Of a stretch of DNA of 63,064 nt, positions 1-63,064 are shown piece after piece. How positions within the stretch are numbered: the stretch's first letter is position 1; each line of letters begins with the position of its first letter. The position numbers and the translations under genes are program-made. The notes below the pieces were generated by a model. That model searched no databases, was not told the origin of the DNA, and was given only the letters and a program-made list of their open reading frames with translations. This DNA is from an uncultured Clostridia bacterium (lineage in GTDB: Bacteria > Bacillota > Clostridia > Oscillospirales > Ruminococcaceae), in NCBI GenBank assembly GCA_947626755.1, contig CANQTP010000012.1:1-63064 (forward strand), in the 5' to 3' direction.

Positions 1-249
1 TATATGAACCGCGAGAGCCTGAAAAAAACTTTGGAAACAGGTTACACATGGTACTGGAGCCGTTCCCGTCAGGAACTGTGGAACAAAGGAGCGACTTCCG
101 GACATTTGCAGGAGGTCGTTTCGATCTACAGTGACTGCGACAATGACACTCTTCTTCTGAATGTTAAGCAAACGGGCGCTGCCTGCCACACAGGTTCATA
201 CAGCTGTTTTTTCAATGAAATGTATAATAAAGGTTTATACGATAGGTGA
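1..249 (+). CDS. hisI: Phosphoribosyl-AMP cyclohydrolase HisI, 5'-truncated by window edge
   Basis: Third step of histidine synthesis, hydrolysing the purine ring of phosphoribosyl-AMP in the cytoplasm. The open frame runs in from base 1; the first visible residues, [14 protein letters not shown], are the usual 'AYMN-x-ESL-x-KT' block found about 20-30 residues into HisI, so the true start lies outside the window. The zinc/magnesium-binding block is seen as [11 protein letters not shown] followed by a Cys and CHTG near the end, and [13 protein letters not shown] is the other hallmark. It ends normally with TGA. It is followed by a small zinc-ribbon gene and hisE, so it is the tail of a his operon with separate hisI and hisE, not a hisIE fusion. 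Confidence 0.95.
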
Positions 250-327
250 ACTGAAATTGTTGTAAATTTTCATTTATTGTGAAAATGTTGACAACATAAC
301 AAATAATTAAAAAGGACGCTGACAAAA

Positions 328-525
328 ATGAGCGATGATAAGATCGGTACCTGTGTTGAATGCGGCAGTGAGTTCCTTAGATCAAAATCAAAGATGAAAG
401 AGTTATGTCCGGAATGTGCTCATCGTTTATATGGGTATGAAAATTGTAAGCATATTTTCAAAAACGGAAAATGCGTAATATGTCTTTGGAACGGAAACCA
501 AAGTGATTATACAAAAAATTTATAA
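328..525 (+). CDS. Small zinc-ribbon protein between hisI and hisE, function unknown
   Basis: A 65-residue protein with three CxxC pairs: C9/C12, C27/C30 and C49/C52, plus C40 and H42. This spacing suggests one or two structural zinc sites. There is no membrane segment or signal peptide. AAGGA lies about 11 bases before the ATG, and the stop is 14 bases before hisE, so it is probably co-transcribed with hisI and hisE. I do not recognise a characterised family. A role in the His pathway is only suggested by position; it could equally be a nucleic-acid-binding ribbon. Confidence 0.75.
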   Translation: MSDDKIGTCVECGSEFLRSKSKMKELCPECAHRLYGYENCKHIFKNGKCVICLWNGNQSDYTKNL

Positions 526-539
526 AAGGAGATCGTAAA

Positions 540-878
540 ATGACAGTTTACCAGGAAATTTTTGAAGTTATAAAAGCCCGCAAGGCGGCATTTGACAGGG
601 GAGAAGCCCCCGAAAAATCCTACACCTGCTATCTTTTTGAAAAGGGCGTTGACAAAATTTGCAAAAAAGTCGGCGAGGAAGCCGCAGAAACTATAATTGC
701 CGCCAAGAACGGCGACAATGACGAGCTTATGAACGAAATAAACGACCTGCTTTATCATATAATGGTATTGGCAGTCGACCGCGGACTTGAATGGACAGAC
801 GTCGAAAAAGTCCTTGACGAGCGGAACGAAAAGATTGGCAACCTTAAAGAGTTCCACCAGACAGACAAAAACACATAA
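540..878 (+). CDS. hisE: Phosphoribosyl-ATP pyrophosphatase HisE
   Basis: Hydrolyses phosphoribosyl-ATP to phosphoribosyl-AMP and pyrophosphate, the second step of histidine synthesis. The 112 residues show the MazG-like all-alpha signature: SYTCYLFEKGVDKICKKVGE, then EAAETIIAAKN (metal-binding Glu residues), and NDLLYHIMVL. The length is normal for stand-alone HisE. AAAAGGAG stands 7 bases before the ATG. It is last in the visible his genes; the 78 bases downstream carry no clear terminator before the next gene. Confidence 0.95.
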   Translation: MTVYQEIFEVIKARKAAFDRGEAPEKSYTCYLFEKGVDKICKKVGEEAAETIIAAKNGDNDELMNEINDLLYHIMVLAVDRGLEWTDVEKVLDERNEKIGNLKEFHQTDKNT

Positions 879-956
879 CTTTGTAACTTTTTATCCCGCC
901 TGTGAATAGTATATATTGAAGTTTTAATACTTTAATAATTTCATAGGAGGATCTAT

Positions 957-1793
957 ATGAGCGATAAAAACAACTGCTTCAAGGAAGCGGTTTGCATCGA
1001 GGTCCAGCGTATCTTTGACAGCTGCTCAGACCGCGACTGTATTTATGAGCTTCCTGTTACTTTATGTGATGATTCAGCCGAAATTACGGACGACATGAAC
1101 ATAGTAAAGCCTCGTTGTATCGAAGTTGATACAGTCTGCATTTCGGTCGATGCTGTTCCATTTAAATCGGGATATTACTCGGTGGATATTACTTACAGAT
1201 TCAAAGTTACTGCGGAAGCGTATGCAAAGACCTTCTGCCAGCCGTCTATGGGAACGCTGCTTTGCGGCACTGCGCTGTGGAACAAGAGAGTTATCCTCTA
1301 CGGCGGCGAGGGAAATGCAAAAGTTTTCACCAGCGAACAGGAATTCCCCGTAACCATAAGCGAGGATTGCTGCTCCTGCGAAAAAGGCGCAAGCACTTCC
1401 GCTCCGAAAGCTACTATCCAGATAGTTGATCCCGTTGCTCTGGACGCAAAACTTATCTGCGTTCCCTGCACGAACGAACAGGATCACGGTCCGCAGAACT
1501 GCTGCTGCCCGAACCCTTGTCCGAAACCCGGTCTGGAAAGAACTTTAGCAGTCTCTGTAGGATTGTTCTCGATCATACAGCTTTCCCGCCCCGTATCAAT
1601 GATAGTTCCCGCGTATGATTACTGCATACCTTGCAAGGACTGCTCGACTTCGGCGGCATCGGAAGCTCCCTGCGATATTTTCGACAGGATAGAATTCCCA
1701 ACCGAGCAGTTTTTCCCGCACCCAAGCGGAAACGATAACTGCAAGTGTGGCTGCTGCGATACCGGAAAGGACGACACTTCCTGCGATTGCTGA
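957..1793 (+). CDS. Cys-rich conserved clostridial protein (possible spore-surface protein)
   Basis: A 278-residue protein with about 28 cysteines, no signal peptide and no membrane segment. The first half (about 1-125) is a beta-rich domain including VILYGGEGNAKVF; the second half carries clusters such as NCCCPNPC and NCKCGCC at the C-terminus. Proteins of this architecture are widespread in spore-forming Clostridia and generally annotated only as hypothetical. The lack of a secretion signal and the extreme cysteine content fit a spore-coat or cross-linked structural protein made in the mother cell, but that is inference. A strong SD (AGGAGG) precedes the ATG, and an intrinsic terminator follows. 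The leader (879-956) has no convincing sigma-A promoter; a sporulation sigma factor is possible. Confidence 0.7.
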   Translation: MSDKNNCFKEAVCIEVQRIFDSCSDRDCIYELPVTLCDDSAEITDDMNIVKPRCIEVDTVCISVDAVPFKSGYYSVDITYRFKVTAEAYAKTFCQPSMGTLLCGTALWNKRVILYGGEGNAKVFTSEQEFPVTISEDCCSCEKGASTSAPKATIQIVDPVALDAKLICVPCTNEQDHGPQNCCCPNPCPKPGLERTLAVSVGLFSIIQLSRPVSMIVPAYDYCIPCKDCSTSAASEAPCDIFDRIEFPTEQFFPHPSGNDNCKCGCCDTGKDDTSCDC

Positions 1794-1805
1794 ACCGAAA
1801 ACAAG

Positions 1806-1842
1806 AACGCTGCCGTGTTCTGCGGCAGCGTTTTTGATTTTT
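1806..1842 (+). terminator. Intrinsic terminator after the Cys-rich gene
   Basis: A 10-bp perfect stem, AACGCTGCCG (1806-1815) with CGGCAGCGTT (1823-1832), is followed by TTTGATTTTT. It closes the his/Cys-rich region before a convergent gene. Confidence 0.9.
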
Positions 1843-1865
1843 AAGGATAATTGTAAAAATGTCAA

Positions 1866-3161
1866 TTATTTTTCATCTAAAGCATTTTTTAAGTCGTCCC
1901 AATTTGAATAGTTATACTCATTACCCTTATAAGTAACAGTAAGTGCATCACAGCCATCAAAACTATCTTTCGGCTCGCTGCCAAATTCATCAAAATTATC
2001 GGGCAGAACGAGCTCTCTGAGGGAAATACAGTCATCAAATGCTTCATCACCAATTTTTTTAGTGCTATCAGGTAATTCCAATTTTTTAAGTGCTTTACAG
2101 TCTTCAAAAGCACCTGCACCTATTTCAAATAAATTTTTAGGCATATTTACCTGCTCTAATTTTTCACATTCCAAAAACATAAACCCTCCAATAGTTGATA
2201 CTTTTTCCGGAAAAGTCACGCTTGTCAGGTTGATACAATTGCGGAAAATGAACGCTTCACTAAAATCTTTGTATACTTCTCCCTCAGGTATAACAATATC
2301 GGTCAGACTTACACAATCTTCAAATACGCTCTCTTTTAATACTCTCAATGAACTTGGGAATTCTATACTTTCTAAGCTTCCACAACCTTTGAATGCGCTT
2401 GCATAAATTTCTTCAACGCCTTCGCAAATTACAACGCTTTTAAGTGATTCGCATTCTTCAAAAGCACTTTCACCTATTATTTTTACACTTCCCGGAATAA
2501 CTATACTTTCAAGAGCATCACAGTCTGCAAATTCTCTATATTCTATTGCAGTCAGAGTTTCCGGCAGTGTAACATCTTTAAGAGCACTGCAGCCTATAAA
2601 CGCACTGTATTTTACACTGGTCACACCTTCCGGGATCACTATACTTTTAAGAGAACTACAATCAGCAAATGCATTTTGGGGGATCGAAGATATACTGTTC
2701 GGGAGTTTGACACCCTCAAGAGTCCTGCAGCCTTTAAAAGTATCTTCGCTGAGAGTTAAAACAGTATCAGGCAATTCTACATATGTAAGATCACTTCCTT
2801 CACTTAAGCAGAATTCAATAACAGGATCTCCGTCTATATCGGAAGGAACTCGGATAGCTTTTTCAGTACCAAGATAATTTGTTATTTTCACACCCTTCAT
2901 AACTACATCATATTGATACTCAAAATCTTCCGCCGCAGCGTCTACAACTTCAAAATTTTCTTCTGATCCGGTGTCTTTATCTTTATCTTTTTTCTTTTCC
3001 TTGGTTGTGGTCTCATCATTGCTGTCATTGTCGGCTTCTGCCGCAAAATTTGTGTTATTTCCGTCGGCTTCGCCATGTGACTCGTCGTTTCCGCCGCAGG
3101 CAGCAAGGGAAAGTGCCATTGTAAGCGCAGCCAGCGCCGCAAGTAATTTTTTAACGTTCAT
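1866..3161 (-). CDS. BspA-like leucine-rich-repeat lipoprotein
   Basis: A 431-residue secreted lipoprotein. Residues 1-21 form a lipoprotein signal with the lipobox LAAC; the Cys is followed by a low-complexity acidic/Lys linker to about residue 70. The rest is a run of BspA-type (LRR_5) repeats of about 23 residues with the pattern 'F-x-x-C-x-x-L-x-x-I-x-x-P-x-x-V-x-x-I', for example FADCSSLKSIVIPEGVTSV. Such repeats mediate binding to host or plant-cell polymers or other cells in gut bacteria; the target here cannot be read. GGAGC precedes the ATG. It is monocistronic, with its own extended -10 promoter. Confidence 0.88.
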   Translation of the reverse strand: MNVKKLLAALAALTMALSLAACGGNDESHGEADGNNTNFAAEADNDSNDETTTKEKKKDKDKDTGSEENFEVVDAAAEDFEYQYDVVMKGVKITNYLGTEKAIRVPSDIDGDPVIEFCLSEGSDLTYVELPDTVLTLSEDTFKGCRTLEGVKLPNSISSIPQNAFADCSSLKSIVIPEGVTSVKYSAFIGCSALKDVTLPETLTAIEYREFADCDALESIVIPGSVKIIGESAFEECESLKSVVICEGVEEIYASAFKGCGSLESIEFPSSLRVLKESVFEDCVSLTDIVIPEGEVYKDFSEAFIFRNCINLTSVTFPEKVSTIGGFMFLECEKLEQVNMPKNLFEIGAGAFEDCKALKKLELPDSTKKIGDEAFDDCISLRELVLPDNFDEFGSEPKDSFDGCDALTVTYKGNEYNYSNWDDLKNALDEK

Positions 3162-3212
3162 AAAATATGCTCCTTTTCTGTAAAAAATTTGTCAAAATTT
3201 CCAACGTTAGCT

Positions 3213-3221
3213 ATTGTAGCA
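3213..3221 (-). promoter_or_regulatory. Extended -10 promoter of the LRR lipoprotein gene
   Basis: Read on the minus strand, TGC-TACAAT forms an extended -10 (TACAAT at 3218-3213), about 50 bases before the start codon. No good -35 is visible 17 bases upstream, as expected for an extended -10 promoter. Confidence 0.45.
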
Positions 3222-3293
3222 TACTTTCCGCATAATATGGTGAACAAACAAAAAAAAAAACTTTTAAAAAAGTGTTAAAGTTCCGGTGAAAAT

Positions 3294-3345
3294 AAAAACG
3301 GCGGACATACAGCGGATATTTCACCTGCCGATGTCTGCCGTTTTT
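3294..3345 (-). terminator. Terminator of the DUF378 gene
   Basis: A 15-bp stem, AAAAACGGCGGACAT (3294-3308) with ATGTCTGCCGTTTTT (3331-3345), has one G-T pair and is A/T-flanked on both sides. It starts 6 bases past the DUF378 stop on the minus strand. Confidence 0.85.
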
Positions 3346-3350
3346 CATTG

Positions 3351-3557
3351 TCAGCTTCTTGCTGTTACCCGGTCGTTCTTGAAAAGAAGAGTTATGCACC
3401 AGATAGCGGAAAGTGCTACTACTACATAGACGATCCTGCTGAGAATTGCTCCCGTACCGCCGAACAGCCACGCAACAAGGTCGAAGCCGAATATGCCTAC
3501 CAGACCCCAGTTGAGTCCGCCGATGATAAGCAGTACCAACGCGATTTTATCAAGCAT
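3351..3557 (-). CDS. DUF378 family two-helix membrane protein
   Basis: A 68-residue protein with the DUF378 (YuzA-type) signature, ALVLLIIGGLNWGLVGIFGF near the N-terminus, and a second hydrophobic helix (IVYVVVALSAIWCITLLF). The start is set at 3557 because GAAAGGGTG stands 7-10 bases upstream and the family begins with this 'LDKIALVLLIIGGLNWGL' stretch; a longer frame upstream is not conserved. The function of the family is unknown. It has its own terminator. Confidence 0.85.
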   Translation of the reverse strand: MLDKIALVLLIIGGLNWGLVGIFGFDLVAWLFGGTGAILSRIVYVVVALSAIWCITLLFKNDRVTARS

Positions 3558-3601
3558 TCTATTCACCCTTTCATTACTGCGCTGCGCCGCAATTGGCACA
3601 A

Positions 3602-3634
3602 CGCAAAACTCTCGGAAGAATACACTTCCGAGAG
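3602..3634 (-). terminator. Terminator of the LCP-like gene
   Basis: A perfect 10-bp stem, CTCTCGGAAG (3609-3618) with CTTCCGAGAG (3625-3634), is followed on the minus strand by TTTTGCGTT. The T-run is short. Confidence 0.65.
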
Positions 3635-3697
3635 TATTATTTGAAATTCCTATGCGTTTATTCAAAGAATGGTTTGTATAAATTAGCAGAAACAGGT

Positions 3698-4636
3698 TTA
3701 TTCCGAAGTTTCGGTATCGTCTGTTTCGTTGTAGATCCTGAGCCATTCGGGAACTGCTCTTATGAAATTTTCATCAAGTGTAAAATTGCCGTTTTCGTCG
3801 GAATTTCCCGTTACGGTAACGAGCTGCGCTATCCTGTCGGAACTTTCCGCAATATATTTCATGGCATCGGATTGCTCCTGATAGTCATAGGCTGTATAAT
3901 TCGTTTCTATGGAAGAATTTATTATATTATTGAAATATGTGTCAATATTTGCCGAAAAATTTCCTTTAACGTTCTTGTTTATAAGATCGGAAATTATTAC
4001 TCCGATGATCTTTGCCCTGTATTCTTCTCCCGATTTGTAATCCGGGAATGTAAAGATCTTTCTCATGCTGTCGGATTCAAGATATACTTCACCCTCGCGG
4101 AAAACGGTCTCTTCGCCTGTTTCCGCATCGGAATAGATAAGGTTATACGGAATATCAAAATCAACTCCGCCGAAAGTATCCACAATTGCCGAAAAACTGT
4201 TATTATCCATTTTAAGGTAATAATCAATATCAATGCCAAGCGCCGAGCTTGCAGCGCTTACTGCTTTTGCTGTGCCGCCTGTGCGGTAGAAATCGTATAA
4301 AGTGTTGTAAGTGCCGTCCAGTCCGATATAGGTATTTGCAGGTATGGGCATCAGAATGATCTTCCGTTCTTCTGCTGCCATGCGCACTATCATAAAGCAG
4401 TTCCCGCTTTCACGTTTTGCGGAATCAAAAATAAAAAGCGAAGTAGTATTGTCTTCCGATGATGGGACATATTCTTCCGTGCTTGCAAGCGGATCAAGCG
4501 TCGGAAGGCTTTCGTCCTTTTTCTGAGGGTTCAGAAGTCTCTGCAAAAGCAGGTAGAATATCCCGCCGATAATAAGCAGCGTCATGAGTATGGTTATAAT
4601 GTATGTTACTGCGATCTTCACGCTTTTTTTTGCCAT
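3698..4636 (-). CDS. LytR-CpsA-Psr (LCP) family protein, divergent active site
   Basis: LCP proteins transfer undecaprenyl-linked glycopolymers (teichoic acids, capsule) to peptidoglycan at the outer membrane face. The protein is 312 residues from the ATG with GAAAGGA 9 bases upstream. Residues about 8-32 are a membrane anchor, then a linker. The domain from about 66 keeps the LCP pattern: a beta strand, KIILMPIPANT, a helix, LGIDIDYYLKMD, and IVDTFGGVDFDIP. The conserved 'SIPRDT' block reads PIPANT (98-102), so the Arg and Asp are missing, and the Asp-containing 'SDTIM' strand reads GNCFM. It may be a non-catalytic paralog. It stands alone between its terminator and the SLOG gene. Confidence 0.8.
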   Translation of the reverse strand: MAKKSVKIAVTYIITILMTLLIIGGIFYLLLQRLLNPQKKDESLPTLDPLASTEEYVPSSEDNTTSLFIFDSAKRESGNCFMIVRMAAEERKIILMPIPANTYIGLDGTYNTLYDFYRTGGTAKAVSAASSALGIDIDYYLKMDNNSFSAIVDTFGGVDFDIPYNLIYSDAETGEETVFREGEVYLESDSMRKIFTFPDYKSGEEYRAKIIGVIISDLINKNVKGNFSANIDTYFNNIINSSIETNYTAYDYQEQSDAMKYIAESSDRIAQLVTVTGNSDENGNFTLDENFIRAVPEWLRIYNETDDTETSE

Positions 4637-4718
4637 ATTATACATTCCTTTCAAAATACTTGCAAAAATTTTTTGAACGTGCTATAATTAACATCGTAAG
4701 TGTGCAAGCGAGATGTGT

Positions 4719-5294
4719 TCAGATGCTGAAAAAGCTTTCCTGTCTGAAACCGTCCGTCTGTTCTTCAAGATGTCCCGAATCTATTATGTGGGTTATCAAT
4801 CCGCACTTATTGGCATATCTTATGGTCGCGCCGGTTCCGCTGCGGTAATCCGAGACTACTGCAATAAGTTTTCCCGAACGGTTGACCATATATTGATTCC
4901 TTCGCTGCATACAGCTTTTGTCATAGTTTTCGCTTACATAGACGACTTCGTCAGCTTTCAGGAGAATATTTCCAAGAGTGTATTTTTCGTAGCTTACAAA
5001 ATTTTTGCCGTGACCTCTGTACGGAGCAGCGGCAATGAGCCTGATATTTTCGCCCTGCGCTTTAAGTTCGAGGACAATTTCTCCCGCCCAGAGATCGATA
5101 CCCCTTGCAAGTCCTGTAATGAAGCAGTTATACCCTTCGTCTATGCTGTCGATAACAGATTTGTACAGTATGCTTTTTAACATTTTGACCAGCTGAGAGC
5201 GGCTGCTTCCGCCATCAGGCAGTTTTTCAGGGCGATGTCCCGAAAAACATACTGTTCTTTTTCTTTCTTCAGGGTCGAAATCCGGAATAAACAT
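4719..5294 (-). CDS. SLOG-superfamily DUF1273 (YpsA-like) protein
   Basis: A 191-residue cytoplasmic Rossmann-like protein. RTVCFSGHRPEKLP at residues 13-26 is the signature of the DUF1273/YpsA group, and FITGLARGIDLWAGEIV is the second nucleotide-binding segment typical of SLOG/DprA-like folds; AAPYRGHGK and GTGATIRYA complete the pocket. The start at 5294 is chosen because GAGGATC lies 6 bases upstream; the longer frame reads into the promoter. In Bacillus, YpsA affects cell division, but the reaction is not known. It is transcribed from a strong promoter that overlaps the alr promoter head-on. Confidence 0.85.
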   Translation of the reverse strand: MFIPDFDPEERKRTVCFSGHRPEKLPDGGSSRSQLVKMLKSILYKSVIDSIDEGYNCFITGLARGIDLWAGEIVLELKAQGENIRLIAAAPYRGHGKNFVSYEKYTLGNILLKADEVVYVSENYDKSCMQRRNQYMVNRSGKLIAVVSDYRSGTGATIRYANKCGLITHIIDSGHLEEQTDGFRQESFFSI

Positions 5295-5333
5295 AATAGA
5301 TCCTCGTTTCTGAAAATATAAAGTCTGAAATAT

Positions 5334-5362
5334 ATTATAGCACAAATATTTCATTTTTACAA
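5334..5362 (-). promoter_or_regulatory. Promoter of the SLOG/DUF1273 gene
   Basis: Minus-strand TTGTAA (5362-5357), 17-base spacer, TATAAT (5339-5334), with TGC immediately before the -10. Confidence 0.8.
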
Positions 5363-5363
5363 T
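5335..5363 (+). promoter_or_regulatory. Probable alr promoter overlapping the divergent SLOG promoter
   Basis: TTATAG (5335-5340), 17 bases, TACAAT (5358-5363), 40 bases before the alr ATG. Its -35 sits on the opposite promoter's -10 and vice versa, so the two cannot be occupied at once. The -35 is weak. Confidence 0.5.
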
Positions 5364-5403
5364 AGCTTTTTGAAAATCTGTTAAATTAAGAGGTAATGAC
5401 CTT

Positions 5404-6564
5404 ATGAAAATTGATTTTTACAACAGTGTCCGCGCCGAGATTGATCTTGATGCGGCGGAAAGAAACCTTAATGCTTTAAAGGAGATCCTCGGCAATATCA
5501 AGCCTGCCTGCGTTGTCAAGGCGGACGGCTACGGACACGGGGACACAGAAATAATGTCGCTTTACCAGAGTATGGGAGTGGATTTTTTCTGCGTTTCAAA
5601 TATTGACGAAGCTTTGCGGCTGCGTAATGCAGGGTGCAGGGGAGATATTCTCATACTTAGCTGGAGCGCGCCCGAGCATTCGCATATTCTGATCGAGAAT
5701 GATATTATCGGTTCTGTGGTGTCGCTTAAACAAGCTGCCGAAATATCGGCAAAAGCCGCCGCTCCCGTCCGTGTGCATATAAAGCTTGACACGGGAATGA
5801 GCAGAGTGGGGCTTTCAGCGGACGATGCGGAAAAATGCGGCTCTGAAATTGCAGAGATCGCGTCAATGCCGAATATACGCGCAGAGGGAGTTTTTACACA
5901 TCTTGCCGCCGCAGACTGCATGGAAAAGTCTGACTTTGAGTTTACCGAAATGCAGAAGCGGAGATTTTTCTCCGCAGCCGAAGCTGCCGAAAAGCGCGGA
6001 GTAAAGTTTATCCATAAGCATTGTCTCAACAGTGCGGGAGCGATCTTCCACCGTGACGAGAGAAGCACTCTTGCACGTCTTGGGATCGTCCTTTACGGAC
6101 TTAAACCCGACCGCTCACTTGAAATGCCGATAGAACTTTCTCCGGTAATGGAGCTGAGATCGGTAATTTCCCAGATAAAGACGATACATAAGGGAGATTC
6201 TGTAAGTTACGGAAGAACATATACTGCTGACAGCGACAGAGTTATCGCTACAATACCATGCGGCTATGCGGACGGTTATCCCAGACTGCTTTCGGGCAGG
6301 AATGAAGTTCTTATAAACGGAAAACGTGCGCGGGGCGTAGGACGTATCTGCATGGATCAGATGATGGCGGATATAACAGGTCTTGAAGGAATATCCGAAG
6401 GCGATGAAGTAACTCTTATCGGAAGGAGCGGAGATGAGATCATCACCGCTGATGATCTTGCGGAAATATATGGTACTATCGGATACGAGATAGTATGCGG
6501 GATCAGCAAGCGCGTTCCGAGGATCTATAAGCGCGGCGGGAAAGAGATCCTGCACAGTGTTTAA
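5404..6564 (+). CDS. alr: Alanine racemase
   Basis: PLP-dependent interconversion of L- and D-alanine, supplying D-Ala for peptidoglycan. The 386-residue length is normal. The PLP lysine is K39 in VVKADGYGHG; the second catalytic residue is the Tyr in SVSYGRTYTA; HIKLDTGMSRVG and CMDQMMADI are family blocks. AAGAGGTAATGACCTT precedes the ATG. It is monocistronic, closed by the hairpin at 6571. Confidence 0.97.
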   Translation: MKIDFYNSVRAEIDLDAAERNLNALKEILGNIKPACVVKADGYGHGDTEIMSLYQSMGVDFFCVSNIDEALRLRNAGCRGDILILSWSAPEHSHILIENDIIGSVVSLKQAAEISAKAAAPVRVHIKLDTGMSRVGLSADDAEKCGSEIAEIASMPNIRAEGVFTHLAAADCMEKSDFEFTEMQKRRFFSAAEAAEKRGVKFIHKHCLNSAGAIFHRDERSTLARLGIVLYGLKPDRSLEMPIELSPVMELRSVISQIKTIHKGDSVSYGRTYTADSDRVIATIPCGYADGYPRLLSGRNEVLINGKRARGVGRICMDQMMADITGLEGISEGDEVTLIGRSGDEIITADDLAEIYGTIGYEIVCGISKRVPRIYKRGGKEILHSV

Positions 6565-6570
6565 AAAATA

Positions 6571-6602
6571 ATGGTGCTGTTGTGTGCAGCACCATTTGTT
6601 TT
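6571..6602 (+). terminator. Bidirectional terminator between alr and feoB
   Basis: A perfect 9-bp stem, ATGGTGCTG (6571-6579) with CAGCACCAT (6586-6594), is followed by TTGTTTT on plus and by ATTATTTTTT on minus. It serves both convergent genes. Confidence 0.85.
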
Positions 6603-8607
6603 ATACGAAGAACAGTCCGCCTATCTGGAATACCACGAACGCCGCCAGCCACGCGGTCACACACTGGATAATTACCATCCATAATGCGGAAAGCCTGCTG
6701 TTCATTTCACGGCGGACAGCTGCAATTGCCGCAACGCACGGCGTGTAAAGCAGCGTGAATATCAGGAAACTTGCCGCGGAAAGGGGAGTGAACATTCCCG
6801 AAAGTACGGTATTTAACGAATTTGTGTCCGAACCCGTCAGCACTGCCAGAGTGGAGACTACCGCTTCTTTTGCGGTGAATCCCGTTATCAGCGCAGTGGC
6901 GGCTTTCCAGTCTCCGAAACCGAGCGGCGCAAATACAGGAGCAATTGCCGCACCAAGCTTGGCAAGGAGACTTTCCGAACTGTCCGCCGCAATATTCAGG
7001 CGGGTATCAAAACTCTGTAAAAACCATATCGCTATGGACGCAAAGAAAATTACCGTAAATGCCCGTTCTATAAAGTCTTTTGCCTTGTCCCACATGAGAA
7101 GCACAACGCTTTTCGCCGAGGGCATACGATAGTTTGGAAGTTCCATTACAAAAGGCACGGGCTTGCCTTTAAAACGGGTGTGGTTCATTATAACTCCGCA
7201 GATAATTCCCACAAGCATTCCCGAAACGTACAGCAGAAGCATTACAAGCGCTTTGTATTTCGGGAAAAATGCCGCCGTGAACACCGCGTAAATGGGAAGT
7301 TTTGCACTACAGCTCATAAACGGAGTAAGGAATATGGTCATTCGCCTGTCGCGGTCGGAAGCAAGGGTTCTCGTTGCCATGATGGCAGGAACGCTGCACC
7401 CGAAGCCTATCAGCATCGGCACAAACGACCGCCCCGAAAGTCCTATCTTACGCAGCAGCTTATCCATCACAAACGCTACACGCGCCATGTAACCGCTGTC
7501 CTCCAGAATTGAAAGGCAGAAGAACAGCGTTATTATGGTGGGCAGAAAGCTGAGAACACTTCCCACTCCCGCAAAAACTCCGTCTATTATAAGGCTTTTC
7601 ACCACGGGATTGAGCCCGTAAGCCGTAAGAACTTTGTCGGCGTACTCGGAAGCGTTGTCGATTACATATGAAAACGCATCTCCCAGCCATGCGCCTACCG
7701 ACCCGAATGTTATCCAGAACACAAAAAGCATTATGCAAAGGAAAAGCGGTATCGCAAGGTATTTATTGGTAAGAATGTTGTCTATCTTCACGCTTCGGGC
7801 GTGTTCCTTGCTTTCGTGGCATTTTACAACGGTGTCGCGGCAGACTTCCTCAATGAACGTGTAACGCATATCCGCAAGAGCGGCGTTCCTGTCCATGCCA
7901 AGTTCCTGTTCCATTTCGGTAACGCTGTGTTCTATCATTTCAAGTTCGTTTTCGTTGAGTTTCAGTTTGCCGTTAATGTCGGGGTCGCCCTCAACAAGTT
8001 TTGTGGCTGCAAATTTTGAGGAAGTTCCCGCTAATTGGGCATGATCCTCCACCATATGCGAAACGGCGTGTATACATCTATGTACTGCGCCCGAGCAGAA
8101 ATCCGTCCGCTTGGGCTTTTTCTGCTTTAAAGCTATTTCCTCGGTCTTGGCGATAAGTTCGTCTATACCCTCGTTCTTTGCCGCACTTATGGGAAGAACG
8201 GGTATTCCAAGACGTTCCGAAAGTGCCTTTACGTCCACCGTTCCGCCGTTGTTGCGGACTTCGTCCATCATGTTCAGGGCAAGAACCATGGGGATATTCA
8301 TTTCAATAAGCTGAAGCGTAAGGTAGAGATTTCTTTCGATGTTTGTAGCGTCGGCAATATTTATAATGGCGTCGGGTTTTCCGTCAATGAGAAAATCCCG
8401 CGTTACTCGTTCCTCGCCCGTATAGGGACGTATGGAATATATTCCCGGCAGGTCTACTACCTGACAATTTTTCAGACCGCGGACATCGCCTGATTTTCCC
8501 TCCACCGTAACGCCGGGGAAATTTCCCACGTGCTGATTTGATCCTGTAAGCTGATTGAAAAGCGTGGTCTTTCCGCAGTTCTGGTTTCCCGCAAGAGCAA
8601 ATATCAT
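6601..8607 (-). CDS. feoB: Ferrous iron transporter FeoB
   Basis: Inner-membrane Fe(II) uptake protein. The cytoplasmic G domain has G1 GNQNCGKTTLF at residues 7-17, the G2 loop NFPGVTVE, G3 DLPGIYS and G4 NMMD. After a helical domain (about 170-270), the membrane part (about 280-668) carries the two gate regions, including SGYMARVAFVMD and GFGCSVPAIMATR. 668 residues is normal for Firmicutes. The ATG overlaps the feoA stop by 4 bases, so translation is coupled. Confidence 0.96.
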   Translation of the reverse strand: MIFALAGNQNCGKTTLFNQLTGSNQHVGNFPGVTVEGKSGDVRGLKNCQVVDLPGIYSIRPYTGEERVTRDFLIDGKPDAIINIADATNIERNLYLTLQLIEMNIPMVLALNMMDEVRNNGGTVDVKALSERLGIPVLPISAAKNEGIDELIAKTEEIALKQKKPKRTDFCSGAVHRCIHAVSHMVEDHAQLAGTSSKFAATKLVEGDPDINGKLKLNENELEMIEHSVTEMEQELGMDRNAALADMRYTFIEEVCRDTVVKCHESKEHARSVKIDNILTNKYLAIPLFLCIMLFVFWITFGSVGAWLGDAFSYVIDNASEYADKVLTAYGLNPVVKSLIIDGVFAGVGSVLSFLPTIITLFFCLSILEDSGYMARVAFVMDKLLRKIGLSGRSFVPMLIGFGCSVPAIMATRTLASDRDRRMTIFLTPFMSCSAKLPIYAVFTAAFFPKYKALVMLLLYVSGMLVGIICGVIMNHTRFKGKPVPFVMELPNYRMPSAKSVVLLMWDKAKDFIERAFTVIFFASIAIWFLQSFDTRLNIAADSSESLLAKLGAAIAPVFAPLGFGDWKAATALITGFTAKEAVVSTLAVLTGSDTNSLNTVLSGMFTPLSAASFLIFTLLYTPCVAAIAAVRREMNSRLSALWMVIIQCVTAWLAAFVVFQIGGLFFV

Positions 8608-8846
8608 TTTTCCGCACCTGCTTTCTCGGGAATTATGGTAATTTTCTCCGCGTCCTCAAGACGTATGGTAAGTTCATAGCCACGCAGGAAAAGTTCTATG
8701 GGGTCGCCCATAGGCGCGACTTTCCGCACCATTACCTTTGTTTTGGGAATAAGTCCCATGTCAAGCAATCTGCACCGAAGCGCGCCCTCGCCGCCAACTT
8801 CGGTTATTACAGCAGACTGACCTGTTTTAAGTTCTCCAAGAGTCAT
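8604..8846 (-). CDS. feoA: FeoA, SH3-like partner of FeoB
   Basis: 80-residue cytoplasmic SH3-like protein required for FeoB activity: LKTGQSAVITEVGGEGALR, LLDMGLIP and GDPIELFLRGYELTIR are typical. It precedes feoB with a 4-base overlap and follows cls by 23 bases on the minus strand. Confidence 0.93.
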   Translation of the reverse strand: MTLGELKTGQSAVITEVGGEGALRCRLLDMGLIPKTKVMVRKVAPMGDPIELFLRGYELTIRLEDAEKITIIPEKAGAEK

Positions 8847-8869
8847 ATTAAAAACATCTCACTTTTATT

Positions 8870-10432
8870 TTAAAGCAGCGGCGCAATAAAGCGCATAAAG
8901 CCGCCGACTAACTTTGTAATTGCTTTTTCGTTCTTAATGCTTTCGCAGGTGACTTTTTCGCACTTTTTCAGAGTTTCGGAAAAGTCGTTTTCAATGTCGT
9001 GGACAACGTCCGCGCCGTAGATGTACGTTCCGCATTCAAAGTGGTGGTAAAGGCTTCTGTAGTCAAGGTTGATAGTTCCCACTACCGCTTTTTTATCGTC
9101 GGAAATGAACATTTTCGCATGGACAAATCCCGGAGTGTAGAGGTAAATTTCCACGCCCGAGTCAAGAAGCGTTTTGAAATATGTCTTTGCAAGAGCATAG
9201 ACAGGCTTTTTATCGGGAATTCCCGGGAGAATAAGTTTTGTGTCAATGCCCCTTTCGGCGGAATATTTCAGGGAATTTAACAGCGCATCATCAAGAATGA
9301 GATAGGGAGTCATGATATGAACGTAATTATTTGCCCTGTTGAGAATGTCCATATAGACTTTCTCGCCCACCTTGTCCGAATCAAAGGGATTGAAACCGTA
9401 GGGAACGGCATAACCCTTTTCGTTCGGGAAACTTTCAAAAGGCGCATCAAGGTAAGTCCTGTAATCGGGCTCTTTCTCGCCAAGACACCACATATTCAGG
9501 AACATCAGAGTAAGATTTCTGACAGCCTCGCCCTCTATCTTCACGGCGGTGTCTTTCCAGTGTCCGAAAACTTTTTTGTGGTTGATATACTCGTCCGCAA
9601 GATTCACGCCGCCGTTGAAACCCACTTTTCCGTCCACCACAAGTATTTTCCTGTGATCGCGGTAGTTGTAGTGAGTGGAGACAAAAGGTCTTATAGGTGA
9701 GAACATCTTGCATTTTATGCCGTATTTCGCAAGCATTTCGGGGTAATTATAGGGCAGTAGCGCAATGGCGCAGGTCCCGTCATACATGACGCGGACTTCC
9801 ACGCCCTCGGCGGCTTTCTGCGCAAGAATGTTCAGGATAGTTCCCCACATCCTGCCCTCTTCCACAATGAAATACTCCATAAAAATGAACTTTTCCGCGC
9901 TTTTCAGTGCTTCAAGCATGGCAGTCCACTTTTCCTCGCCCAAAGGGTAGTAGGTTATCCTGTTCTTGTCGGTTATGGGGAAAGTGCTGCTCTTATTAAG
10001 GTAATGTACAAGTTCGGCTGTCTCGGGGCTTTCCTTTCGTATTTCGGAAAGAACGGTTTCGTCCTGTTTAATGTCGTCCTTGTGGGTCTTTATAAGATAG
10101 TTATAGCCTGCGCCGACCGCACGGCTGCCTATATTTGTTTTCGTATACAGGTAGAAAAGCGTTCCGAAAACAGAAGTAAGTGAAACTACAAGTATCCAAG
10201 TAAGTTTTGCGGAAGAATCCATATCGCTGTTTACGATAGCGGCTATTACAAAGAAGTTGAAAACTCCCACGCCGCCGAGGATATGTGCTATAATTCCCGC
10301 AAAGAAAGTTTCCGCCGATATAAAGCAGGCAACTCCCAGCAGCAGAAGCAGGATAACTATGCCCGTCCTGCTGAATACTATTCTGAGCAGACCTTTTTTA
10401 TGCTTTTTAAGGAGATTTAGTTCTGCGTCCAT
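8870..10432 (-). CDS. cls: Cardiolipin synthase (phospholipase D family)
   Basis: Condenses two phosphatidylglycerol molecules to cardiolipin at the membrane. The 520-residue protein has N-terminal hydrophobic segments at about 25-50 and 58-98, then two PLD domains. The HKD motifs are DHRKILVVDGKVGFNGG and HAKMFISDDKKAVVGTINLD, both intact. The start at 10432 is chosen for the GGAGG 12 bases upstream and the promoter beyond it. The next gene feoA begins 23 bases after the stop, so cls-feoA-feoB is probably one transcript, an unusual pairing. Confidence 0.93.
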   Translation of the reverse strand: MDAELNLLKKHKKGLLRIVFSRTGIVILLLLLGVACFISAETFFAGIIAHILGGVGVFNFFVIAAIVNSDMDSSAKLTWILVVSLTSVFGTLFYLYTKTNIGSRAVGAGYNYLIKTHKDDIKQDETVLSEIRKESPETAELVHYLNKSSTFPITDKNRITYYPLGEEKWTAMLEALKSAEKFIFMEYFIVEEGRMWGTILNILAQKAAEGVEVRVMYDGTCAIALLPYNYPEMLAKYGIKCKMFSPIRPFVSTHYNYRDHRKILVVDGKVGFNGGVNLADEYINHKKVFGHWKDTAVKIEGEAVRNLTLMFLNMWCLGEKEPDYRTYLDAPFESFPNEKGYAVPYGFNPFDSDKVGEKVYMDILNRANNYVHIMTPYLILDDALLNSLKYSAERGIDTKLILPGIPDKKPVYALAKTYFKTLLDSGVEIYLYTPGFVHAKMFISDDKKAVVGTINLDYRSLYHHFECGTYIYGADVVHDIENDFSETLKKCEKVTCESIKNEKAITKLVGGFMRFIAPLL

Positions 10433-10469
10433 TGTAATATCTATCCTCCATAAGTATAATTTAATTCCA

Positions 10470-10498
10470 ATTATACACCTAAAGTCGTATAATGTCAA
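10470..10498 (-). promoter_or_regulatory. Consensus promoter of cls-feoAB
   Basis: Minus-strand TTGACA (10498-10493), 17-base spacer, TATAAT (10475-10470): a perfect sigma-A match. No Fur-box-like palindrome was recognised around it. Confidence 0.9.
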
Positions 10499-10581
10499 GC
10501 AAAGGCGGCTTTTGAATTTATAAACAATTAATCACAAAATACTGTTTTTTTCATAAAATGATAGTGAAAGGAGCGGTTTTT

Positions 10582-10902
10582 ATGACGGAATTAAACATAA
10601 CGGCAATTTTTTTATCATGTACGGCAATACTTATTATCAATGGCATCTATGCGGTAAAAACGGCAGTTCCGGGGAATTGCCCGAGAATTTTTCTTATACT
10701 TCCCGTGGACAGCGGTACTTCTGATATAGAATTTATCGTGAGACGATATATATACAGGGTCATGGGACAATATCCCGATACGCTGATAATTTTTTATGAC
10801 ATGGGCGCAAGCAGCGATACTGTTCAGATCTTTGAACGGCTGATGGAGCCTGTAGGAAGCTATTGTATTGTGAATAATGCTGATTTTTCCTCACATAGGT
10901 GA
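10582..10902 (+). CDS. Small membrane-anchored protein of unknown function
   Basis: 106 residues from the ATG at 10582, chosen because GAAAGGAG lies 10 bases upstream. Residues about 5-28 are one membrane helix. The soluble rest (FLILPVDSGTSDIEFIVRRY, then PDTLIIFYDMGASSDTVQIF) looks like a short alpha/beta domain and ends near NNADFSSHR. I do not recognise a named family. It lies upstream of obg, which has its own promoter. Confidence 0.65.
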   Translation: MTELNITAIFLSCTAILIINGIYAVKTAVPGNCPRIFLILPVDSGTSDIEFIVRRYIYRVMGQYPDTLIIFYDMGASSDTVQIFERLMEPVGSYCIVNNADFSSHR

Positions 10903-10941
10903 AAAATTTCGGTTAAAAATATCGGTTTTGACATATTTCTA

Positions 10942-10970
10942 TTGCAGTTTTGATTTGTTTGTGGTATAAT
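10942..10970 (+). promoter_or_regulatory. Promoter of obg
   Basis: TTGCAG (10942-10947), 17-base spacer, TATAAT (10965-10970), 75 bases before the obg ATG. Confidence 0.8.
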
Positions 10971-11017
10971 ATTATGGGTTTTTTGGGAGCATTTGTAAGA
11001 TGTTTCCTTAATTGTAA

Positions 11018-12325
<1,308 letters not shown>

Positions 12326-12340
12326 TGACGGGGGATATTT

Positions 12341-12877
12341 ATGGAATATTTTGACGTTTATGATCGTGAAGGAAATCTTACAGGAATGAACATGGCACGC
12401 GGGAAACCCATTCCTGAGGGTTGGTATCGTATGGTTGTGCACATATGCATATTCAATTCGGACGGGAAAATGCTTATCCAGCAGAGACAGCCTTTCAAGC
12501 ACAGCTGGAGCGGAATGTGGGATCTGAGCGTTGGCGGTTCGTCCGTTACTGGAGATACAAGCCTTTCCGCCGCTATAAGGGAAACTGAAGAGGAATTGGG
12601 GATACAACTTTCCACTGATGAACTTCGCAGAGTCCTTACCATACAAACAAAGGACATTTTGGATGATATTTACATTGTAAACAAGAATGTGGACGAAACT
12701 GCGCTGACGCTTCAGGCGGAAGAAGTCGCGCAGGTGAAATGGGCGGATATTTCCGAGATAAAGAGAATGATCGCGGAGGGAATTTTCATACCATATCATG
12801 AAGCACTGATAGATCTGCTGTTCTATATGAAAGACCATGACGGCGCAAGAACGGCGCAGGATCCGACAGAGAGGTGA
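12341..12877 (+). CDS. Nudix hydrolase (YfcD / isopentenyl-diphosphate-isomerase-like)
   Basis: A 178-residue Nudix protein. The N-terminal stretch YFDVYDREGNLTG and LIQQRQPFKHSWSGMWDLS resemble the group that includes YfcD and type I IPP isomerase. The Nudix box is GGSSVTGDTSLSAAIRETEE plus ELG; the first box acidic residue is Asp instead of Glu, and the REx2EE core is intact. The substrate is unknown. Its TGA stop is followed in the same frame by mrnC, which has no standard start codon. Confidence 0.85.
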   Translation: MEYFDVYDREGNLTGMNMARGKPIPEGWYRMVVHICIFNSDGKMLIQQRQPFKHSWSGMWDLSVGGSSVTGDTSLSAAIRETEEELGIQLSTDELRRVLTIQTKDILDDIYIVNKNVDETALTLQAEEVAQVKWADISEIKRMIAEGIFIPYHEALIDLLFYMKDHDGARTAQDPTER

Positions 12878-12883
12878 GTCGCA

Positions 12884-13300
12884 ATAGAAAAACATGATGT
12901 AAACAATTACAGCCCGCTGACGCTTGCATTCCTCGGAGACGCGGTGTATGAACAGCTTGTAAGGGAACGGCTCGTTCTTACGGCGAATATGCCTGTTAAA
13001 AAACTTCACACGGCGGCTGTGGAAAAAGTCCGCGCTTCCTTTCAGTCAAAGGCTGTGGACGTGATACTTCCCGAACTTTCCGAGGAGGAACTTTCCATAC
13101 TTAAAAGAGGACGGAACGCCACGGGAAATACCGTCCCGAAAAGTTCCGATCCTGTGGAATACAGACGCGCAACGGCGCTGGAAACACTGTTCGGTTATCT
13201 TTATTTAACGGAAAATCATAAAAGAATGGTTGAATTATTTGATATTATATGGTATAATACAGATTTAGTTCGGGAAAAGAGTGATGAAAGTGGATCTTGA
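12884..13300 (+). CDS. mrnC: Mini-ribonuclease III, apparent AUA start
   Basis: RNase III-type protein lacking the dsRNA-binding domain; in Bacillus it matures 23S rRNA ends. The coding signal begins IEKHDVNNYSPLTLAFLGDA with the catalytic GDAVYE motif at about residues 18-23, followed by LH, KRGRNA and GYLYLT, all family blocks. The frame contains only ATA at 12884 as a plausible start, preceded by GAGAGGTGAG 6 bases upstream. The first standard start, GTG at 12944, would delete the catalytic Asp. From the ATA the protein is 138 residues, the usual length. The preceding Nudix gene is in the same frame, separated by its TGA. Confidence 0.85.
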   Translation: MEKHDVNNYSPLTLAFLGDAVYEQLVRERLVLTANMPVKKLHTAAVEKVRASFQSKAVDVILPELSEEELSILKRGRNATGNTVPKSSDPVEYRRATALETLFGYLYLTENHKRMVELFDIIWYNTDLVREKSDESGS

Positions 13301-13961
13301 GGGAGTTAATATGATCTCCTGCGGGAATGTCAACTGCTATGTTATCAGAGGAAAAAGCGGGGATATTCTCATTGATACGGGAACTGCCGATTATCGGAAC
13401 GAAATTGAAGTATGGCTTCACAATTATAATGTAAAGCTGATCGTCCTTACACACGGGCATAACGATCATATCGGGAATGCGGCGTATTTTGCCGAACTGT
13501 ACGGCGCGCGTATCGCAATGTCGGAAGATGATATTTCCCTTGCGAAATGCAATATTTCGCGGAATGTCTACACTGTGGGGATCTTGGGAAAAGCAATGAA
13601 GAAAGCTTTATTCAAGCGCATGGAAAATGCCGCGGAGAGTTTCGATGTGAACATTCCGCTTAAAGACGGCATGGCTTTGGGCGAAGAATTGGGCATAAAA
13701 GACTGTAAAGCCATAAAACTTGACGGACACACGAAAGGTTCTTTCGGAATACTTCACGTAAAAGATCTTTACATAGGCGATGCGGCTATGAACCGCAAAG
13801 AACCGTCATTCCCTGCTATCTGCGAAAGTCCTGCGGCGGCAAGGCGTTCACTTGACAGGGTGAAAGAAATTTCCCCCAAAAGGATATTTTTCGGACACGG
13901 GCAGCCTATTGAAGGCAGCGGCTCAAAATACAGAAATATGTTTGTAAGAAAATTTTTGTAA
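13284..13961 (+). CDS. MBL-fold metallohydrolase
   Basis: A 225-residue metallo-beta-lactamase-fold hydrolase, similar in layout to glyoxalase-II-like proteins. Metal ligands are seen as THGHNDHIG (about 53-61), the His in KLDGHTKGSF, the Asp in IGDAAM, and a final FFGHG. The ATG at 13284 is taken (a GTG at 13281 is the alternative); it overlaps the end of mrnC by 17 bases, implying coupling. The substrate cannot be inferred. Confidence 0.88.
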   Translation: MKVDLEGVNMISCGNVNCYVIRGKSGDILIDTGTADYRNEIEVWLHNYNVKLIVLTHGHNDHIGNAAYFAELYGARIAMSEDDISLAKCNISRNVYTVGILGKAMKKALFKRMENAAESFDVNIPLKDGMALGEELGIKDCKAIKLDGHTKGSFGILHVKDLYIGDAAMNRKEPSFPAICESPAAARRSLDRVKEISPKRIFFGHGQPIEGSGSKYRNMFVRKFL

Positions 13962-13999
13962 AATTTTACAATATAATATTTATTTAAGGAGAGAATTTT

Positions 14000-14743
14000 A
14001 TGTCAGGACATTCCAAATGGAACAACATCAAAAGGAAAAAGGAAGCCACCGACGGCGCAAGAGCGAAGATCTTCACCAAAATAGGACGTGAGATCACCGT
14101 TTGCGTTAAGGAGGGCGGCGCAGATCCCAATAACAACGCAAAACTCCGCGACCTTATCGCAAAGGCAAAGGCTAACAACGTTCCTAACGACAATATCGAC
14201 CGCGTTATCAAGAAAGCTGCGGGCGGCGGTGACAAAACGGATTACGAAGCCAACGTTTATGAGGGTTACGGTCCTAACGGCGTTGCGGTAATTGTTGAAA
14301 CGCTTACCGACAACAAGAACCGCACGGCAGGCGATATACGCCACTATTTTGACAAATTCGGCGGAAATCTGGGAACTACAGGCTGCGTTTCCTTCATGTT
14401 TTCAAGCAAGGGCATAATTGTTGCCGAGAATAACGGTCTTGAAGAGGACAAAGTAATGGACGATGTGTTCGACCTTGGCGCGTCTGACTTTTCTATGGAG
14501 GACGATGTTATCGAGATAGAGACAGAACCAAATGAACTTGCGGCTGTCCGTGACGGACTTACCGAAAAGGGCTATAAGCTTATTTCCGCAGATGTGGAAA
14601 TGATCCCCTCTACCTACACGACTCTTACAGACGAAGAATCTATAAAGAAAATGAATCTGCTCCTTGAACATCTGGAAGATAACGACGATGTTCAGAACGT
14701 TTACCACAATTGGGATATGCCCGAAAGCGATGACGAAGAGTGA
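14000..14743 (+). CDS. yebC: YebC/PmpR family protein
   Basis: 247 residues of the YebC/TACO1 family, beginning MSGHSKWNNIKRKKEATDGA. The family includes DNA-binding regulators and, as shown for some members, factors that help ribosomes through proline-rich stretches. ELRD, NIDRVIKKA and YEGYGPNG are typical. AAGGAGAG stands 7-9 bases before the ATG. It lies 27 bases before alaS and is probably co-transcribed; there is no room for a T-box leader between them. Confidence 0.95.
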   Translation: MSGHSKWNNIKRKKEATDGARAKIFTKIGREITVCVKEGGADPNNNAKLRDLIAKAKANNVPNDNIDRVIKKAAGGGDKTDYEANVYEGYGPNGVAVIVETLTDNKNRTAGDIRHYFDKFGGNLGTTGCVSFMFSSKGIIVAENNGLEEDKVMDDVFDLGASDFSMEDDVIEIETEPNELAAVRDGLTEKGYKLISADVEMIPSTYTTLTDEESIKKMNLLLEHLEDNDDVQNVYHNWDMPESDDEE

Positions 14744-14770
14744 TTTGCAAATTGAAAGGAATGTTTTAAA

Positions 14771-17401
14771 ATGCAGTGGACAGGCTTAAACGATCTGAGA
14801 GAAAAATATCTCTCGTTTTTTGAAAGCAAAGATCACACAAGAATGGCAAGTTCTTCGCTTATTCCCCACGGCGACAACAGCTTGCTGCTCATAAACAGCG
14901 GTATGGCTCCGCTGAAAAAGTTCTTTCTCGGACAGGAAACTCCTCCAAATGTGAGAGTTACCACTTGTCAGAAATGTATCCGTACTCCCGATATTGAAAA
15001 TGTGGGCAAAACCGCACGCCACGGTACTTATTTTGAAATGCTGGGCAACTTTTCTTTCGGGGACTATTTCAAGAAAGAAGCTATTGCATGGGCGTGGGAA
15101 TTTCTGACAAAAGTTCTGGAAATTCCCGCTGACAGGCTCTGGATAACGGTTTTTGAAAGCGACGACGAAGCCGAGCAGATTTGGATGAATGATATAGGTA
15201 TTCCCAAGGAACGTATCAAGCGTCTCGGAAAGAAAGACAATTTCTGGGAACACGGCAGCGGTCCCTGCGGTCCCTGTTCGGAAATACATTTTGACAGGGG
15301 AGAAGCCTACGGTCCTTTTGAAAGCTTTGAACAGGCAAGCGACAATGACCGTATCATAGAAATATGGAATCTGGTTTTCTCCCAGTTTGACAGCGACGGC
15401 AACGGAAATTACGCCGAAATGGCTCACAAGAACATCGACACGGGCATGGGTCTGGAAAGACTTGCCTGCGCTATGCAGGGCGTTGACAACCTTTTTGAAG
15501 TTGACACCGTCCGCAACATTATGAATCATATCAGCAGAATTGCAGGCGTTAAATACAAGGAAAACGAGAAGAACGACATTTCCCTGCGTGTTATTACTGA
15601 CCATATCAGAAGTACGACTTTCATGGTCGGTGATGGCGTTACACCGTCAAACAACGGCAGGGGCTACGTTCTCAGACGTCTTTTAAGACGTGCGGCACGC
15701 CACGGCAGACTTTTAGGCATAAAAGAACCGTTCCTTTATGAAGTTGTTGACACGGTAATTGCCGAAAACGCCGTTGCTTATCCCGAACTTGAGGAAAGAA
15801 AGACATACATTAAAAAGCTGGTAAAGAGCGAGGAAGAAACCTTTGCCAAGACCATTGACAAGGGTATGGAGATCCTTACCGAGAAAACTGATGCCGTTCT
15901 TGCCGTGGGCGGAAAGGTAATCAGCGGCGATGATGCGTTCCTGCTCAGTGATACTTACGGTTTCCCCATTGACCTGACAATTGAAATTGCCGAGGAAAAG
16001 GGACTTTCCGTTGATATTGACAGATACCGGGAATGTCTCAATGAGCAGAAGAAAAAGGCTCGCGACGACCACAACGCAAAATCAGGTTCTTCATGGGAGG
16101 ACGGTTCTCTTGTTGTTGAAGCCGCGCCCACTGAATTTACAGGATATTCCTCAATGGAGGAGCAGGCGAAAGTTCTTGCCATCTTCGTTGACGGCGAAAG
16201 CGTTCAGACTGCAAATGACGGTGATGAAGCTGTTATTGTCCTTGATAAAACTCCTTTTTACGCGGAAAGCGGCGGACAGGTGGGAGACACGGGCGTTATC
16301 AGCGGTGCTATGACTGCGTTTGAAGTTTCCGATACAAAGAAGATACACAGCGGACATTTCCTGCATATGGGTATTGCTCAGGGAACAGTTTCCGTCGGCG
16401 ACAGCGTAACGGCTTCCGTTGATGAAGTCCGCAGACGTTCGATAATGAGAAACCATACTGCGGCGCATCTGCTTCAAGCGGCTCTCAGAAAAGTTCTCGG
16501 CGACCATGTTCATCAGGCGGGACAGCTTGTTGACAGCGAAAGAGTTCGTTTTGACTTCTCGCACTTTGAAGCGGTCACACCCGAGCAGCTTAATGAGATA
16601 GAAACTATCATAAATAAGAATGTTCTGTCGGCAATTCCCGTTGTTACAAACGAAATGCCCATTGATGAGGCAAGAAAACTCGGAGCAATGGCGCTTTTCG
16701 GTGAAAAGTACGGCGATATTGTACGAGTTGTCAATGTTGAGGGAACTTCCATTGAGTTCTGCGGAGGAACGCACGTTGACAATACTTCAAAATTAGGACT
16801 TTTCAAGATAATTTCCGAAAATTCCGTTGCCGCGGGCGTAAGACGTATCGAAGCGGTAACCGGTTCGGGCGTTCTTGCCCTTATCGGCGAATACAAGGAC
16901 ATTATTACGAAATCCGCACAGGCTATAAAAGCGCCCAACCCCGCGGAACTTGCTTCCAAGTGCGCCGCTGCGGCAAGCGAAGTCAAGACTCTTGAAAAGG
17001 AAGTTGCGGCTCTGAAAGGCAAGATCGCCGACGCGCAGCTTGAATCAATTTTTGCAGGCGCAAAGACTGAGGGCAAAGTAAAAATTATGACAGCGGTTCT
17101 GGAAAACACCAAGCCCGATGTTCTCAGGACAATGGGCGACCGCATAAAGGACAAGGCTTCGGACGCAGTGGCGGTAATTGTTGCGGTAAACGGAAATTCC
17201 GCTTCGGTAATATGTTCCTGCGGCAAGGACGCAGTTTCCGCAGGCGCACACGCGGGTAAGATAGTTCAGCAGGTTTCCGCAGTAACCGGCGGAAAGGGCG
17301 GCGGACGTCCCGACAGCGCCATGGCGGGTATCGGTGATGTTTCCCTTATCGGAAAAGCTGTGGACAGCGTTTCCGAAATTGTAAAAAGCGTTATAGGATA
17401 A
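14771..17401 (+). CDS. alaS: Alanyl-tRNA synthetase
   Basis: Charges tRNA-Ala. The full-length 876 residues comprise the class II catalytic domain (MQWTGLNDLREKYLSFF at the start, RVTTCQKCIRTPDIENVG), the tRNA-recognition region, an editing domain with HTAAHLL and the CGGTHVDNT zinc/editing motif, and the C-Ala domain ending GKGGGRPDSAMAG. GAAAGGAATG precedes the ATG. Confidence 0.98.
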   Translation: MQWTGLNDLREKYLSFFESKDHTRMASSSLIPHGDNSLLLINSGMAPLKKFFLGQETPPNVRVTTCQKCIRTPDIENVGKTARHGTYFEMLGNFSFGDYFKKEAIAWAWEFLTKVLEIPADRLWITVFESDDEAEQIWMNDIGIPKERIKRLGKKDNFWEHGSGPCGPCSEIHFDRGEAYGPFESFEQASDNDRIIEIWNLVFSQFDSDGNGNYAEMAHKNIDTGMGLERLACAMQGVDNLFEVDTVRNIMNHISRIAGVKYKENEKNDISLRVITDHIRSTTFMVGDGVTPSNNGRGYVLRRLLRRAARHGRLLGIKEPFLYEVVDTVIAENAVAYPELEERKTYIKKLVKSEEETFAKTIDKGMEILTEKTDAVLAVGGKVISGDDAFLLSDTYGFPIDLTIEIAEEKGLSVDIDRYRECLNEQKKKARDDHNAKSGSSWEDGSLVVEAAPTEFTGYSSMEEQAKVLAIFVDGESVQTANDGDEAVIVLDKTPFYAESGGQVGDTGVISGAMTAFEVSDTKKIHSGHFLHMGIAQGTVSVGDSVTASVDEVRRRSIMRNHTAAHLLQAALRKVLGDHVHQAGQLVDSERVRFDFSHFEAVTPEQLNEIETIINKNVLSAIPVVTNEMPIDEARKLGAMALFGEKYGDIVRVVNVEGTSIEFCGGTHVDNTSKLGLFKIISENSVAAGVRRIEAVTGSGVLALIGEYKDIITKSAQAIKAPNPAELASKCAAAASEVKTLEKEVAALKGKIADAQLESIFAGAKTEGKVKIMTAVLENTKPDVLRTMGDRIKDKASDAVAVIVAVNGNSASVICSCGKDAVSAGAHAGKIVQQVSAVTGGKGGGRPDSAMAGIGDVSLIGKAVDSVSEIVKSVIG

Positions 17402-17414
17402 GGAGTTGTTTTAA

Positions 17415-17759
17415 ATGAGCGATTGTCTTTTCTGCAAAATAATTGCGGGCGAGATCCCGAGCACCAAGGTATATGAGGACGAGTATGTCTATGCTTTCAA
17501 GGACATAAATCCTCTTGCGCCCGTTCACGTTCTTATTGTACCCAAGAACCATATTTCAGGGGCATCGGAGATAACTTCCGAAAACTCTGCGGTAGTTTCA
17601 AAGATCTTTGAAACGGCTGCAAAGCTTGCAAAGGAACTTGGCATTGCCGAGGACGGTTTCCGCATTGTTACCAACTGCGGAGAACACGGCTGCCAGAGTG
17701 TTCATCATCTGCATTTCCATCTTCTTGGCGGAAAGCAGCTTACAGCGGACATGGGCTGA
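17415..17759 (+). CDS. HIT family nucleotide-binding protein (HinT-like)
   Basis: A 114-residue histidine-triad hydrolase of nucleoside phosphoramidates. CLFCKIIAGEIPSTKVYEDE opens the domain, PVHVLIVPKNHI is the central strand, and the catalytic triad HxHxH is HLHFHLLGG near the C-terminus. The start is 13 bases after alaS with AAGGAGTTG upstream, so it is in the same operon. Confidence 0.95.
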   Translation: MSDCLFCKIIAGEIPSTKVYEDEYVYAFKDINPLAPVHVLIVPKNHISGASEITSENSAVVSKIFETAAKLAKELGIAEDGFRIVTNCGEHGCQSVHHLHFHLLGGKQLTADMG

Positions 17760-17780
17760 TATTCTTGGGGAGGAACGGCA

Positions 17781-19883
17781 ATGGTTCGTAAGATGGCTTA
17801 TATCGGTTCATTCTGGTTCATAGGTCTTTTGGCGGCGTCGTTCCTCACATTTCCCATGTGTTTTGCGGTTTCGGCAGCGGCGGCTTTGTCGGCTGCTGCC
17901 GCCGCTTTGTTTTTAAGGAAAGATATAAAATATGCGGTCTGCCTGTTCAGCTTCGGGGCGGCAGTCCTTGTTTACGGAGCATATGGGAATTTTGTTTACG
18001 GAAATATCATCAAATATGACGGTCTTGACGTTGAAGTAAAGGGCATCATAACAGGATATGCCGATCACAGCGGCGATAAGGCTTCCTATACCATACGCGG
18101 AACTGTCAACGGCGATGTGAAAGCTACTGTCACCTGTTATGCGGACAGCATTTCTGCGGACGTGGGCGATAATATAAGTATTATCGGAAAGGCGTCTGCA
18201 TTCCGGAACGATTTTTCCTTTGCGGCGGAAAATTACTACAAGGCAAAGACCATTTTCCTGAAAATAGACAGTGTCAAAAAGTTGAACTATTCAAAGAATG
18301 ACAAATTTTCCCTTATCCGTGTTATGAATTCTTACAGAGAGCGCATTATAAATGTCATGAATTCCCGAATGGACGAAAGAGGACAGGCTGTTATGGCGGC
18401 AATGCTTTTCGGGGATAAGTCCGACTTGGAAAGCATTGACAAAACTCTTATGTGCAGAGCGGGAATAGGACACATAATGGCTGTTTCGGGAGTTCATCTG
18501 GCTGTGGTGTGTACGTTTTTCGGGTTCATTATTTCAAGACTTCCGTTAAACAAATATCTGCGGTTCGGGATAATGCTTGTGCCGATATTCTGCTTTGTGC
18601 TGCTGGCGGGAATGTCAAGTTCGGTAATGCGTTCGGCGGTAATGGTAATAATTGTTTTCGGCGCAGAACTTTTCAGGCGAAAAGCAGACACTTTTAATTC
18701 TCTCGGTATAGCAGCGGTAATTCTCACGGTGGGAAGTCCGTTTGCGATAAGAGACCCGTCATTCCTGCTTTCGGTGTCGGGAGTTTTCGGGGCGGGTGTT
18801 GCTGCTCCCGCGGTAATAAAGTCCATAGAGCAGAAGCACCGTCTCTGTTCTTTTGCAAAGTCCATAATTCTGACTATTTGCGTAAATGCGGTGATATTCC
18901 CTGCGGCGGTGATGTTTTTTGATGAGTTTTCCGTAATTTCACCGCTGTCAAATGTTCTGCTCATACCTGTGTGCGAACTGATACTCATCGGCGGGATAAT
19001 CGTCACAGTAACCGGCGGGGTAGGTTTTATCGCGGATATTGTATTATTTTTCTGCGGAATACTTTGTGATCTGGTGGTAAATGTTTCGGAATTTATCGGG
19101 AATATACATTTTCTTTATATCCCGCTTGGGAATGATATTGTAAAAGCGGCTGCTGTGACGGCTGCGCTTATCCCTGCGGCGGCTTTTGCAATATCAAAAA
19201 GAGCGGATATAGGAGTCATGCTTGCGGTGTGCGTGTTTTCCCTGACAATAACGGCGGTAAATATATACCGTGCCGTGCCGGACGATGGCATGACTGTTGC
19301 CGTTCTAAGGAAAAACAATGCTGTTACGGCTGTTATCCATAACGGGAAAAGTGCGGCGGTCATCGACCTTGACGGCAGGGGAAAGGCTGCGCCGACAGCG
19401 GTAAAATATCTCAACAAGAAAGGGATCTACAGGATAGATGCGTTAATAATGAATTCAGAGCCTAATGCGGCAATTCCCGTTTTCGATACAAATTTTAAAT
19501 TATTTGACGTTTCGGGATCTTTTATTCCCGAAGAATATGCTTCATTTGCCGAAAATGATGAGATCACGGTTTACGGTTCACAAAGCGGAATAAAACTTCC
19601 TGAGTATGAAATTATTTTTGACGGTGACGGAAATATTATCCTTAACTGCGGCGGAACGGATATTATCTTTTATGACTCGGGATATAACGGCGGCGGGAAA
19701 TTTTCCGCGGCTGTGAGATATTCGGGAAAGAAAGCCGATCCCGATGCGGATACTGATATTTTAGCTGTTATGAGTTCGGGCGGGTCAGCCGAGATACGGG
19801 ACGGGCAGACAGTCTACATAGGCGAAAGCATTGAATTTTCGGCGGACAGATACGGCAGTGTCACGGCAAATGCACTTGATTAG
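17781..19883 (+). CDS. comEC: ComEC/Rec2 DNA-uptake channel with degenerate MBL domain
   Basis: Membrane channel for single-stranded DNA uptake in competence. There are N-terminal membrane segments (about 8-60), an OB-like domain (about 70-160), and the competence domain at about 200-500 with GIGHIMAVSGVHLAVV and VMRSAVMVIIVF. The C-terminal part (about 505-700) aligns by secondary structure with the metallo-beta-lactamase nuclease domain, but the metal motif 'THPHxDH' reads MNSEPNAAI (about 556-564) and 'DVGQGDS' reads VLRKNNA. The nuclease is therefore probably lost. It is followed 6 bases later by holA. Whether the cell is transformable cannot be seen; comF is also in this window. Confidence 0.92.
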   Translation: MVRKMAYIGSFWFIGLLAASFLTFPMCFAVSAAAALSAAAAALFLRKDIKYAVCLFSFGAAVLVYGAYGNFVYGNIIKYDGLDVEVKGIITGYADHSGDKASYTIRGTVNGDVKATVTCYADSISADVGDNISIIGKASAFRNDFSFAAENYYKAKTIFLKIDSVKKLNYSKNDKFSLIRVMNSYRERIINVMNSRMDERGQAVMAAMLFGDKSDLESIDKTLMCRAGIGHIMAVSGVHLAVVCTFFGFIISRLPLNKYLRFGIMLVPIFCFVLLAGMSSSVMRSAVMVIIVFGAELFRRKADTFNSLGIAAVILTVGSPFAIRDPSFLLSVSGVFGAGVAAPAVIKSIEQKHRLCSFAKSIILTICVNAVIFPAAVMFFDEFSVISPLSNVLLIPVCELILIGGIIVTVTGGVGFIADIVLFFCGILCDLVVNVSEFIGNIHFLYIPLGNDIVKAAAVTAALIPAAAFAISKRADIGVMLAVCVFSLTITAVNIYRAVPDDGMTVAVLRKNNAVTAVIHNGKSAAVIDLDGRGKAAPTAVKYLNKKGIYRIDALIMNSEPNAAIPVFDTNFKLFDVSGSFIPEEYASFAENDEITVYGSQSGIKLPEYEIIFDGDGNIILNCGGTDIIFYDSGYNGGGKFSAAVRYSGKKADPDADTDILAVMSSGGSAEIRDGQTVYIGESIEFSADRYGSVTANALD

Positions 19884-19889
19884 AAAGGA

Positions 19890-20948
19890 ATGAGCAGAGT
19901 GGCGGCAGTTACGGAAAGCGGTCTGAAAAGCGATCTTAAAAGCAAAAGTTTTAAAACGGTCTACTATTTTTACGGAAAAGATACCGCCGCTGTGGAATCA
20001 TACACAAATAATTTTATTTCGCGGCTTGTAGACAAGGAAAACGCCGACTATAATTTCCACAGCTTTGACGGAAAAAATTTTGATATGGACGCGTTTACGG
20101 ACGCCTGCGAAGCGCTGCCGTTTTTCGGGGAACACGTCTGCTGTACGGTCTGCGACCTGAACGCAGAAACTCTCAGTGCTGAATTCCTGAAACGGCTTAC
20201 CGAGTTTATAGGCGATCTTCCCGAAAGTACCACAGTCATATTTTACTACACTTCGGTGGACGTTACCGACGGAAGAAAATATCCCACGGCAAAAAATAAA
20301 AAGCTTATGGACGCTGCGGGAAAAGCGGGGAATGTATGCAATTTTGCGCTGAAAACTCCCGCTGCTCTTTCAAAAGAGATAATGGCAAGAGTTTCGGCGG
20401 CAAACTGCGGTATCTCCAAGGAAGCGGCAACGTTTCTTGCGGAGCAGTGTCTGTGCAATTCAATGATAATTTTCAATGAAGTGGATAAGCTTACGGCTTA
20501 CGCGAGCGGAAATGAGATAACATTTGACATGATACGGGAACTTTCTCCCCGTCAGATAGATACCACTGCTTTTGACCTTGTGAAGGCTATCGTCCGCATG
20601 GACGTTAAGACTGCAATGCGGCTTTTTGATGATCTTACTGCCGAAAATACCGAGCCTATCCCGATATTGTATGCGATCTCGGGAAGTATGCTGGATCTGT
20701 ACCGCGCAAGGACGGCTATGTCTGCAAGGAAATACGCCGCCGATGTAAAGGAAGATTTCGGCTACAGCAAAGCGCTTGAATTCCGTGTTGACAACGCGTT
20801 CCGCGATGTTCAGAGAATTTCCCTTTCACACCTGAGAATGTGTATGAAAGTTCTTGCGGACACCGATGCGGCTATGAAATCTTCAAAAACAGACCCGATG
20901 ATACTTCTTGAGGAAGCCATTGTTAAAATGCTTTCTTTCAGGGATTGA
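19890..20948 (+). CDS. holA: DNA polymerase III delta subunit HolA
   Basis: Clamp-loader delta subunit that opens the beta sliding clamp. 352 residues: KTVYYFYGKDTAAVESY near the N-terminus replaces the usual 'YLLxGED' nucleotide-site remnant, FFGEHVCCTVCDL is the clamp-interacting 'PFFxxxRxVxV' region, and AFDLVKAIV with PIPILYAIS are the C-terminal domain blocks. The gene order comEC-holA is common in Firmicutes. GAAAGGA overlaps the end of comEC. Confidence 0.92.
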   Translation: MSRVAAVTESGLKSDLKSKSFKTVYYFYGKDTAAVESYTNNFISRLVDKENADYNFHSFDGKNFDMDAFTDACEALPFFGEHVCCTVCDLNAETLSAEFLKRLTEFIGDLPESTTVIFYYTSVDVTDGRKYPTAKNKKLMDAAGKAGNVCNFALKTPAALSKEIMARVSAANCGISKEAATFLAEQCLCNSMIIFNEVDKLTAYASGNEITFDMIRELSPRQIDTTAFDLVKAIVRMDVKTAMRLFDDLTAENTEPIPILYAISGSMLDLYRARTAMSARKYAADVKEDFGYSKALEFRVDNAFRDVQRISLSHLRMCMKVLADTDAAMKSSKTDPMILLEEAIVKMLSFRD

Positions 20949-20960
20949 CGGAGGATATTT

Positions 20961-21560
20961 ATGCTTAAATTAAAGAAAGCCGTTATTGTGGAGGGGAAAT
21001 ATGACAAGATAAAGCTGTCGTCTGTAATAGATGCGGTCATAATTCCCACAAACGGCTTTAATATTTTCAAAAACAGGGAAACTCTTGAAATAATACGATA
21101 TTTTGCAGCCAAAACGGGAATAATAATCCTTACCGACTCGGACGCGGCGGGATTCAAGATCCGTTCCTATATAAAAGGCGCGGTCAAGGACGGGAAAATA
21201 ACAAATGTTTACATTCCCGATATTTTCGGCAAGGAACGCCGCAAGACTGCTCCTTCAAAAGAGGGAAAACTCGGCGTTGAGGGCGTTGAAAAGGAGATAA
21301 TTCTGGAGGCGTTCCGAAAAGCGGGTATTTCCGCAGACGATACTGCAATTCCTGCCGATCCTATAACCCGACTTGACCTGTATGAAACGGGATTCAGCGG
21401 CGGGGAAAATTCTTCTGAAATGCGGCGGCGGCTCCTGTTGGAGCTTGAACTGCCCGAACGTCTTACTTCGGGCGGGATAGTGGACATTCTCAATACCCTT
21501 ATGACAAGACAGGAATTTTTTGAACTTGCCGAAAAGATAAACGGCGGAAAGGACAGTTAA
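20961..21560 (+). CDS. rnmV: Ribonuclease M5
   Basis: Toprim-domain nuclease that matures 5S rRNA precursors bound to uL18 in Firmicutes. The Toprim Glu is in AVIVEGKYDKIKL (about 8-20) and the DxD pair in ILTDSDAAGFKIR; YIPDIFGKERRK and LGVEGVEKE are RNase M5 blocks. The 199-residue length fits. GGAGGAT precedes the ATG. Confidence 0.93.
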   Translation: MLKLKKAVIVEGKYDKIKLSSVIDAVIIPTNGFNIFKNRETLEIIRYFAAKTGIIILTDSDAAGFKIRSYIKGAVKDGKITNVYIPDIFGKERRKTAPSKEGKLGVEGVEKEIILEAFRKAGISADDTAIPADPITRLDLYETGFSGGENSSEMRRRLLLELELPERLTSGGIVDILNTLMTRQEFFELAEKINGGKDS

Positions 21561-21561
21561 A

Positions 21562-23064
21562 ATGGTATTTTCAAGCTTAACATTTTTATACTATTTTCTG
21601 CCGATCGTGCTGATAGTTTACATTTTCCTGCCAAACAGAATAGCCGTTCCTCTCGGGAAAGAAAAAAGTCTTGTTATTCCTGCGAGGAATCTGCTTATCC
21701 TGCTGACGGGATTTTTCTTTTACGCATGGGGAGAACCGTTCTATGTGGTAATAATGCTTTTCTCCACGCTGATAGACTACACGGCGGGACGAATGATGGA
21801 TAAATTTGACGACAGACCGAAGATACGCACCATATGCCTGATAGTTTCGGTGTGTATGAATATCGGTCTGCTTGCCGTGTTCAAGTACAGTGATTTTATT
21901 TTCGACACCGTGAATTCGGTTTTCGGCACAGATATTACAAATCCTGTCATTCTTGCAAACAGGGCGATAAACGATATTTACAACTTCGGGCTGAGTGAGG
22001 ACAAAGTCGCGCTTCCAATAGGAATTTCATTTTATACTTTCCAGTCAATGTCCTATACAATTGATCTTTATCTTCGTAAGATAAAAGTCCAGAAAAGTTT
22101 TATAGGATTTACTTCATATGTAACGCTTTTCCCGCAGATAGTTGCAGGTCCTATCGTACGTTATGAAGATGTGGCGGCGGAAATCGAGGACAGGAAAGTC
22201 AATATCGGAAAGATAAGCGAGGGCATTGCTAAATTTTCCAAAGGTCTGGCGAAAAAAGTCCTTCTTGCAAATAATATCGGCATTATCTGGACGGAAGTAA
22301 AGGCTATGGATTATTCTCAGATAAGCGCGGCAACGGCTTGGCTGGGAATTCTGGCGTTTACGTTCCAGATATACTTTGATTTTTCGGGATATTCGGACAT
22401 GGCTGTGGGTCTGGGAAAAATGCTGGGCTTCAATTTCCCGAAAAACTTCGATCACCCGTATCTCTCAAAGAGCGTAAGCGAGTTCTGGAGACGTTGGCAC
22501 ATCACTCTCGGAACGTGGTTCAGGGAGTATGTTTACATTCCCCTCGGGGGAAACCGCAGGGGCATGGCAAAAACTCTCCGCAATCTGCTTATTGTGTGGG
22601 CTCTGACGGGACTCTGGCACGGCGCAAGTTGGAATTTTGTGGTATGGGGACTCTATTACGGTATTCTTATAATCATTGAGCGGGTAGGTTTCGGAAAGAT
22701 ACTTGAAAAACTTCCCTCGGCGGTAAGTATGCTTTATACGTTTCTGATAACGGTTTTCGGCTGGGTGCTGTTCGATACGGACAGTATGGGAAAAGCATGG
22801 CAGTTCTTTAAGGCAATGTTCGGAGCGGGCGGAAGCTTTGCGGACAGCACGGCAAAATATATTTTCTCTTCAAATATCCTGATATTTATTATATGTATAT
22901 TTGCTTCGACAACAATTTTCGGAAAGCTCGCCGCGTTCCTGAGAAAGAAAAAGCGGCTGATCTACGCATATGCCGTTCCTGCGGCTGTGGTATGCGTAAT
23001 GCTGTTATGCACTTCGTATCTGGTGGATTCAAGCTATAATCCGTTCCTATATTTCAGATTCTGA
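21562..23064 (+). CDS. MBOAT family O-acyltransferase (AlgI/DltB-like)
   Basis: A 500-residue polytopic membrane acyltransferase. YDRP-type features are VFSSLTFLYYFLPIVLIVY at the N-terminus, FPQIVAGPIVRYEDV, the core YFDFSGYSDMAVGLGKMLGF, and the catalytic-His segment LWHGASWNFVVWG. Such proteins move acyl groups across the membrane for O-acetylation of exopolysaccharide or other wall polymers. It is one base after rnmV and 16 bases before a DHHW partner, the standard two-gene arrangement. Confidence 0.93.
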   Translation: MVFSSLTFLYYFLPIVLIVYIFLPNRIAVPLGKEKSLVIPARNLLILLTGFFFYAWGEPFYVVIMLFSTLIDYTAGRMMDKFDDRPKIRTICLIVSVCMNIGLLAVFKYSDFIFDTVNSVFGTDITNPVILANRAINDIYNFGLSEDKVALPIGISFYTFQSMSYTIDLYLRKIKVQKSFIGFTSYVTLFPQIVAGPIVRYEDVAAEIEDRKVNIGKISEGIAKFSKGLAKKVLLANNIGIIWTEVKAMDYSQISAATAWLGILAFTFQIYFDFSGYSDMAVGLGKMLGFNFPKNFDHPYLSKSVSEFWRRWHITLGTWFREYVYIPLGGNRRGMAKTLRNLLIVWALTGLWHGASWNFVVWGLYYGILIIIERVGFGKILEKLPSAVSMLYTFLITVFGWVLFDTDSMGKAWQFFKAMFGAGGSFADSTAKYIFSSNILIFIICIFASTTIFGKLAAFLRKKKRLIYAYAVPAAVVCVMLLCTSYLVDSSYNPFLYFRF

Positions 23065-23080
23065 CGGAAGGAGAACATTT

Positions 23081-24241
23081 ATGCTGAAAAAGAAAAAGCG
23101 GCTCAACCTGCCGAATCTTATAACCTGCATCGCGTTTTTCGGGATACTGATATTTATGGCTGTAATGACGATTGTCCTCCCGAAACAGGATTTCCTTGAA
23201 ATGGAAAACAAATATGCGGAAAAACTTCCTAAATTTTCTGCAAAGGCTGTTTTTAACAGGACGTATATGAATAAAACGGAAAATTACATTTCCGACCATT
23301 TTGCGGGAAGGATAGGCTGGATAAAAGCCCGCACCGTTCTGGAAACTTCACTTGGAAAGCGGGAGCGGAACGGCATTTACATTCTTGATGACAGACTTGT
23401 GGAAAAAATTCCCGAACCCGACTATTCTTCCGTGGATAAGGCTATTGCGGCAATAAACAAATTTGCGGAGGGAAATGACATTCCCGTATTTACAATGATA
23501 GTTCCCACTTCGGCGGAAATTTACGCCGATGAACTTCCCGAAAATGCCCCAAGCGCCGATCAGAAGGAATTTATAAACTATGTTTATCGGAATCTGAGCA
23601 GATCTGTAAATACAATAGATGTTTACCCTGTAATGTTTTCCAACCGTGATGATTATATTTACTACCGCACGGATCACCATTGGACGACAAAGGGAGCGTA
23701 TCTTGCTTATGCCGCTGCGGGAAAGAAAATGGGTTATGATCCCGTTCCTCTTGAACTTTTTGATGTAGAACACGCGGGAATAGATTTTATCGGAACATTT
23801 TACTCAAAGACCCTTTATGACGGCGTGGAAAAGGATATAATGGATATTTACCACCTTAACGGGGAATATCAGGTAACGGAAGTTGCGGTAACATCGGATT
23901 TCGGAAAAGATCCCGAAATTTACGAAAGTATGTATTTCCGTGAATATCTTGACAAAAAAGACAAATATGCGGCATTTCTCGGAACAAATGTTCCTATAGT
24001 TGAGATAAAGTCGGAAAACAGCGGCGGAAAACTGCTGATAATAAAGGATTCCTATGCGCACTGCTATGCTCCGTTCCTGACACAGCACTATTCGGATATA
24101 ACTCTTGTTGATATGAGGTATATCAATATGTCGCTTAATAAAGTAATCGACGTCAGCGGATACGATCAGATACTGATACTTTACAATGCATCATCTTTCA
24201 TGACAGATACGGATATACGCAAGCTTGGTTACGGTCAGTAA
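23081..24241 (+). CDS. DHHW-family extracellular partner of the MBOAT acyltransferase
   Basis: 386 residues with one N-terminal membrane anchor (about 17-34) and an outside AlgX/AlgJ-like (SGNH-fold) domain. The hallmark DHHWTTKGAYLAY (about 205-217) gives the family name; IIKDSYAHCYAPFL carries the nucleophile Ser, and VPTSAEIYADELP is another conserved block. It probably finishes acyl transfer from the MBOAT protein onto a surface polymer. The polymer is unknown. Confidence 0.9.
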   Translation: MLKKKKRLNLPNLITCIAFFGILIFMAVMTIVLPKQDFLEMENKYAEKLPKFSAKAVFNRTYMNKTENYISDHFAGRIGWIKARTVLETSLGKRERNGIYILDDRLVEKIPEPDYSSVDKAIAAINKFAEGNDIPVFTMIVPTSAEIYADELPENAPSADQKEFINYVYRNLSRSVNTIDVYPVMFSNRDDYIYYRTDHHWTTKGAYLAYAAAGKKMGYDPVPLELFDVEHAGIDFIGTFYSKTLYDGVEKDIMDIYHLNGEYQVTEVAVTSDFGKDPEIYESMYFREYLDKKDKYAAFLGTNVPIVEIKSENSGGKLLIIKDSYAHCYAPFLTQHYSDITLVDMRYINMSLNKVIDVSGYDQILILYNASSFMTDTDIRKLGYGQ

Positions 24242-24268
24242 CGGACAAGTGGCGAATTTCCCGATGCT

Positions 24269-24354
24269 GCATAAACTGAATTAACGGGTAATATCGGTTT
24301 ATGCGGCGGAAGTGGCACTTTTGTTGCCCGTAGGGGAGCTTCTGCACAAAAGTG
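24269..24354 (+). ncRNA. Candidate structured RNA with two hairpins and a kissing loop
   Basis: Hairpin 1: GCATAAAC (24269-24276) pairs with GTTTATGC (24297-24304), with an inner ATTA/TAAT stem and loop ACGGG (24284-24288). Hairpin 2: CACTTTTGT (24316-24324) pairs with ACAAAAGTG (24346-24354) around a 21-base loop that contains CCCGT (24327-24331), the exact complement of loop 1. A separate terminator follows at 24387. No family was recognised and no dedicated promoter is evident; it may be a 3'-UTR element of the DHHW mRNA, a processed sRNA or a regulator. Confidence 0.45.
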
Positions 24355-24386
24355 TAGATTTGATATGCCTGTATAATCATAGATTT

Positions 24387-24426
24387 GGTCAAATGTCATA
24401 TTTTTGGCATTTGACCTTGATTTTTT
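24387..24426 (+). terminator. Intrinsic terminator before rpe
   Basis: An 11-bp stem, GGTCAAATGTC (24387-24397) with GGCATTTGACC (24406-24416) and one G-T pair, then TTGATTTTTT. The tail doubles as the -35 of the next promoter. Confidence 0.85.
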
Positions 24427-24445
24427 CGGAAATATAATGTATAAT
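24417..24445 (+). promoter_or_regulatory. Promoter of the rpe-rnfDEA run
   Basis: TTGATT (24417-24422), 17-base spacer, TATAAT (24440-24445); a second TATAAT lies at 24433. The -35 is inside the T-tract of the preceding terminator. Confidence 0.75.
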
Positions 24446-24495
24446 ATATTTTAGGTATGCAATGATGTTGAAAACAGGACTTGGAGGTCTTAGGA

Positions 24496-25149
24496 TTGGA
24501 AAATACTGTTATATCGGCTTCCATACTCAGCGCGGATCTCTGCGATCTTGGCAGCGAGATCGGACGGGCGGAAAAAGCCGGCTGTAAATATATCCATTTT
24601 GATGTTATGGACGGTATGTTCGTGCCGAATATAAGCTATGGGATACCTGTCCTCGGATCGGTGTCAAAACGCACGGAATGTGTTCTGGACGTTCATCTCA
24701 TGATAACCGATCCCATTAGATACATCAAGGCTTTTGCCGAAAACGGGGCGGATATTATAACATTTCATCTTGAAGCCTGTTCGGACGCAAAGGCAGTCAT
24801 TGACGAAATACATTCCTGCGGGAAAAAGGCAGGGATCTCAATAAAACCCGGGACTCCTGCTTCTGCGCTTGAGCCGTACCTTGAATTTGCGGATATGATA
24901 CTGATCATGACAGTCGAACCCGGTTTCGGCGGACAGGGCTTTAATTATGATATGCTTGATAAAATTTCCACAGTGAAAACAATGCTTTCCGAAAGGGGAT
25001 ATGATGTTCCCATTGAAGTTGACGGCGGCATAAACGAAGTCACTGCTCCTCTTGCAAAAAAAGCAGGCGCGGAGATCCTTGTGGCGGGTTCATACCTTTT
25101 TAACGCTCCCGATATGGGTACAGCGGTCAGAAAAATTCTTGATCAGTAA
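24496..25149 (+). CDS. rpe: Ribulose-phosphate 3-epimerase
   Basis: Interconverts ribulose-5-phosphate and xylulose-5-phosphate in the pentose phosphate pathway. 217 residues from a TTG start, chosen because GGAGGT stands 7 bases upstream and the protein then begins with the usual 'SASILSADL'. Metal and catalytic blocks are seen: HFDVMDGMFVPNISYG, DVHLMI, MTVEPGFGGQGF and EVDGGIN. It is first in a run with rnfD (17-base gap); a metabolic link to those genes is not evident. Confidence 0.95.
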   Translation: MENTVISASILSADLCDLGSEIGRAEKAGCKYIHFDVMDGMFVPNISYGIPVLGSVSKRTECVLDVHLMITDPIRYIKAFAENGADIITFHLEACSDAKAVIDEIHSCGKKAGISIKPGTPASALEPYLEFADMILIMTVEPGFGGQGFNYDMLDKISTVKTMLSERGYDVPIEVDGGINEVTAPLAKKAGAEILVAGSYLFNAPDMGTAVRKILDQ

Positions 25150-25166
25150 AAACGCATTAGGAGGAT

Positions 25167-26183
25167 ATGATGTATTCTAAAAGCGGCAAGACCGAAACAT
25201 CAATAATGACGGATATGCTGATAGTTCTGCTTGTGCTTGCGGCGGTTTCGGTCTATTATTACGGGCTCCGCGCCGCGCTTGTGATAGCGATAACTGTCGG
25301 AGTTTGCTGTATAACAGATTTTATATCCATAAAACTCAGAAAAAAGGATACTGTGGTAAATGATATTTCGGCTTTTATAACAGGACTTACCCTTAGCATG
25401 ATGCTGCCTGCATCTGTGCCGTACTATGAAGCGGTCATAGCGGCTGTATTTGCGATAGTAATTGCAAAACAGGCTTTCGGAGGTCACGGCTGCGAGATCT
25501 TTAACGCGGCGGCGGCGGGTTTCCTGTTCATATCGCTTTGCTTTCCCGAAAATATACTTACATATCCGATGTATTTTGAAAAGATACCGTTTTCTTCGCT
25601 TGTGCCGTCGGATATGCTTAAAAGTTCAATGGTGAAACTTTTTATCACTTCGGGTTCTCCGTCGGTATCGGCTCCGGATCTTCTGGTGGGAAAATTCAGC
25701 GGTCCTATGGGAACAGGCTTTGTGGCGATCCTTCTGGTGGCGGCAGTCTTTCTGGCGCTCAGACGTTCCGTTTCGGCGATAGCACTTTCGGCGGAAGTTG
25801 TCGTTTCGGGAATTGCGGTGTTCCTGCTGAGCGGATTTGATCCGAATGCGGTGCTTACCTTCTTTGCCGGAGGAATGACACTTTTCGGAATGATATTTCT
25901 TTCCTGCGAATACAGTTCAATGCCGCAAACAAGGAGTTCAAGGCTTCTGTACGGGATCCTTGTGGGAGGACTTACAGTCCTGCTGCAATATTATTCCAAA
26001 ACAGAAAATGCCATAGTTTATGCTGTGATAATAGCAGCTCCTTTTGGGATCGAACTTGACAGGAAGGCGCTTTCATTTGCAGAAATGCTTAAAAACAGGA
26101 GAGGACTTTTTTTCAGGAGCAAACCTCTGAAACACGTTCAGGAAACTCTGGATATTCTCGATAAAAACGATGAGGAGAAATAA
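25167..26183 (+). CDS. RnfD-like membrane protein lacking the flavinylation threonine
   Basis: A 338-residue polytopic protein of the RnfD/NqrB family. AIVIAKQAFGGHGCEIFNAAAAGF (96-119) corresponds to the canonical IAKQLYGGLGxNxFNPAMxGY block, and helices continue to about residue 320. In canonical RnfD an FMN is ester-linked to the Thr of 'SxATPL'; here the matching segment is SVSAP (166-170), with Ala169 in the Thr place. The canonical 'TDPVTAS' loop reads CEYSSMP. AGGAGG precedes tandem ATGs. It starts a three-gene set with rnfE and rnfA; rnfB, rnfC and rnfG are absent nearby. Confidence 0.85.
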   Translation: MMYSKSGKTETSIMTDMLIVLLVLAAVSVYYYGLRAALVIAITVGVCCITDFISIKLRKKDTVVNDISAFITGLTLSMMLPASVPYYEAVIAAVFAIVIAKQAFGGHGCEIFNAAAAGFLFISLCFPENILTYPMYFEKIPFSSLVPSDMLKSSMVKLFITSGSPSVSAPDLLVGKFSGPMGTGFVAILLVAAVFLALRRSVSAIALSAEVVVSGIAVFLLSGFDPNAVLTFFAGGMTLFGMIFLSCEYSSMPQTRSSRLLYGILVGGLTVLLQYYSKTENAIVYAVIIAAPFGIELDRKALSFAEMLKNRRGLFFRSKPLKHVQETLDILDKNDEEK

Positions 26184-26185
26184 CT

Positions 26186-26818
26186 TTGGATAAGGATCGG
26201 GACATTGTTAAGGAAAACAGCTGCAAGACAATAATTTACAATGCCATGCTTAAAAAGAATCCCATGCTTGCAAGCGGAATGGTGATAGCCCCGGTCATAA
26301 TGACTGTGGACAGCCTTCCGAGAGCATTGACATTGGCGGCGTCTTTTTCGCTGATAACGTTTTTCACGCTGCTCATATCATCTTTTGTGCCGAAAAGCAT
26401 TGTATATACGGTAAGAATAATAATGTATGCGTTTATAGGAGCAATGGTATATGTTCCTGCGTCTATTGCACTTGAATATTTTATTCCCGAGCAGATAGAA
26501 CGCATGGGGATATTTTTCCCGCTTCTCATTATAAACAGCTTTGTGATATACCGTTCGGAATCTATTTTCTTCCTTGAATCCAAGGGGAAAATGATGCTGG
26601 ATATATTCTTCTGCATTCTCGGATATGATGCGGCAGTCCTGCTTTACGGCATTATCCGTGAAATAATAGGTTCGGGAACTGCATGGGAGACTATAATAGG
26701 TATGCCTGTTATATTTTCGGTATTTGCTGAACCCTTCGGCGGATTTCTGCTGTTAGGGATAATGGCGGCACTGCTGAGAGTCGTTCTGCTGACTATCAAG
26801 AGGGTAAAGCAAAAGTAA
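26186..26818 (+). CDS. RnfE-like membrane protein lacking the Fe-S cysteines
   Basis: A 210-residue six-helix protein of the RnfE/NqrD family, starting at TTG with GAGGAG 8 bases upstream and 2 bases after rnfD. Family landmarks remain: FFPLLIIN, the charged 'GRAEAFA' site as YRSESIF, and the highly typical IIREIIGSGT. The two cysteines that hold half of the intramembrane [2Fe-2S] cluster in RnfA/RnfE are gone: 'GLCPLLAVT' reads GMVIAPVIMT (31-40), and 'TNCIVVGRAE' reads INSFVIYRSE, with Ser118 in the Cys place. Confidence 0.85.
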   Translation: MDKDRDIVKENSCKTIIYNAMLKKNPMLASGMVIAPVIMTVDSLPRALTLAASFSLITFFTLLISSFVPKSIVYTVRIIMYAFIGAMVYVPASIALEYFIPEQIERMGIFFPLLIINSFVIYRSESIFFLESKGKMMLDIFFCILGYDAAVLLYGIIREIIGSGTAWETIIGMPVIFSVFAEPFGGFLLLGIMAALLRVVLLTIKRVKQK

Positions 26819-26847
26819 GGACATCTGCGGAAAAGGGAGTATTTTTT

Positions 26848-27441
26848 GTGGAATTAGTCAAAAATATAATATTGACAGCATTTACATCAATTATTATTGA
26901 AAATACCATATTTTCCCGTGCTTTGGGAACAAGTACGCTTATTCTTGTTGCAAAAAGCCGTAAGAATCTGTTCGGATTCGGTCTGAGCGTGACATATATT
27001 ACGGCAATTGTAAGTATCATCACATACTTTGTGGGGAAGATATTTGACCTTAACGGCGATGCATATATATATGTTCCTCTTGTGTATATATTCATTCTCG
27101 GATCTGTGTATATACTTACACTGCTGTGCTTATGGAGATTTGCTCCGCCGCTGTTCCTTAAAATACGGAAATATGTTCACATTTCCGCGTTCAACTGTGC
27201 AGTTCTCGGGGCAATGTTCATAATTTCCAAATATTGTGTGACATTTATCGATTACCTTGTTCACGGGATAGGGATAGGTCTGGGATTTGTACTTGCGGTT
27301 TATATGACAGCGGTGGTCTATGATAAAATTTATTCGGAAAAAGCTCCTTACGCGTTCAGGGGATACCCGCTTATGATGATCTATCTTGGGATATTGGGTA
27401 TGGCGTTCTGGGGATTTTCGGGACATATGATGAATTATTGA
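26848..27441 (+). CDS. RnfA-like membrane protein with one Fe-S cysteine lost
   Basis: A 197-residue six-helix protein of the RnfA/NqrE family, GTG start with AAGGGAG upstream, 29 bases after rnfE. It keeps FNCAVLG (115-121, Cys117 retained), the 'PFRG' element as AFRGYP, and the C-terminal AFWGFSG. The first cluster cysteine is lost: 'FLGLCPFMG' reads ALGTSTLIL, Ser29 replacing Cys and Thr30 replacing Pro. With RnfE lacking both of its cysteines, the normal four-cysteine [2Fe-2S] site cannot form. The complex is predicted to be membrane-embedded but not redox-active in the Rnf manner. Confidence 0.85.
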   Translation: MELVKNIILTAFTSIIIENTIFSRALGTSTLILVAKSRKNLFGFGLSVTYITAIVSIITYFVGKIFDLNGDAYIYVPLVYIFILGSVYILTLLCLWRFAPPLFLKIRKYVHISAFNCAVLGAMFIISKYCVTFIDYLVHGIGIGLGFVLAVYMTAVVYDKIYSEKAPYAFRGYPLMMIYLGILGMAFWGFSGHMMNY

Positions 27442-27466
27442 TAATTTTGAAAGGAATGATAGGGAG

Positions 27467-28696
27467 ATGTCAAGACGTGTAGGCAGAAAGATCTACAGGG
27501 CAAATGCCAATTACAGAAAACAGAAAGTGCGGAAGGCATTCAAGATATTGTTTTTTATAATAATTCTTGCTGCGCTTGTATTTCTCGGATATTGCGTTGC
27601 ACGTCCCGTATTTGACTATCTTTCCGACAGAAACGAAGGCAGCACATCGGCGGATACTGCTCCCTGGACGCCTCCGAAAGCCCCCGAAGATGATGAGGAT
27701 CTTACCGAAGGCGAAGAAGATAACGAAGAAGTTTCTGATGATAAGGATAATTCCGATCAGCAGAAAGTTCAGGTCGGCGGTTTTTCTGCGTACAGACTTC
27801 CCGTTTCTGCGCTTGGATCCGAAGATGCTTTGAAAAATGCTCTTGAAGCGGTCAAAGAAGGCGGTTACACGGCTGTAATAGCAGTCCTTAAAGATGAGGG
27901 TGGAAAAATTTATTATAAGACAGGTTCGGAACTGGCGCAAAGTGATGAAAATGCTGTTGTGGGAAGTATGTATGCAGGACAGATCTGCGCTATGATAAAA
28001 CAGGCGGGATTTACCGCTATTGCCGAAATAAACCTTCTGGAAGACAACAACCGTTACGGAGAAAAAAGAGACGGTTCATATCATTTTGCCATAGATGATT
28101 CTACATGGTTAGATAATTCCGTTGCAAACGGCGGAAAGCCGTGGCTTTCTCCGTTTGATACAAATACTCAGAGCTATGCGGCTTATCTTGCAAATGAAGT
28201 TTCTTCGGGCGGATACGAATATGTTATATTTGACGGACTTACTTTTCCGCCGTTCAGAAATTCCGATCTTAATCACATCGGCACAGAAGTTCAGTCGGCG
28301 GACAGATACAAGGCTCTTGTGAATATTGAAAATATTGCTGTGGGTGCGCTTGACAAGGATAAGACATTGCCTCTGATAATGACATCTGCGGGAGATATTC
28401 TGAGCGGAAAGGCAGAAGTTTTCAAGCCTTCCGAGTTATCATCGGAGATGATCGCAGTAACTTATGTTCCTTCCGAAATAAGCGGGACTGTTATCATAAA
28501 CGGTCAGGAAACGGCAGTTTCGGATATGACTGTTTATGAAAGAGCGGCGGCTGTTTTCGGAGAGGTAAAACGTCTTGCGGGAGAGGGGAAAACCATTGTT
28601 CCTACTCTCAGGCAGAGTGATTTCAGTCAGGCGGATTTTAATGATGTTGTTACGGCTGCAATTGAACTTGGCATGGAATCCTATATAATTTTATAA
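27467..28696 (+). CDS. Membrane-anchored putative glycoside hydrolase (DUF4015-like)
   Basis: 409 residues: a basic N-terminus, a single membrane helix at about 25-47, an acidic low-complexity linker (about 60-100), then an outside TIM-barrel-like domain. AYRLPVSALGSEDALKNALE, YTAVIAVLKDEGGKIYY and YVIFDGLTFPP resemble the DUF4015 putative glycosidase family. No activity has been assigned to this family that I can rely on. It follows rnfA by 25 bases with GGAATGATAGGGAG upstream, so it is probably in the rpe-rnfDEA transcript. Confidence 0.7.
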   Translation: MSRRVGRKIYRANANYRKQKVRKAFKILFFIIILAALVFLGYCVARPVFDYLSDRNEGSTSADTAPWTPPKAPEDDEDLTEGEEDNEEVSDDKDNSDQQKVQVGGFSAYRLPVSALGSEDALKNALEAVKEGGYTAVIAVLKDEGGKIYYKTGSELAQSDENAVVGSMYAGQICAMIKQAGFTAIAEINLLEDNNRYGEKRDGSYHFAIDDSTWLDNSVANGGKPWLSPFDTNTQSYAAYLANEVSSGGYEYVIFDGLTFPPFRNSDLNHIGTEVQSADRYKALVNIENIAVGALDKDKTLPLIMTSAGDILSGKAEVFKPSELSSEMIAVTYVPSEISGTVIINGQETAVSDMTVYERAAAVFGEVKRLAGEGKTIVPTLRQSDFSQADFNDVVTAAIELGMESYIIL

Positions 28697-28716
28697 TAAA
28701 AATTTGATTTTGCATA

Positions 28717-28745
28717 TTAACAAATAAATGATTTTGTGGTATAAT
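28717..28745 (+). promoter_or_regulatory. Promoter of the PBP1A gene
   Basis: TTAACA (28717-28722), 17-base spacer, TATAAT (28740-28745), 38 bases before the ATG. Confidence 0.8.
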
Positions 28746-28782
28746 TATCTATAGGCTTTCCGAAAGGAGGAAAAATTTAGTA

Positions 28783-31077
28783 ATGAGTGAAAAGTTTACC
28801 GAACACGGAATGGAAGAAGATCATAACAGAACTTCCGAACCTGCACAGAAGAAAAAGAAGAAAAAGAAAAAACGCAAGGTAAATCCGTTAAAAAGAACTC
28901 TGGCAGTTCTGGGAACGACTATACTTTCGCTTTTCCTTATAGTTATAATCACAGGCTCGATAATTGCCGCGGCGCTGACAGTCTATGTTCTGCAGTTTGC
29001 CGATGCGGATATGGTAAATATCGGTCTTGAGGATCTTGACCTTGATTACACTACGTTCATTTATGCTTATGATGAGAATGAATCACTTGTGGAACTTGCA
29101 AGCATAAGCAGGAACGCGGACAGGATCCCTGTTTCTATCGAAAGGATCCCCCAGCACGTTCAGGACGCTTTTGTCTACACCGAAGACGAGCGTTTCTACG
29201 AACACGCGGGCGTTGACTGGAAACGTACATTTACCGCTTTTCTTAATGAGATACTCCATTTCCTCGGAGGAAAACAGGGCGGTTCTACGATAACTCAACA
29301 GATTGTAAAGAACGTTACGGGCGATGATGAAGTTCAGTGGGACAGAAAAATGCGTGAGATATTCCGTTCCGCACAGCTTGAAAAATATGCTACAAAATCT
29401 TCCATTCTTGAAGCTTACCTTAATTATATAGGTTTCGGAGGAAGTACGGCAGGCATACAGGCGGCGTCTCTGAAATATTTCGGAAAGGACGTTTCTGAAC
29501 TTACTATTGCCGAAGGAGCGTGCCTTGCGGCTATTCCCAAGAACCCCGAGCATTACAATCCTTTTGCAAAAGGCAAGATAGACGAGGAAACGGGGGAGTT
29601 CAAGACAGGTCTTGAATTCAATACCGAACGTAAGGAGACCGTTCTCTGGCAGATGTACAAGAATGCCTGCATTTCCAAGAAACAGTATGAGGAAGCACTT
29701 GCTGAAAAGGTAGTTTTCCGTGACCCTAACGCTAAAAGCGATGACAATGAAAACAGCGGCGAATATAGCAGCTGGTTCGTTGAAACGGTAATTTATGATG
29801 TTGTTACCGATTTCCAGAAGCTTTACGGAATTTCTCAGAAAGAAGCAGACGATATGCTTCACAACGGCGGTTATAAAATTTATACCACCGTTGACCTTGA
29901 TATTCAGAAAGCCGTTGAAGAAAAGTACAACGACTACACCACATTCTCAGAAACTGTCCTTTCGGACCCGCCTCAGTCTGCGTTTATCTGCATGGATTAC
30001 AACGGAAACATCAAGGCTGTTGTAGGTGCTATCGGGGAAAGATCCTTAAACAATGACTGGAACAATGCTACCCGTTCCACACGTTCTCCCGGTTCATGTA
30101 TAAAGCCCATAACTTCATACGGCTACGGAATGGAATATGATTTTTACACATGGTCTACCATATTTACGAACAAACCGCTTGAAAATGAAATAATTGACGA
30201 AGAGACCGGTCTTGCCCGTAAATGGCCGTACAATTACAATTCAAAAAGCTGGGATTACGGCGGATATTTTACATTCCAAGCTTTACAGCGTTCGCTGAAT
30301 ACCATTCCCGCACAGCTTATCGAGCGTGAAACTCCCGAAGCGGTGTTTGAATTCCTGCAGAATCGTTTCCAGATCTCAACGCTTGTTGCGGAAGATGCGA
30401 ATATAGCTCCGCTTTCTGTAGGGGCTCTTACAAAGGGTCTGACTCTCAGGGAACTGGTCGCGGCGTATCAGCCTTTCGGAAACGGCGGAAAATATTATTC
30501 TCCCACATCTTACACTCAGGTAGTTGATGCGGAAGGAAAGGTCGTTCTTCAGCATAAATACACGCCGATACAGTCTATCAGCAAGGAAAGCGCATATGTT
30601 ATGAATAAGCTTATGCAGACCGTTATTGAAGGTCCTAACGGAACAGGACGCGCCGCAAAGCTGATAAATACTCCGCTTATAGGTAAAACAGGTACTTCGC
30701 AGGATTGGCATGACCTTTCGTTTGTGGGCTGTACTCCTGATTATGTAAGCGGCGTATGGTACGGTTACGTTAAACCAAAAGAAGTTCCTACGGGTACTTA
30801 TTACAGTTCATCACAGGTCTGGAAAAACGTATTCGGCGATATTGCCGAAGCGGAACCGGGCAAGGAATTCCCCGAATGTCCCGATGTTCAGCAGCTTTAT
30901 TACTGCACAAAGACAGGACTTCTTGCCAGCGGAACTTGTCCTACGGGTTCTATAGGATACTATAAGAGTACAAATGTACCTGCGCTTTGTTCGGGAAATC
31001 ATGAAACCGAAAAGAAGGAAGAGGACAAAACTTCTGCCGAAATGTATGATCTTGGGGTACTTGCAGCAGTTCCTTAA
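28783..31077 (+). CDS. Class A penicillin-binding protein 1A (glycosyltransferase/transpeptidase)
   Basis: Bifunctional peptidoglycan synthase, 764 residues. A Lys-rich cytoplasmic tail (about 23-40) precedes one membrane helix (about 45-72). The GT51 domain has EDERFYEHAGVDW with the catalytic Glu and GGSTITQQIVKN. The transpeptidase domain has the SxxK motif as SCIK (Ser438-Lys441), SxN as SLN in QRSLNTIPAQL, and the KTG triad in LIGKTGTSQDW. AAAGGAGG precedes the ATG. Length and motifs are normal. Confidence 0.95.
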   Translation: MSEKFTEHGMEEDHNRTSEPAQKKKKKKKKRKVNPLKRTLAVLGTTILSLFLIVIITGSIIAAALTVYVLQFADADMVNIGLEDLDLDYTTFIYAYDENESLVELASISRNADRIPVSIERIPQHVQDAFVYTEDERFYEHAGVDWKRTFTAFLNEILHFLGGKQGGSTITQQIVKNVTGDDEVQWDRKMREIFRSAQLEKYATKSSILEAYLNYIGFGGSTAGIQAASLKYFGKDVSELTIAEGACLAAIPKNPEHYNPFAKGKIDEETGEFKTGLEFNTERKETVLWQMYKNACISKKQYEEALAEKVVFRDPNAKSDDNENSGEYSSWFVETVIYDVVTDFQKLYGISQKEADDMLHNGGYKIYTTVDLDIQKAVEEKYNDYTTFSETVLSDPPQSAFICMDYNGNIKAVVGAIGERSLNNDWNNATRSTRSPGSCIKPITSYGYGMEYDFYTWSTIFTNKPLENEIIDEETGLARKWPYNYNSKSWDYGGYFTFQALQRSLNTIPAQLIERETPEAVFEFLQNRFQISTLVAEDANIAPLSVGALTKGLTLRELVAAYQPFGNGGKYYSPTSYTQVVDAEGKVVLQHKYTPIQSISKESAYVMNKLMQTVIEGPNGTGRAAKLINTPLIGKTGTSQDWHDLSFVGCTPDYVSGVWYGYVKPKEVPTGTYYSSSQVWKNVFGDIAEAEPGKEFPECPDVQQLYYCTKTGLLASGTCPTGSIGYYKSTNVPALCSGNHETEKKEEDKTSAEMYDLGVLAAVP

Positions 31078-31100
31078 AAAAATTTGAAAGAGGGGTGCGC

Positions 31101-32216
31101 ATGAGTCTTATCAGAATGACCTGTCCGTGTCATTTCGGACTGGAAAGCACACTTAAATTTGAAATATCAAAAATAGGCGGGAAGGACATAGTCGTTACCG
31201 ATGGACGAGTATCATTTTCAGGGGATACTTCGGTATTGGTGAAAGCAAATTTATGGCTTTCCACCGCCGAAAGAGTTTTAGTACAGCTTGCGGAATTTGA
31301 TGCAGTAACGTTTGAAGAACTGTTTCAGGGAGTTAAAAATATCCCGTTGGAGGATTATATCGGCAAGGACGATAAATTTCCTGTAAAAGGACATTCGCTG
31401 GATTCCGAGCTGCACAGTGTTCCCGATTGTCAGTCCATAATAAAAAAAGCCGCTGTTGAGCGTCTCAAAAGCAAGTATGGCATAAGTCAGTTTGAAGAGA
31501 CAGGAGCAACGTACAAGATACGTTTCAGTATACTGAAAAATCATGTTACGATCTGTCTTGACAGCTCAGGCGAGGGACTGCACAAGCGAGGCTATCGGAG
31601 AAATTCAAACGCTGCGCCTATCAAGGAAACACTTGCGGCGGGGATCGTCGATCTTGCAAGAGTTCACAGTGACAGTGTTGTCTGCGACCCGTTCTGCGGA
31701 AGCGGTACTATTCTTATAGAAGCTGCTTACAAAGCAATGAATATTGCTCCGGGGATAAGACGCCGCTTCGTTTCGGAAGAATGGGGGATAATTGATCCGT
31801 CCATATGGTCTGAAGAAAGAGAAAGTGCGCTTGATTCCATAAAGAAAGATACGGATTTCTTTGCTTACGGATATGATATTGATCCGGAATGTGTTGCGCT
31901 TTCCATGGAAAATTGCCGCAAGGCGGGAATACGCAACAGAGTAAAGATCTCTCAGGGAGATATAAGGGATTTTTACAACGAACAGGATACTATAGTTATC
32001 TGCAATCCTCCCTATGGAGAAAGGCTTCTTGAAATAAAGGAAGCGGAAAAACTTTATTCTGTTATGGGAAGGCATTTCAATGCAGACGGTGAATATCCCT
32101 GCTATATAATTTCTCCTCATGAGGAATTCGAGAAGTTTTTCGGCAAGACTGCCGACAAGCGGAGAAAGCTTTATAACGGAATGATAAAATGTCAGCTTTA
32201 TATGTATTTTAAATAA
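31101..32216 (+). CDS. THUMP-domain class I RNA methyltransferase (RlmL/YpsC-like)
   Basis: Likely N2-guanine methyltransferase of 23S rRNA. 371 residues: N-terminal THUMP region (about 60-160), then a Rossmann methyltransferase with SAM motif I CDPFCGSGTILIEAA, acidic motif II GYDIDPECV, and catalytic NPPYGERL. The ATG at 31101 is preferred over the GTG at 31095, which lies in the GAAAGAGGGG SD. The family is usually near cell-wall or division genes in Firmicutes; here it follows PBP1A by 23 bases. The exact RNA target is not known. Confidence 0.88.
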   Translation: MSLIRMTCPCHFGLESTLKFEISKIGGKDIVVTDGRVSFSGDTSVLVKANLWLSTAERVLVQLAEFDAVTFEELFQGVKNIPLEDYIGKDDKFPVKGHSLDSELHSVPDCQSIIKKAAVERLKSKYGISQFEETGATYKIRFSILKNHVTICLDSSGEGLHKRGYRRNSNAAPIKETLAAGIVDLARVHSDSVVCDPFCGSGTILIEAAYKAMNIAPGIRRRFVSEEWGIIDPSIWSEERESALDSIKKDTDFFAYGYDIDPECVALSMENCRKAGIRNRVKISQGDIRDFYNEQDTIVICNPPYGERLLEIKEAEKLYSVMGRHFNADGEYPCYIISPHEEFEKFFGKTADKRRKLYNGMIKCQLYMYFK

Positions 32217-32232
32217 AAGTTTTGTTTTCGTT

Positions 32233-32265
32233 AAAAAGATCAGTCGAAAGGCTGATCTTTTTATT
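32233..32265 (+). terminator. Terminator after the RNA methyltransferase gene
   Basis: A perfect 11-bp stem, AAAAAGATCAG (32233-32243) with CTGATCTTTTT (32252-32262), ending in a T-run. Confidence 0.9.
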
Positions 32266-32311
32266 AACGCAATATTTTTTTGAAAAAATCAAAAAAAATT
32301 GGTAAAAACTC

Positions 32312-32340
32312 TTGTTAAATCGTTTTGTTTGTGTTATAAT
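32312..32340 (+). promoter_or_regulatory. Promoter of the ADP-ribose pyrophosphatase gene
   Basis: TTGTTA (32312-32317), 17-base spacer, TATAAT (32335-32340). Confidence 0.8.
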
Positions 32341-32396
32341 TGAAAAAGAGAACATTTGTTGTATAAAAATAATTATAAATTTTCGGAGGAATTGTT

Positions 32397-32933
32397 ATGC
32401 ATCTTTTTGAAAAAACCGTGGATTCAGAACCTGTTTTTGACGGAAAAATTATAAAGGTTAAAAAAGATAAAGCCGAACTGGAAAACGGCGAGATAGTAAA
32501 CCGTGAACTTGTAATTCACCCCGGCGGAGTTTGCATTATTGCTGTTACGGACGAAAATGAAATACTTATGGTGAAACAGTTCAGATACCCGTTTCAGACT
32601 GTCCTTACGGAACTTCCTGCGGGAAAACTGGAATTCGGCGAAGATCACCGCGAAGCAGGTCTGAGAGAACTAAAAGAAGAAACAGGCGCGACTTGTGAAA
32701 AATTTGAATATCTCGGCGTATGTTACCCGTCTGTCGCATATCTTACCGAAAAAATTCATATGTATCTTGCAACGGGACTTTCTTTTGATAAACAGCATCT
32801 TGATGATGATGAATTTCTTGATGTTATAAAAGTCAAGCTCGATGATGCGGTCGAAATGGTCATGAATAACGAGCTTCCCGATGCCAAAACACAATGTGCT
32901 ATACTTAAAGCCGCCAAAATACTTGGAAAATAA
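32397..32933 (+). CDS. ADP-ribose pyrophosphatase (Nudix)
   Basis: 178 residues of the NudF-like group that hydrolyses ADP-ribose to AMP and ribose-5-phosphate. The upstream strand MVKQFRYPFQTVLTELPAGK is typical, and the Nudix box GEDHREAGLRELKEETG matches the consensus fully; the downstream YPSVAYLTEKIHMYLA is also typical. CGGAGGA precedes the ATG. It is monocistronic, convergent with spoVG. Confidence 0.92.
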   Translation: MHLFEKTVDSEPVFDGKIIKVKKDKAELENGEIVNRELVIHPGGVCIIAVTDENEILMVKQFRYPFQTVLTELPAGKLEFGEDHREAGLRELKEETGATCEKFEYLGVCYPSVAYLTEKIHMYLATGLSFDKQHLDDDEFLDVIKVKLDDAVEMVMNNELPDAKTQCAILKAAKILGK

Positions 32934-32936
32934 AAA

Positions 32937-32962
32937 GACAGTCCCGGATTTCCGGGACTGTC
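32937..32962 (-). terminator. Terminator of spoVG
   Basis: A perfect 12-bp stem, GACAGTCCCGGA (32937-32948) with TCCGGGACTGTC (32951-32962). On minus it is followed by TTTTTATTTT, so it mainly serves spoVG; it may also stop the convergent Nudix transcript. Confidence 0.85.
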
Positions 32963-32996
32963 AAAGACTGACATATGTGATCGTTTCAGACAGCTG

Positions 32997-33293
32997 TCAG
33001 ATGCCTGCCTGTTCAGCTTCTGTTTCCGCCTGCATCTGCTCAATATGGCGCGTGTAAGCGTCAAGTATTTCGTCCTCAACAAGCTTGCGTGCCTCAGGTG
33101 TTATAGGGTGAACGATGTCACGGTACATACCGCTTTCGTCTTTCCTGCTGGGCATTGCAACAAAAAGCCTTTCGTCGCCCTGTACTACTTTAATATCATG
33201 TACGGCAAGCATATTGTCGATAGTGATAGAAAGTACAGCGCGGAGTCTTCCCTCAGGGATAACCTTCCTGATCTTAATGTCTGTGATGTTCAT
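32997..33293 (-). CDS. spoVG: SpoVG regulator
   Basis: A 98-residue nucleic-acid-binding regulator, required in Bacillus for cortex formation and acting on many genes elsewhere. It begins MNITDIKIRKV with AAGGAGGACG just upstream, which fixes the start at 33293. DNMLAVHDIKVVQGD and FVAMPSRKD, then DIVHPITPEAR, are signature blocks. It is monocistronic with a terminator at 32937; no convincing promoter was found in the A/T-rich 180-base region shared with murC. Confidence 0.96.
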   Translation of the reverse strand: MNITDIKIRKVIPEGRLRAVLSITIDNMLAVHDIKVVQGDERLFVAMPSRKDESGMYRDIVHPITPEARKLVEDEILDAYTRHIEQMQAETEAEQAGI

Positions 33294-33475
33294 TGAAACG
33301 TCCTCCTTGATAATTGACATTTATGATATACTATTTACAAACATATTATTGAATGTTTTATGGTAAAATATTCAGTATTAAAAATAATTTTTCACCAATA
33401 CTATGTATATCACATTCTTATTATAACAGAATATTCTGAATTATTTCTGAAGCATTGATATTAGAGGTGTGTATT

Positions 33476-34873
33476 TTGGATAAACAAATTTTGAACGACA
33501 AGAAGCATATCCATTTTATAGGAATTGGCGGCAGCGGAATGTATCCTCTTGCACAGATCCTCCATTCGCAGGGATATTTTCTGACAGGATCTGACAATAA
33601 TGAGACAGAAACTTTAAAAGCTGTCCGCGATATGGGTATAAAAGTCTTTCTCGGACAGCGTGCGGAGAACATAGAAGGTGCAGATCTGATAGTCCATACT
33701 GCTGCGATACTTCCCGATAATCCCGAACTCATCGCCGCAAAGGCAAGCGGAGTTCCCGTTCTTGAGAGAAGTGAACTTCTGGGAATTATAACAGAACTTC
33801 ACAAAGACACTGTCTGCGTAAGCGGAACTCACGGAAAAACTACGGTAACTTCCATGATAACCCAGATACTTGTTATGCAGGGTATGGACATCAGCTCCGT
33901 TATAGGCGGAAAACTTCCGCTTATCCATGGCAGCGGAATTGCAGGGAAAAGCGGCACAATGATCTGCGAAGCCTGCGAATTTCAGGATCACTTCCTGAAC
34001 CTTTCGGTGGGAACGGCTGTAATTCTCAATGTTGACGAGGATCATCTGGATTATTTCAAAAATCTTGAAAATATTGTAAGATCATTCCGAAAATTTGCGG
34101 AGAACGCTTCAAAAGCGGTCATTTACAACGGCGATGATGAGAATTCCCGAAAGGCGCTGGAAGGCATTTCTGGAAAGAAAATCGTTACTTTCGGACGTTC
34201 TCCGAAAAACGACTGGTATCCCGAAAATATCCGCCGCACAGGCAGAATGTGTACTGAATTTACCATAATGCACGGCGGAAAACCGTTCTGTGAAGCCGTT
34301 CTGAACATTCCCGGAGAGCATAACATTGTAAACGCTGTTGCTGCGGCTGCCGCTGCTTACGGCGCGGGAGCTTCTCCCGAGGGGATCACAGAGGGCTTGA
34401 AAGCTTTTAACGGCGCAGGCAGACGCTTTGAAAAGTACGGCGAAGTGAACGGGATAACCGTTGTTGACGATTACGCACATCACCCTGCGGAGATCTCCGC
34501 CGTTCTGAAAACAGCAAAAACGCTTGATTTCAAGCGGGTATGGGCAGTTCATCAGCCGTTCACTTTCTCGCGGACGGAATTTCTTTTAGATGATTTTGCA
34601 AAAGCACTTTCCATTGCGGACGTTGTTGTTCTTACGGCAATAATGGGCGGACGGGAAAAGAACGTTACGGGAATTCACACAAAGGCTCTTGCGGATAAAA
34701 TTCCGGGCAGCATATATTTCGACGAGGAAGAACACGACGCAAACTTTGAACTTACCGCAGAATACGCCGCCGAACACGCCGAAAGCGGAGATCTTATCAT
34801 AACCCTCGGCTGCGGAGACGTAAACAAAGTGTCCCGAAGAATATTAAAACTTCTGGAAGAAAAATCAAGATAA
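33476..34873 (+). CDS. murC: UDP-N-acetylmuramate-L-alanine ligase MurC
   Basis: First amino acid addition in peptidoglycan precursor synthesis. 465 residues from a TTG start, preferred because AGAGGTG lies 6 bases upstream. The N-terminal Rossmann motif is HFIGIGGSGMYPLAQ, the ATP loop is SGTHGKTTVTSMI, and central and C-terminal blocks are AVILNVDEDHLDYF, VDDYAHHPAEI and AVHQPFTFSRT. It lies 19 bases upstream of lexA. Confidence 0.96.
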   Translation: MDKQILNDKKHIHFIGIGGSGMYPLAQILHSQGYFLTGSDNNETETLKAVRDMGIKVFLGQRAENIEGADLIVHTAAILPDNPELIAAKASGVPVLERSELLGIITELHKDTVCVSGTHGKTTVTSMITQILVMQGMDISSVIGGKLPLIHGSGIAGKSGTMICEACEFQDHFLNLSVGTAVILNVDEDHLDYFKNLENIVRSFRKFAENASKAVIYNGDDENSRKALEGISGKKIVTFGRSPKNDWYPENIRRTGRMCTEFTIMHGGKPFCEAVLNIPGEHNIVNAVAAAAAAYGAGASPEGITEGLKAFNGAGRRFEKYGEVNGITVVDDYAHHPAEISAVLKTAKTLDFKRVWAVHQPFTFSRTEFLLDDFAKALSIADVVVLTAIMGGREKNVTGIHTKALADKIPGSIYFDEEEHDANFELTAEYAAEHAESGDLIITLGCGDVNKVSRRILKLLEEKSR

Positions 34874-34892
34874 TAGAAAGGATAGGGATCTT

Positions 34893-35471
34893 ATGAACGA
34901 TAAGGAAAAGCGCGTTTTCGAGTATGTAAAAAACAGAATGGAGGAAGGCTATGCACCATCTATCCGTGAGATCTGCTCTGCACTGGGAATACGTTCCACT
35001 TCAACAGCTGCAAGGTATGTTAATTCTCTTGTCGCAGAAGGTTACCTTGATAAGGTGGACGGCTGCAAAAGAGCAATAAAACTTTCGGGAAAAGGTGCTA
35101 CAAAGATCCCTCTTGTGGGAACCATCACCGCAGGTCAGCCGATCACCGCAATAGAGGATATTACAGACTATATCAATTTCCATGAAAACAAGAACTACTC
35201 GGGAGAGCTTTTCGCCCTTAAAGTACGCGGGGAAAGTATGATAAATGCCGCCATTCTTGACGGGGACATCGTTGTAATAGAAAAAACTTCCGTTGCCCGC
35301 AACGGCGAGATCGTGGCGGCAATGGTAAATGACGGCGAAGCTACGGTAAAAACTTTCTACAAAGAGAACGGTCACTACCGTCTCCAGCCTGAAAATGATA
35401 CTATGGATCCCATTATAGTTGATGAATGTGAAATTATCGGCAGGGTGGTGTCCGTGATACGATATATATAA
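34893..35471 (+). CDS. lexA: SOS repressor LexA
   Basis: Repressor of the DNA-damage response, self-cleaved when stimulated by RecA. 192 residues: a winged helix with PSIREICSALGIRSTSTAAR, a linker and cleavage site Ala-Gly in TITAGQP, and the latent protease with catalytic Ser in GESMINAAILDGD and Lys in EATVKTFYKE. GAAAGGATAGGG precedes the ATG. No GAACnnnnGTTC-type box was seen in the 19 bases upstream; expression may come from the murC promoter. Confidence 0.96.
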   Translation: MNDKEKRVFEYVKNRMEEGYAPSIREICSALGIRSTSTAARYVNSLVAEGYLDKVDGCKRAIKLSGKGATKIPLVGTITAGQPITAIEDITDYINFHENKNYSGELFALKVRGESMINAAILDGDIVVIEKTSVARNGEIVAAMVNDGEATVKTFYKENGHYRLQPENDTMDPIIVDECEIIGRVVSVIRYI

Positions 35472-35489
35472 AGGAGGAGTTTTCCGATA

Positions 35490-36536
35490 ATGGATAATTT
35501 CGGACAATACAGCGGAAATTTCCCTCAATATTCTCCGCCGCCGAATTATGTTTCTCCTGACGAAAAACGGCGGATAAGAAAGAATTACAATACTATCGGC
35601 ATCGTTCTTTTATGCCTTTACATACTTATAAGTGTAGTTTGTACAGGCGGATACATTATTTACGGTTTTATAAGCGGAATGTCGGGCGAAAGCGGCGAGA
35701 TCCTGTACGATGAAAACGGAATGATGATCCTCAGTTTCTGGGAAACTTTTATCGGCGGAGGATTTCCTGCAATTTCCGCAATGATAATTTTCGCGTTCTA
35801 CTGCATAATATCTCATTATGACCCGAAGGAACTGTTCGACACAAGCAGAATAAAAGCAGGGGAAACCGTAAGATACATTTTTATAGTTCTGTTCTGTCAG
35901 CAGGTCTCGCTTATATGTTCAATGATAATGATGTCATTTCTGGACGCACACGGTCTGGAAGTTTCGGGACTTGATTATGTGCTGTCACACGACCCGAAAA
36001 CGTATTTCATAGATATAATTGCAACGGTGGTGCTTGCACCGATAGGAGAAGAACTTATCTACCGCGGGATCGTACTGCGGTGTGCTGCCAAAATAAGCGG
36101 ACGGTTTGCAATATTCTTCTCGGCGGCAATTTTCGGGCTTATGCACGGAAATCCGTATCAAATGGTGCTTGGATTTCTTATAGGGATCCCTCTTGCAATA
36201 ATAACTCTGAAAACCGGGTCGATCGTTCCGTCCATAATATGTCATATGGCAAATAACATTATGGCTTCGATCCCGACTGTTGTGGAATATTTTGATGAAA
36301 CGATGTCCAATGTGCTTAACATTATTGCGATACCGATATTCTTTTTGATCGGGATAGTTGTCCTGCTGACAACATTCCTGAAAGGCGGTATGCGGCTCCC
36401 GCAGTATAATGAATATCACAAAAACCGCACATTCCCGATACTTATAACATCATGGAGCATGATAGTCATAACAATAATTTATCTGTATGATATTATAACA
36501 AGCATACAGCCCATAGAAAACGTTTTAAATGTATGA
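35490..36536 (+). CDS. CPBP (CAAX/Abi) family intramembrane protease
   Basis: A 348-residue polytopic protein with about eight membrane helices. The CPBP active-site motifs are APIGEELIYRGIVLR (EExxxR), FGLMHGN and the later HMANNI. Family members are glutamate intramembrane proteases, often of unknown substrate, some linked to bacteriocin self-immunity. AAAGGAGG stands before the ATG and the gene begins 18 bases after lexA. Confidence 0.9.
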   Translation: MDNFGQYSGNFPQYSPPPNYVSPDEKRRIRKNYNTIGIVLLCLYILISVVCTGGYIIYGFISGMSGESGEILYDENGMMILSFWETFIGGGFPAISAMIIFAFYCIISHYDPKELFDTSRIKAGETVRYIFIVLFCQQVSLICSMIMMSFLDAHGLEVSGLDYVLSHDPKTYFIDIIATVVLAPIGEELIYRGIVLRCAAKISGRFAIFFSAAIFGLMHGNPYQMVLGFLIGIPLAIITLKTGSIVPSIICHMANNIMASIPTVVEYFDETMSNVLNIIAIPIFFLIGIVVLLTTFLKGGMRLPQYNEYHKNRTFPILITSWSMIVITIIYLYDIITSIQPIENVLNV

Positions 36537-36554
36537 ACGAAAGGAAATGATAAT

Positions 36555-36713
36555 ATGAAAGAAAGCAAAAAAACATCCGAAAACGAACGTACACCTGTAA
36601 AGACCAATGGGGACAAGCATAATCTCATGCCCGATGAAACTTCCTGGGCGGAAGATGCTAAAGAGGATCTGGAAGAATTTATTGAGTCCCAAGGAATACA
36701 CATAAGACAGTAA
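36555..36713 (+). CDS. Small charged protein (52 aa), function unknown
   Basis: A short frame beginning MKESKKTSENERTP and ending SQGIHIRQ, strongly charged and hydrophilic, with a central DETSWAEDAKEDLEEFIES helix. GAAAGG lies 10 bases before the ATG and it starts 18 bases after the CPBP stop. Codon use resembles its neighbours. I do not recognise the family; translation is supported only by the SD, position and composition. Confidence 0.6.
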   Translation: MKESKKTSENERTPVKTNGDKHNLMPDETSWAEDAKEDLEEFIESQGIHIRQ

Positions 36714-36759
36714 TGCAATTCACCGCATTTAATATATTAAAGATAGGAAGTAGGATAAT

Positions 36760-39540
36760 TTGGACAATTCAGGTATATCAAATAAGCTGAAAAATGTTTT
36801 AAATAAAAAAATAACGGTCAATATTGAATTTAATAAATTAATATCAGGGAAAAAGCTGTATTTATTTGCATTTTTCATATCTTCGCTGATAATTTTCACA
36901 GCATATATGATTTTTGGAATATATCCTGCGGGAGATTCATCTGTTCTGACGCTTGATCTCGGCGGTCAGTATGTTTTATATTATGAAAACTTCCGTGATG
37001 CGCTTCACGGGAACGGCAGTCTTTTCAACAGTTGGAGCAAGAATCTTTCCGGCGAGACAATGGGAATTTTTGCGTATTATCTTGCAAGTCCGTTTATGCT
37101 GATAGTTGCACTTTTGCCGCGCAGCATTATAACCGAGTCAATACTTATAATGCAGGTACTGAAAGTCGGCACTGCTGCGGTTACATCATGTTTCTATTTC
37201 AGACATTCAAAGAAACTGTCAGATCATGCATCACTTATGTTTTCACTGATGTACAGTCTTACGACTTATATGATCTCTAATCTTATGAACATTATGTGGA
37301 TCGACGGACTTATCTGGCTTCCTGTTATATGTTTCGGGGTCGAATGTATCATCAATAACGGCAGATGTCTGATATTTGTTTGTTCACTTGCTGCCGCGCT
37401 TATGTCAAACTTTTACATAGGCTATATGATAGTAATATTCTGCTGTATTTATTTTATTGCGTATTACTTTTTTATTTCGGATAATAAAGCTGCGGGATTT
37501 TTCCGCTCGGGAATAAAATTTGCATTGTCGGGGATTCTTGCGGCTGCTTGTGCTGCATGGGTGCTTTTGCCGACATATTTCAGTCTGGCACTCGGAAAAT
37601 TTGATTTTACGAAGCCTGATATGAGCTTTCATACACAGTTTAATATGATAGAATTTTTTGCAAATTTTCTGCCGAATGTTTATGATTCGTGGAATGTTTA
37701 CGGTTCACCTTTGCTTTACTGCGGAGTACTGACGATCCTGCTGGTTCCGATATATTTTATGGATAAGGATATATCTGTGCGCAAAAAGATCGGTTACGGA
37801 ATAATGGCTGTAATACTTATCCTGTCGATGTTTATACGTCCTTTGGATATTGCGTGGCACGGTTTTCAGATCCCGGTAGCGCTGCCATACAGATATGCAT
37901 TTATTCTTAGTTTTATATGTCTTTCTATGGCGGCTGATGTCTTTAATAATATAAATAAAGTCGGTATTAAGAAACTTGCGTGCATACTGGTTATTCTTTT
38001 CGGATATACAATATATATGTATATATTCCACCCGCGTGTTACATATGAAACTGAAAAGATCCGATTCGGAGCTACCGTTTGCTTTACAATAGCCGCATCT
38101 TTGATATATGCTGCAATAATTTATCTCAGCCGTAAGGAAAACAGGAAAAGGATCGTTTCTGCGGCACTTACATTCTGCATAATATCCGAGCTTGTTTTTA
38201 CGGTTACATTTAACATATATTTTGTGAATGGTGTGACGGCTTACAGTTCACGCGATCAATACAATAAATTTATTTCTCTCGGAAGGGATACTGTCAGTCA
38301 TATATATGACATGGATAATGATATTTACAGGATAGAACATACCGGCGATGGTGACATTAACGCTGCAATGGCATTCGGCTCTTATGGAATTTCACATTCA
38401 AGTTCCACACTTAACGGAAGAGTTGTTGATTTTCTGAGAAAAATGGGATTTACACATGAAGGATACCGTATTAAATACAAGGGAGATACATATATTACCG
38501 ATTCTATATTCGGAATAAAATATATAATGAAATTTATGGAAATTGATGATGCAGAGACTACAGATAGTAATGACCTTGGATTCATTTTATCGGCTATACT
38601 GAGCAAAAACAATTCCGGTTCTGCAGATCAAGTAGATCAATATGAGAATATTGTTTTTACAAACAATAACGAAGAAATTATTGTAAATGTGTATGAAGAT
38701 CCTTATGCCTTGCCGATAGCATTTATGGCGGATAATGCTGCTGCAGATGTTCACCTTGAAAGCTGGGAAGATCCGTTTGAAAATCAGAATATATTGTTTT
38801 CGTCACTTATTTCTGATGAAAAACAGGAATTTTTAAAGAAGATAGACACAGATACTTATTACCGCAATGCAGAATATTCATTTTCTGAAGATTATCACAT
38901 TTATAAGACGATCGATGAGAATCAGAGTGCGGACATATTTTTTGATTTTACCGCCCCGACAGATGATATGGTATATCTGTTTATACCGTCCGATTATGAA
39001 AAAAAGGTAAGTCTTTATGTCAATGGTGATTATCTGGACGTTTATCTGGGAGGTGCAGACAAAGCAGGTATCATGCCGTTAGGCAGATTCAAAGCAGGTG
39101 AGAAAGTCTCTCTGAGAATGAATATTCTTAACCTTACCAACGAAGCTGTATTTAAGGATTGTCATATTTATTATATTGATATGAAAAAATTTGAAAATGC
39201 CGTAAATGAACTGAAGCGTCAGCCTTTGAATATAACATCATTCAAGGAAGATCATATTATCGGAAACGTCACTGCCGAAAAAGACGGATTATTATTTACT
39301 TCCATATCATATGAACCCGGTTGGACGATACTTGTGGACGGCGTTAAAACAGAACCTGTACCAATCGCGGACGCTCTTATAGGAATTCCCATGACAGCGG
39401 GAGAACATTCCGTAGAGATGAAATTCTTCCCGAAGGGACTTGCTGCGGGAATAGCTGTTTCTGCGGCGGGAATTGTTATTCTTGTAATTATAGGGGTCTA
39501 TGAGAATAAAAAACGTAAGCAGCTTGCTGATAACGTTTAA
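36760..39540 (+). CDS. YfhO-family membrane protein, copy 1
   Basis: A 926-residue protein of the YfhO family (PF09586), multi-spanning GT-C-like enzymes linked in Bacillus and Listeria to glycosylation of lipoteichoic acid outside the cell. The first helix is YLFAFFISSLIIFTAYMIFG. The catalytic-type loop LTLDLGGQYVLYYENFRDAL has the paired-acid feature, and NSWSKNLSGETMGIFAYYLA follows; about 12 more helices run to about 480. An outside domain with QPLNITSFKEDHIIGNVTAE and a last anchor helix end the protein. TTG start after AGTAGGATAAT. It is first of three paralogs. Confidence 0.9.
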   Translation: MDNSGISNKLKNVLNKKITVNIEFNKLISGKKLYLFAFFISSLIIFTAYMIFGIYPAGDSSVLTLDLGGQYVLYYENFRDALHGNGSLFNSWSKNLSGETMGIFAYYLASPFMLIVALLPRSIITESILIMQVLKVGTAAVTSCFYFRHSKKLSDHASLMFSLMYSLTTYMISNLMNIMWIDGLIWLPVICFGVECIINNGRCLIFVCSLAAALMSNFYIGYMIVIFCCIYFIAYYFFISDNKAAGFFRSGIKFALSGILAAACAAWVLLPTYFSLALGKFDFTKPDMSFHTQFNMIEFFANFLPNVYDSWNVYGSPLLYCGVLTILLVPIYFMDKDISVRKKIGYGIMAVILILSMFIRPLDIAWHGFQIPVALPYRYAFILSFICLSMAADVFNNINKVGIKKLACILVILFGYTIYMYIFHPRVTYETEKIRFGATVCFTIAASLIYAAIIYLSRKENRKRIVSAALTFCIISELVFTVTFNIYFVNGVTAYSSRDQYNKFISLGRDTVSHIYDMDNDIYRIEHTGDGDINAAMAFGSYGISHSSSTLNGRVVDFLRKMGFTHEGYRIKYKGDTYITDSIFGIKYIMKFMEIDDAETTDSNDLGFILSAILSKNNSGSADQVDQYENIVFTNNNEEIIVNVYEDPYALPIAFMADNAAADVHLESWEDPFENQNILFSSLISDEKQEFLKKIDTDTYYRNAEYSFSEDYHIYKTIDENQSADIFFDFTAPTDDMVYLFIPSDYEKKVSLYVNGDYLDVYLGGADKAGIMPLGRFKAGEKVSLRMNILNLTNEAVFKDCHIYYIDMKKFENAVNELKRQPLNITSFKEDHIIGNVTAEKDGLLFTSISYEPGWTILVDGVKTEPVPIADALIGIPMTAGEHSVEMKFFPKGLAAGIAVSAAGIVILVIIGVYENKKRKQLADNV

Positions 39541-39557
39541 GAAAAGAGGGGTTTTAA

Positions 39558-42260
39558 TTGAAAATAGTTTCATTTATTAAAGCAAAAAAATTCTATATTC
39601 TGTCTTTCTTTGTGCCGATAATTATACTTCTTATCGCATATTTTATAATGGGTCTGTATCCCATAGGTGATATGTCGACCCTTATTTGTGACCTTAACGA
39701 TCAGTATGTGAATTATTACGAACATTTCAGGGACGTTCTCCACGGGAACGGAAGTCCGTTCATAAGCTGGAGCAGGAATCTTTCAGGTGAGACTGTAGGA
39801 ATTTTTGCGTACTATATTGCAAGTCCGTTTATATTGATACCATTGCTGCTGCCAAGATCCATAATGCAGGAGTCTGTTCTTATAATGCAGCTTATGAAAG
39901 TCGGAACAGCTTCGTTATCATTCTGCTTTTATATAAAAAATTCAAGAAATGTGACAGGACCGACAGCATTTATATTTTCAACAGCGTACAGTCTTATGTC
40001 GTATATGATAGTGTATCTTATGAATCCCATGTGGCTGGACGGGATCATCTGGCTGCCGATCATCTGTTACGGCATAGAACGGCTTATTGATAAGGGAAAA
40101 TGCTTTTTATTTGCATTTTCCCTTGCAATGATGTTTATGGCAAATTTTTATATCGGCTGGATGATAACAATTTTCAGCTGTTTGTATTTCCTTGTGTACT
40201 TTTTTGCGCTGTCGGAAAGGACTGCGGAGTTAAGGCGTTTCCTTGTGCAAGGAGTAAAATTTGCACTTTCGGGGATACTTGCGGCTTTGTGTTCCGCATG
40301 GCTGCTGATGCCGACATATTTCAGCCTTAGTCTTGGAAAATTTGATTTTTCCGAACCGAATCACAGCATAATAACAAATTTCAATATTTTAAGTTTCTTT
40401 GCAAATCTTTTCCCTAATGCTTATGATTCCGTAAAGAGCGGCGGATCTCCTATGATTTACTGCGGTATTCTGACAATAATATCTGTTCCGCTGTACTTTA
40501 TGAACAAGGATATAAATTTAAAGAAAAAGATCGGATATGGTACGCTTTTGATTGCGCTTGTCCTTTCAATGTGGATATATCCGCTTGATATTGTATGGCA
40601 TGGATTTCAAGAGCCTATTTGGTTTCATTACAGATATTCATTTCTGTTTTCTTTTCTGCTGCTTGTTATTGCGGCGCAAATGTTTGAAAAAATACAAAAT
40701 GTCAGTATCGTGAAGTTTTTGTGTATTGCGGCTGTTTTATCGATATACATAATTCTTATGTATTTTAATTTTCGCACTACTGTTGTATATGACGGTTCTG
40801 TCATGGAAAAGATCCAATTATATGCAACGGTTTATTTTTCAATAATATTTTTATTATTATACGGGGCGGTTTTATTTGTTCACAGAAAAGGTAAGGAAGT
40901 AAAACATATTCGTTTAAAGACTGCACTGCTTTTATGTCTGGAAATGATATTTACGGTTTCATATAATATATATGATATAAAAGATGATGTTATTTATTCT
41001 TGGCATCATGTATATAATAAATTTATTACGCTTGGAAGAAATACAGTTCAAAGGGTCGGCGAGATGGATAACGGTGTTTACCGTATGGAAAAGAATTTTT
41101 TCAGGACGGTAAACGATCCTATGGCATTTGGGTTTTATGGAATATCAAATACGAGTTCTACACTTAATGATGGAGTATATAATTTTTTTGTTAACACGGG
41201 ATTTTCAAGACATACATATGGTATAACTTACAGAGGTACAACATATATAATGGATTCGCTGCTTGGAATAAAGTATGTTATGGAACAGGGCAGCGCATAT
41301 ACCGGTCCTATTGAGGATACAAACGGAGATACTGTCATTATTGAAAAGCCCGAAATTGCCAAGTCAAAGATGTATGATAAATTGGTTCTTGCAAACGGTG
41401 ATGAAAAGAATATAATTTACGTTTATGAAGATCCATATGCTCTGCCAATAGGGTTTATGGCGGATAATGCTATTGCCGATGTGGAATTTGACAGTTGGTA
41501 CAATCCTTTTGAAAATCAGAATATGCTGTTTTCTGCGCTTTTTTCTGACGAAAAGCAGGATTTTTTCAAAAGAATAGATATAGATGAAGTAACAGCAGAG
41601 AATGCGGAATATTCCGAGTTTGACGGTCACAAAAAGTATACTGCTGTTTCGGAAGATGAACTTGCTTCGGTGGAATTTAAATTTACCGCGCCTTCGGAAG
41701 ATGTTGTATATATGTTTATGCCGTCGGAACATCTTGAACATATAACACTTTTCATGAACGATGAGTTTATTAATCATTATTTTTTGACACCGGAAAATAT
41801 GATGATCCAGAATTTAGGAAGATTTTCCGAGGGTGAAGAAGTGACGATAAAGGCTAATATTGCCGGTGAAAATAACGAAATGATTTTTAAGGAAAATTAT
41901 ATGTATTACCTTGACGAGGCAAAATTTCACGAAGCTGTTGAGAAATTGAAAAGTCAGCCTTTGAATATAACATCATTCAAGGAAGATCATATTATCGGGA
42001 ACGTCACCGCCGAAAAGGACGGCATACTGTTTACTTCCATATCATATGAACCCGGCTGGACGGTCTATGTAGACGGCGTTGAAACGGAACAGATAAAGAT
42101 TGCAGACGCGCTTATGGGAATTCCCATGACAGCGGGAGAACATTCCGTAGAAATGAAGTTTTTCCCGAAGGGACTTGCTGCGGGGATAGCTGTTTCGGCG
42201 GTGGGAATTGTGATTCTTGTGATCATAGGAATTTGTGAGAGAAAGAAACGTTCTGCATAA
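39558..42260 (+). CDS. YfhO-family membrane protein, copy 2
   Basis: A 900-residue paralog of copy 1 beginning at TTG with AAAGAGGGG upstream, 17 bases after copy 1. It has the same helix pattern and LICDLNDQYVNYYEHFRDVL, SWSRNLSGETVGIFAYY and MNPMWLDGIIWLPIICYG blocks. Its last approximately 100 codons are almost identical at the nucleotide level to copy 1 (39226-39480 against 41950-42200), although the middles differ much more. A terminator follows. Confidence 0.9.
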   Translation: MKIVSFIKAKKFYILSFFVPIIILLIAYFIMGLYPIGDMSTLICDLNDQYVNYYEHFRDVLHGNGSPFISWSRNLSGETVGIFAYYIASPFILIPLLLPRSIMQESVLIMQLMKVGTASLSFCFYIKNSRNVTGPTAFIFSTAYSLMSYMIVYLMNPMWLDGIIWLPIICYGIERLIDKGKCFLFAFSLAMMFMANFYIGWMITIFSCLYFLVYFFALSERTAELRRFLVQGVKFALSGILAALCSAWLLMPTYFSLSLGKFDFSEPNHSIITNFNILSFFANLFPNAYDSVKSGGSPMIYCGILTIISVPLYFMNKDINLKKKIGYGTLLIALVLSMWIYPLDIVWHGFQEPIWFHYRYSFLFSFLLLVIAAQMFEKIQNVSIVKFLCIAAVLSIYIILMYFNFRTTVVYDGSVMEKIQLYATVYFSIIFLLLYGAVLFVHRKGKEVKHIRLKTALLLCLEMIFTVSYNIYDIKDDVIYSWHHVYNKFITLGRNTVQRVGEMDNGVYRMEKNFFRTVNDPMAFGFYGISNTSSTLNDGVYNFFVNTGFSRHTYGITYRGTTYIMDSLLGIKYVMEQGSAYTGPIEDTNGDTVIIEKPEIAKSKMYDKLVLANGDEKNIIYVYEDPYALPIGFMADNAIADVEFDSWYNPFENQNMLFSALFSDEKQDFFKRIDIDEVTAENAEYSEFDGHKKYTAVSEDELASVEFKFTAPSEDVVYMFMPSEHLEHITLFMNDEFINHYFLTPENMMIQNLGRFSEGEEVTIKANIAGENNEMIFKENYMYYLDEAKFHEAVEKLKSQPLNITSFKEDHIIGNVTAEKDGILFTSISYEPGWTVYVDGVETEQIKIADALMGIPMTAGEHSVEMKFFPKGLAAGIAVSAVGIVILVIIGICERKKRSA

Positions 42261-42266
42261 AAAGTA

Positions 42267-42300
42267 ACGGGGCAGCTTTCAAGCTGTCCCGTGGTTTTTT
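42267..42300 (+). terminator. Terminator after YfhO copy 2, overlapping the toxin gene end
   Basis: A 12-bp stem, ACGGGGCAGCTT (42267-42278) with AAGCTGTCCCGT (42281-42292), then GGTTTTTT. The stop codon of the convergent Zeta-like gene lies in the loop. Confidence 0.9.
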
Positions 42301-42839
42301 AATTCTTCCGCCCAAGTCGGCAGACGGTCGGTCTTAAAGATAAGTTTGCCGTTTTTGTATTCGCCTATCTCGGCAAATCCGTTTTCGTTGTCGAAAAGAC
42401 GGACTTCATTGCAATAGGGCAGAACCGCTGTAAGGTCATCGAAACGTTTATTGTATCTTCGCATTACATCTTCCGTCAGAATGTTATGACCGCCTTTTTC
42501 AACGCGGTTTTGTATTCTCTTTATGCTTTCCTCGGCGGTATCGACGCCTATATAGTACAGCCTGATATAATATCCGTGGTCTATCGCCTTTTTTATAGTA
42601 TTTAAAGTGCGGGCGCCTGACAGTGTAGTTTCCTGAGTAAAATTTACACCCATATCAATGCTTTTGTTTATGCGTTCAATGGCTATCTTGCCGCCTTTTA
42701 TTCTGTTTCCGCCTGTTTCAGCCGTTATCCTGTCGGTATCAACGATAATTCCCAGATCATTGCTTTCGGCAGACAGGACGCCTGTCAGGCTGCTTTTTCC
42801 AACGCCGTTGACTCCGCCTATAATAGTATATATTTTCAT
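42279..42839 (-). CDS. Zeta-toxin-like P-loop kinase
   Basis: 186 residues from the ATG with GGAGC upstream. Walker A GGVNGVGKSSL at about 8-18, acidic VDTDRI, FTQETTLSG (Zeta-like substrate loop), and RVEKGGHNILTEDVMRRYNK, the lid/Arg region of Zeta/UDP-GlcNAc-kinase-like toxins. Zeta toxins phosphorylate UDP-N-acetylglucosamine and poison wall synthesis; many chromosomal relatives are merely annotated as AAA ATPases. It is paired with an upstream Phd/YefM-like antitoxin (22-base gap) in a convergent position between YfhO copies 2 and 3. Confidence 0.8.
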   Translation of the reverse strand: MKIYTIIGGVNGVGKSSLTGVLSAESNDLGIIVDTDRITAETGGNRIKGGKIAIERINKSIDMGVNFTQETTLSGARTLNTIKKAIDHGYYIRLYYIGVDTAEESIKRIQNRVEKGGHNILTEDVMRRYNKRFDDLTAVLPYCNEVRLFDNENGFAEIGEYKNGKLIFKTDRLPTWAEELKNHGTA

Positions 42840-42861
42840 TTTTATTGCTCCGTATTTATAA

Positions 42862-43101
42862 TTATAACAAATATGACATATCCATGCGTTCCAGCTCATT
42901 TTCGGACGGTATTTTGTATTGTCCTTTGCCTGCGCCTAAAAAGCTTGTTTTATTTTTAATAGGCTTATCCTTAAAAGGTATGATCTTTGCAACAGGATCG
43001 CCGTTGTGTTCTAAAATGATCTCATTATTAACATTATTTTCCAAAAATTTTATAAGTGCTAAAAGGTCATGCTCTGCTTCACAAATGTTAATTTGTACCA
43101 T
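42862..43101 (-). CDS. Phd/YefM-like antitoxin
   Basis: A 79-residue protein with an N-terminal Phd-type fold: MVQINICEAEHDLLALIKF, then ILEHNGDPVAKIIPFKDKP (the 'G-x-PVA-x-L/I-x-P' core). The charged C-terminal tail (IPSENELERMDMSYLL) is the usual toxin-binding part. GGAGGTG stands before the ATG. It precedes the Zeta-like gene on the minus strand, with a perfect consensus promoter. Phd-type antitoxins normally repress their own operon; the pairing with a Zeta-like toxin is uncommon. Confidence 0.78.
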   Translation of the reverse strand: MVQINICEAEHDLLALIKFLENNVNNEIILEHNGDPVAKIIPFKDKPIKNKTSFLGAGKGQYKIPSENELERMDMSYLL

Positions 43102-43129
43102 AAGTCACACCTCCGAACTGATTAACCAT

Positions 43130-43158
43130 ATTATATACAATTCTTTCGAGTTTGTCAA
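43130..43158 (-). promoter_or_regulatory. Consensus promoter of the antitoxin-toxin pair
   Basis: Minus-strand TTGACA (43158-43153), 17 bases, TATAAT (43135-43130): perfect sigma-A match, 29 bases before the antitoxin ATG. Confidence 0.9.
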
Positions 43159-43211
43159 CCCCGCATTAACTCCGAATTTTATAATTTTTGCTGAAAATTG
43201 CATAAAAACTC

Positions 43212-43240
43212 TTGTAAAAAGTAAAAAAAGGAATTATAAT
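43212..43240 (+). promoter_or_regulatory. Promoter of YfhO copy 3
   Basis: TTGTAA (43212-43217), 17 bases, TATAAT (43235-43240), leaving a leader of about 60 bases before the TTG start. Confidence 0.8.
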
Positions 43241-43306
43241 AGTATATGTGGGTTTCTATATTAATAGGAAATATTTTCCTTAAACCACTTGAACGGAGGT
43301 CTGTAA

Positions 43307-46117
43307 TTGAAGATAACAGGTCAGAAAATAAAGTCATTTGTGTTTGATAAACGGCTTTACCTTTTTGCATTTTTTGTGCCGATGGCGGTGCTGTTCATAT
43401 CATATCTGTTTTTCGGGCTTTATCCCGTAAAGGATCAATCTGTATTGGTGCTTGATCTTAACGGACAGTATGTGTATTATTTTGAAAATCTCAGAGATGC
43501 TTTCTGGGGGAACGGCAGCCTTGTAAACAGCTGGAGCAGGAACCTTTCCGGCGAGATAATAGGTATGTTCGCATACTATCTGGCAAGTCCTTTCACGCTG
43601 GTGGTAATGCTTCTGCCGCGCTCAATGATGACAGAATCTATACTTATCATGCAGCTGCTGAAAGTCGGATCGGCTTCGGTGACGTTCTGTTACTATCTTC
43701 GCCATTCAAAGCGCAATTCTCCGTATACATCGCTGATATTTTCCATACTTTACAGCCTTATGGCTTATGTGATAGTCCAGCTTATGAATCCTATGTGGCT
43801 TGACGGACTTGTCTATCTCCCGATCATCTGCATGGGGATAGAACATCTTGTTGACGACGGCGAATGGCTGCTGTTCATTATCCCGCTTGCGCTGATGTTC
43901 ATGGCAAATTTCTATATTGGCTGGATGATAGCAATATTCTGCATAATTTACTTCCTTGTGTATCTGTTTCTGCTGTCGGATAAAGCGTACCCGTTCAGAA
44001 TTTCGCATATTTTCATGTCAGGCGTGAAATTTGCCTGCGGGGGAGTTCTTGCAGCGGTTTGTTCCGCTTGGCTTCTTATACCGCTTTATTACAGCCTTAG
44101 TCTGGGAAAATTCGAGTTCACCGACCCGAATTATGATATGAAAACTCAGTTCGATTTCATTGATTTCTTTGTAAATCTTCTGCCCAATGTTTACGATACC
44201 TGCCGCCCTGAAGGATCTCCCATAGTTTACTGCGGTGTAATTACAATAATGCTTGTTCCGCTGTTTTTCTTCAACAGCAGGATAAAACTCCGCAAGAAGA
44301 TAGGCTGGGGCATTCTGGCACTGATAATAATACTTTGTATGTATATGTACACTGTAGATATTGCATGGCATGGTTTCCAAGTTCCCAACTGGCTGCCTTA
44401 CAGATATTCGTTTATGTTCAGCTTCATTCTGCTGATAATGGCGGCGCAGGCGTTCGACAATATCAAGGGAATTTCTTACAGGGAGATCGGTCTGATGTTT
44501 TTCCTGCTTCTGGGATATGTTTTCTATATCGACAAGCAGGATATTACGGTCACTGCCAACGGCAAGGATATTGAAAAAGTCCATCTTCTTGCAACGGTAT
44601 GGTTTACCGTTATCGCGGCAGGAATTTATGCGCTGCTGTTATATTTCCACAAAAAATTCTACAAGATCAAGCCTATCCCTTTGGTAATAACAGGATTTAT
44701 TCTTGCAGAACTGACATTTACTTCCACATTCAATATGTATGAGATCGACAGGGACGTTGTTTATTCAAAGCATAGTTCTTACAACAGATATATCACACTC
44801 GGACGAAATACCGTTCAGAAAATTTATGACATGGACGACGGCGTTTATAGGATAGAAAAAGATTTCCAAAGAACGGTAAACGATGCCATGGCGTTCGGCT
44901 CTTTCGGACTGGGACATTCAAGCTCCACTCTTAATGCCGCGCCGATACAGTTCCTGAGAAAGCTCGGCTTTTCCTATGGTGGACATTACATCAGATACAA
45001 AGGCGCGACCTACGTTACCGATTCCATATTCGGAATAAAATATGTTATGGAAAAGGGAAGTGCGGCGCAGACCACAACGGACGAGTTCGGAGTTGAAACT
45101 ACCAAGCCTGCCGAAGTTGCAACATCGAAGCATTATGATAAAATGGTCCTTGCCAACGGTGACAGCAAGGAAATAATGTATGTTTACGAAAATCCCTATG
45201 CTCTGCCTATAGCTTTCATGGCGGATAATTCAATTGCCAACGTGCATTTTGACAGCTGGGACAACCCCTTTGAGAATCAGAACATTATGCTCTCTGCTCT
45301 TGTTTCCGATGAAAAGCAGGATTTCTTCAAGCCTATTGACATAAAAGATGTTGTTCCCGAAAACGCCAAGCCTTCTGTTTACGGAAATCATGATAAGTAC
45401 GTTCCGAGAATAGAAGGGGAGAACTCTCATATTGAATTCCTGTTTGACGCACCTACAGACGATATGATCTATATGTTTTTCCCGTCAAGCTATGAAAGAA
45501 AGGTAAATCTCTGGCTCAATAAGGAATTTCTTGACTATTATTATGAAGGCGGCAATATGAATATCCAGACTCTGGGAAAATTTGCACCCGGAGAGGAAAT
45601 TTCCCTGATAACCACCATTACCGAGAAGAACGAAGTCTATTTCAAGGAAAACTATATATATTACCTTGATGAGGATATGTTCAGAGCAGCAGTTGATGAA
45701 CTCAGAAAACAGCCGCTTGAAATAGAATCATTCAAGGAAGATCACATCAAAGGCACGGTCAACGCTGCAAAAGACGGCATACTTTTTACAACCATAGCAT
45801 GGGAACCCGGCTGGAAGATCTATGTTGACGGAAAACGCACTGAACCTATAGAACTTATGGACGCGCTTGTGGGAGTTCCCGTAACAGCAGGAACTCATAC
45901 CATTGAAATGAAGTTCTTCCCCAAGGGCATGACTTTAGGCATAATACTTGCGATCATGGGAGTTATGACATTAGCGGTAATATGGTTCTATGAACGCAGG
46001 GAACGCAGATCAGCTCCCGCTGTATCTGTACAAGAAATTCCCGCTGCTGCCGTGAATGATGTTCCCGAAGTGGATATTGACATTCCCATAAACAACGATA
46101 ACAGTGATAGTGAATAA
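43307..46117 (+). CDS. YfhO-family membrane protein, copy 3
   Basis: 936 residues, TTG start with CGGAGGT upstream. It has the same architecture as copies 1 and 2: LVLDLNGQYVYYFENLRDAF, SWSRNLSGEIIGMFAYYLAS, MNPMWLDGLVYLPIICMG, and the C-terminal EIESFKEDHIKGTVNAAKDG and EPGWKIYVDGKRTEP. Its 3' end is clearly more diverged from copies 1 and 2 than those are from each other. A C-terminal cytoplasmic tail rich in acidic residues follows the last helix. It has its own promoter and terminator. Confidence 0.9.
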   Translation: MKITGQKIKSFVFDKRLYLFAFFVPMAVLFISYLFFGLYPVKDQSVLVLDLNGQYVYYFENLRDAFWGNGSLVNSWSRNLSGEIIGMFAYYLASPFTLVVMLLPRSMMTESILIMQLLKVGSASVTFCYYLRHSKRNSPYTSLIFSILYSLMAYVIVQLMNPMWLDGLVYLPIICMGIEHLVDDGEWLLFIIPLALMFMANFYIGWMIAIFCIIYFLVYLFLLSDKAYPFRISHIFMSGVKFACGGVLAAVCSAWLLIPLYYSLSLGKFEFTDPNYDMKTQFDFIDFFVNLLPNVYDTCRPEGSPIVYCGVITIMLVPLFFFNSRIKLRKKIGWGILALIIILCMYMYTVDIAWHGFQVPNWLPYRYSFMFSFILLIMAAQAFDNIKGISYREIGLMFFLLLGYVFYIDKQDITVTANGKDIEKVHLLATVWFTVIAAGIYALLLYFHKKFYKIKPIPLVITGFILAELTFTSTFNMYEIDRDVVYSKHSSYNRYITLGRNTVQKIYDMDDGVYRIEKDFQRTVNDAMAFGSFGLGHSSSTLNAAPIQFLRKLGFSYGGHYIRYKGATYVTDSIFGIKYVMEKGSAAQTTTDEFGVETTKPAEVATSKHYDKMVLANGDSKEIMYVYENPYALPIAFMADNSIANVHFDSWDNPFENQNIMLSALVSDEKQDFFKPIDIKDVVPENAKPSVYGNHDKYVPRIEGENSHIEFLFDAPTDDMIYMFFPSSYERKVNLWLNKEFLDYYYEGGNMNIQTLGKFAPGEEISLITTITEKNEVYFKENYIYYLDEDMFRAAVDELRKQPLEIESFKEDHIKGTVNAAKDGILFTTIAWEPGWKIYVDGKRTEPIELMDALVGVPVTAGTHTIEMKFFPKGMTLGIILAIMGVMTLAVIWFYERRERRSAPAVSVQEIPAAAVNDVPEVDIDIPINNDNSDSE

Positions 46118-46120
46118 AAT

Positions 46121-46157
46121 AAAAGCAGTTTCTAAATATCGGAAACTGCTTTTTGTT
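46121..46157 (+). terminator. Bidirectional terminator between YfhO copy 3 and the CAP gene
   Basis: A perfect 12-bp stem, AAAAGCAGTTTC (46121-46132) with GAAACTGCTTTT (46142-46153), followed by TGTTTT. It also terminates the convergent CAP gene. Confidence 0.88.
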
Positions 46158-46168
46158 TTATACTTCAA

Positions 46169-47287
46169 TTAAAAATCACTTGAAAATTCCTGTACCCAGT
46201 AGTAAGTTCCTCCTGATTGGCAGCAGCCTACTCCGATGCGGGTATAATCTGCTCCGAGAATATTTGCCTTATGTCCCGAAGAATTCATCCAGCTGTCCAT
46301 TACTTCCGATGCGGAACGCTGACCTGCGGCGATGTTTTCAGCCATATAAACATTTACGATCCCCGCATCATTGAATGCTGTGAAACAGCTTTCGCCGTTG
46401 GGACGGGAATGTGAGAATGTGCTTAAAAGCTCGGTTGCCCTTGTTGCCGCTACGCTCATAAGTGTCTCATCTTTTGTAAGTGCGGAAAGTCCCTGTTCGG
46501 CGCGCTTCTCGTTTACAATAGCAATTACTTCGTCAGCCATTTCCGCAGGGGAAGCAGAGGAAGCTGCTGAACCTGATGAACTTGGCATATCACCGCCGAA
46601 TATTATTGTAAATCCGGGTGCAATTTCAACATAATAAGATGTTTCATCATTTTGGACATTTGTTGGCGTTTGTGTTGTGGTTGTTTGTTTTGATGTCGTT
46701 GTTCCGCTGCCGTTGACAGTTACAGTAATTTTCTTAGATGTAGAACTTTTATAGCCTTTTGTGTAGACTGTAAGTGTTGCTTTTCCGCTCTTAAGTGCTT
46801 TTATGTTCAGCTTGATCTTGTTGCCGTCCCATTTTTCCCAAGAGGTCGTGCAGACGGATTTATCGCTGTTGTTTATCAGAATATCTTTAGAGCCTTTTAC
46901 GGTAAGGGTCACAGAGGAAGATTTTCCTTTGTTTATTTTTACCGAACTGTTGGAAGCGGTTATAAATGACTTCTTTACCGTAACTTTGCATTTCAGAGTT
47001 TTGCCGCCTGTTTTTGCATAGATGTATGTAGTTCCTGTTTTCTTGCCTGTTACCTTTGCGGAAGCTTTTCCAGAAGATTTAACGGTGGCAATGCTGCTGT
47101 CATTGGACGACCACTTTATGTCGCTGCCTGCGTTTGTGACTTTAAGAGTAATGTAGTATCCTATGGAAACTTCCGCAGATGATTTGTTTATCTTTGGGGA
47201 AGCTGCCGATACGGACACAGCGCACAGCGTAACAGCCGTTATAACTGCTGAAACAACGCATAATAGTTTCTTAAAAAGATCTTTCAT
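46169..47287 (-). CDS. Secreted CAP-domain protein with Ig-like repeats
   Basis: 372 residues from the ATG with GGGAGGA upstream. A Sec signal peptide (cut near SVSAA, about residue 28) is followed by two bacterial Ig-like (Big-2-like) domains at about 30-115 and 116-205, a Thr-rich linker, and a CAP/SCP-PR1 domain at about 250-372 with AENIAAGQRSASEVMDSWM and SSGHKANILGADYTRIGVGC. CAP proteins in Firmicutes are extracellular, mostly of unknown activity; YkwD-like members are often spore or surface proteins. It is monocistronic. Confidence 0.9.
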   Translation of the reverse strand: MKDLFKKLLCVVSAVITAVTLCAVSVSAASPKINKSSAEVSIGYYITLKVTNAGSDIKWSSNDSSIATVKSSGKASAKVTGKKTGTTYIYAKTGGKTLKCKVTVKKSFITASNSSVKINKGKSSSVTLTVKGSKDILINNSDKSVCTTSWEKWDGNKIKLNIKALKSGKATLTVYTKGYKSSTSKKITVTVNGSGTTTSKQTTTTQTPTNVQNDETSYYVEIAPGFTIIFGGDMPSSSGSAASSASPAEMADEVIAIVNEKRAEQGLSALTKDETLMSVAATRATELLSTFSHSRPNGESCFTAFNDAGIVNVYMAENIAAGQRSASEVMDSWMNSSGHKANILGADYTRIGVGCCQSGGTYYWVQEFSSDF

Positions 47288-47326
47288 AATATTCCTCCCA
47301 AAATTTTTCATATAAATTATGTAAAT

Positions 47327-47355
47327 ATTTTACCATAAAAGATAAAAATTGTCAA
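47327..47355 (-). promoter_or_regulatory. Promoter of the CAP gene
   Basis: Minus-strand TTGACA (47355-47350), 17 bases, TAAAAT (47332-47327). Confidence 0.85.
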
Positions 47356-47364
47356 TAGGAGAAA

Positions 47365-47778
47365 TTACTCTGCTTCGGGAGTTATGTCCAAATAAGCAAT
47401 GCCGTTGCTGTCAAGTTCTGTGTGAAGCTGTTCAAGAGCATTTGCTGTTGCGGAATCTTCTACATTGATATGTACTTCACTGTCGGCAGACTTTAACTTT
47501 TCAATAAGATCCGCAAGTTCTATAGTATTGTTTTCGTAAATATATGAATCCTCGGAGATCGTTACTTCTACATAACTTGCTTCCGAAGTTTCAACAGGAG
47601 TTTCGGCAGTTGTTTCCGATTTAGAAACCGACCCAACCACAGGAACAGCACCGCCGTCACCGTTTCCTCCGCCAAAGCCGAAGCCTTTTCCGAAAATCAC
47701 CAACAAAACAATAATAACGATCAGGATCACCACTATTATTGCGATTGGACTTCCGCCTTTCTTTTCACCTTTACTCAT
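47365..47778 (-). CDS. Small membrane protein with ExbD-like extracytoplasmic domain
   Basis: 137 residues; GAGGTG precedes the ATG at 47778. Residues about 11-33 are one membrane helix, lacking the polar Asp of ExbD, followed by a Gly-rich hinge and a Ser/Thr linker. The C-terminal 60 residues (YIYENNTIELADLIEKL then VHINVEDSATANALEQLHTE) resemble the ExbD/TolR periplasmic fold, in which a beta strand, 'D-x-x-A' and a helix recur. It is the third gene after the ExbB and ExbD homologs, with a 10-base gap, and may be an accessory subunit. Confidence 0.65.
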   Translation of the reverse strand: MSKGEKKGGSPIAIIVVILIVIIVLLVIFGKGFGFGGGNGDGGAVPVVGSVSKSETTAETPVETSEASYVEVTISEDSYIYENNTIELADLIEKLKSADSEVHINVEDSATANALEQLHTELDSNGIAYLDITPEAE

Positions 47779-47788
47779 AAAAAGCACC

Positions 47789-48397
47789 TCATTCCGAAAT
47801 ATTTATACTTGCGCAGTAGAACTGCGGGTATTCCTCTGAAACTTTTCTTATTGATTTTATAATATCGTTGACCGTCAGCGCTGTTGCATACTGATCGCCG
47901 TCATAAATGAATATGCCGATTATTGTATTGTCATGCCGTAAACCTGCGGCTTCCAGCATAGAAGAAATTTCTCCGGCTATATTTGTATCGCTTGTCTTTT
48001 CAAATTCAATATCGCCGATGTATGTCTTTCCGTTATAGACGGAAATTATCTTTTTCCATTTATTTCCTGATTTTTCTGTGGATAATTTAATATCTATCAG
48101 GATATTATCATTAAGACCGTCAAGGGCTTTCTGGTTTAAAGCAGCGTTCTTGTCGGCATTTTCAATGCGTTTCATTTCGGCTTCAGCTTTTTCTGACCAT
48201 TCCTGCTTTTCGGCTTCAAAATCCGCCCTGTCCGCTTCAAGCTGAGCGGATATGCTTTGGATATTATCTATCTGTTCCTGCGCTTTTGCCTGAACTTCCT
48301 CTGCAGAAGCCCTGTACTTTATCATGAACCAGAACAGTATTATCATTGTAATATCAAGCAGTGAGGTAAAATCAAGTGATATTCTGTTCCGCTTCAT
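47789..48397 (-). CDS. ExbD/TolR-like proton-channel subunit with coiled coil
   Basis: 202 residues. The single membrane helix (about 9-29) has SLDFTSLLDITMIILFWFMI with the Asp that carries protons in ExbD, TolR and MotB. A long Glu/Lys/Ala-rich coiled coil follows (about 32-90), then an outside alpha/beta domain (about 100-202). It has no OmpA/peptidoglycan-binding domain. The ATG at 48397 has AGGTGAAG upstream and overlaps the end of the ExbB gene by 26 bases, so the two are translationally coupled. Confidence 0.8.
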   Translation of the reverse strand: MKRNRISLDFTSLLDITMIILFWFMIKYRASAEEVQAKAQEQIDNIQSISAQLEADRADFEAEKQEWSEKAEAEMKRIENADKNAALNQKALDGLNDNILIDIKLSTEKSGNKWKKIISVYNGKTYIGDIEFEKTSDTNIAGEISSMLEAAGLRHDNTIIGIFIYDGDQYATALTVNDIIKSIRKVSEEYPQFYCASINISE

Positions 48398-48929
48398 TTT
48401 CTTCACCTGCGTTTTCCGTATCAAAGCCGAGATTGTTCCGTTCTATGCACAAATGGTATCTTTCATTGTTTTCGTCTATGTTCGGAGCAAGGAAACAATC
48501 CGCCGCTTTGGCAATAACTCCGAAAACCGCTCCCCAGAATGTTGATGTAAGTGCCACAAAGAAATTACTTGTAAGCATTTCCTCAGAGCCGTCTATAGAA
48601 AGATTCAGAAGTGCAAAAACAGTGCCTATCATTCCCAGAAGCGGGAAAACGGAAGTCATATTGATAAAAGCAGTGTAAAATTTTTCCTGCTTTGAGTGCA
48701 TAGCAATTATCTGCGCTTCGTTTGCTTTTTCCACAGGTTCGAGACATTCGGGTCTGAAAGCATTTTCCCTGCGTGTGATCGTAATTCCCATAAGCGAATG
48801 TTTCAGCTTGGTGCAGTTCTGCTTTGCCTTAACGAACAGGATAAGCGTTATTCCTGCCCAGACAAATATAAGCGCGTCATATCCTAATAAATTGTCAATT
48901 ACAATGCGTGATATACCGAGTATGTTCAC
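48372..48929 (-). CDS. MotA/TolQ/ExbB-like proton-channel subunit
   Basis: 185 residues, GTG start with GGGAGG upstream. Helix 1 spans about 15-34. The family core is in the last two helices, VFPLLGMIGTVFALLNL (about 92-108) and VALTSTFWGAVFGVIAKAAD (about 123-142), matching the ExbB pattern 'P-LLGLLGTV' and 'A-x-x-T-x-x-G'. It heads the minus-strand set with the ExbD-like genes. Such motors energise TonB in diderms; the role in this apparently monoderm cell is unknown. Confidence 0.8.
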   Translation of the reverse strand: MNILGISRIVIDNLLGYDALIFVWAGITLILFVKAKQNCTKLKHSLMGITITRRENAFRPECLEPVEKANEAQIIAMHSKQEKFYTAFINMTSVFPLLGMIGTVFALLNLSIDGSEEMLTSNFFVALTSTFWGAVFGVIAKAADCFLAPNIDENNERYHLCIERNNLGFDTENAGEENEAEQNIT

Positions 48930-48952
48930 AGCCCCCGCCTCCCATTTTTAAA

Positions 48953-48981
48953 ATTATATAAAATTTTGCTTCATTTTTCAA
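48953..48981 (-). promoter_or_regulatory. Promoter of the ExbB/ExbD-like genes
   Basis: Minus-strand TTGAAA (48981-48976), 17 bases, TATAAT (48958-48953), 24 bases before the GTG start. Confidence 0.85.
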
Positions 48982-49030
48982 CAATATTCTACAAATATTT
49001 TATTAATGTATTATGTATATAAGCATAATA

Positions 49031-49056
49031 AAAGGGACGCCCGAGGACGTCCCTTT
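49031..49056 (-). terminator. Terminator of the FecR-domain gene pair
   Basis: A 9-bp stem, AAAGGGACG (49031-49039) with CGTCCCTTT (49048-49056); on minus it is followed by TATTATG, so the T-run is modest. It separates the FecR genes from the ExbB promoter. Confidence 0.7.
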
Positions 49057-49069
49057 ATTGTTTGTTGTA

Positions 49070-50821
49070 TTATCCGTATATAGCGGTAATTACAGTATCA
49101 TCGGTTATTTTGCTGAAATCACGATCCCAGCCTATGAATTTATTATTGTTTGAATCTGTTATCGGCCAAAAAGGCGGTTCAGCTGCTTCTCCGTCTTTGA
49201 CTTTTGAATAATAGAACTGTCCGTCTATTATAAATGTAACATTATGGTAACTGTCATCTTCAAATACTGCTGTAATAGTCATGTCGCTTGTAATATTGCC
49301 GAAAGTTTTATCCCAACCGACAAAACGGTTTCCGTTGGAATCCGAAACAGGGAAGATAGGAGGTTCTGCTGCTTGTCCGTGTTCTACCTGAACGGGATAA
49401 GCGTTTCCTTCTACAACAAATGTTACAGTATGTGTATTTGCTTTTTCAAGTATTGCAGTGATCGTAATATCACTTGTTATATTTGTAAAATCCTTGTCCC
49501 AGCCCCTGAAAATATATCCCGGCACATCAACGGAGTAGGGAAGCTCAGCGGATTGACCATCAGCAACGGTAAGTGTAGATGTCCTGTCTCCTATTACAAT
49601 GGTAACGGTATGGAAAACAGTGGTACTTCCGTTATTGTTTCCGACAGAACCTTCATTGAATATTGCAGTTATGGTAACATCTTCGGTTATGTTTTCAAAA
49701 GACTTATCCCAGCCCACAAATGTCATGCCGTCAATGACAGGATCGGGCGGCTTTATGGCATCGTCTCCGTGAAGAACTTCCTGAATGCTTTCCTCACCGT
49801 CAATAACAACTGTAACTATATGCACGGCGCGTTCCGATGAAACAGTTGCAGAAGTTGTTTGCGTAGGCAGAGTTTCCGTCTTTGCGGGAGGCTGCGTCTG
49901 CGGAGCTGCTGTAGTATGCTGACCGGGGAGAGTTGTAGCGGTCGGCGGGGGAGTTGTTTCTTCAGGAACTGTAGTAACGAGGGGTTCAGCTGTTTGTATA
50001 GTTCCGGAATTATCATTTATTTCGGGTTCCGAAACAGGCGGTTCTGTTTCGGAAACATCATCTTCTTTTGTATCAAGAACGGCTTTGAGATCCTCAACGG
50101 TATATGGGAAACTTTCTCCGATAAGATTTGCGTTCGTAATTAAATTTCTCAGATCTGATGCTGTAAGTTCGCTGAGATCAAAATTGTTATTCAGATTTTC
50201 AAAAGACGGCATTTCCTCGGAAATGATACGTCCCCATTTCTGCTCATACTGATATTCAGGAGAATTTATGGTATTGCCCAGCGGATCATAAAGCTGTATG
50301 GTATTGCTTCCCATAAAAGTGTAAATGTCGGTATAGGAAATAAACTCATTAGTGGAATATGATATTTTTGAAACGCTGTCTTTGAGTGTTATTGTGGAAT
50401 CGGCAGTTCTTATTATTACACCGGAACGGGAGCTGTCCGCGCAGTTTGCAAGTACACTGCCGTTTCTTATGAAGAGTTCATCATCATCTCTGCCGTTGAA
50501 TTCTCCCGAAACAACAGCCTGAGTTCCTGCGCCGAGGATAATGTAGTTATTTTCGGAATTTTTCTTTCCTTTGTAAGTTATCGTGCATGAGGAATCCTCG
50601 CCAACGGTTATAACATCACTTTCTTTGAGAGCAGTGCCTGTTGCGGCATTTTCGCTTGAATCGGAATTTGTGATACTTACGCTGCCTGAGGCGGAAGTTA
50701 TGTACAGTCCCGCATCTGAGGAAAGACCGTTGGTAACGATCACTATAGTTGCAATTATTGCAATAAGCGCAAGTCCTCCGAGGATAATTGGTATTTTAAA
50801 ATTTTTCAGAAAATCTTTCAT
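49070..50821 (-). CDS. Membrane-anchored FecR-like protein with four InlB-like repeats
   Basis: 583 residues. The membrane anchor is at about 9-30; a FecR-like beta domain (about 37-175) contains SASGSVSITNSD, ELFIRNGSVLANC and TADSTITLKD. Residues about 215-255 resemble its upstream neighbour (FDLSELTASDLRNLI), so the two are paralogs. A Pro/Thr linker (about 255-335) leads to four repeats of about 58-62 residues, each with 'V-x-x-x-DG', a Gly-Gln/Glu-x-A turn, and GWDK-F-x-NIT-D-x-TITA, the Listeria-Bacteroides (InlB B) type. Repeats are typical of adhesive surface proteins. ATG with GGAGC further upstream. Confidence 0.82.
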   Translation of the reverse strand: MKDFLKNFKIPIILGGLALIAIIATIVIVTNGLSSDAGLYITSASGSVSITNSDSSENAATGTALKESDVITVGEDSSCTITYKGKKNSENNYIILGAGTQAVVSGEFNGRDDDELFIRNGSVLANCADSSRSGVIIRTADSTITLKDSVSKISYSTNEFISYTDIYTFMGSNTIQLYDPLGNTINSPEYQYEQKWGRIISEEMPSFENLNNNFDLSELTASDLRNLITNANLIGESFPYTVEDLKAVLDTKEDDVSETEPPVSEPEINDNSGTIQTAEPLVTTVPEETTPPPTATTLPGQHTTAAPQTQPPAKTETLPTQTTSATVSSERAVHIVTVVIDGEESIQEVLHGDDAIKPPDPVIDGMTFVGWDKSFENITEDVTITAIFNEGSVGNNNGSTTVFHTVTIVIGDRTSTLTVADGQSAELPYSVDVPGYIFRGWDKDFTNITSDITITAILEKANTHTVTFVVEGNAYPVQVEHGQAAEPPIFPVSDSNGNRFVGWDKTFGNITSDMTITAVFEDDSYHNVTFIIDGQFYYSKVKDGEAAEPPFWPITDSNNNKFIGWDRDFSKITDDTVITAIYG

Positions 50822-50865
50822 AGCTTTCAGGATCGTTTTTACGACCCGCTCCTTTCATTTTGATT

Positions 50866-51963
50866 TTAAAGTTCTGCTGTTGAAGTGATCTCAGGCTGAA
50901 TAATATTGTCTGACAGATCATCGTTATCATCTTCTTCGGGAAGTTCGGGATCATTGTTTCCTGTGATCTCCCACCATTTTATACCTGTATAAGTAGTATA
51001 AATATGTGTTTCCTTTGTGGTGACTGTCGGATCTGTTTCACTTTCGGAAGACATGGTCTCCGTCTCGGAAACGGTCGTTTCCGTGGCAGTTGTTGTTGCA
51101 GTTGTGGACGTAATTTCAGATGATACTGTCGTATCGGAAACATCTGATTCCGTTTCGGCAGCTTTCTTTGCCATAAGAAATGCGGTAGTGATCTCATCGG
51201 CTGTAAAGGCAAGTCCCTTTTCATTTTCGTCTTTGACAAGTTCCCGTAAAGCATTAACGCCAAGGGAAGGAAGATCAATGTTATAATTCAGGTATCCGTA
51301 ACGGCATATATCTTCGGACGTTATCATCTGTGCACAGGTGCGTTCAACAAGCATCATAGGAAGATCAAATGGCTGCTGTGCCATATCGTAAAGCTGCAAA
51401 GTCACTGCTCCCGAAAAATTCTGGACTTCTGTTATCATAACATTTTCGTAGCCCATGTATTCCTCATGGAAGCCAAAGTCAGCCCTGAAAACCGTTCCTC
51501 TTACATCAACAGTCCCATTCGGGGTCTTGAGTACAAATGAAGAATTCTTTTTCAGCTCGTTATCCAGTCGGCATATGACTGCTCCGCGGTTCAGATTTAC
51601 GGAAATGTCTCCTTTTGATGCAATATCGGTATAATATATGTATACGGACGTATCAGGCTCGGCAAAAACATATTTATCATCGTCGATCTTTATGCGGACG
51701 CTGCCGTTTGGTTCGGTAACAAGAATATCTCCGCTCAGCAGCTTGACATTTTTGTCTGCGGTAAAGCGTTTGCCGTCTCGTGTGATATATGCGCTGCCCT
51801 GTATATCGGATATTACGGGACGTCTGGAAACATCTCCGCCGAAGTACAGGCTAAGTATGATAGCTGTGGAAATTATCATCAGTATAGCAATAAGTCCAAT
51901 AAGTATTATTTTAATATTTTCTTCAAAAATCTTTTTGATGCTCTCGGACAGATCTTTTATCAA
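50866..51963 (-). CDS. Membrane-anchored FecR-domain protein
   Basis: 365 residues, TTG start with AAAGGTGG upstream. The membrane helix is at about 18-42. The FecR domain covers about 48-180: VISDIQGSAYITRDGKRF, LLSGDILVTEPNGSVRIKID, and the hallmark LKTPNGTVDVRGTVFRADF. A helical DLPSLGVNALRELV segment is shared with the next gene, then a long Ser/Thr/Glu-rich tail ends the protein without a second anchor. In proteobacteria FecR is a sigma regulator, but FecR domains in Firmicutes are usually extracellular sensors or scaffolds. It is first of a two-gene transcript. Confidence 0.85.
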   Translation of the reverse strand: MIKDLSESIKKIFEENIKIILIGLIAILMIISTAIILSLYFGGDVSRRPVISDIQGSAYITRDGKRFTADKNVKLLSGDILVTEPNGSVRIKIDDDKYVFAEPDTSVYIYYTDIASKGDISVNLNRGAVICRLDNELKKNSSFVLKTPNGTVDVRGTVFRADFGFHEEYMGYENVMITEVQNFSGAVTLQLYDMAQQPFDLPMMLVERTCAQMITSEDICRYGYLNYNIDLPSLGVNALRELVKDENEKGLAFTADEITTAFLMAKKAAETESDVSDTTVSSEITSTTATTTATETTVSETETMSSESETDPTVTTKETHIYTTYTGIKWWEITGNNDPELPEEDDNDDLSDNIIQPEITSTAEL

Positions 51964-52027
51964 GGCGCAGCCACCTTTCGTGTATATGATTTATCTGTAC
52001 GGGATCGGTGACAACGATCCACTATCC

Positions 52028-52056
52028 ATTATAACATACAAGTCTCCGTTTGTCAA
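52028..52056 (-). promoter_or_regulatory. Consensus promoter of the FecR genes
   Basis: Minus-strand TTGACA (52056-52051), 17 bases, TATAAT (52033-52028): perfect match. The 5' leader has a GGATCG/CGATCC hairpin at 52002-52020. Confidence 0.9.
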
Positions 52057-52090
52057 AGATTTTTTGTCATTTTTCAGCAAAACATCACAA

Positions 52091-52119
52091 TTGACGAATT
52101 TTTCATAATATGCTATACT
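52091..52119 (+). promoter_or_regulatory. Promoter immediately upstream of the MITE, driving the HD gene
   Basis: TTGACG (52091-52096), 17 bases, TATACT (52114-52119). The MITE-like element begins one or two bases downstream, so the transcript start lies inside it. Confidence 0.75.
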
Positions 52120-52375
52120 TAGAGTTAAGAGTTAAGAGTTAAGAGTTGAGAGTTAAGATATTGACAGAATTTTCAAGTGTTCTGTTTTTAGATTCATTTT
52201 TGTGAAAATTTTTAGATTTGATTTTATAATGTTACAACAGGAAAACAGGAATAAATTGTATTTTAATACACTGTAAGTTTTCTCTCACAAATAATCCTTA
52301 CTATACTTTTCATAGAAAACTAAATTAGAAATTTCCGTCAGTATCTCAACTCTTAACTCTCCACTCTCAACTCTA
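52120..52375 (+). mobile_element. MITE-like element with long imperfect terminal inverted repeats
   Basis: About 255 bases, A/T-rich, no coding sequence. The left end carries five 7-base units of AGAGTTA type (52121-52155) then AGATATTGACAGAATTT; the right end, AAATTTCCGTCAGTATCTCA followed by ACTCTTAACTCTCCACTCTCAACTCTA, is its imperfect inverse over about 45 bases. The outer TAGAGTT (52120-52126) matches AACTCTA (52369-52375). The element lies in 51964-52403, the only gene-free stretch over 300 bases. No transposase is present and no target duplication longer than TA is evident. Confidence 0.75.
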
Positions 52376-52403
52376 AAAAGCCTTGTGGGAGGTTTATTGA
52401 TAT

Positions 52404-53072
52404 ATGAGCAGTATTGTAACTTATAAGTATATAAAGCAGAATCCGGATATCCACGTTTATATAAAAAACGCCGATGCCGCCGTTGAAGCGCAGGGGTATA
52501 CGGAACATTCCTTTGCCCATGTGGAAAAGGTCGCTTCCACCGTGGAAATGATACTTTCAGCGCTGAATTACGATGAAAGAACGGTTGAACTCGGAATGAT
52601 AGCCGCATATCTCCACGATATCGGCAACGTGGTGAACCGTATCGACCATGCCCAGAGCGGTGCGGTAATGGCGTTCAGACTTCTTGATAACCTGAATATG
52701 CCCGCGGAGGAAATATGTGCCGTCATTTCCGCTATAGGCAATCATGACGAATCCACCGCCCAGCCCCTGAACCCCATAAGTGCAGCGCTTATTATAGGCG
52801 ACAAGACCGACGTCCGCAGAAGCAGGGTCCGCAACGCCGATATGCGGAGTTTTGACATTCACGACAGGGTGAATTACGCCGTGGAAAAGTCCGATCTGCT
52901 GTTCAGTGCGGATAAGTCGGAACTTATTCTGGAACTTGTCATTGACAATAATATTTCCTCGGTAATGGAATATTTTGAGATATTCTTGCAGAGAATGCTG
53001 CTTTGCAAGCGGGCGGGAGAGTTCCTCGGCATAAAATTCCGCCTGAGAATAAACGGCAGCGAGGTAATTTAA
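52404..53072 (+). CDS. HD-domain phosphohydrolase
   Basis: 222 residues with the HD metal motif: HSFAHVEKVAS (H and H), LHDIGNVVNR (HD) and ISAIGNHDEST. Such proteins hydrolyse phosphate esters, often of nucleotides; the substrate is unknown. GGGAGG stands 11 bases before the ATG. Its putative promoter is 285 bases upstream, on the far side of the MITE. Its stop is 24 bases from that of the convergent YiiX-like gene, with no clear terminator between them. Confidence 0.88.
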   Translation: MSSIVTYKYIKQNPDIHVYIKNADAAVEAQGYTEHSFAHVEKVASTVEMILSALNYDERTVELGMIAAYLHDIGNVVNRIDHAQSGAVMAFRLLDNLNMPAEEICAVISAIGNHDESTAQPLNPISAALIIGDKTDVRRSRVRNADMRSFDIHDRVNYAVEKSDLLFSADKSELILELVIDNNISSVMEYFEIFLQRMLLCKRAGEFLGIKFRLRINGSEVI

Positions 53073-53095
53073 GGCGGTCTTTGTGCGGTGTTGCC

Positions 53096-53896
53096 TTACC
53101 CCATTCCGTGGGTCTGGACTATTTCAAAAAATCCGCTGTGGAGAATGTCGTTGGGAGTGACGATAAGCCCTTTGTCGGAGTCAATGTCGTATCCGCCGTA
53201 TGCGTATGCAAGCCAGACAAGGTGCGCGCACTGTGTCCCGGATACCTTGTCCGCTGGACAGTATTTCGCAGGGTAAAACCCCGAAAATACGTTGTACGGG
53301 ATCTTGTTCAGATGTTCCATGGCGTTGGCGGCAATTGCCGCGCGCTCCGCTTCGTCTGCGTTCTTTAGCCTTAAAATAGCAAAATTAGGATATTTTGTCC
53401 ATTTGGAAATGTTCTGGGTCTTGGAATCCATGCCTATGACCACCGCTTCAAGGGTAATGCCCTTTTCGGCGTCGATCACTATGGCGGCGTGACCGTTCCG
53501 CCAACTCAGAACGTGGGAACAGTTCGTTACAAGTATGTCACCGTCCTGAAGCGGCGCAAGCTTTGCGGGAGTTCCTGTTATGCGTTCTTCGCAGGAAACG
53601 GGCGAATTCCTTTTGCAGTCAAATTTTGCGGGGATAAAGTAATTTTCCTGATAATCCGAAAGCAATTCAAGGCTTTCCAGGGAATCAACAGCGGGTTTCC
53701 CGAGCCCTGTCTGCCCGAATATTGTAAGATAGTCCTCATCTGTAAGGTTTCCCGCGCCTTTTTGTATTATTTGGGAAATATCCGCTTTTTCGCATTTCGG
53801 CGGGATATATGCCATGATCTCGGTGTAGAAAAGCGAAGCCGTGTATGCGGCAATTATCTGGTAAATTATCAGACTCGTAAGCAGAAGCTTTTTCAT
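53096..53896 (-). CDS. YiiX/NlpC-P60-like cysteine peptidase, secreted or membrane-anchored
   Basis: 266 residues with an N-terminal hydrophobic helix (about 4-26) and a papain-like domain. QDGDILVTN opens the domain, the His is in SWRNGHAAIVIDAEKG (about 131-146), and the Cys is in SGTQCAHLVWLAYAYGG near 219, the permuted His-before-Cys order of the YiiX/YebB-like N1pC/P60 group. These are predicted to act on amide or peptidoglycan bonds; the substrate is not known. GAAAGGA precedes the ATG. Confidence 0.83.
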   Translation of the reverse strand: MKKLLLTSLIIYQIIAAYTASLFYTEIMAYIPPKCEKADISQIIQKGAGNLTDEDYLTIFGQTGLGKPAVDSLESLELLSDYQENYFIPAKFDCKRNSPVSCEERITGTPAKLAPLQDGDILVTNCSHVLSWRNGHAAIVIDAEKGITLEAVVIGMDSKTQNISKWTKYPNFAILRLKNADEAERAAIAANAMEHLNKIPYNVFSGFYPAKYCPADKVSGTQCAHLVWLAYAYGGYDIDSDKGLIVTPNDILHSGFFEIVQTHGMG

Positions 53897-53976
53897 AAGA
53901 ATTTCCTTTCGCAGTTACGGAAATATTGTCTGTTGTAATGCGGAAATAATTCGACCGTCCGCAATAAAAAATTTGC

Positions 53977-54005
53977 TTGAAATGTAAGGAAAAGTATGTT
54001 ATACT
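53977..54005 (+). promoter_or_regulatory. Promoter of cca
   Basis: TTGAAA (53977-53982), 17 bases, TATACT (54000-54005). Confidence 0.8.
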
Positions 54006-54048
54006 ATATTCATGTGTTTACGGTAAACATTCTAAGGAAGTGATGGAC

Positions 54049-55377
54049 ATGGAAATTTTTATCCCTCGGAATATTATGGAAATTATTGAGAAATTAGAGG
54101 CAGGCGGTTTTGAAGCATATATTGTCGGCGGCTGTGTGAGAGATTCAATTCTTGGTAACACACCGAAAGACTACGATATTACCACTTCTGCCAAGCCGGA
54201 AGAAGTAAGAAGCTGCCTTTCGGAATATACAGTTATCGATACGGGAATAAAACATGGCACTGTCACTGTGGTTTCGGACGGCGAAAATGTTGAAATAACC
54301 ACTTTCCGCGTGGACGGAAAGTATTCCGACCACCGCCGCCCCGATGAAGTGAACTTCTCGGAAAGCCTTTCCGATGACCTTTCCAGACGTGATTTCACCG
54401 TAAACGCCATGGCTTACAATCCGAAAACGGGGCTTATTGATATTTTCGGCGGGCAGAATGACCTGTTCAGGCGGAAACTTTCCTGCGTTGGCGATCCGGA
54501 AAAACGCTTTGATGAGGACGCTCTGCGGATAATGCGAGCTTTGCGTTTCTCCTCGGAACTGGGATTTGAAATTGACGAAGCGGCGTCCGCGGCTATCTTC
54601 AATATGAAAGACCTGTTAAAAGAAGTGGCTGCGGAGAGGATCTCAAAGGAACTTGTCCTTTTGCTGAACGGGAAATATCCACATAAGGTACTTTCGGCTT
54701 ATCATGAAGTGTTTGAAGTGCTTATCCCCGAGATCACGCCGTGTGTCGGATTTGAACAGCACAGCAGATACCACGCCTATGACGTCTGGGAACATATTGC
54801 CTATGCGGTGGAGTTTTCAAAAGCCGTTCCCGAAGTGCGTCTTGCGCTGTTTCTGCATGACATTGGAAAGCCGCGGTGCTTTACACTGGACGAAAACGGG
54901 CGGGGACATTTCAAAGGTCATGAAAATATAAGCGCGGAGATGGCTTCACGTATCCTTAAACGATTGAAATTTCCGTCAAAAACAATTGCTCTGACCGAAA
55001 AGCTTATAAAGTTCCACTATGTAACTCCTGTAGATGATGATAAAGTAGTCCGCAAACTGCTTTCAAGGGTAGGAAAAGAGGACTTTTTCCTGCTTATGGA
55101 AGTTATGAAGGGCGATAATAAAGCGAAATGCAGTTTCTGCTTTGAACGTGTGCGGGCAATAGAAGATATGCAGAAAAGAGCGCTGAAATTAATTGACGAA
55201 GGAGAATGCCTGAAAGTCACTGACCTTGCCGTTTCGGGAAGTGACGTTAAAGAAATGGGCTTTGAGGGCGCGGAGATCGGCAGGATACTTGAAAAGCTTC
55301 TGGAAGATGTTATCAATGAAAGACTTGAAAACAAGCGGGAAATTCTTATGCAGGAACTGGCAAAACTTTCCCATTGA
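54049..55377 (+). CDS. cca: CCA tRNA nucleotidyltransferase
   Basis: Adds or repairs the 3' CCA of tRNAs. 442 residues from the ATG 8 bases after AAGGAAG (an ATG at 54043 is alternative). Head-domain catalytic block AYIVGGCVRDSILGNTPKDYD, where DxD is DYD; VTTFRVDGKY and FTVNAMAYN follow; and an HD-type C-terminal region with HDIGKPRCF and FKGHENISAEMA. Class II-type bacterial enzyme with an extra HD domain, normal length. It has its own promoter. Confidence 0.95.
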   Translation: MEIFIPRNIMEIIEKLEAGGFEAYIVGGCVRDSILGNTPKDYDITTSAKPEEVRSCLSEYTVIDTGIKHGTVTVVSDGENVEITTFRVDGKYSDHRRPDEVNFSESLSDDLSRRDFTVNAMAYNPKTGLIDIFGGQNDLFRRKLSCVGDPEKRFDEDALRIMRALRFSSELGFEIDEAASAAIFNMKDLLKEVAAERISKELVLLLNGKYPHKVLSAYHEVFEVLIPEITPCVGFEQHSRYHAYDVWEHIAYAVEFSKAVPEVRLALFLHDIGKPRCFTLDENGRGHFKGHENISAEMASRILKRLKFPSKTIALTEKLIKFHYVTPVDDDKVVRKLLSRVGKEDFFLLMEVMKGDNKAKCSFCFERVRAIEDMQKRALKLIDEGECLKVTDLAVSGSDVKEMGFEGAEIGRILEKLLEDVINERLENKREILMQELAKLSH

Positions 55378-55415
55378 CGTTTCTTTTTGGCAAATTTCCT
55401 GTTTGCTTATTACTG

Positions 55416-55444
55416 TTGCAATTTCCGAAGTTATAATGTATAAT
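55416..55444 (+). promoter_or_regulatory. Promoter of the SGNH-like gene
   Basis: TTGCAA (55416-55421), 17 bases, TATAAT (55439-55444), 44 bases before the ATG. Confidence 0.82.
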
Positions 55445-55487
55445 ATTATTGACAGTGTTTTTTATTTTTGTAAAGGGAGATTTTGGA

Positions 55488-56261
55488 ATGATAATAAGAC
55501 AGAATGAAAAGAAAAAAGCCAAATTTAGGGTATCTTTTCTGTTTTTGTTTATCTTTGCAAGCTTTGCGGTGTGTTTTGTGCTGTATATGAAAGAGGATTT
55601 TGAAATATCTTCCGACATGATCGAACCTGCGGAAGAAGCTGTTGTATATGTTGAACCTGTCGGTTCGGCAAACACGGTCATAAATCCTGTTCCTGCCTGT
55701 GAAAAAGCAGACGCAAGCTATTACGATGATGCGGTTTTTATTGGAAATACCGTACTTGCGGGACTTTCGGACTATGGTTATTCGGGCTCTGCGGAAATGT
55801 TTCTGTCGGATTCGATAGATCTGGGAAATTTTGACACGGTAACGATCTCGGCAGACGGTGTTGAAAGCGGAATTGCCGATGCTGTCCTGAGAGCAAAGGC
55901 AGGGAAGGTATACATAATGGTCGGGATAAATGATATTGGTTCGGAATTTTCGTTTGACGGATTGAAAACGGTAATAGACAGCATTGAAGAACAGACAGGC
56001 GCAGAGATCTATCTGATGTCGCTGCTTCCGATAACTGCCGAAAATGAAAGCAGACTTGCTCTTAATTCGGATATTGACGCCTATAATTCTGCGCTTCTGG
56101 ATCTTGCAGATCAGATAAATGTGCATTATATTGATGTAAATACCGCTTTTAAGGGAAATGACGGAAAACTTTCATCTGCTGATGCGGAACTGAACGGCAT
56201 CAGGCTTAAAAAGTCGGGATATGAGCGGCTTTCAGATCAGATACTTACACATATTGGCTGA
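55488..56261 (+). CDS. SGNH/GDSL-fold protein lacking catalytic Ser and His
   Basis: 257 residues from the ATG with GGGAGATTT upstream. A membrane anchor (about 14-36) precedes the SGNH fold. In this family block I is 'FIGDS'; here it reads FIGNTVLAGL (about 85), so the nucleophile Ser is absent. Block III is intact (MVGINDIG). Block V, normally 'DG-x-H', reads NGIRL (about 236), with Arg for His. The fold is clear but esterase chemistry is unlikely; a binding role is possible. It is followed 16 bases later by a small membrane protein. Confidence 0.82.
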   Translation: MIIRQNEKKKAKFRVSFLFLFIFASFAVCFVLYMKEDFEISSDMIEPAEEAVVYVEPVGSANTVINPVPACEKADASYYDDAVFIGNTVLAGLSDYGYSGSAEMFLSDSIDLGNFDTVTISADGVESGIADAVLRAKAGKVYIMVGINDIGSEFSFDGLKTVIDSIEEQTGAEIYLMSLLPITAENESRLALNSDIDAYNSALLDLADQINVHYIDVNTAFKGNDGKLSSADAELNGIRLKKSGYERLSDQILTHIG

Positions 56262-56277
56262 CGAACGGTGGTAATTT

Positions 56278-56640
56278 ATGCTTGTTGAATGTCTGGTTAT
56301 CTTCGGACTTATCCTTGTGGTAATAGTTTCCTGTATCAGGGCAAAGAAAAAGCGGTACGCTCTTGCAACTGTTCCGCTGCTTATACTTCCATTGTCGAAT
56401 GTGCTTTCGTATTTTATATCTGCAAGGCTTGCGGATATAATGCCTTTGGATAAATTTACCGTCTATGCGGCAATAAATGTTATTTCCGCTATTATTTCAA
56501 GCTGCCTTGTGGGGATAATGTCACAGAAGCTTGTGAAGAAAGCATCTGCGGCGGCATATATGATAATGTCATTAGGCTTTAACATTGCATTGGCGGCTAT
56601 ACTTATTTATAATATGTATATTACGATATACGGGCAGTGA
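56278..56640 (+). CDS. Small four-helix membrane protein, function unknown
   Basis: 120 residues with about four hydrophobic helices (about 4-20, 27-48, 58-80, 90-115) and little else; ends NMYITIYGQ. The ATG follows GAACGGTGGTAATTT. I recognise no family. Position suggests co-transcription with the SGNH-like gene. Confidence 0.65.
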   Translation: MLVECLVIFGLILVVIVSCIRAKKKRYALATVPLLILPLSNVLSYFISARLADIMPLDKFTVYAAINVISAIISSCLVGIMSQKLVKKASAAAYMIMSLGFNIALAAILIYNMYITIYGQ

Positions 56641-56657
56641 GATATTTTAAAAATATG

Positions 56658-56686
56658 TTGACGAACATTCGTTTATATGGTATAAT
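56658..56686 (+). promoter_or_regulatory. Promoter of recD2
   Basis: TTGACG (56658-56663), 17 bases, TATAAT (56681-56686). Confidence 0.85.
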
Positions 56687-56718
56687 ATTACCCGTATACT
56701 GCTGCTTGGAGGATCGGA

Positions 56719-58944
56719 ATGGACGGCTTGAACGATGTAAAAGAAATAGAAGGGATAGTTGATTCTGTCACATATTGTAATCCCGAAAACGGATATATTG
56801 TGCTTGAACTTAGTGTAAAGGACGAACACATTACAGTCGTCGGAGAACTTGGAGATATTGAAGCAGGCGAGGAACTTACCGTAACGGGTGACTTTGTGCG
56901 CCATTCAAAATACGGTGTGCAGTTCAGCGCCGTAAGCTGTCAGAGAAAGCTTCCCCAGACAGCTGATGCAATGTTCAAGTATCTTTCGTCAAGAGCCATA
57001 AAAGGCATCGGCTCGCGTATGGCAAAGAGGATAGTTGACGAATTCGGAGATGAAACATTCCATATCATTGAAAATGAACCTGAAAAACTTGCAAAGATAA
57101 AAGGCATTTCACCTAAAAAAGCAGAGGAAATATCAGCGGAATTCAAGCATATCTTCGGAATGAGAGCTTTGATGATATTTCTTGCTCAATACGGCGTTGC
57201 TCCTTCTGTCGCTGTAAGGGCATGGCGCAAGTGGGGACAGTATGCGGTTGATATTATCAAGGAAAATCCTTACTGCCTGTGCGGACGGGACATCGAACTT
57301 CAATTTGAAAAAGCCGAAGAAATGGCTGAAAAAATGGATTTTCCCATGAACAGTGACAGCCGCATTGCGGCAGGGATAAATCATGTGCTTTCGGCAAATC
57401 TTAATTCGGGACATACCTGTCTGCCGTATGACAGATTAAAGAGTACGTCCGTTGAACTGCTTAATGTGGACGAAGTAAGTTTTGACAGGTGTCTTGACAA
57501 AGAATGTGATGAGGAAAATATTGTAAGATATGATAAAAACGGCAGATCATTTGTGTATCTTTCAGAATACTACACGGCGGAAAAGTACATTGCCGACAGA
57601 CTGCAAACGCTTAGTTCCTTTCTTAAGGATACGGGCGATGATATTTCCCGCCTTATAGAAGCGGAGGAAGCGGCAAGAGGTATATCCTATGCGCAGCAGC
57701 AGAAAAAGGCGATCTCACTTGCGCTGACGCAGGGATTTATGATCCTGACAGGAGGTCCGGGAACAGGAAAGACTACCGCTTTAAAAGCTATCCTTTCGTT
57801 ATATGAACAGCGTGGAATGAGAGTAATGCTCGCCGCTCCCACAGGAAAGGCAGCAAAGAGGATCTCCGAACTTACGGACAGAGATGCGAAAACGATACAC
57901 CGTATGCTTGAAGTTACTTTCGATAACAGCGGAAAAACGCGCTTCAAACACCATGAAAACGATCCTCTTCCTTGTGACGTTATGATAGTTGATGAGATGT
58001 CAATGGTGGATACGCTGCTTTTTGAATCGCTTCTCAGGGCATTGAAGCTTTCCTGCCGCCTTATAATGGTGGGGGACAGCGATCAGCTCCCGTCGGTCGG
58101 CGCGGGAAACGTTTTGAAAGATATGATAGACTGCGGCAGACTGCCTGTTGTGCAGCTTACGGAAATTTTCAGGCAGGCACAGCAAAGCTGCATAGTTACA
58201 AATGCGCATAAGATCGTTCGTGGAATGCAGCCTGATCTTTCCCGTACAGACAGCGATTTTTTCTTTATGCAGTATCTTAACAGTGATAAAGTTTCGGAAA
58301 CCGTTGTGGATCTTGTTGTAAGACGTCTCCCGAATGCCTACGGTTACTCGTCTTTGGAGGATATTCAGGTGCTTTGTCCTCCGAGGAAGGGCGCTTTGGG
58401 AGTCAATGAGATGAACAAGGTGCTTCAGCTTGCAATAAATCCTTCCGACAGCAGTAAGCCTGAGGTCAAGGGCATTATATATCCGTTCCGAAAAGGCGAC
58501 AAGGTCATGCAGATAAAGAATAATTACGACATAGAATGGTCTAAGAACGGAGAACGGGGCACAGGTATTTTTAATGGAGATATAGGTATAATTTCAGATG
58601 TAGTCCGTTCGGAAAGCAAACTGGTAATAGATTTTGACGGAAGGACTGCGGATTATCCTTTTGAAATGCTGGATCAGCTTGAACTTGCATATGCGATAAC
58701 GGTACATAAAAGCCAAGGAAGCGAATTCAATGCGGTGATACTGCCGCTTCTTGGCGGTTATGAAAAGCTTTTTTACCGTAATCTGCTTTATACGGCAGTG
58801 ACAAGAGCAAAAAAACTCCTTATTATAGTAGGGTCGGGCAGGGTAGTTGAAGCTATGGTAAACAACGACCGCCGTATGCTGCGTTATACCTGCCTGAGGG
58901 ATATGCTGGAAAAGGAGATAGATCTCAATGACGGAAATTCTTGA
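56719..58944 (+). CDS. recD2: RecD2 (RecD-like) DNA helicase
   Basis: 5'-3' SF1 helicase, not part of RecBCD, involved in replication-fork and mismatch repair in Firmicutes. 741 residues: N-terminal OB and helix-hairpin-helix region (RAIKGIGSRMAKRIVDEFGD, IKGISPKKAEEI), Walker A GGPGTGKTTALKA (about 350), Walker B VDEMSMVD, motif III GDSDQLPSVGAG, and the C-terminal AITVHKSQGSEF and YTAVTRAKKLL. CTTGGAGGA precedes the ATG. It overlaps comF by 17 bases. Confidence 0.96.
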   Translation: MDGLNDVKEIEGIVDSVTYCNPENGYIVLELSVKDEHITVVGELGDIEAGEELTVTGDFVRHSKYGVQFSAVSCQRKLPQTADAMFKYLSSRAIKGIGSRMAKRIVDEFGDETFHIIENEPEKLAKIKGISPKKAEEISAEFKHIFGMRALMIFLAQYGVAPSVAVRAWRKWGQYAVDIIKENPYCLCGRDIELQFEKAEEMAEKMDFPMNSDSRIAAGINHVLSANLNSGHTCLPYDRLKSTSVELLNVDEVSFDRCLDKECDEENIVRYDKNGRSFVYLSEYYTAEKYIADRLQTLSSFLKDTGDDISRLIEAEEAARGISYAQQQKKAISLALTQGFMILTGGPGTGKTTALKAILSLYEQRGMRVMLAAPTGKAAKRISELTDRDAKTIHRMLEVTFDNSGKTRFKHHENDPLPCDVMIVDEMSMVDTLLFESLLRALKLSCRLIMVGDSDQLPSVGAGNVLKDMIDCGRLPVVQLTEIFRQAQQSCIVTNAHKIVRGMQPDLSRTDSDFFFMQYLNSDKVSETVVDLVVRRLPNAYGYSSLEDIQVLCPPRKGALGVNEMNKVLQLAINPSDSSKPEVKGIIYPFRKGDKVMQIKNNYDIEWSKNGERGTGIFNGDIGIISDVVRSESKLVIDFDGRTADYPFEMLDQLELAYAITVHKSQGSEFNAVILPLLGGYEKLFYRNLLYTAVTRAKKLLIIVGSGRVVEAMVNNDRRMLRYTCLRDMLEKEIDLNDGNS

Positions 58945-59650
58945 CAGGTGCATAAGGTATCTGTTAGATATAGTTTTTCCGAACAGGTGTCCGTTCTGCG
59001 GAAAATTTATCCCATGGAACGTTTATATCTGCGAAGAATGCAGCAGCGAACTTTCGATGGCGAATGATTTTATTTGCAGGAAATGCGGAAAGCGCAAATG
59101 TGTTTGTGAGCTCCCGCGTCAGTATGATATGACTTTGGCATCTTTGTTTTATAATGAAAAACCTGTCAGGAAAGCGATAATCGACTTTAAGAACACAGGC
59201 GACGAAAATATTGCAGGATTTACCGCGGATGATATTGCTTATCACATGGAAAAGGAAAATATTCCTGCGCCGTATGCCGTTATCCCTGTTCCCATGGGAA
59301 AGAAAAAGCAGCGAAAAAGGGGACACAATCAGGCTGAAATACTTGCACGGTGTATAGGCAGACGTCTTGGGATCCCTGTAATTAATAATATACTTTTTAA
59401 ATTTGACACTGATGACGAGCAGCATTCTCACGGCAGGGAAGAACGTGAGGAACGGGTAAAAACACTGTTTTATGCGGGAAAGGATATTTCTCTTGCAGGA
59501 AAAACGGTATTTTTGTGCGATGATGTTATGACTACGGGAGCAACGCTCAACGAATGTGCAGAACTTCTTAAAGGTCTGGGCGCGGTCTCTGTCATTGCCG
59601 CCGTATGTGCTGTTACGGAAACAACTACAACTGCGGAAGAAGGTAATTGA
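58928..59650 (+). CDS. comF: ComF family phosphoribosyltransferase-like protein
   Basis: 240 residues: a zinc-finger N-terminus with CPFCGKFIPWNVYICEEC and CRKCGKRKCVCE, and a phosphoribosyltransferase domain with RKRGHNQAEILAR and the PRPP loop VFLCDDVMTTGATL. ComF supports DNA uptake in competent bacteria, but homologs occur widely. The start lies inside the end of recD2. With comEC (17781) it is the second competence gene in this window. Confidence 0.93.
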   Translation: MTEILDRCIRYLLDIVFPNRCPFCGKFIPWNVYICEECSSELSMANDFICRKCGKRKCVCELPRQYDMTLASLFYNEKPVRKAIIDFKNTGDENIAGFTADDIAYHMEKENIPAPYAVIPVPMGKKKQRKRGHNQAEILARCIGRRLGIPVINNILFKFDTDDEQHSHGREEREERVKTLFYAGKDISLAGKTVFLCDDVMTTGATLNECAELLKGLGAVSVIAAVCAVTETTTTAEEGN

Positions 59651-59651
59651 A

Positions 59652-60656
59652 ATGGACATAGGTATTGATCTGGGAACAGCAAATGTTCTGATAGCTGTCG
59701 GCAGCAAAGGTGTCGTTCTTAACGAACCGTCTGTGGTGGCTTTCAACAAAAAGACAAATGAAGTCATTGCTGTAGGAAATGACGCTTCAAAGATGATAGG
59801 AAGGACTCCCGATCATATTGCCGTTGTGAAACCTCTCAGCGATGGCGTAATATCCGATCATAAAATGACAGAAAAAATGATAATGGCTTTTATCGAAAAG
59901 GTAACGGGAAAGCAGCTTTTTATGCCGAATATAGTAATGTGCATACCGTCCTCCATAACCGATGTTGAGAGCCGTGCAGTTGTTGAAGCGGCTAAGATCG
60001 CGGGAGCAAGACAGGTCTATCTTATAGAAGAACCTGTTGCGGCAATAATGGGCGCGGGTGTGGACATTTCTTCACCAAACGGAAATATGGTGGTAGATAT
60101 AGGCGGAGGAACGACCGATATTGCCGTAATTTCCATGAACGGCGTTGTTGTAAAACTTTCACTGAAAGTTGCGGGAGAAAAAATGGACAAGGCAATAGTA
60201 AAATATGTGGGTAACCGCTACAGAGTCCTTATAGGCGAAAAAACAGCGGAGACGGCAAAAATGGCTGCGGCAAATGTATTTTCTCCCGACGGAAGCAGGA
60301 AAGTTACGGTCAAAGGACGTCATCTTGTAAGAGGACTTCCCGAAAAGATAGAACTTAACGACTATGATATTTATGAAGCGGTGGCTGATAACGTCCGGGA
60401 AATAATCGACGGAGCGAAAAATGTTTTTGAACGCACTCCTCCCGAGCTTGCGGGGGATATTCATCAGAACGGCATTTATCTTACCGGCGGCGGCGCGCTG
60501 CTTTACGGACTTGACAAGCTCATGTCATCGGAATTAGGCGTAAAATGCAACATTGCAGACGATCCTATGTCCTGCGTTGCAAGAGGAACAAAGCACGCTT
60601 TCAAAAATATTGACAAGCTTCTGGACGGATTTGAGCAGGTTTCCATGTATAAATAG
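59652..60656 (+). CDS. mreB: MreB/Mbl-family actin-like cytoskeleton protein
   Basis: 335 residues; the start at 59652 has GAAGG upstream and the standard opening MDIGIDLGTANVLI. Phosphate 1 loop, connect 1 IEEPVAAIMGAG, phosphate 2 VVDIGGGTTDIAVIS and adenosine GGGALLYGLDK are intact. It forms membrane-bound filaments that guide wall synthesis. It could be Mbl or a third paralog (MreBH) rather than MreB itself, since mreC and mreD are not adjacent. The gene starts one base after comF, translationally coupled. Confidence 0.93.
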   Translation: MDIGIDLGTANVLIAVGSKGVVLNEPSVVAFNKKTNEVIAVGNDASKMIGRTPDHIAVVKPLSDGVISDHKMTEKMIMAFIEKVTGKQLFMPNIVMCIPSSITDVESRAVVEAAKIAGARQVYLIEEPVAAIMGAGVDISSPNGNMVVDIGGGTTDIAVISMNGVVVKLSLKVAGEKMDKAIVKYVGNRYRVLIGEKTAETAKMAAANVFSPDGSRKVTVKGRHLVRGLPEKIELNDYDIYEAVADNVREIIDGAKNVFERTPPELAGDIHQNGIYLTGGGALLYGLDKLMSSELGVKCNIADDPMSCVARGTKHAFKNIDKLLDGFEQVSMYK

Positions 60657-60719
60657 TATAATACAAGCTTTCTTTTGCATATTCTTGTAATGCCGTTATA
60701 TGCGAAAGGAGCTTTTATT

Positions 60720-61007
60720 ATGAAATGCACTCTTGCGGAACTTCGCAATAAAGAGATAATAAACATCAAAACAGGAGAACGTCTCGGATATGTGGACGAT
60801 ATTGAATTTGATACAGAGGATTCCGCTGTAAGGTCGTTTATTGTTTACGGCAGGGCGCGGCTTTTCGGACTTCTCGGCAGAGAGGACGATATAATAATTA
60901 CCTGTGACGATATTGAAATTATCGGCGTTGATACAATGCTTATTTCGGTAAATGAGACAGAATTGGCAAAAAGACACTCGGGCGGGCTGAAAAATTTGTT
61001 AAAATAG
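60720..61007 (+). CDS. YlmC/YmxH-family PRC-barrel sporulation protein
   Basis: 95 residues from the ATG 6-9 bases after AAAGGAG. The short PRC-barrel-like fold is seen as LRNKEIINIKTGERLGYVDD, FIVYGRARLFGLLGREDDI and the C-terminal KRHSGGLKN. YlmC/YmxH proteins are small clostridial/bacillar proteins linked to sporulation; the mechanism is unknown. It lies between mreB and the rpsB promoter. Confidence 0.88.
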   Translation: MKCTLAELRNKEIINIKTGERLGYVDDIEFDTEDSAVRSFIVYGRARLFGLLGREDDIIITCDDIEIIGVDTMLISVNETELAKRHSGGLKNLLK

Positions 61008-61022
61008 CACAATAATTCCCGC

Positions 61023-61051
61023 TTGCAATTCTTATAAAAATGTGGTATAAT
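61023..61051 (+). promoter_or_regulatory. Promoter of rpsB-tsf
   Basis: TTGCAA (61023-61028), 17 bases, TATAAT (61046-61051), leaving a leader of about 145 bases. Confidence 0.85.
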
Positions 61052-61071
61052 ATTTAGGCAATGTTTGTGAA

Positions 61072-61164
61072 AACGGGAGACCGTTACGCACAGAAATTCG
61101 CACGCATATGTTTTTGCCGTCGGTGCTTTCCCAAAATAAAGCTTACGGCAAGTCAGACTATGCG
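61072..61164 (+). promoter_or_regulatory. Structured rpsB leader, candidate S2 autoregulatory element
   Basis: Three-part fold: (1) AACGG (61072-61076)/CCGTT (61081-61085) with GAGA tetraloop; (2) CGCATA (61103-61108)/TATGCG (61159-61164); nested inside, TTGCCGT (61114-61120)/ACGGCAA (61145-61151), and inside that GCTTT (61125-61129)/AAAGC (61138-61142). GGGA near the first loop could also pair with TCCC of the inner loop (61129-61132). S2 binding its own leader is known in E. coli; this form is not one I recognise. Confidence 0.55.
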
Positions 61165-61200
61165 GAGGAAAATAACCATATTTTATAGGAGGAACTACAA

Positions 61201-61935
61201 ATGGGCGTAGTATCAATGAAACAGCTTTTAGAAGCAGGCGTTCACTTCGGTCACCAGACCAGAAGATGGAACCCGAAAATGGCTCCGTATATCTTTACGG
61301 AAAGAAACGGCATCTACATCATCGACCTTCAGAAAACAGTAAAGAAGCTTGACGAAGCGTATAACTTCATCAAGTCCGTTGCTGAAAACGGCGACACCGT
61401 TCTCTTTGTCGGCACAAAGAAGCAGGCGGGCGATTCCGTTAAGGAAGAAGCTGTCCGCGCAGGCGTTCACTATGTAAACGCAAGATGGCTCGGCGGTATG
61501 ATGACCAACTTCAAGACCATTCAGAGGCGTATCAAGAGACTTGAACAGCTCCACCAGATGGAGGAGGACGGAACATTCAACCTTCTGCCTAAGAAGGAAG
61601 TTGTTAAACTCCAGCTCGAAATTGAAAAGCTTGAAAAGTACCTCGGCGGTATCAAGACAATGACCAAGCTCCCCGGAGCACTCTTCATTGTTGACCCAAG
61701 AAAAGAAAAGATCGCTGTTGCCGAAGCAAAGAAACTGGGTATTCCCATCGTTGCTATAGTTGATACAAACTGCGATCCCGATGACGTTGATTACGTTATC
61801 CCCGGAAACGATGACGCTATCCGCGCTGTTAAGCTTATTGCAGGCGCAATGGCTGACGCAGTTATCGAGGGCAGACAGGGCGAGCAGGAAGCTGTCTCCG
61901 CTGAAGAAGCAGAGAAAGAAGAAGCTGCTGAATAA
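61201..61935 (+). CDS. rpsB: 30S ribosomal protein S2
   Basis: uS2, 244 residues, begins [40 protein letters not shown] and [12 protein letters not shown], then [12 protein letters not shown], are diagnostic. GGAGGAA stands 7 bases before the ATG. Followed by tsf, the conserved rpsB-tsf pair. Confidence 0.99.
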
Positions 61936-61959
61936 TTTTAAGATAAACATACGGAATTC

Positions 61960-61984
61960 ACGGCAGGCGGAAATTGTCTGCCGT
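61960..61984 (+). terminator. Weak hairpin (attenuator-like) between rpsB and tsf
   Basis: A perfect 7-bp stem, ACGGCAG (61960-61966) with CTGCCGT (61978-61984), then ATTTCGG rather than a full T-run. It may reduce readthrough into tsf. Confidence 0.45.
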
Positions 61985-62019
61985 ATTTCGGAAATGATGA
62001 ATTTTTAGGAGGAATAAAA

Positions 62020-62940
62020 ATGGCTGTATCCGTACAGGAGATCAAAGACCTTATGAAAGCTACCGGCGTTGGTATGATGGACTGCAAAAAGGCTCTCGAA
62101 GAAGCAGAGGGCGACACTGAAAAGGCAGTTACCATTCTCCGTGAAAAGGGTCTTGCCACACAGGCTAAGAAAAGTTCCAGAGTTGCCGCGGAGGGTATCG
62201 TTACTTCCGTTGTTGAAGGCAACGTTGGTGCTGTTGTAGAAGTTAATATTGAAACAGACTTTGCTGCAAACAACGATGAATTCAAAGCATTTGTTGCTGC
62301 TGTTGCAAAGACCGTTATTGAAAAGAACCCTGCAGATGTTGACGCACTGAAAGCTGCAACTATCAGCGGCGGAAGCAAGAGCGTTGAGGAAACTCTTCAG
62401 GATCTGTTTATCAAGATCAGAGAGAATATGGTGATCCGCCGTTTCAAGAGACTTGAAGGCGTTCTTGTTCCTTACGTTCACGGCGGCGGAAGCATCGGCG
62501 TTATGGTAAAGCTTGACACAGATCTTCCTGCTGATAAGGTATTTGAAGTAGGTAAGAACTGCGCACTTCAGGTAGCTGCTATGAATCCTGCATATCTGAA
62601 CAGAGAATCCGTTCCTGCGGAAGTTCTTGATGAAGAAAAGAAGATCATCATGACACAGATGGCAGAGGATCCCAAGATGGCTTCCAAGCCCGAACAGGTA
62701 AGAGCAAAGATCGCAGAGGGCAAAGTCGGCAAATACTACAGTGAGAACTGTCTCCTTGAGCAGGCTTATGTAAAGGACGACAAGATGAACGTTCAGAACT
62801 ACATCAAGGCTGCTGCAAAGGAACTTGGCGGAAATATCAATGTTGTTGAGTATGTACGCTTTGAAAGAGGAGAAGGCATCGAAAAGAAGAAAGACGATTT
62901 CGCTGCCGAAGTTGCAAGCATGGCAAGCGGCAATAAGTAA
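62020..62940 (+). CDS. tsf: Elongation factor Ts
   Basis: Nucleotide exchange factor for EF-Tu, 306 residues. The N-terminal UBA-like helix MKATGVGMMDCKKALEEAEG and the core NIETDFAANNDEF and VRFERGEGIEKKKDDF are diagnostic. TAGGAGGAATAAAA precedes the ATG. It is the last gene in the window. Confidence 0.99.
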   Translation: MAVSVQEIKDLMKATGVGMMDCKKALEEAEGDTEKAVTILREKGLATQAKKSSRVAAEGIVTSVVEGNVGAVVEVNIETDFAANNDEFKAFVAAVAKTVIEKNPADVDALKAATISGGSKSVEETLQDLFIKIRENMVIRRFKRLEGVLVPYVHGGGSIGVMVKLDTDLPADKVFEVGKNCALQVAAMNPAYLNRESVPAEVLDEEKKIIMTQMAEDPKMASKPEQVRAKIAEGKVGKYYSENCLLEQAYVKDDKMNVQNYIKAAAKELGGNINVVEYVRFERGEGIEKKKDDFAAEVASMASGNK

Positions 62941-63002
62941 TTTTTCCATTAAAGCAAAAATTCAGGGCGCTTCGGAATGAAGCGGCTTCAGTCTGTCCAA
63001 AA

Positions 63003-63035
63003 ACCCCTGATTTGGAATCAAATCAGGGGTAAATT
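63003..63035 (-). terminator. Hairpin downstream of tsf, best read as a minus-strand terminator
   Basis: A perfect 12-bp stem, ACCCCTGATTTG (63003-63014) with CAAATCAGGGGT (63019-63030). On minus the 3' side is TTTTTGG, on plus AAATTATTG, so it probably serves a convergent gene beyond the window and only partly tsf. Confidence 0.55.
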
Positions 63036-63064
63036 ATTGAAAATTAAGCAAATTTTCTGATAAA

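Follow-up and report, generated by a model that had tools for sequence, protein, structure and literature searches.

Three consecutive genes in the window, a stretch of 63,064 nucleotides from an uncultured Ruminococcaceae bacterium, encode an RnfD-, an RnfE- and an RnfA-like protein (D', E' and A'). We put the probability at about 0.5 that these proteins make up the membrane core of an ancient, now non-redox Rnf paralog, which most likely translocates an ion or solute and serves the DUF4015 protein encoded by the next gene. The non-redox nature of the trio is well supported; transport and the partnership with DUF4015 we infer. Rnf is a ferredoxin:NAD+ oxidoreductase, and the paralog is an old and widespread second copy of its membrane core beside normal Rnf in gut-type Clostridia. 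The gene set is described in no title or abstract of the open-licence literature searched.

The trio occupies 25167..27441 on the forward strand, which also carries all other window features given below. D' (338 aa; 25167..26183) matches Pfam PF03116 at 3e-54; E' (210 aa; 26186..26818), which opens with TTG 2 bp after D', and A' (197 aa; 26848..27441), which has a GTG start, both match PF02508 (1.9e-24 and 1.8e-27, respectively). These Pfam scores lie well over the cut-offs, which indicates a homologous RnfA/D/E membrane core and bears out the assignment of the three genes in an earlier note on this DNA. Against the NCBIfam models, however, the proteins fall far below the cut-offs, with 129.9 bits for D' (TIGR01946 rnfD, cut-off 207.05), 61.2 bits for E' (TIGR01948 rnfE, 213.4) and 86.5 bits for A' (TIGR01943 rnfA, 229.3). 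The predicted structure of D' (pLDDT 88.2) appears to keep the RnfD fold intact, with TM scores of 0.76-0.85 to RnfD of 7zc6 and 9eri; its Foldseek matches to urea transporters and AmtB are weak (E 0.013 and worse, TM about 0.2-0.44). The ribulose-phosphate 3-epimerase gene rpe (24481..25149; PF00834, 2.1e-69) lies 17 bp upstream and is treated as context outside the complex. Downstream follows the gene for a DUF4015 protein of 409 aa (27467..28696; PF13200, 50.6 bits against a cut-off of 27).

Among the closest known systems, the Rnf complex (rnfCDGEAB) shares with the trio homologous D, E and A subunits in the same order, the RnfD fold, and the RnfE ion-pair residues kept in the window's subgroup, but the trio lacks linked B, C and G, has lost three of four cluster cysteines and the flavin Thr, and has DUF4015 as a partner. 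The Na+-NQR also has a homologous core, against which the trio scores 70.6 (nqrB), 50.0 (nqrD) and 63.8 bits (nqrE); these scores are far under the cut-offs, however, the ligands are missing, and no NqrA, NqrC or NqrF was found among the neighbours examined. The NQR/RNF-like systems, in the portions of PMC8238504 and PMC10979944 available to us, likewise represent a partial Rnf with an RnfD-like subunit devoid of the flavinylated Thr, but are described there as two subunits, an RnfD-NqrF fusion and an FMN-binding partner, without A or E. The trio instead keeps A and E, adds DUF4015, and has neither a linked FMN protein nor a fusion, PF03116 being the sole domain in D' and the NqrF NAD-binding part being absent.

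A full rnfCDGEAB with all ligands, a possibility raised by the earlier note, was found elsewhere in the same genome (G000:C2; L005, 4954-9987). Partner genes were sought genome-wide by profile searches, RnfB being judged from neighbours only. The single FMN_bind domain of the genome is the RnfG of this canonical operon, and the hits of a profile for the trimmed RnfC described below (C') were the canonical RnfC plus four short ferredoxin-like fragments, all located on contigs other than the window's. Together with the lack of linked RnfB, RnfC or RnfG among the trio's neighbours examined, these searches agree with the statement that rnfB, rnfC and rnfG are absent from the flanks. The genome has one DUF4015 gene, and none was found beside its canonical rnf. 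Promoter and terminator scans were given no weight: 22 promoters were found against a shuffle mean of 14.3 (sd 4.2), which is close to the shuffles, and 13 terminators against a mean of 6.5 (sd 2.9).

An A' profile matched at 150 bits or more in at least 102 of 148 genomes sampled from the window's family, about two thirds, and in an order-wide sample it did so in 24/29 genomes of this family and 0/218 elsewhere. A restriction of the paralog to one family was nevertheless dropped, because loci of families f21 and f22 hold divergent members that score like canonical RnfA. Class-wide, a DNA pattern matched 7 of 393 genomes, all within the order; as it misses about half of the true members in the window's own family, its absence elsewhere says little. 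A collection scan confirmed 132 relatives, of which 80 were taken in and the other 52 left out. Gene order is well preserved among the 80 named loci, with D-E-A in 79, a co-oriented upstream rpe in 73, and DUF4015 downstream in 73. These data suggest that 'electron transport complex subunit' would be a misleading annotation for a set of genes present in 102/148 family genomes.

The 97 paralogous loci fall into two subgroups. One, of which the Anaerotruncus colihominis locus L116 is an example, keeps C', with two 4Fe-4S motifs whose eight Cys are invariant in 15 sequences, and the other, to which the window belongs, lacks it. All counts below treat locus L137 as C'-less, although SLBB and 4Fe-4S matches in the ORF preceding its D make a C'-bearing status probable; reassignment would give subgroups of 34 and 62. 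Canonical reference sets comprised 46 (D), 43 (E) and 16 (A) sequences, unequal because the analysed canonical loci were short. As the earlier note had it, E' lacks both cluster cysteines. The first column holds Ala35 (26288..26290), where Cys occurs in 43/43 canonical, 0/33 C'-bearing and 1/63 window-type sequences, and the second holds Ser118 (26537..26539), with Cys in 43/43 canonical and in 0/33 and 0/63 paralogs, and Ser in 45/63 of the window type. For A', the loss of one cysteine and retention of the other could likewise be confirmed: Ser29 (26932..26934) stands at a column that is Cys in 16/16 canonical and Ser in 60/63 window-type sequences, while Cys117 is the sole one of the four cluster Cys remaining in the window. 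It forms part of Asn116-Cys117 (27193..27198), in which Asn116 corresponds to A. woodii RnfA N112 (Asn in 62/63, Cys in 43/63 of the window type). Two former Cys columns have been re-fixed in this subgroup: the one in A' now holds Ser (entropy rank 6%) and the one in E' holds Ala (9%). Conservation is only moderate at Ser118 and Cys117 (24% and 35%, respectively). All four cysteines are kept in 16/16 canonical loci having both subunits in hand, while the paralogous loci, window included, keep one in 65/97 and none in 32/97. The losses are thus conserved in related genomes, close relatives lack the same residues, which answers the point-error objection, and the description of an Rnf-derived module unable to carry electrons by the Rnf route stands.

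The flavin site required some correction. The earlier note saw the flavinylated Thr replaced by Ala169 in 'SVSAP', but this segment aligns with a later 'MAP/AAP' segment; later alignments and a HMMER alignment to 7zc6 place the column near Ser154 (25626..25628), within a poorly aligning loop. The column has no Thr here, as claimed, and Thr is found in 46/46 canonical, 0/33 C'-bearing and 3/63 window-type sequences. Nor is the stripping of redox centres complete: three of four Cys and the flavin Thr are gone, but Asn113 (25503..25505) is kept and Glu248 (25908..25910) replaces an Asp. Asn113 is the equivalent of A. woodii RnfD N123, given as a riboflavin contact in the available portion of PMC11889175, and is Asn in 46/46 canonical, 32/33 C'-bearing and 48/63 other sequences. 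Glu248 takes the position of the riboflavin/ion Asp, D249 in A. woodii, a column with Asp in 46/46 canonical and Asp or Glu in 32/33 C'-bearing and 55/63 other sequences. The third riboflavin position has changed from Asn to Ala291. With Asn113 and Glu248 retained, the window D' could still bind riboflavin.

Outside the cluster, E' retains Arg77 (26414..26416; A. woodii RnfE R67, ion pair), which is Arg in 61/63 window-type and 22/33 C'-bearing sequences, and Glu125 (26558..26560; RnfE E115, cation site), which is Glu in 58/63 and 6/33. Equivalents of the pair (R/K with E/D) occur jointly in 62/64 window-type and 5/33 C'-bearing loci and in 43/43 canonical RnfE aligned. The A/E core of the window-type subgroup is not decaying, and several buried A/E positions, not surfaces alone, appear strongly constrained, burial being deduced from Rnf structures. 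In A', A. woodii cation-path residues are altered (RnfA E88 to Leu in 59/63, T111 to Phe in 59/63), and the basic R154, said to face RnfB, is kept in 0/64 window-type paralogs. The riboflavin residues are complete in 30/33 C'-bearing versus 22/64 C'-less loci, the window not among the 22 (Ala291), and the RnfC-clasp motif at the D N-terminus is present in 45/46 canonical, 25/33 C'-bearing and 1/63 C'-less sequences and absent from the window; Fisher tests on these subgroup contrasts treat related loci as independent. The window's subgroup has lost the C' gene, the docking arm of RnfD and much of the riboflavin site. Constraint in the subgroups is opposed: the window type holds the A/E ion pair and relaxes the RnfD riboflavin site, and the C'-bearing type does the reverse.

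Of the two flanking genes named in the earlier note, both confirmed, DUF4015 is more than a flank: it is the constant downstream operon partner of the trio, present in 79 of the 82 nonredundant loci with room for it and not found in the other three. Nor was it found on the analysed stretches of the C'-bearing f22 loci L186, L187 and L192. The predicted structure comprises an N-terminal arm, one long N-terminal helix that we read as a membrane anchor, a low-confidence linker and a TIM-barrel-like domain. The model resembles the functional region of Cwp19 and the C-terminal hydrolase domain of PgaB, at 8-11% identity and with the extra helix and linker before the domain. Gly146, Asp193, Trp214, Pro229 and Pro261, invariant in 52 DUF4015 sequences, would fit a kept function, and glycoside hydrolase activity is putative.

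Different roles for the trio have to be weighed against these data. It is improbable that the trio still performs redox chemistry, with D' binding riboflavin, taking electrons from an unlinked donor and passing them out without the RnfA/E cluster or RnfG. Such a half-Rnf perhaps describes the C'-bearing subgroup, judging by its 4Fe-4S motifs and nearly universal riboflavin residues, and Asn113 and Glu248 in the window lean the same way. The window-type paralogs argue against it, however, as the full riboflavin triad is confined to 22 of 64 that exclude the window, C' and the docking arm are gone, and there is no spare FMN_bind protein. We hold it to be very improbable that D', E' and A' replace their counterparts in the cell's canonical Rnf to give an uncoupled or regulatory form. 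The window genome does encode both sets, and genomes of the family sample as a rule have two or more RnfD-type matches, but the RnfC clasp and RnfB-facing R154 have been lost, and some genomes with paralog-type matches have no canonical-scoring RnfD (for example G102, which is 94% complete, though most others are less complete).

Decay of a duplicated operon, or errors in the sequence, might be suspected from the several missing subunits and ligands, yet either deserves hardly any credence: dN/dS is 0.04-0.14 for D', E', A' and DUF4015 (four close relatives, 16 comparisons), indicating strong purifying selection, the same losses extend over 97 loci, and the A' matches span the family as given above. 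Pseudogene and sequencing-error readings were ruled out on the dN/dS values and the relatives. A pure scaffold, in which the trio moves nothing and serves solely to hold the DUF4015 surface domain in the membrane or to position it there, is unlikely but deserves more attention. It would suit the constancy of DUF4015 and the loss of two cation-path residues from A', and DUF4015 is able to outlive the trio: L231 keeps rpe-mecA-DUF4015 without any PF02508 gene in the genome, so DUF4015 can persist in the absence of the trio. On the other hand, DUF4015 is predicted to carry its own long N-terminal helix, which would make a three-subunit anchor unneeded, and the constraint on buried A/E positions would be unexpected of a scaffold.

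We thus favour a non-redox, translocating core. D', E' and A' would still assemble as in Rnf, with E' and A' keeping an alternating-access pathway whose centre would be lined by Ser29, Asn116, Asn117 and Ser118 in place of the iron-sulfur cluster. The Arg77/Glu125 pair may gate this pathway, through which Na+, H+ or a small solute would pass down its gradient. The single-helix DUF4015 protein could dock at the former place of RnfG, its hydrolase-like domain acting on a GlcNAc polymer of the cell envelope, and the trio might supply it with energy, ions or an anchor. Speaking against this reading are the two altered cation-path residues in A', the moderate conservation of Ser118 and Cys117, Asn113 and Glu248 in D', the trio-free locus L231, and the loci in which no DUF4015 was found. 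Available portions of PMC12174285 describe RnfA/E as alternating-access and RnfD as related to urea/ammonium transporters. More tentatively, a redox-driven ion pump may have become, in an ancient gut-type bacterial lineage, a cofactor-free membrane machine in which an alternating-access A/E core without its iron-sulfur switch powers or supplies a cell-wall hydrolase-like protein at the surface; the sister subgroup would have taken the opposite course and kept only the output half of the pump, the trimmed RnfC and riboflavin-bearing RnfD. Whether RnfD/NqrB or RnfA/E is the ion-moving part of Rnf/Nqr is disputed, going by the available portions of PMC12174285 and PMC11889175. The two subgroups bear on this dispute, as evolution has separated the A/E ion pair from the RnfD riboflavin site, and the paralog offers a natural test of what the membrane parts of the pump do without electrons.

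DUF4015 also accompanies some complete rnf operons. It is no general neighbour of canonical rnf, a notion ruled out by its presence in only 2/15 canonical loci picked for other reasons (L184 and L196; L188 ends too early). In 16 loci of other Oscillospirales families (L184, L196, L212-L225), however, a complete rnf operon is followed by DUF4015, sharing with the trio the D, E, A order and DUF4015 at the 3' end but having C, D, A, B and all ligands in 16/16. Two of these, the f4 loci L212 and L213, also adjoin rpe. Position and the DUF4015 tree suggest direct descent of the paralog from such an rpe-linked operon; we do not claim this, because the D/E/A tree places the f4 D/E/A inside the canonical clade. 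In the DUF4015 tree, L212, L213 and L231 group together (support 91) inside a mostly paralog-linked part, whose own forks have support of about 80, and the overall pattern suggests that the uncharacterised DUF4015 family is tied to Rnf operons.

The three open reading frames that the earlier note had placed at 25167..27441 were confirmed there, and they give strong matches to the RnfD and RnfA/E Pfam families. Scores against the NCBIfam models fall far under the cut-offs, with 129.9 bits for the RnfD-like D' against rnfD (cut-off 207.05), 61.2 bits for the RnfE-like E' against rnfE (213.4) and 86.5 bits for the RnfA-like A' against rnfA (229.3). Because the gaps are only 17 bp (rpe-D'), 2 bp (D'-E'), 29 bp (E'-A') and 25 bp (A'-DUF4015), all five genes look to be read as one transcript. 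The genome also carries a complete canonical rnfCDGEAB operon, a possibility already raised, on a different contig (L005). Immediately upstream of rpe, positions 23081-24241 encode a DHHW/AlgX-type protein, perhaps active in surface polysaccharide acetylation, which together with the preceding genes is kept in near relatives.

Redox ligands were compared with canonical loci from the same order (n=46 for RnfD, 43 for RnfE and 16 for RnfA), using residue numbering and roles from excerpts of PMC11889175, PMC9588780 and PMC12174285. In the canonical set, the flavin Thr and the riboflavin Asn and Asp are each present in 46/46, and the cluster Cys occupy both columns in 43/43 RnfE and 16/16 RnfA sequences. 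The paralogs fall into loci with a trimmed RnfC-like gene, C', before D' and window-type loci without it. Thr is found at the flavin column in 0/33 C'-bearing and 3/63 C'-less loci; the earlier note had mis-registered this position as Ala169. Cys occurs at the first RnfE column in 0/33 and 1/63, at the second in 0/33 and 0/63, at the first RnfA column in 0/33 and 0/63, and at the second in 20/33 and 43/63, respectively. The cysteine and threonine losses are thus common to related genomes, a point on which the note had asked for a check: among 97 paralogous loci including the window, 65 have one of the four Cys and 32 have none. As no locus has more than one, an Rnf-type [2Fe-2S] cluster on four Cys is impossible in the paralogs.

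Across 80 named loci, D, E and A are in order on the same strand in 79, rpe lies upstream in 73, DUF4015 lies downstream in 73, a convergent mecA separates rpe from the cluster in 46, and C' precedes D in 23. No such mecA was found in the relatives nearest to the window (L058-L074), and in the window the trio begins 17 bp past rpe (region 24481-25167). Among 91 nonredundant loci, DUF4015 is downstream on the same strand in 79, no more than 300 bp away in 76 of those; nine of the other 12 have fewer than 300 bases remaining on the fetched stretch, and three (L130, L135, L136) give no match despite room. The whole window genome holds one DUF4015 copy.

In an alignment of 17 rows, C' lacks the bulk of the N-terminal domain of RnfC and the Gly-rich NAD/FMN segment, while the eight Cys of its 4Fe-4S motifs are invariant in 15 sequences. 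A domain scan of one C' gave SLBB and a pair of 4Fe-4S motifs but nothing for RnfC_N; its score for the Nuo51 FMN domain, 30.7 bits, is slightly below the cut-off of 31.2. C' precedes D' in L093, L103, L105, L055 and other C'-bearing loci. In Anaerotruncus colihominis the C' frame (L114:2924, L116:2915) is called at ~1015 aa, much above the length of most others; the L116 protein has its SLBB and 4Fe-4S matches up to about residue 372, with no Pfam family further on. D' of Ruminiclostridium-type loci (L087, L089, L090, L091, L108) is likewise extended, at 430-446 aa.

The D' N-terminal arm is kept in 25/33 C'-bearing versus 1/63 C'-less loci, and the riboflavin triad in 30/33 versus 22/64, whereas both ion-pair residues (R67/E115 of Acetobacterium woodii RnfE) are kept in 5/33 versus 62/64. 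With two intact 4Fe-4S motifs, no Gly-rich segment and kept riboflavin residues, the C'-bearing system looks like half an Rnf; on these residues, the window subgroup is its reverse. Fisher tests, which ignore kinship, give 4.8e-17 for the ion pair and 8.1e-8 for the triad. Since C'-bearing rows form one side of a branch in the D tree, and subgroup labels require 2 and 3 changes on the joined D/E/A tree, the contrasts represent a few evolutionary events, not ninety. By entropy rank, the first Cys columns of C'-less loci are re-fixed, as Ser in A' (6%) and Ala in E' (9%); Arg77 and Glu125 of E' and Asn116 of A' lie within the most conserved 3-7% of columns, and E' Ser118 (24%) and A' Cys117 (35%) are only moderately conserved. 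The corresponding A/E columns of C'-bearing loci rank at 24-98%, except Asn116 (6%) and E' Asn117 (14%).

Decay of the window genes was considered and rejected, given NG86 dN/dS of 0.038-0.142 in 16/16 comparisons of D', E', A' and DUF4015 with four close relatives, ratios that are rough because dS is high (up to 3.3).

The window system has lost its redox centres and its C' and G partners, and the D' fold, selection and linkage to a partner are observed. We suggest that D', E' and A' may assemble, that A'/E' could alternate access without an iron-sulfur cluster, that an ion or solute might pass through this core, and that the trio would serve DUF4015. According to PMC12174285, RnfA/E is an alternating-access unit and RnfD is kin to urea/ammonium transporters. 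Excerpts of PMC11889175 locate the Na+ path in RnfA/E, and those of PMC9588780 and PMC10643135 in RnfD/NqrB. In C'-less A', E88 has become Leu and T111 Phe, each in 59/63, and both changes speak against a straightforward ion path. Among published partial Rnf systems, the nearest found are the NQR/RNF-like ones of PMC8238504 and PMC10979944, which differ from the trio in make-up. The derivation of Nqr from a duplicated rnf operon minus rnfB, as outlined in PMC4014512, gives a precedent for such duplication. No title or abstract in the literature searched describes the D'-E'-A'-DUF4015 gene set; the only paper found on DUF4015, PMC12700454, mentions it in the extract available solely because it occurs fused to YkyA domains.

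Outside the window's family, DUF4015 also directly follows rnfB at a number of canonical loci: in 2/15 fetched for other reasons (L184, L196), and in 14/14 of L212-L225, a preselected set chosen because DUF4015 and rnfA matches lay near each other. All 16 have C, D, A, B and all ligands, with B-DUF4015 gaps of 4-366 bp; no G was seen in the gene listing of L184, and E was left out of that of L220 as overlapping, its Cys nonetheless being readable. They span the Oscillospirales families f2, f3, f4, f10, f11, f14 and f16, and DUF4015 may act as an accessory to Rnf that has so far gone unrecognised. The complete operons of L212 and L213 adjoin rpe. Locus L231 (1452-4416) retains only rpe, convergent mecA (PF05389, 83.2 bits) and DUF4015 (120.5 bits); its genome, one contig listed as 100% complete, has no PF02508 match, the Rnf core genes being gone. 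Together with the rpe-linked operons, this has the look of an rnf-DUF4015 locus lost step by step. The D/E/A tree, however, sets the canonical genes apart by a branch of support 100 and does not point to any one canonical lineage as the source of the paralog.

A protein search with window D' finds RnfD-type genes in 138/148 family genomes. In a profile search tallied by hand, A' reaches at least 150 bits in 102/148, and at least six further genomes have it below 150 bits on contigs where the D' search had matches. Paralog carriers include Anaerotruncus colihominis, A. massiliensis, Massilioclostridium coli, Merdimmobilis hominis and Marasmitruncus massiliensis.
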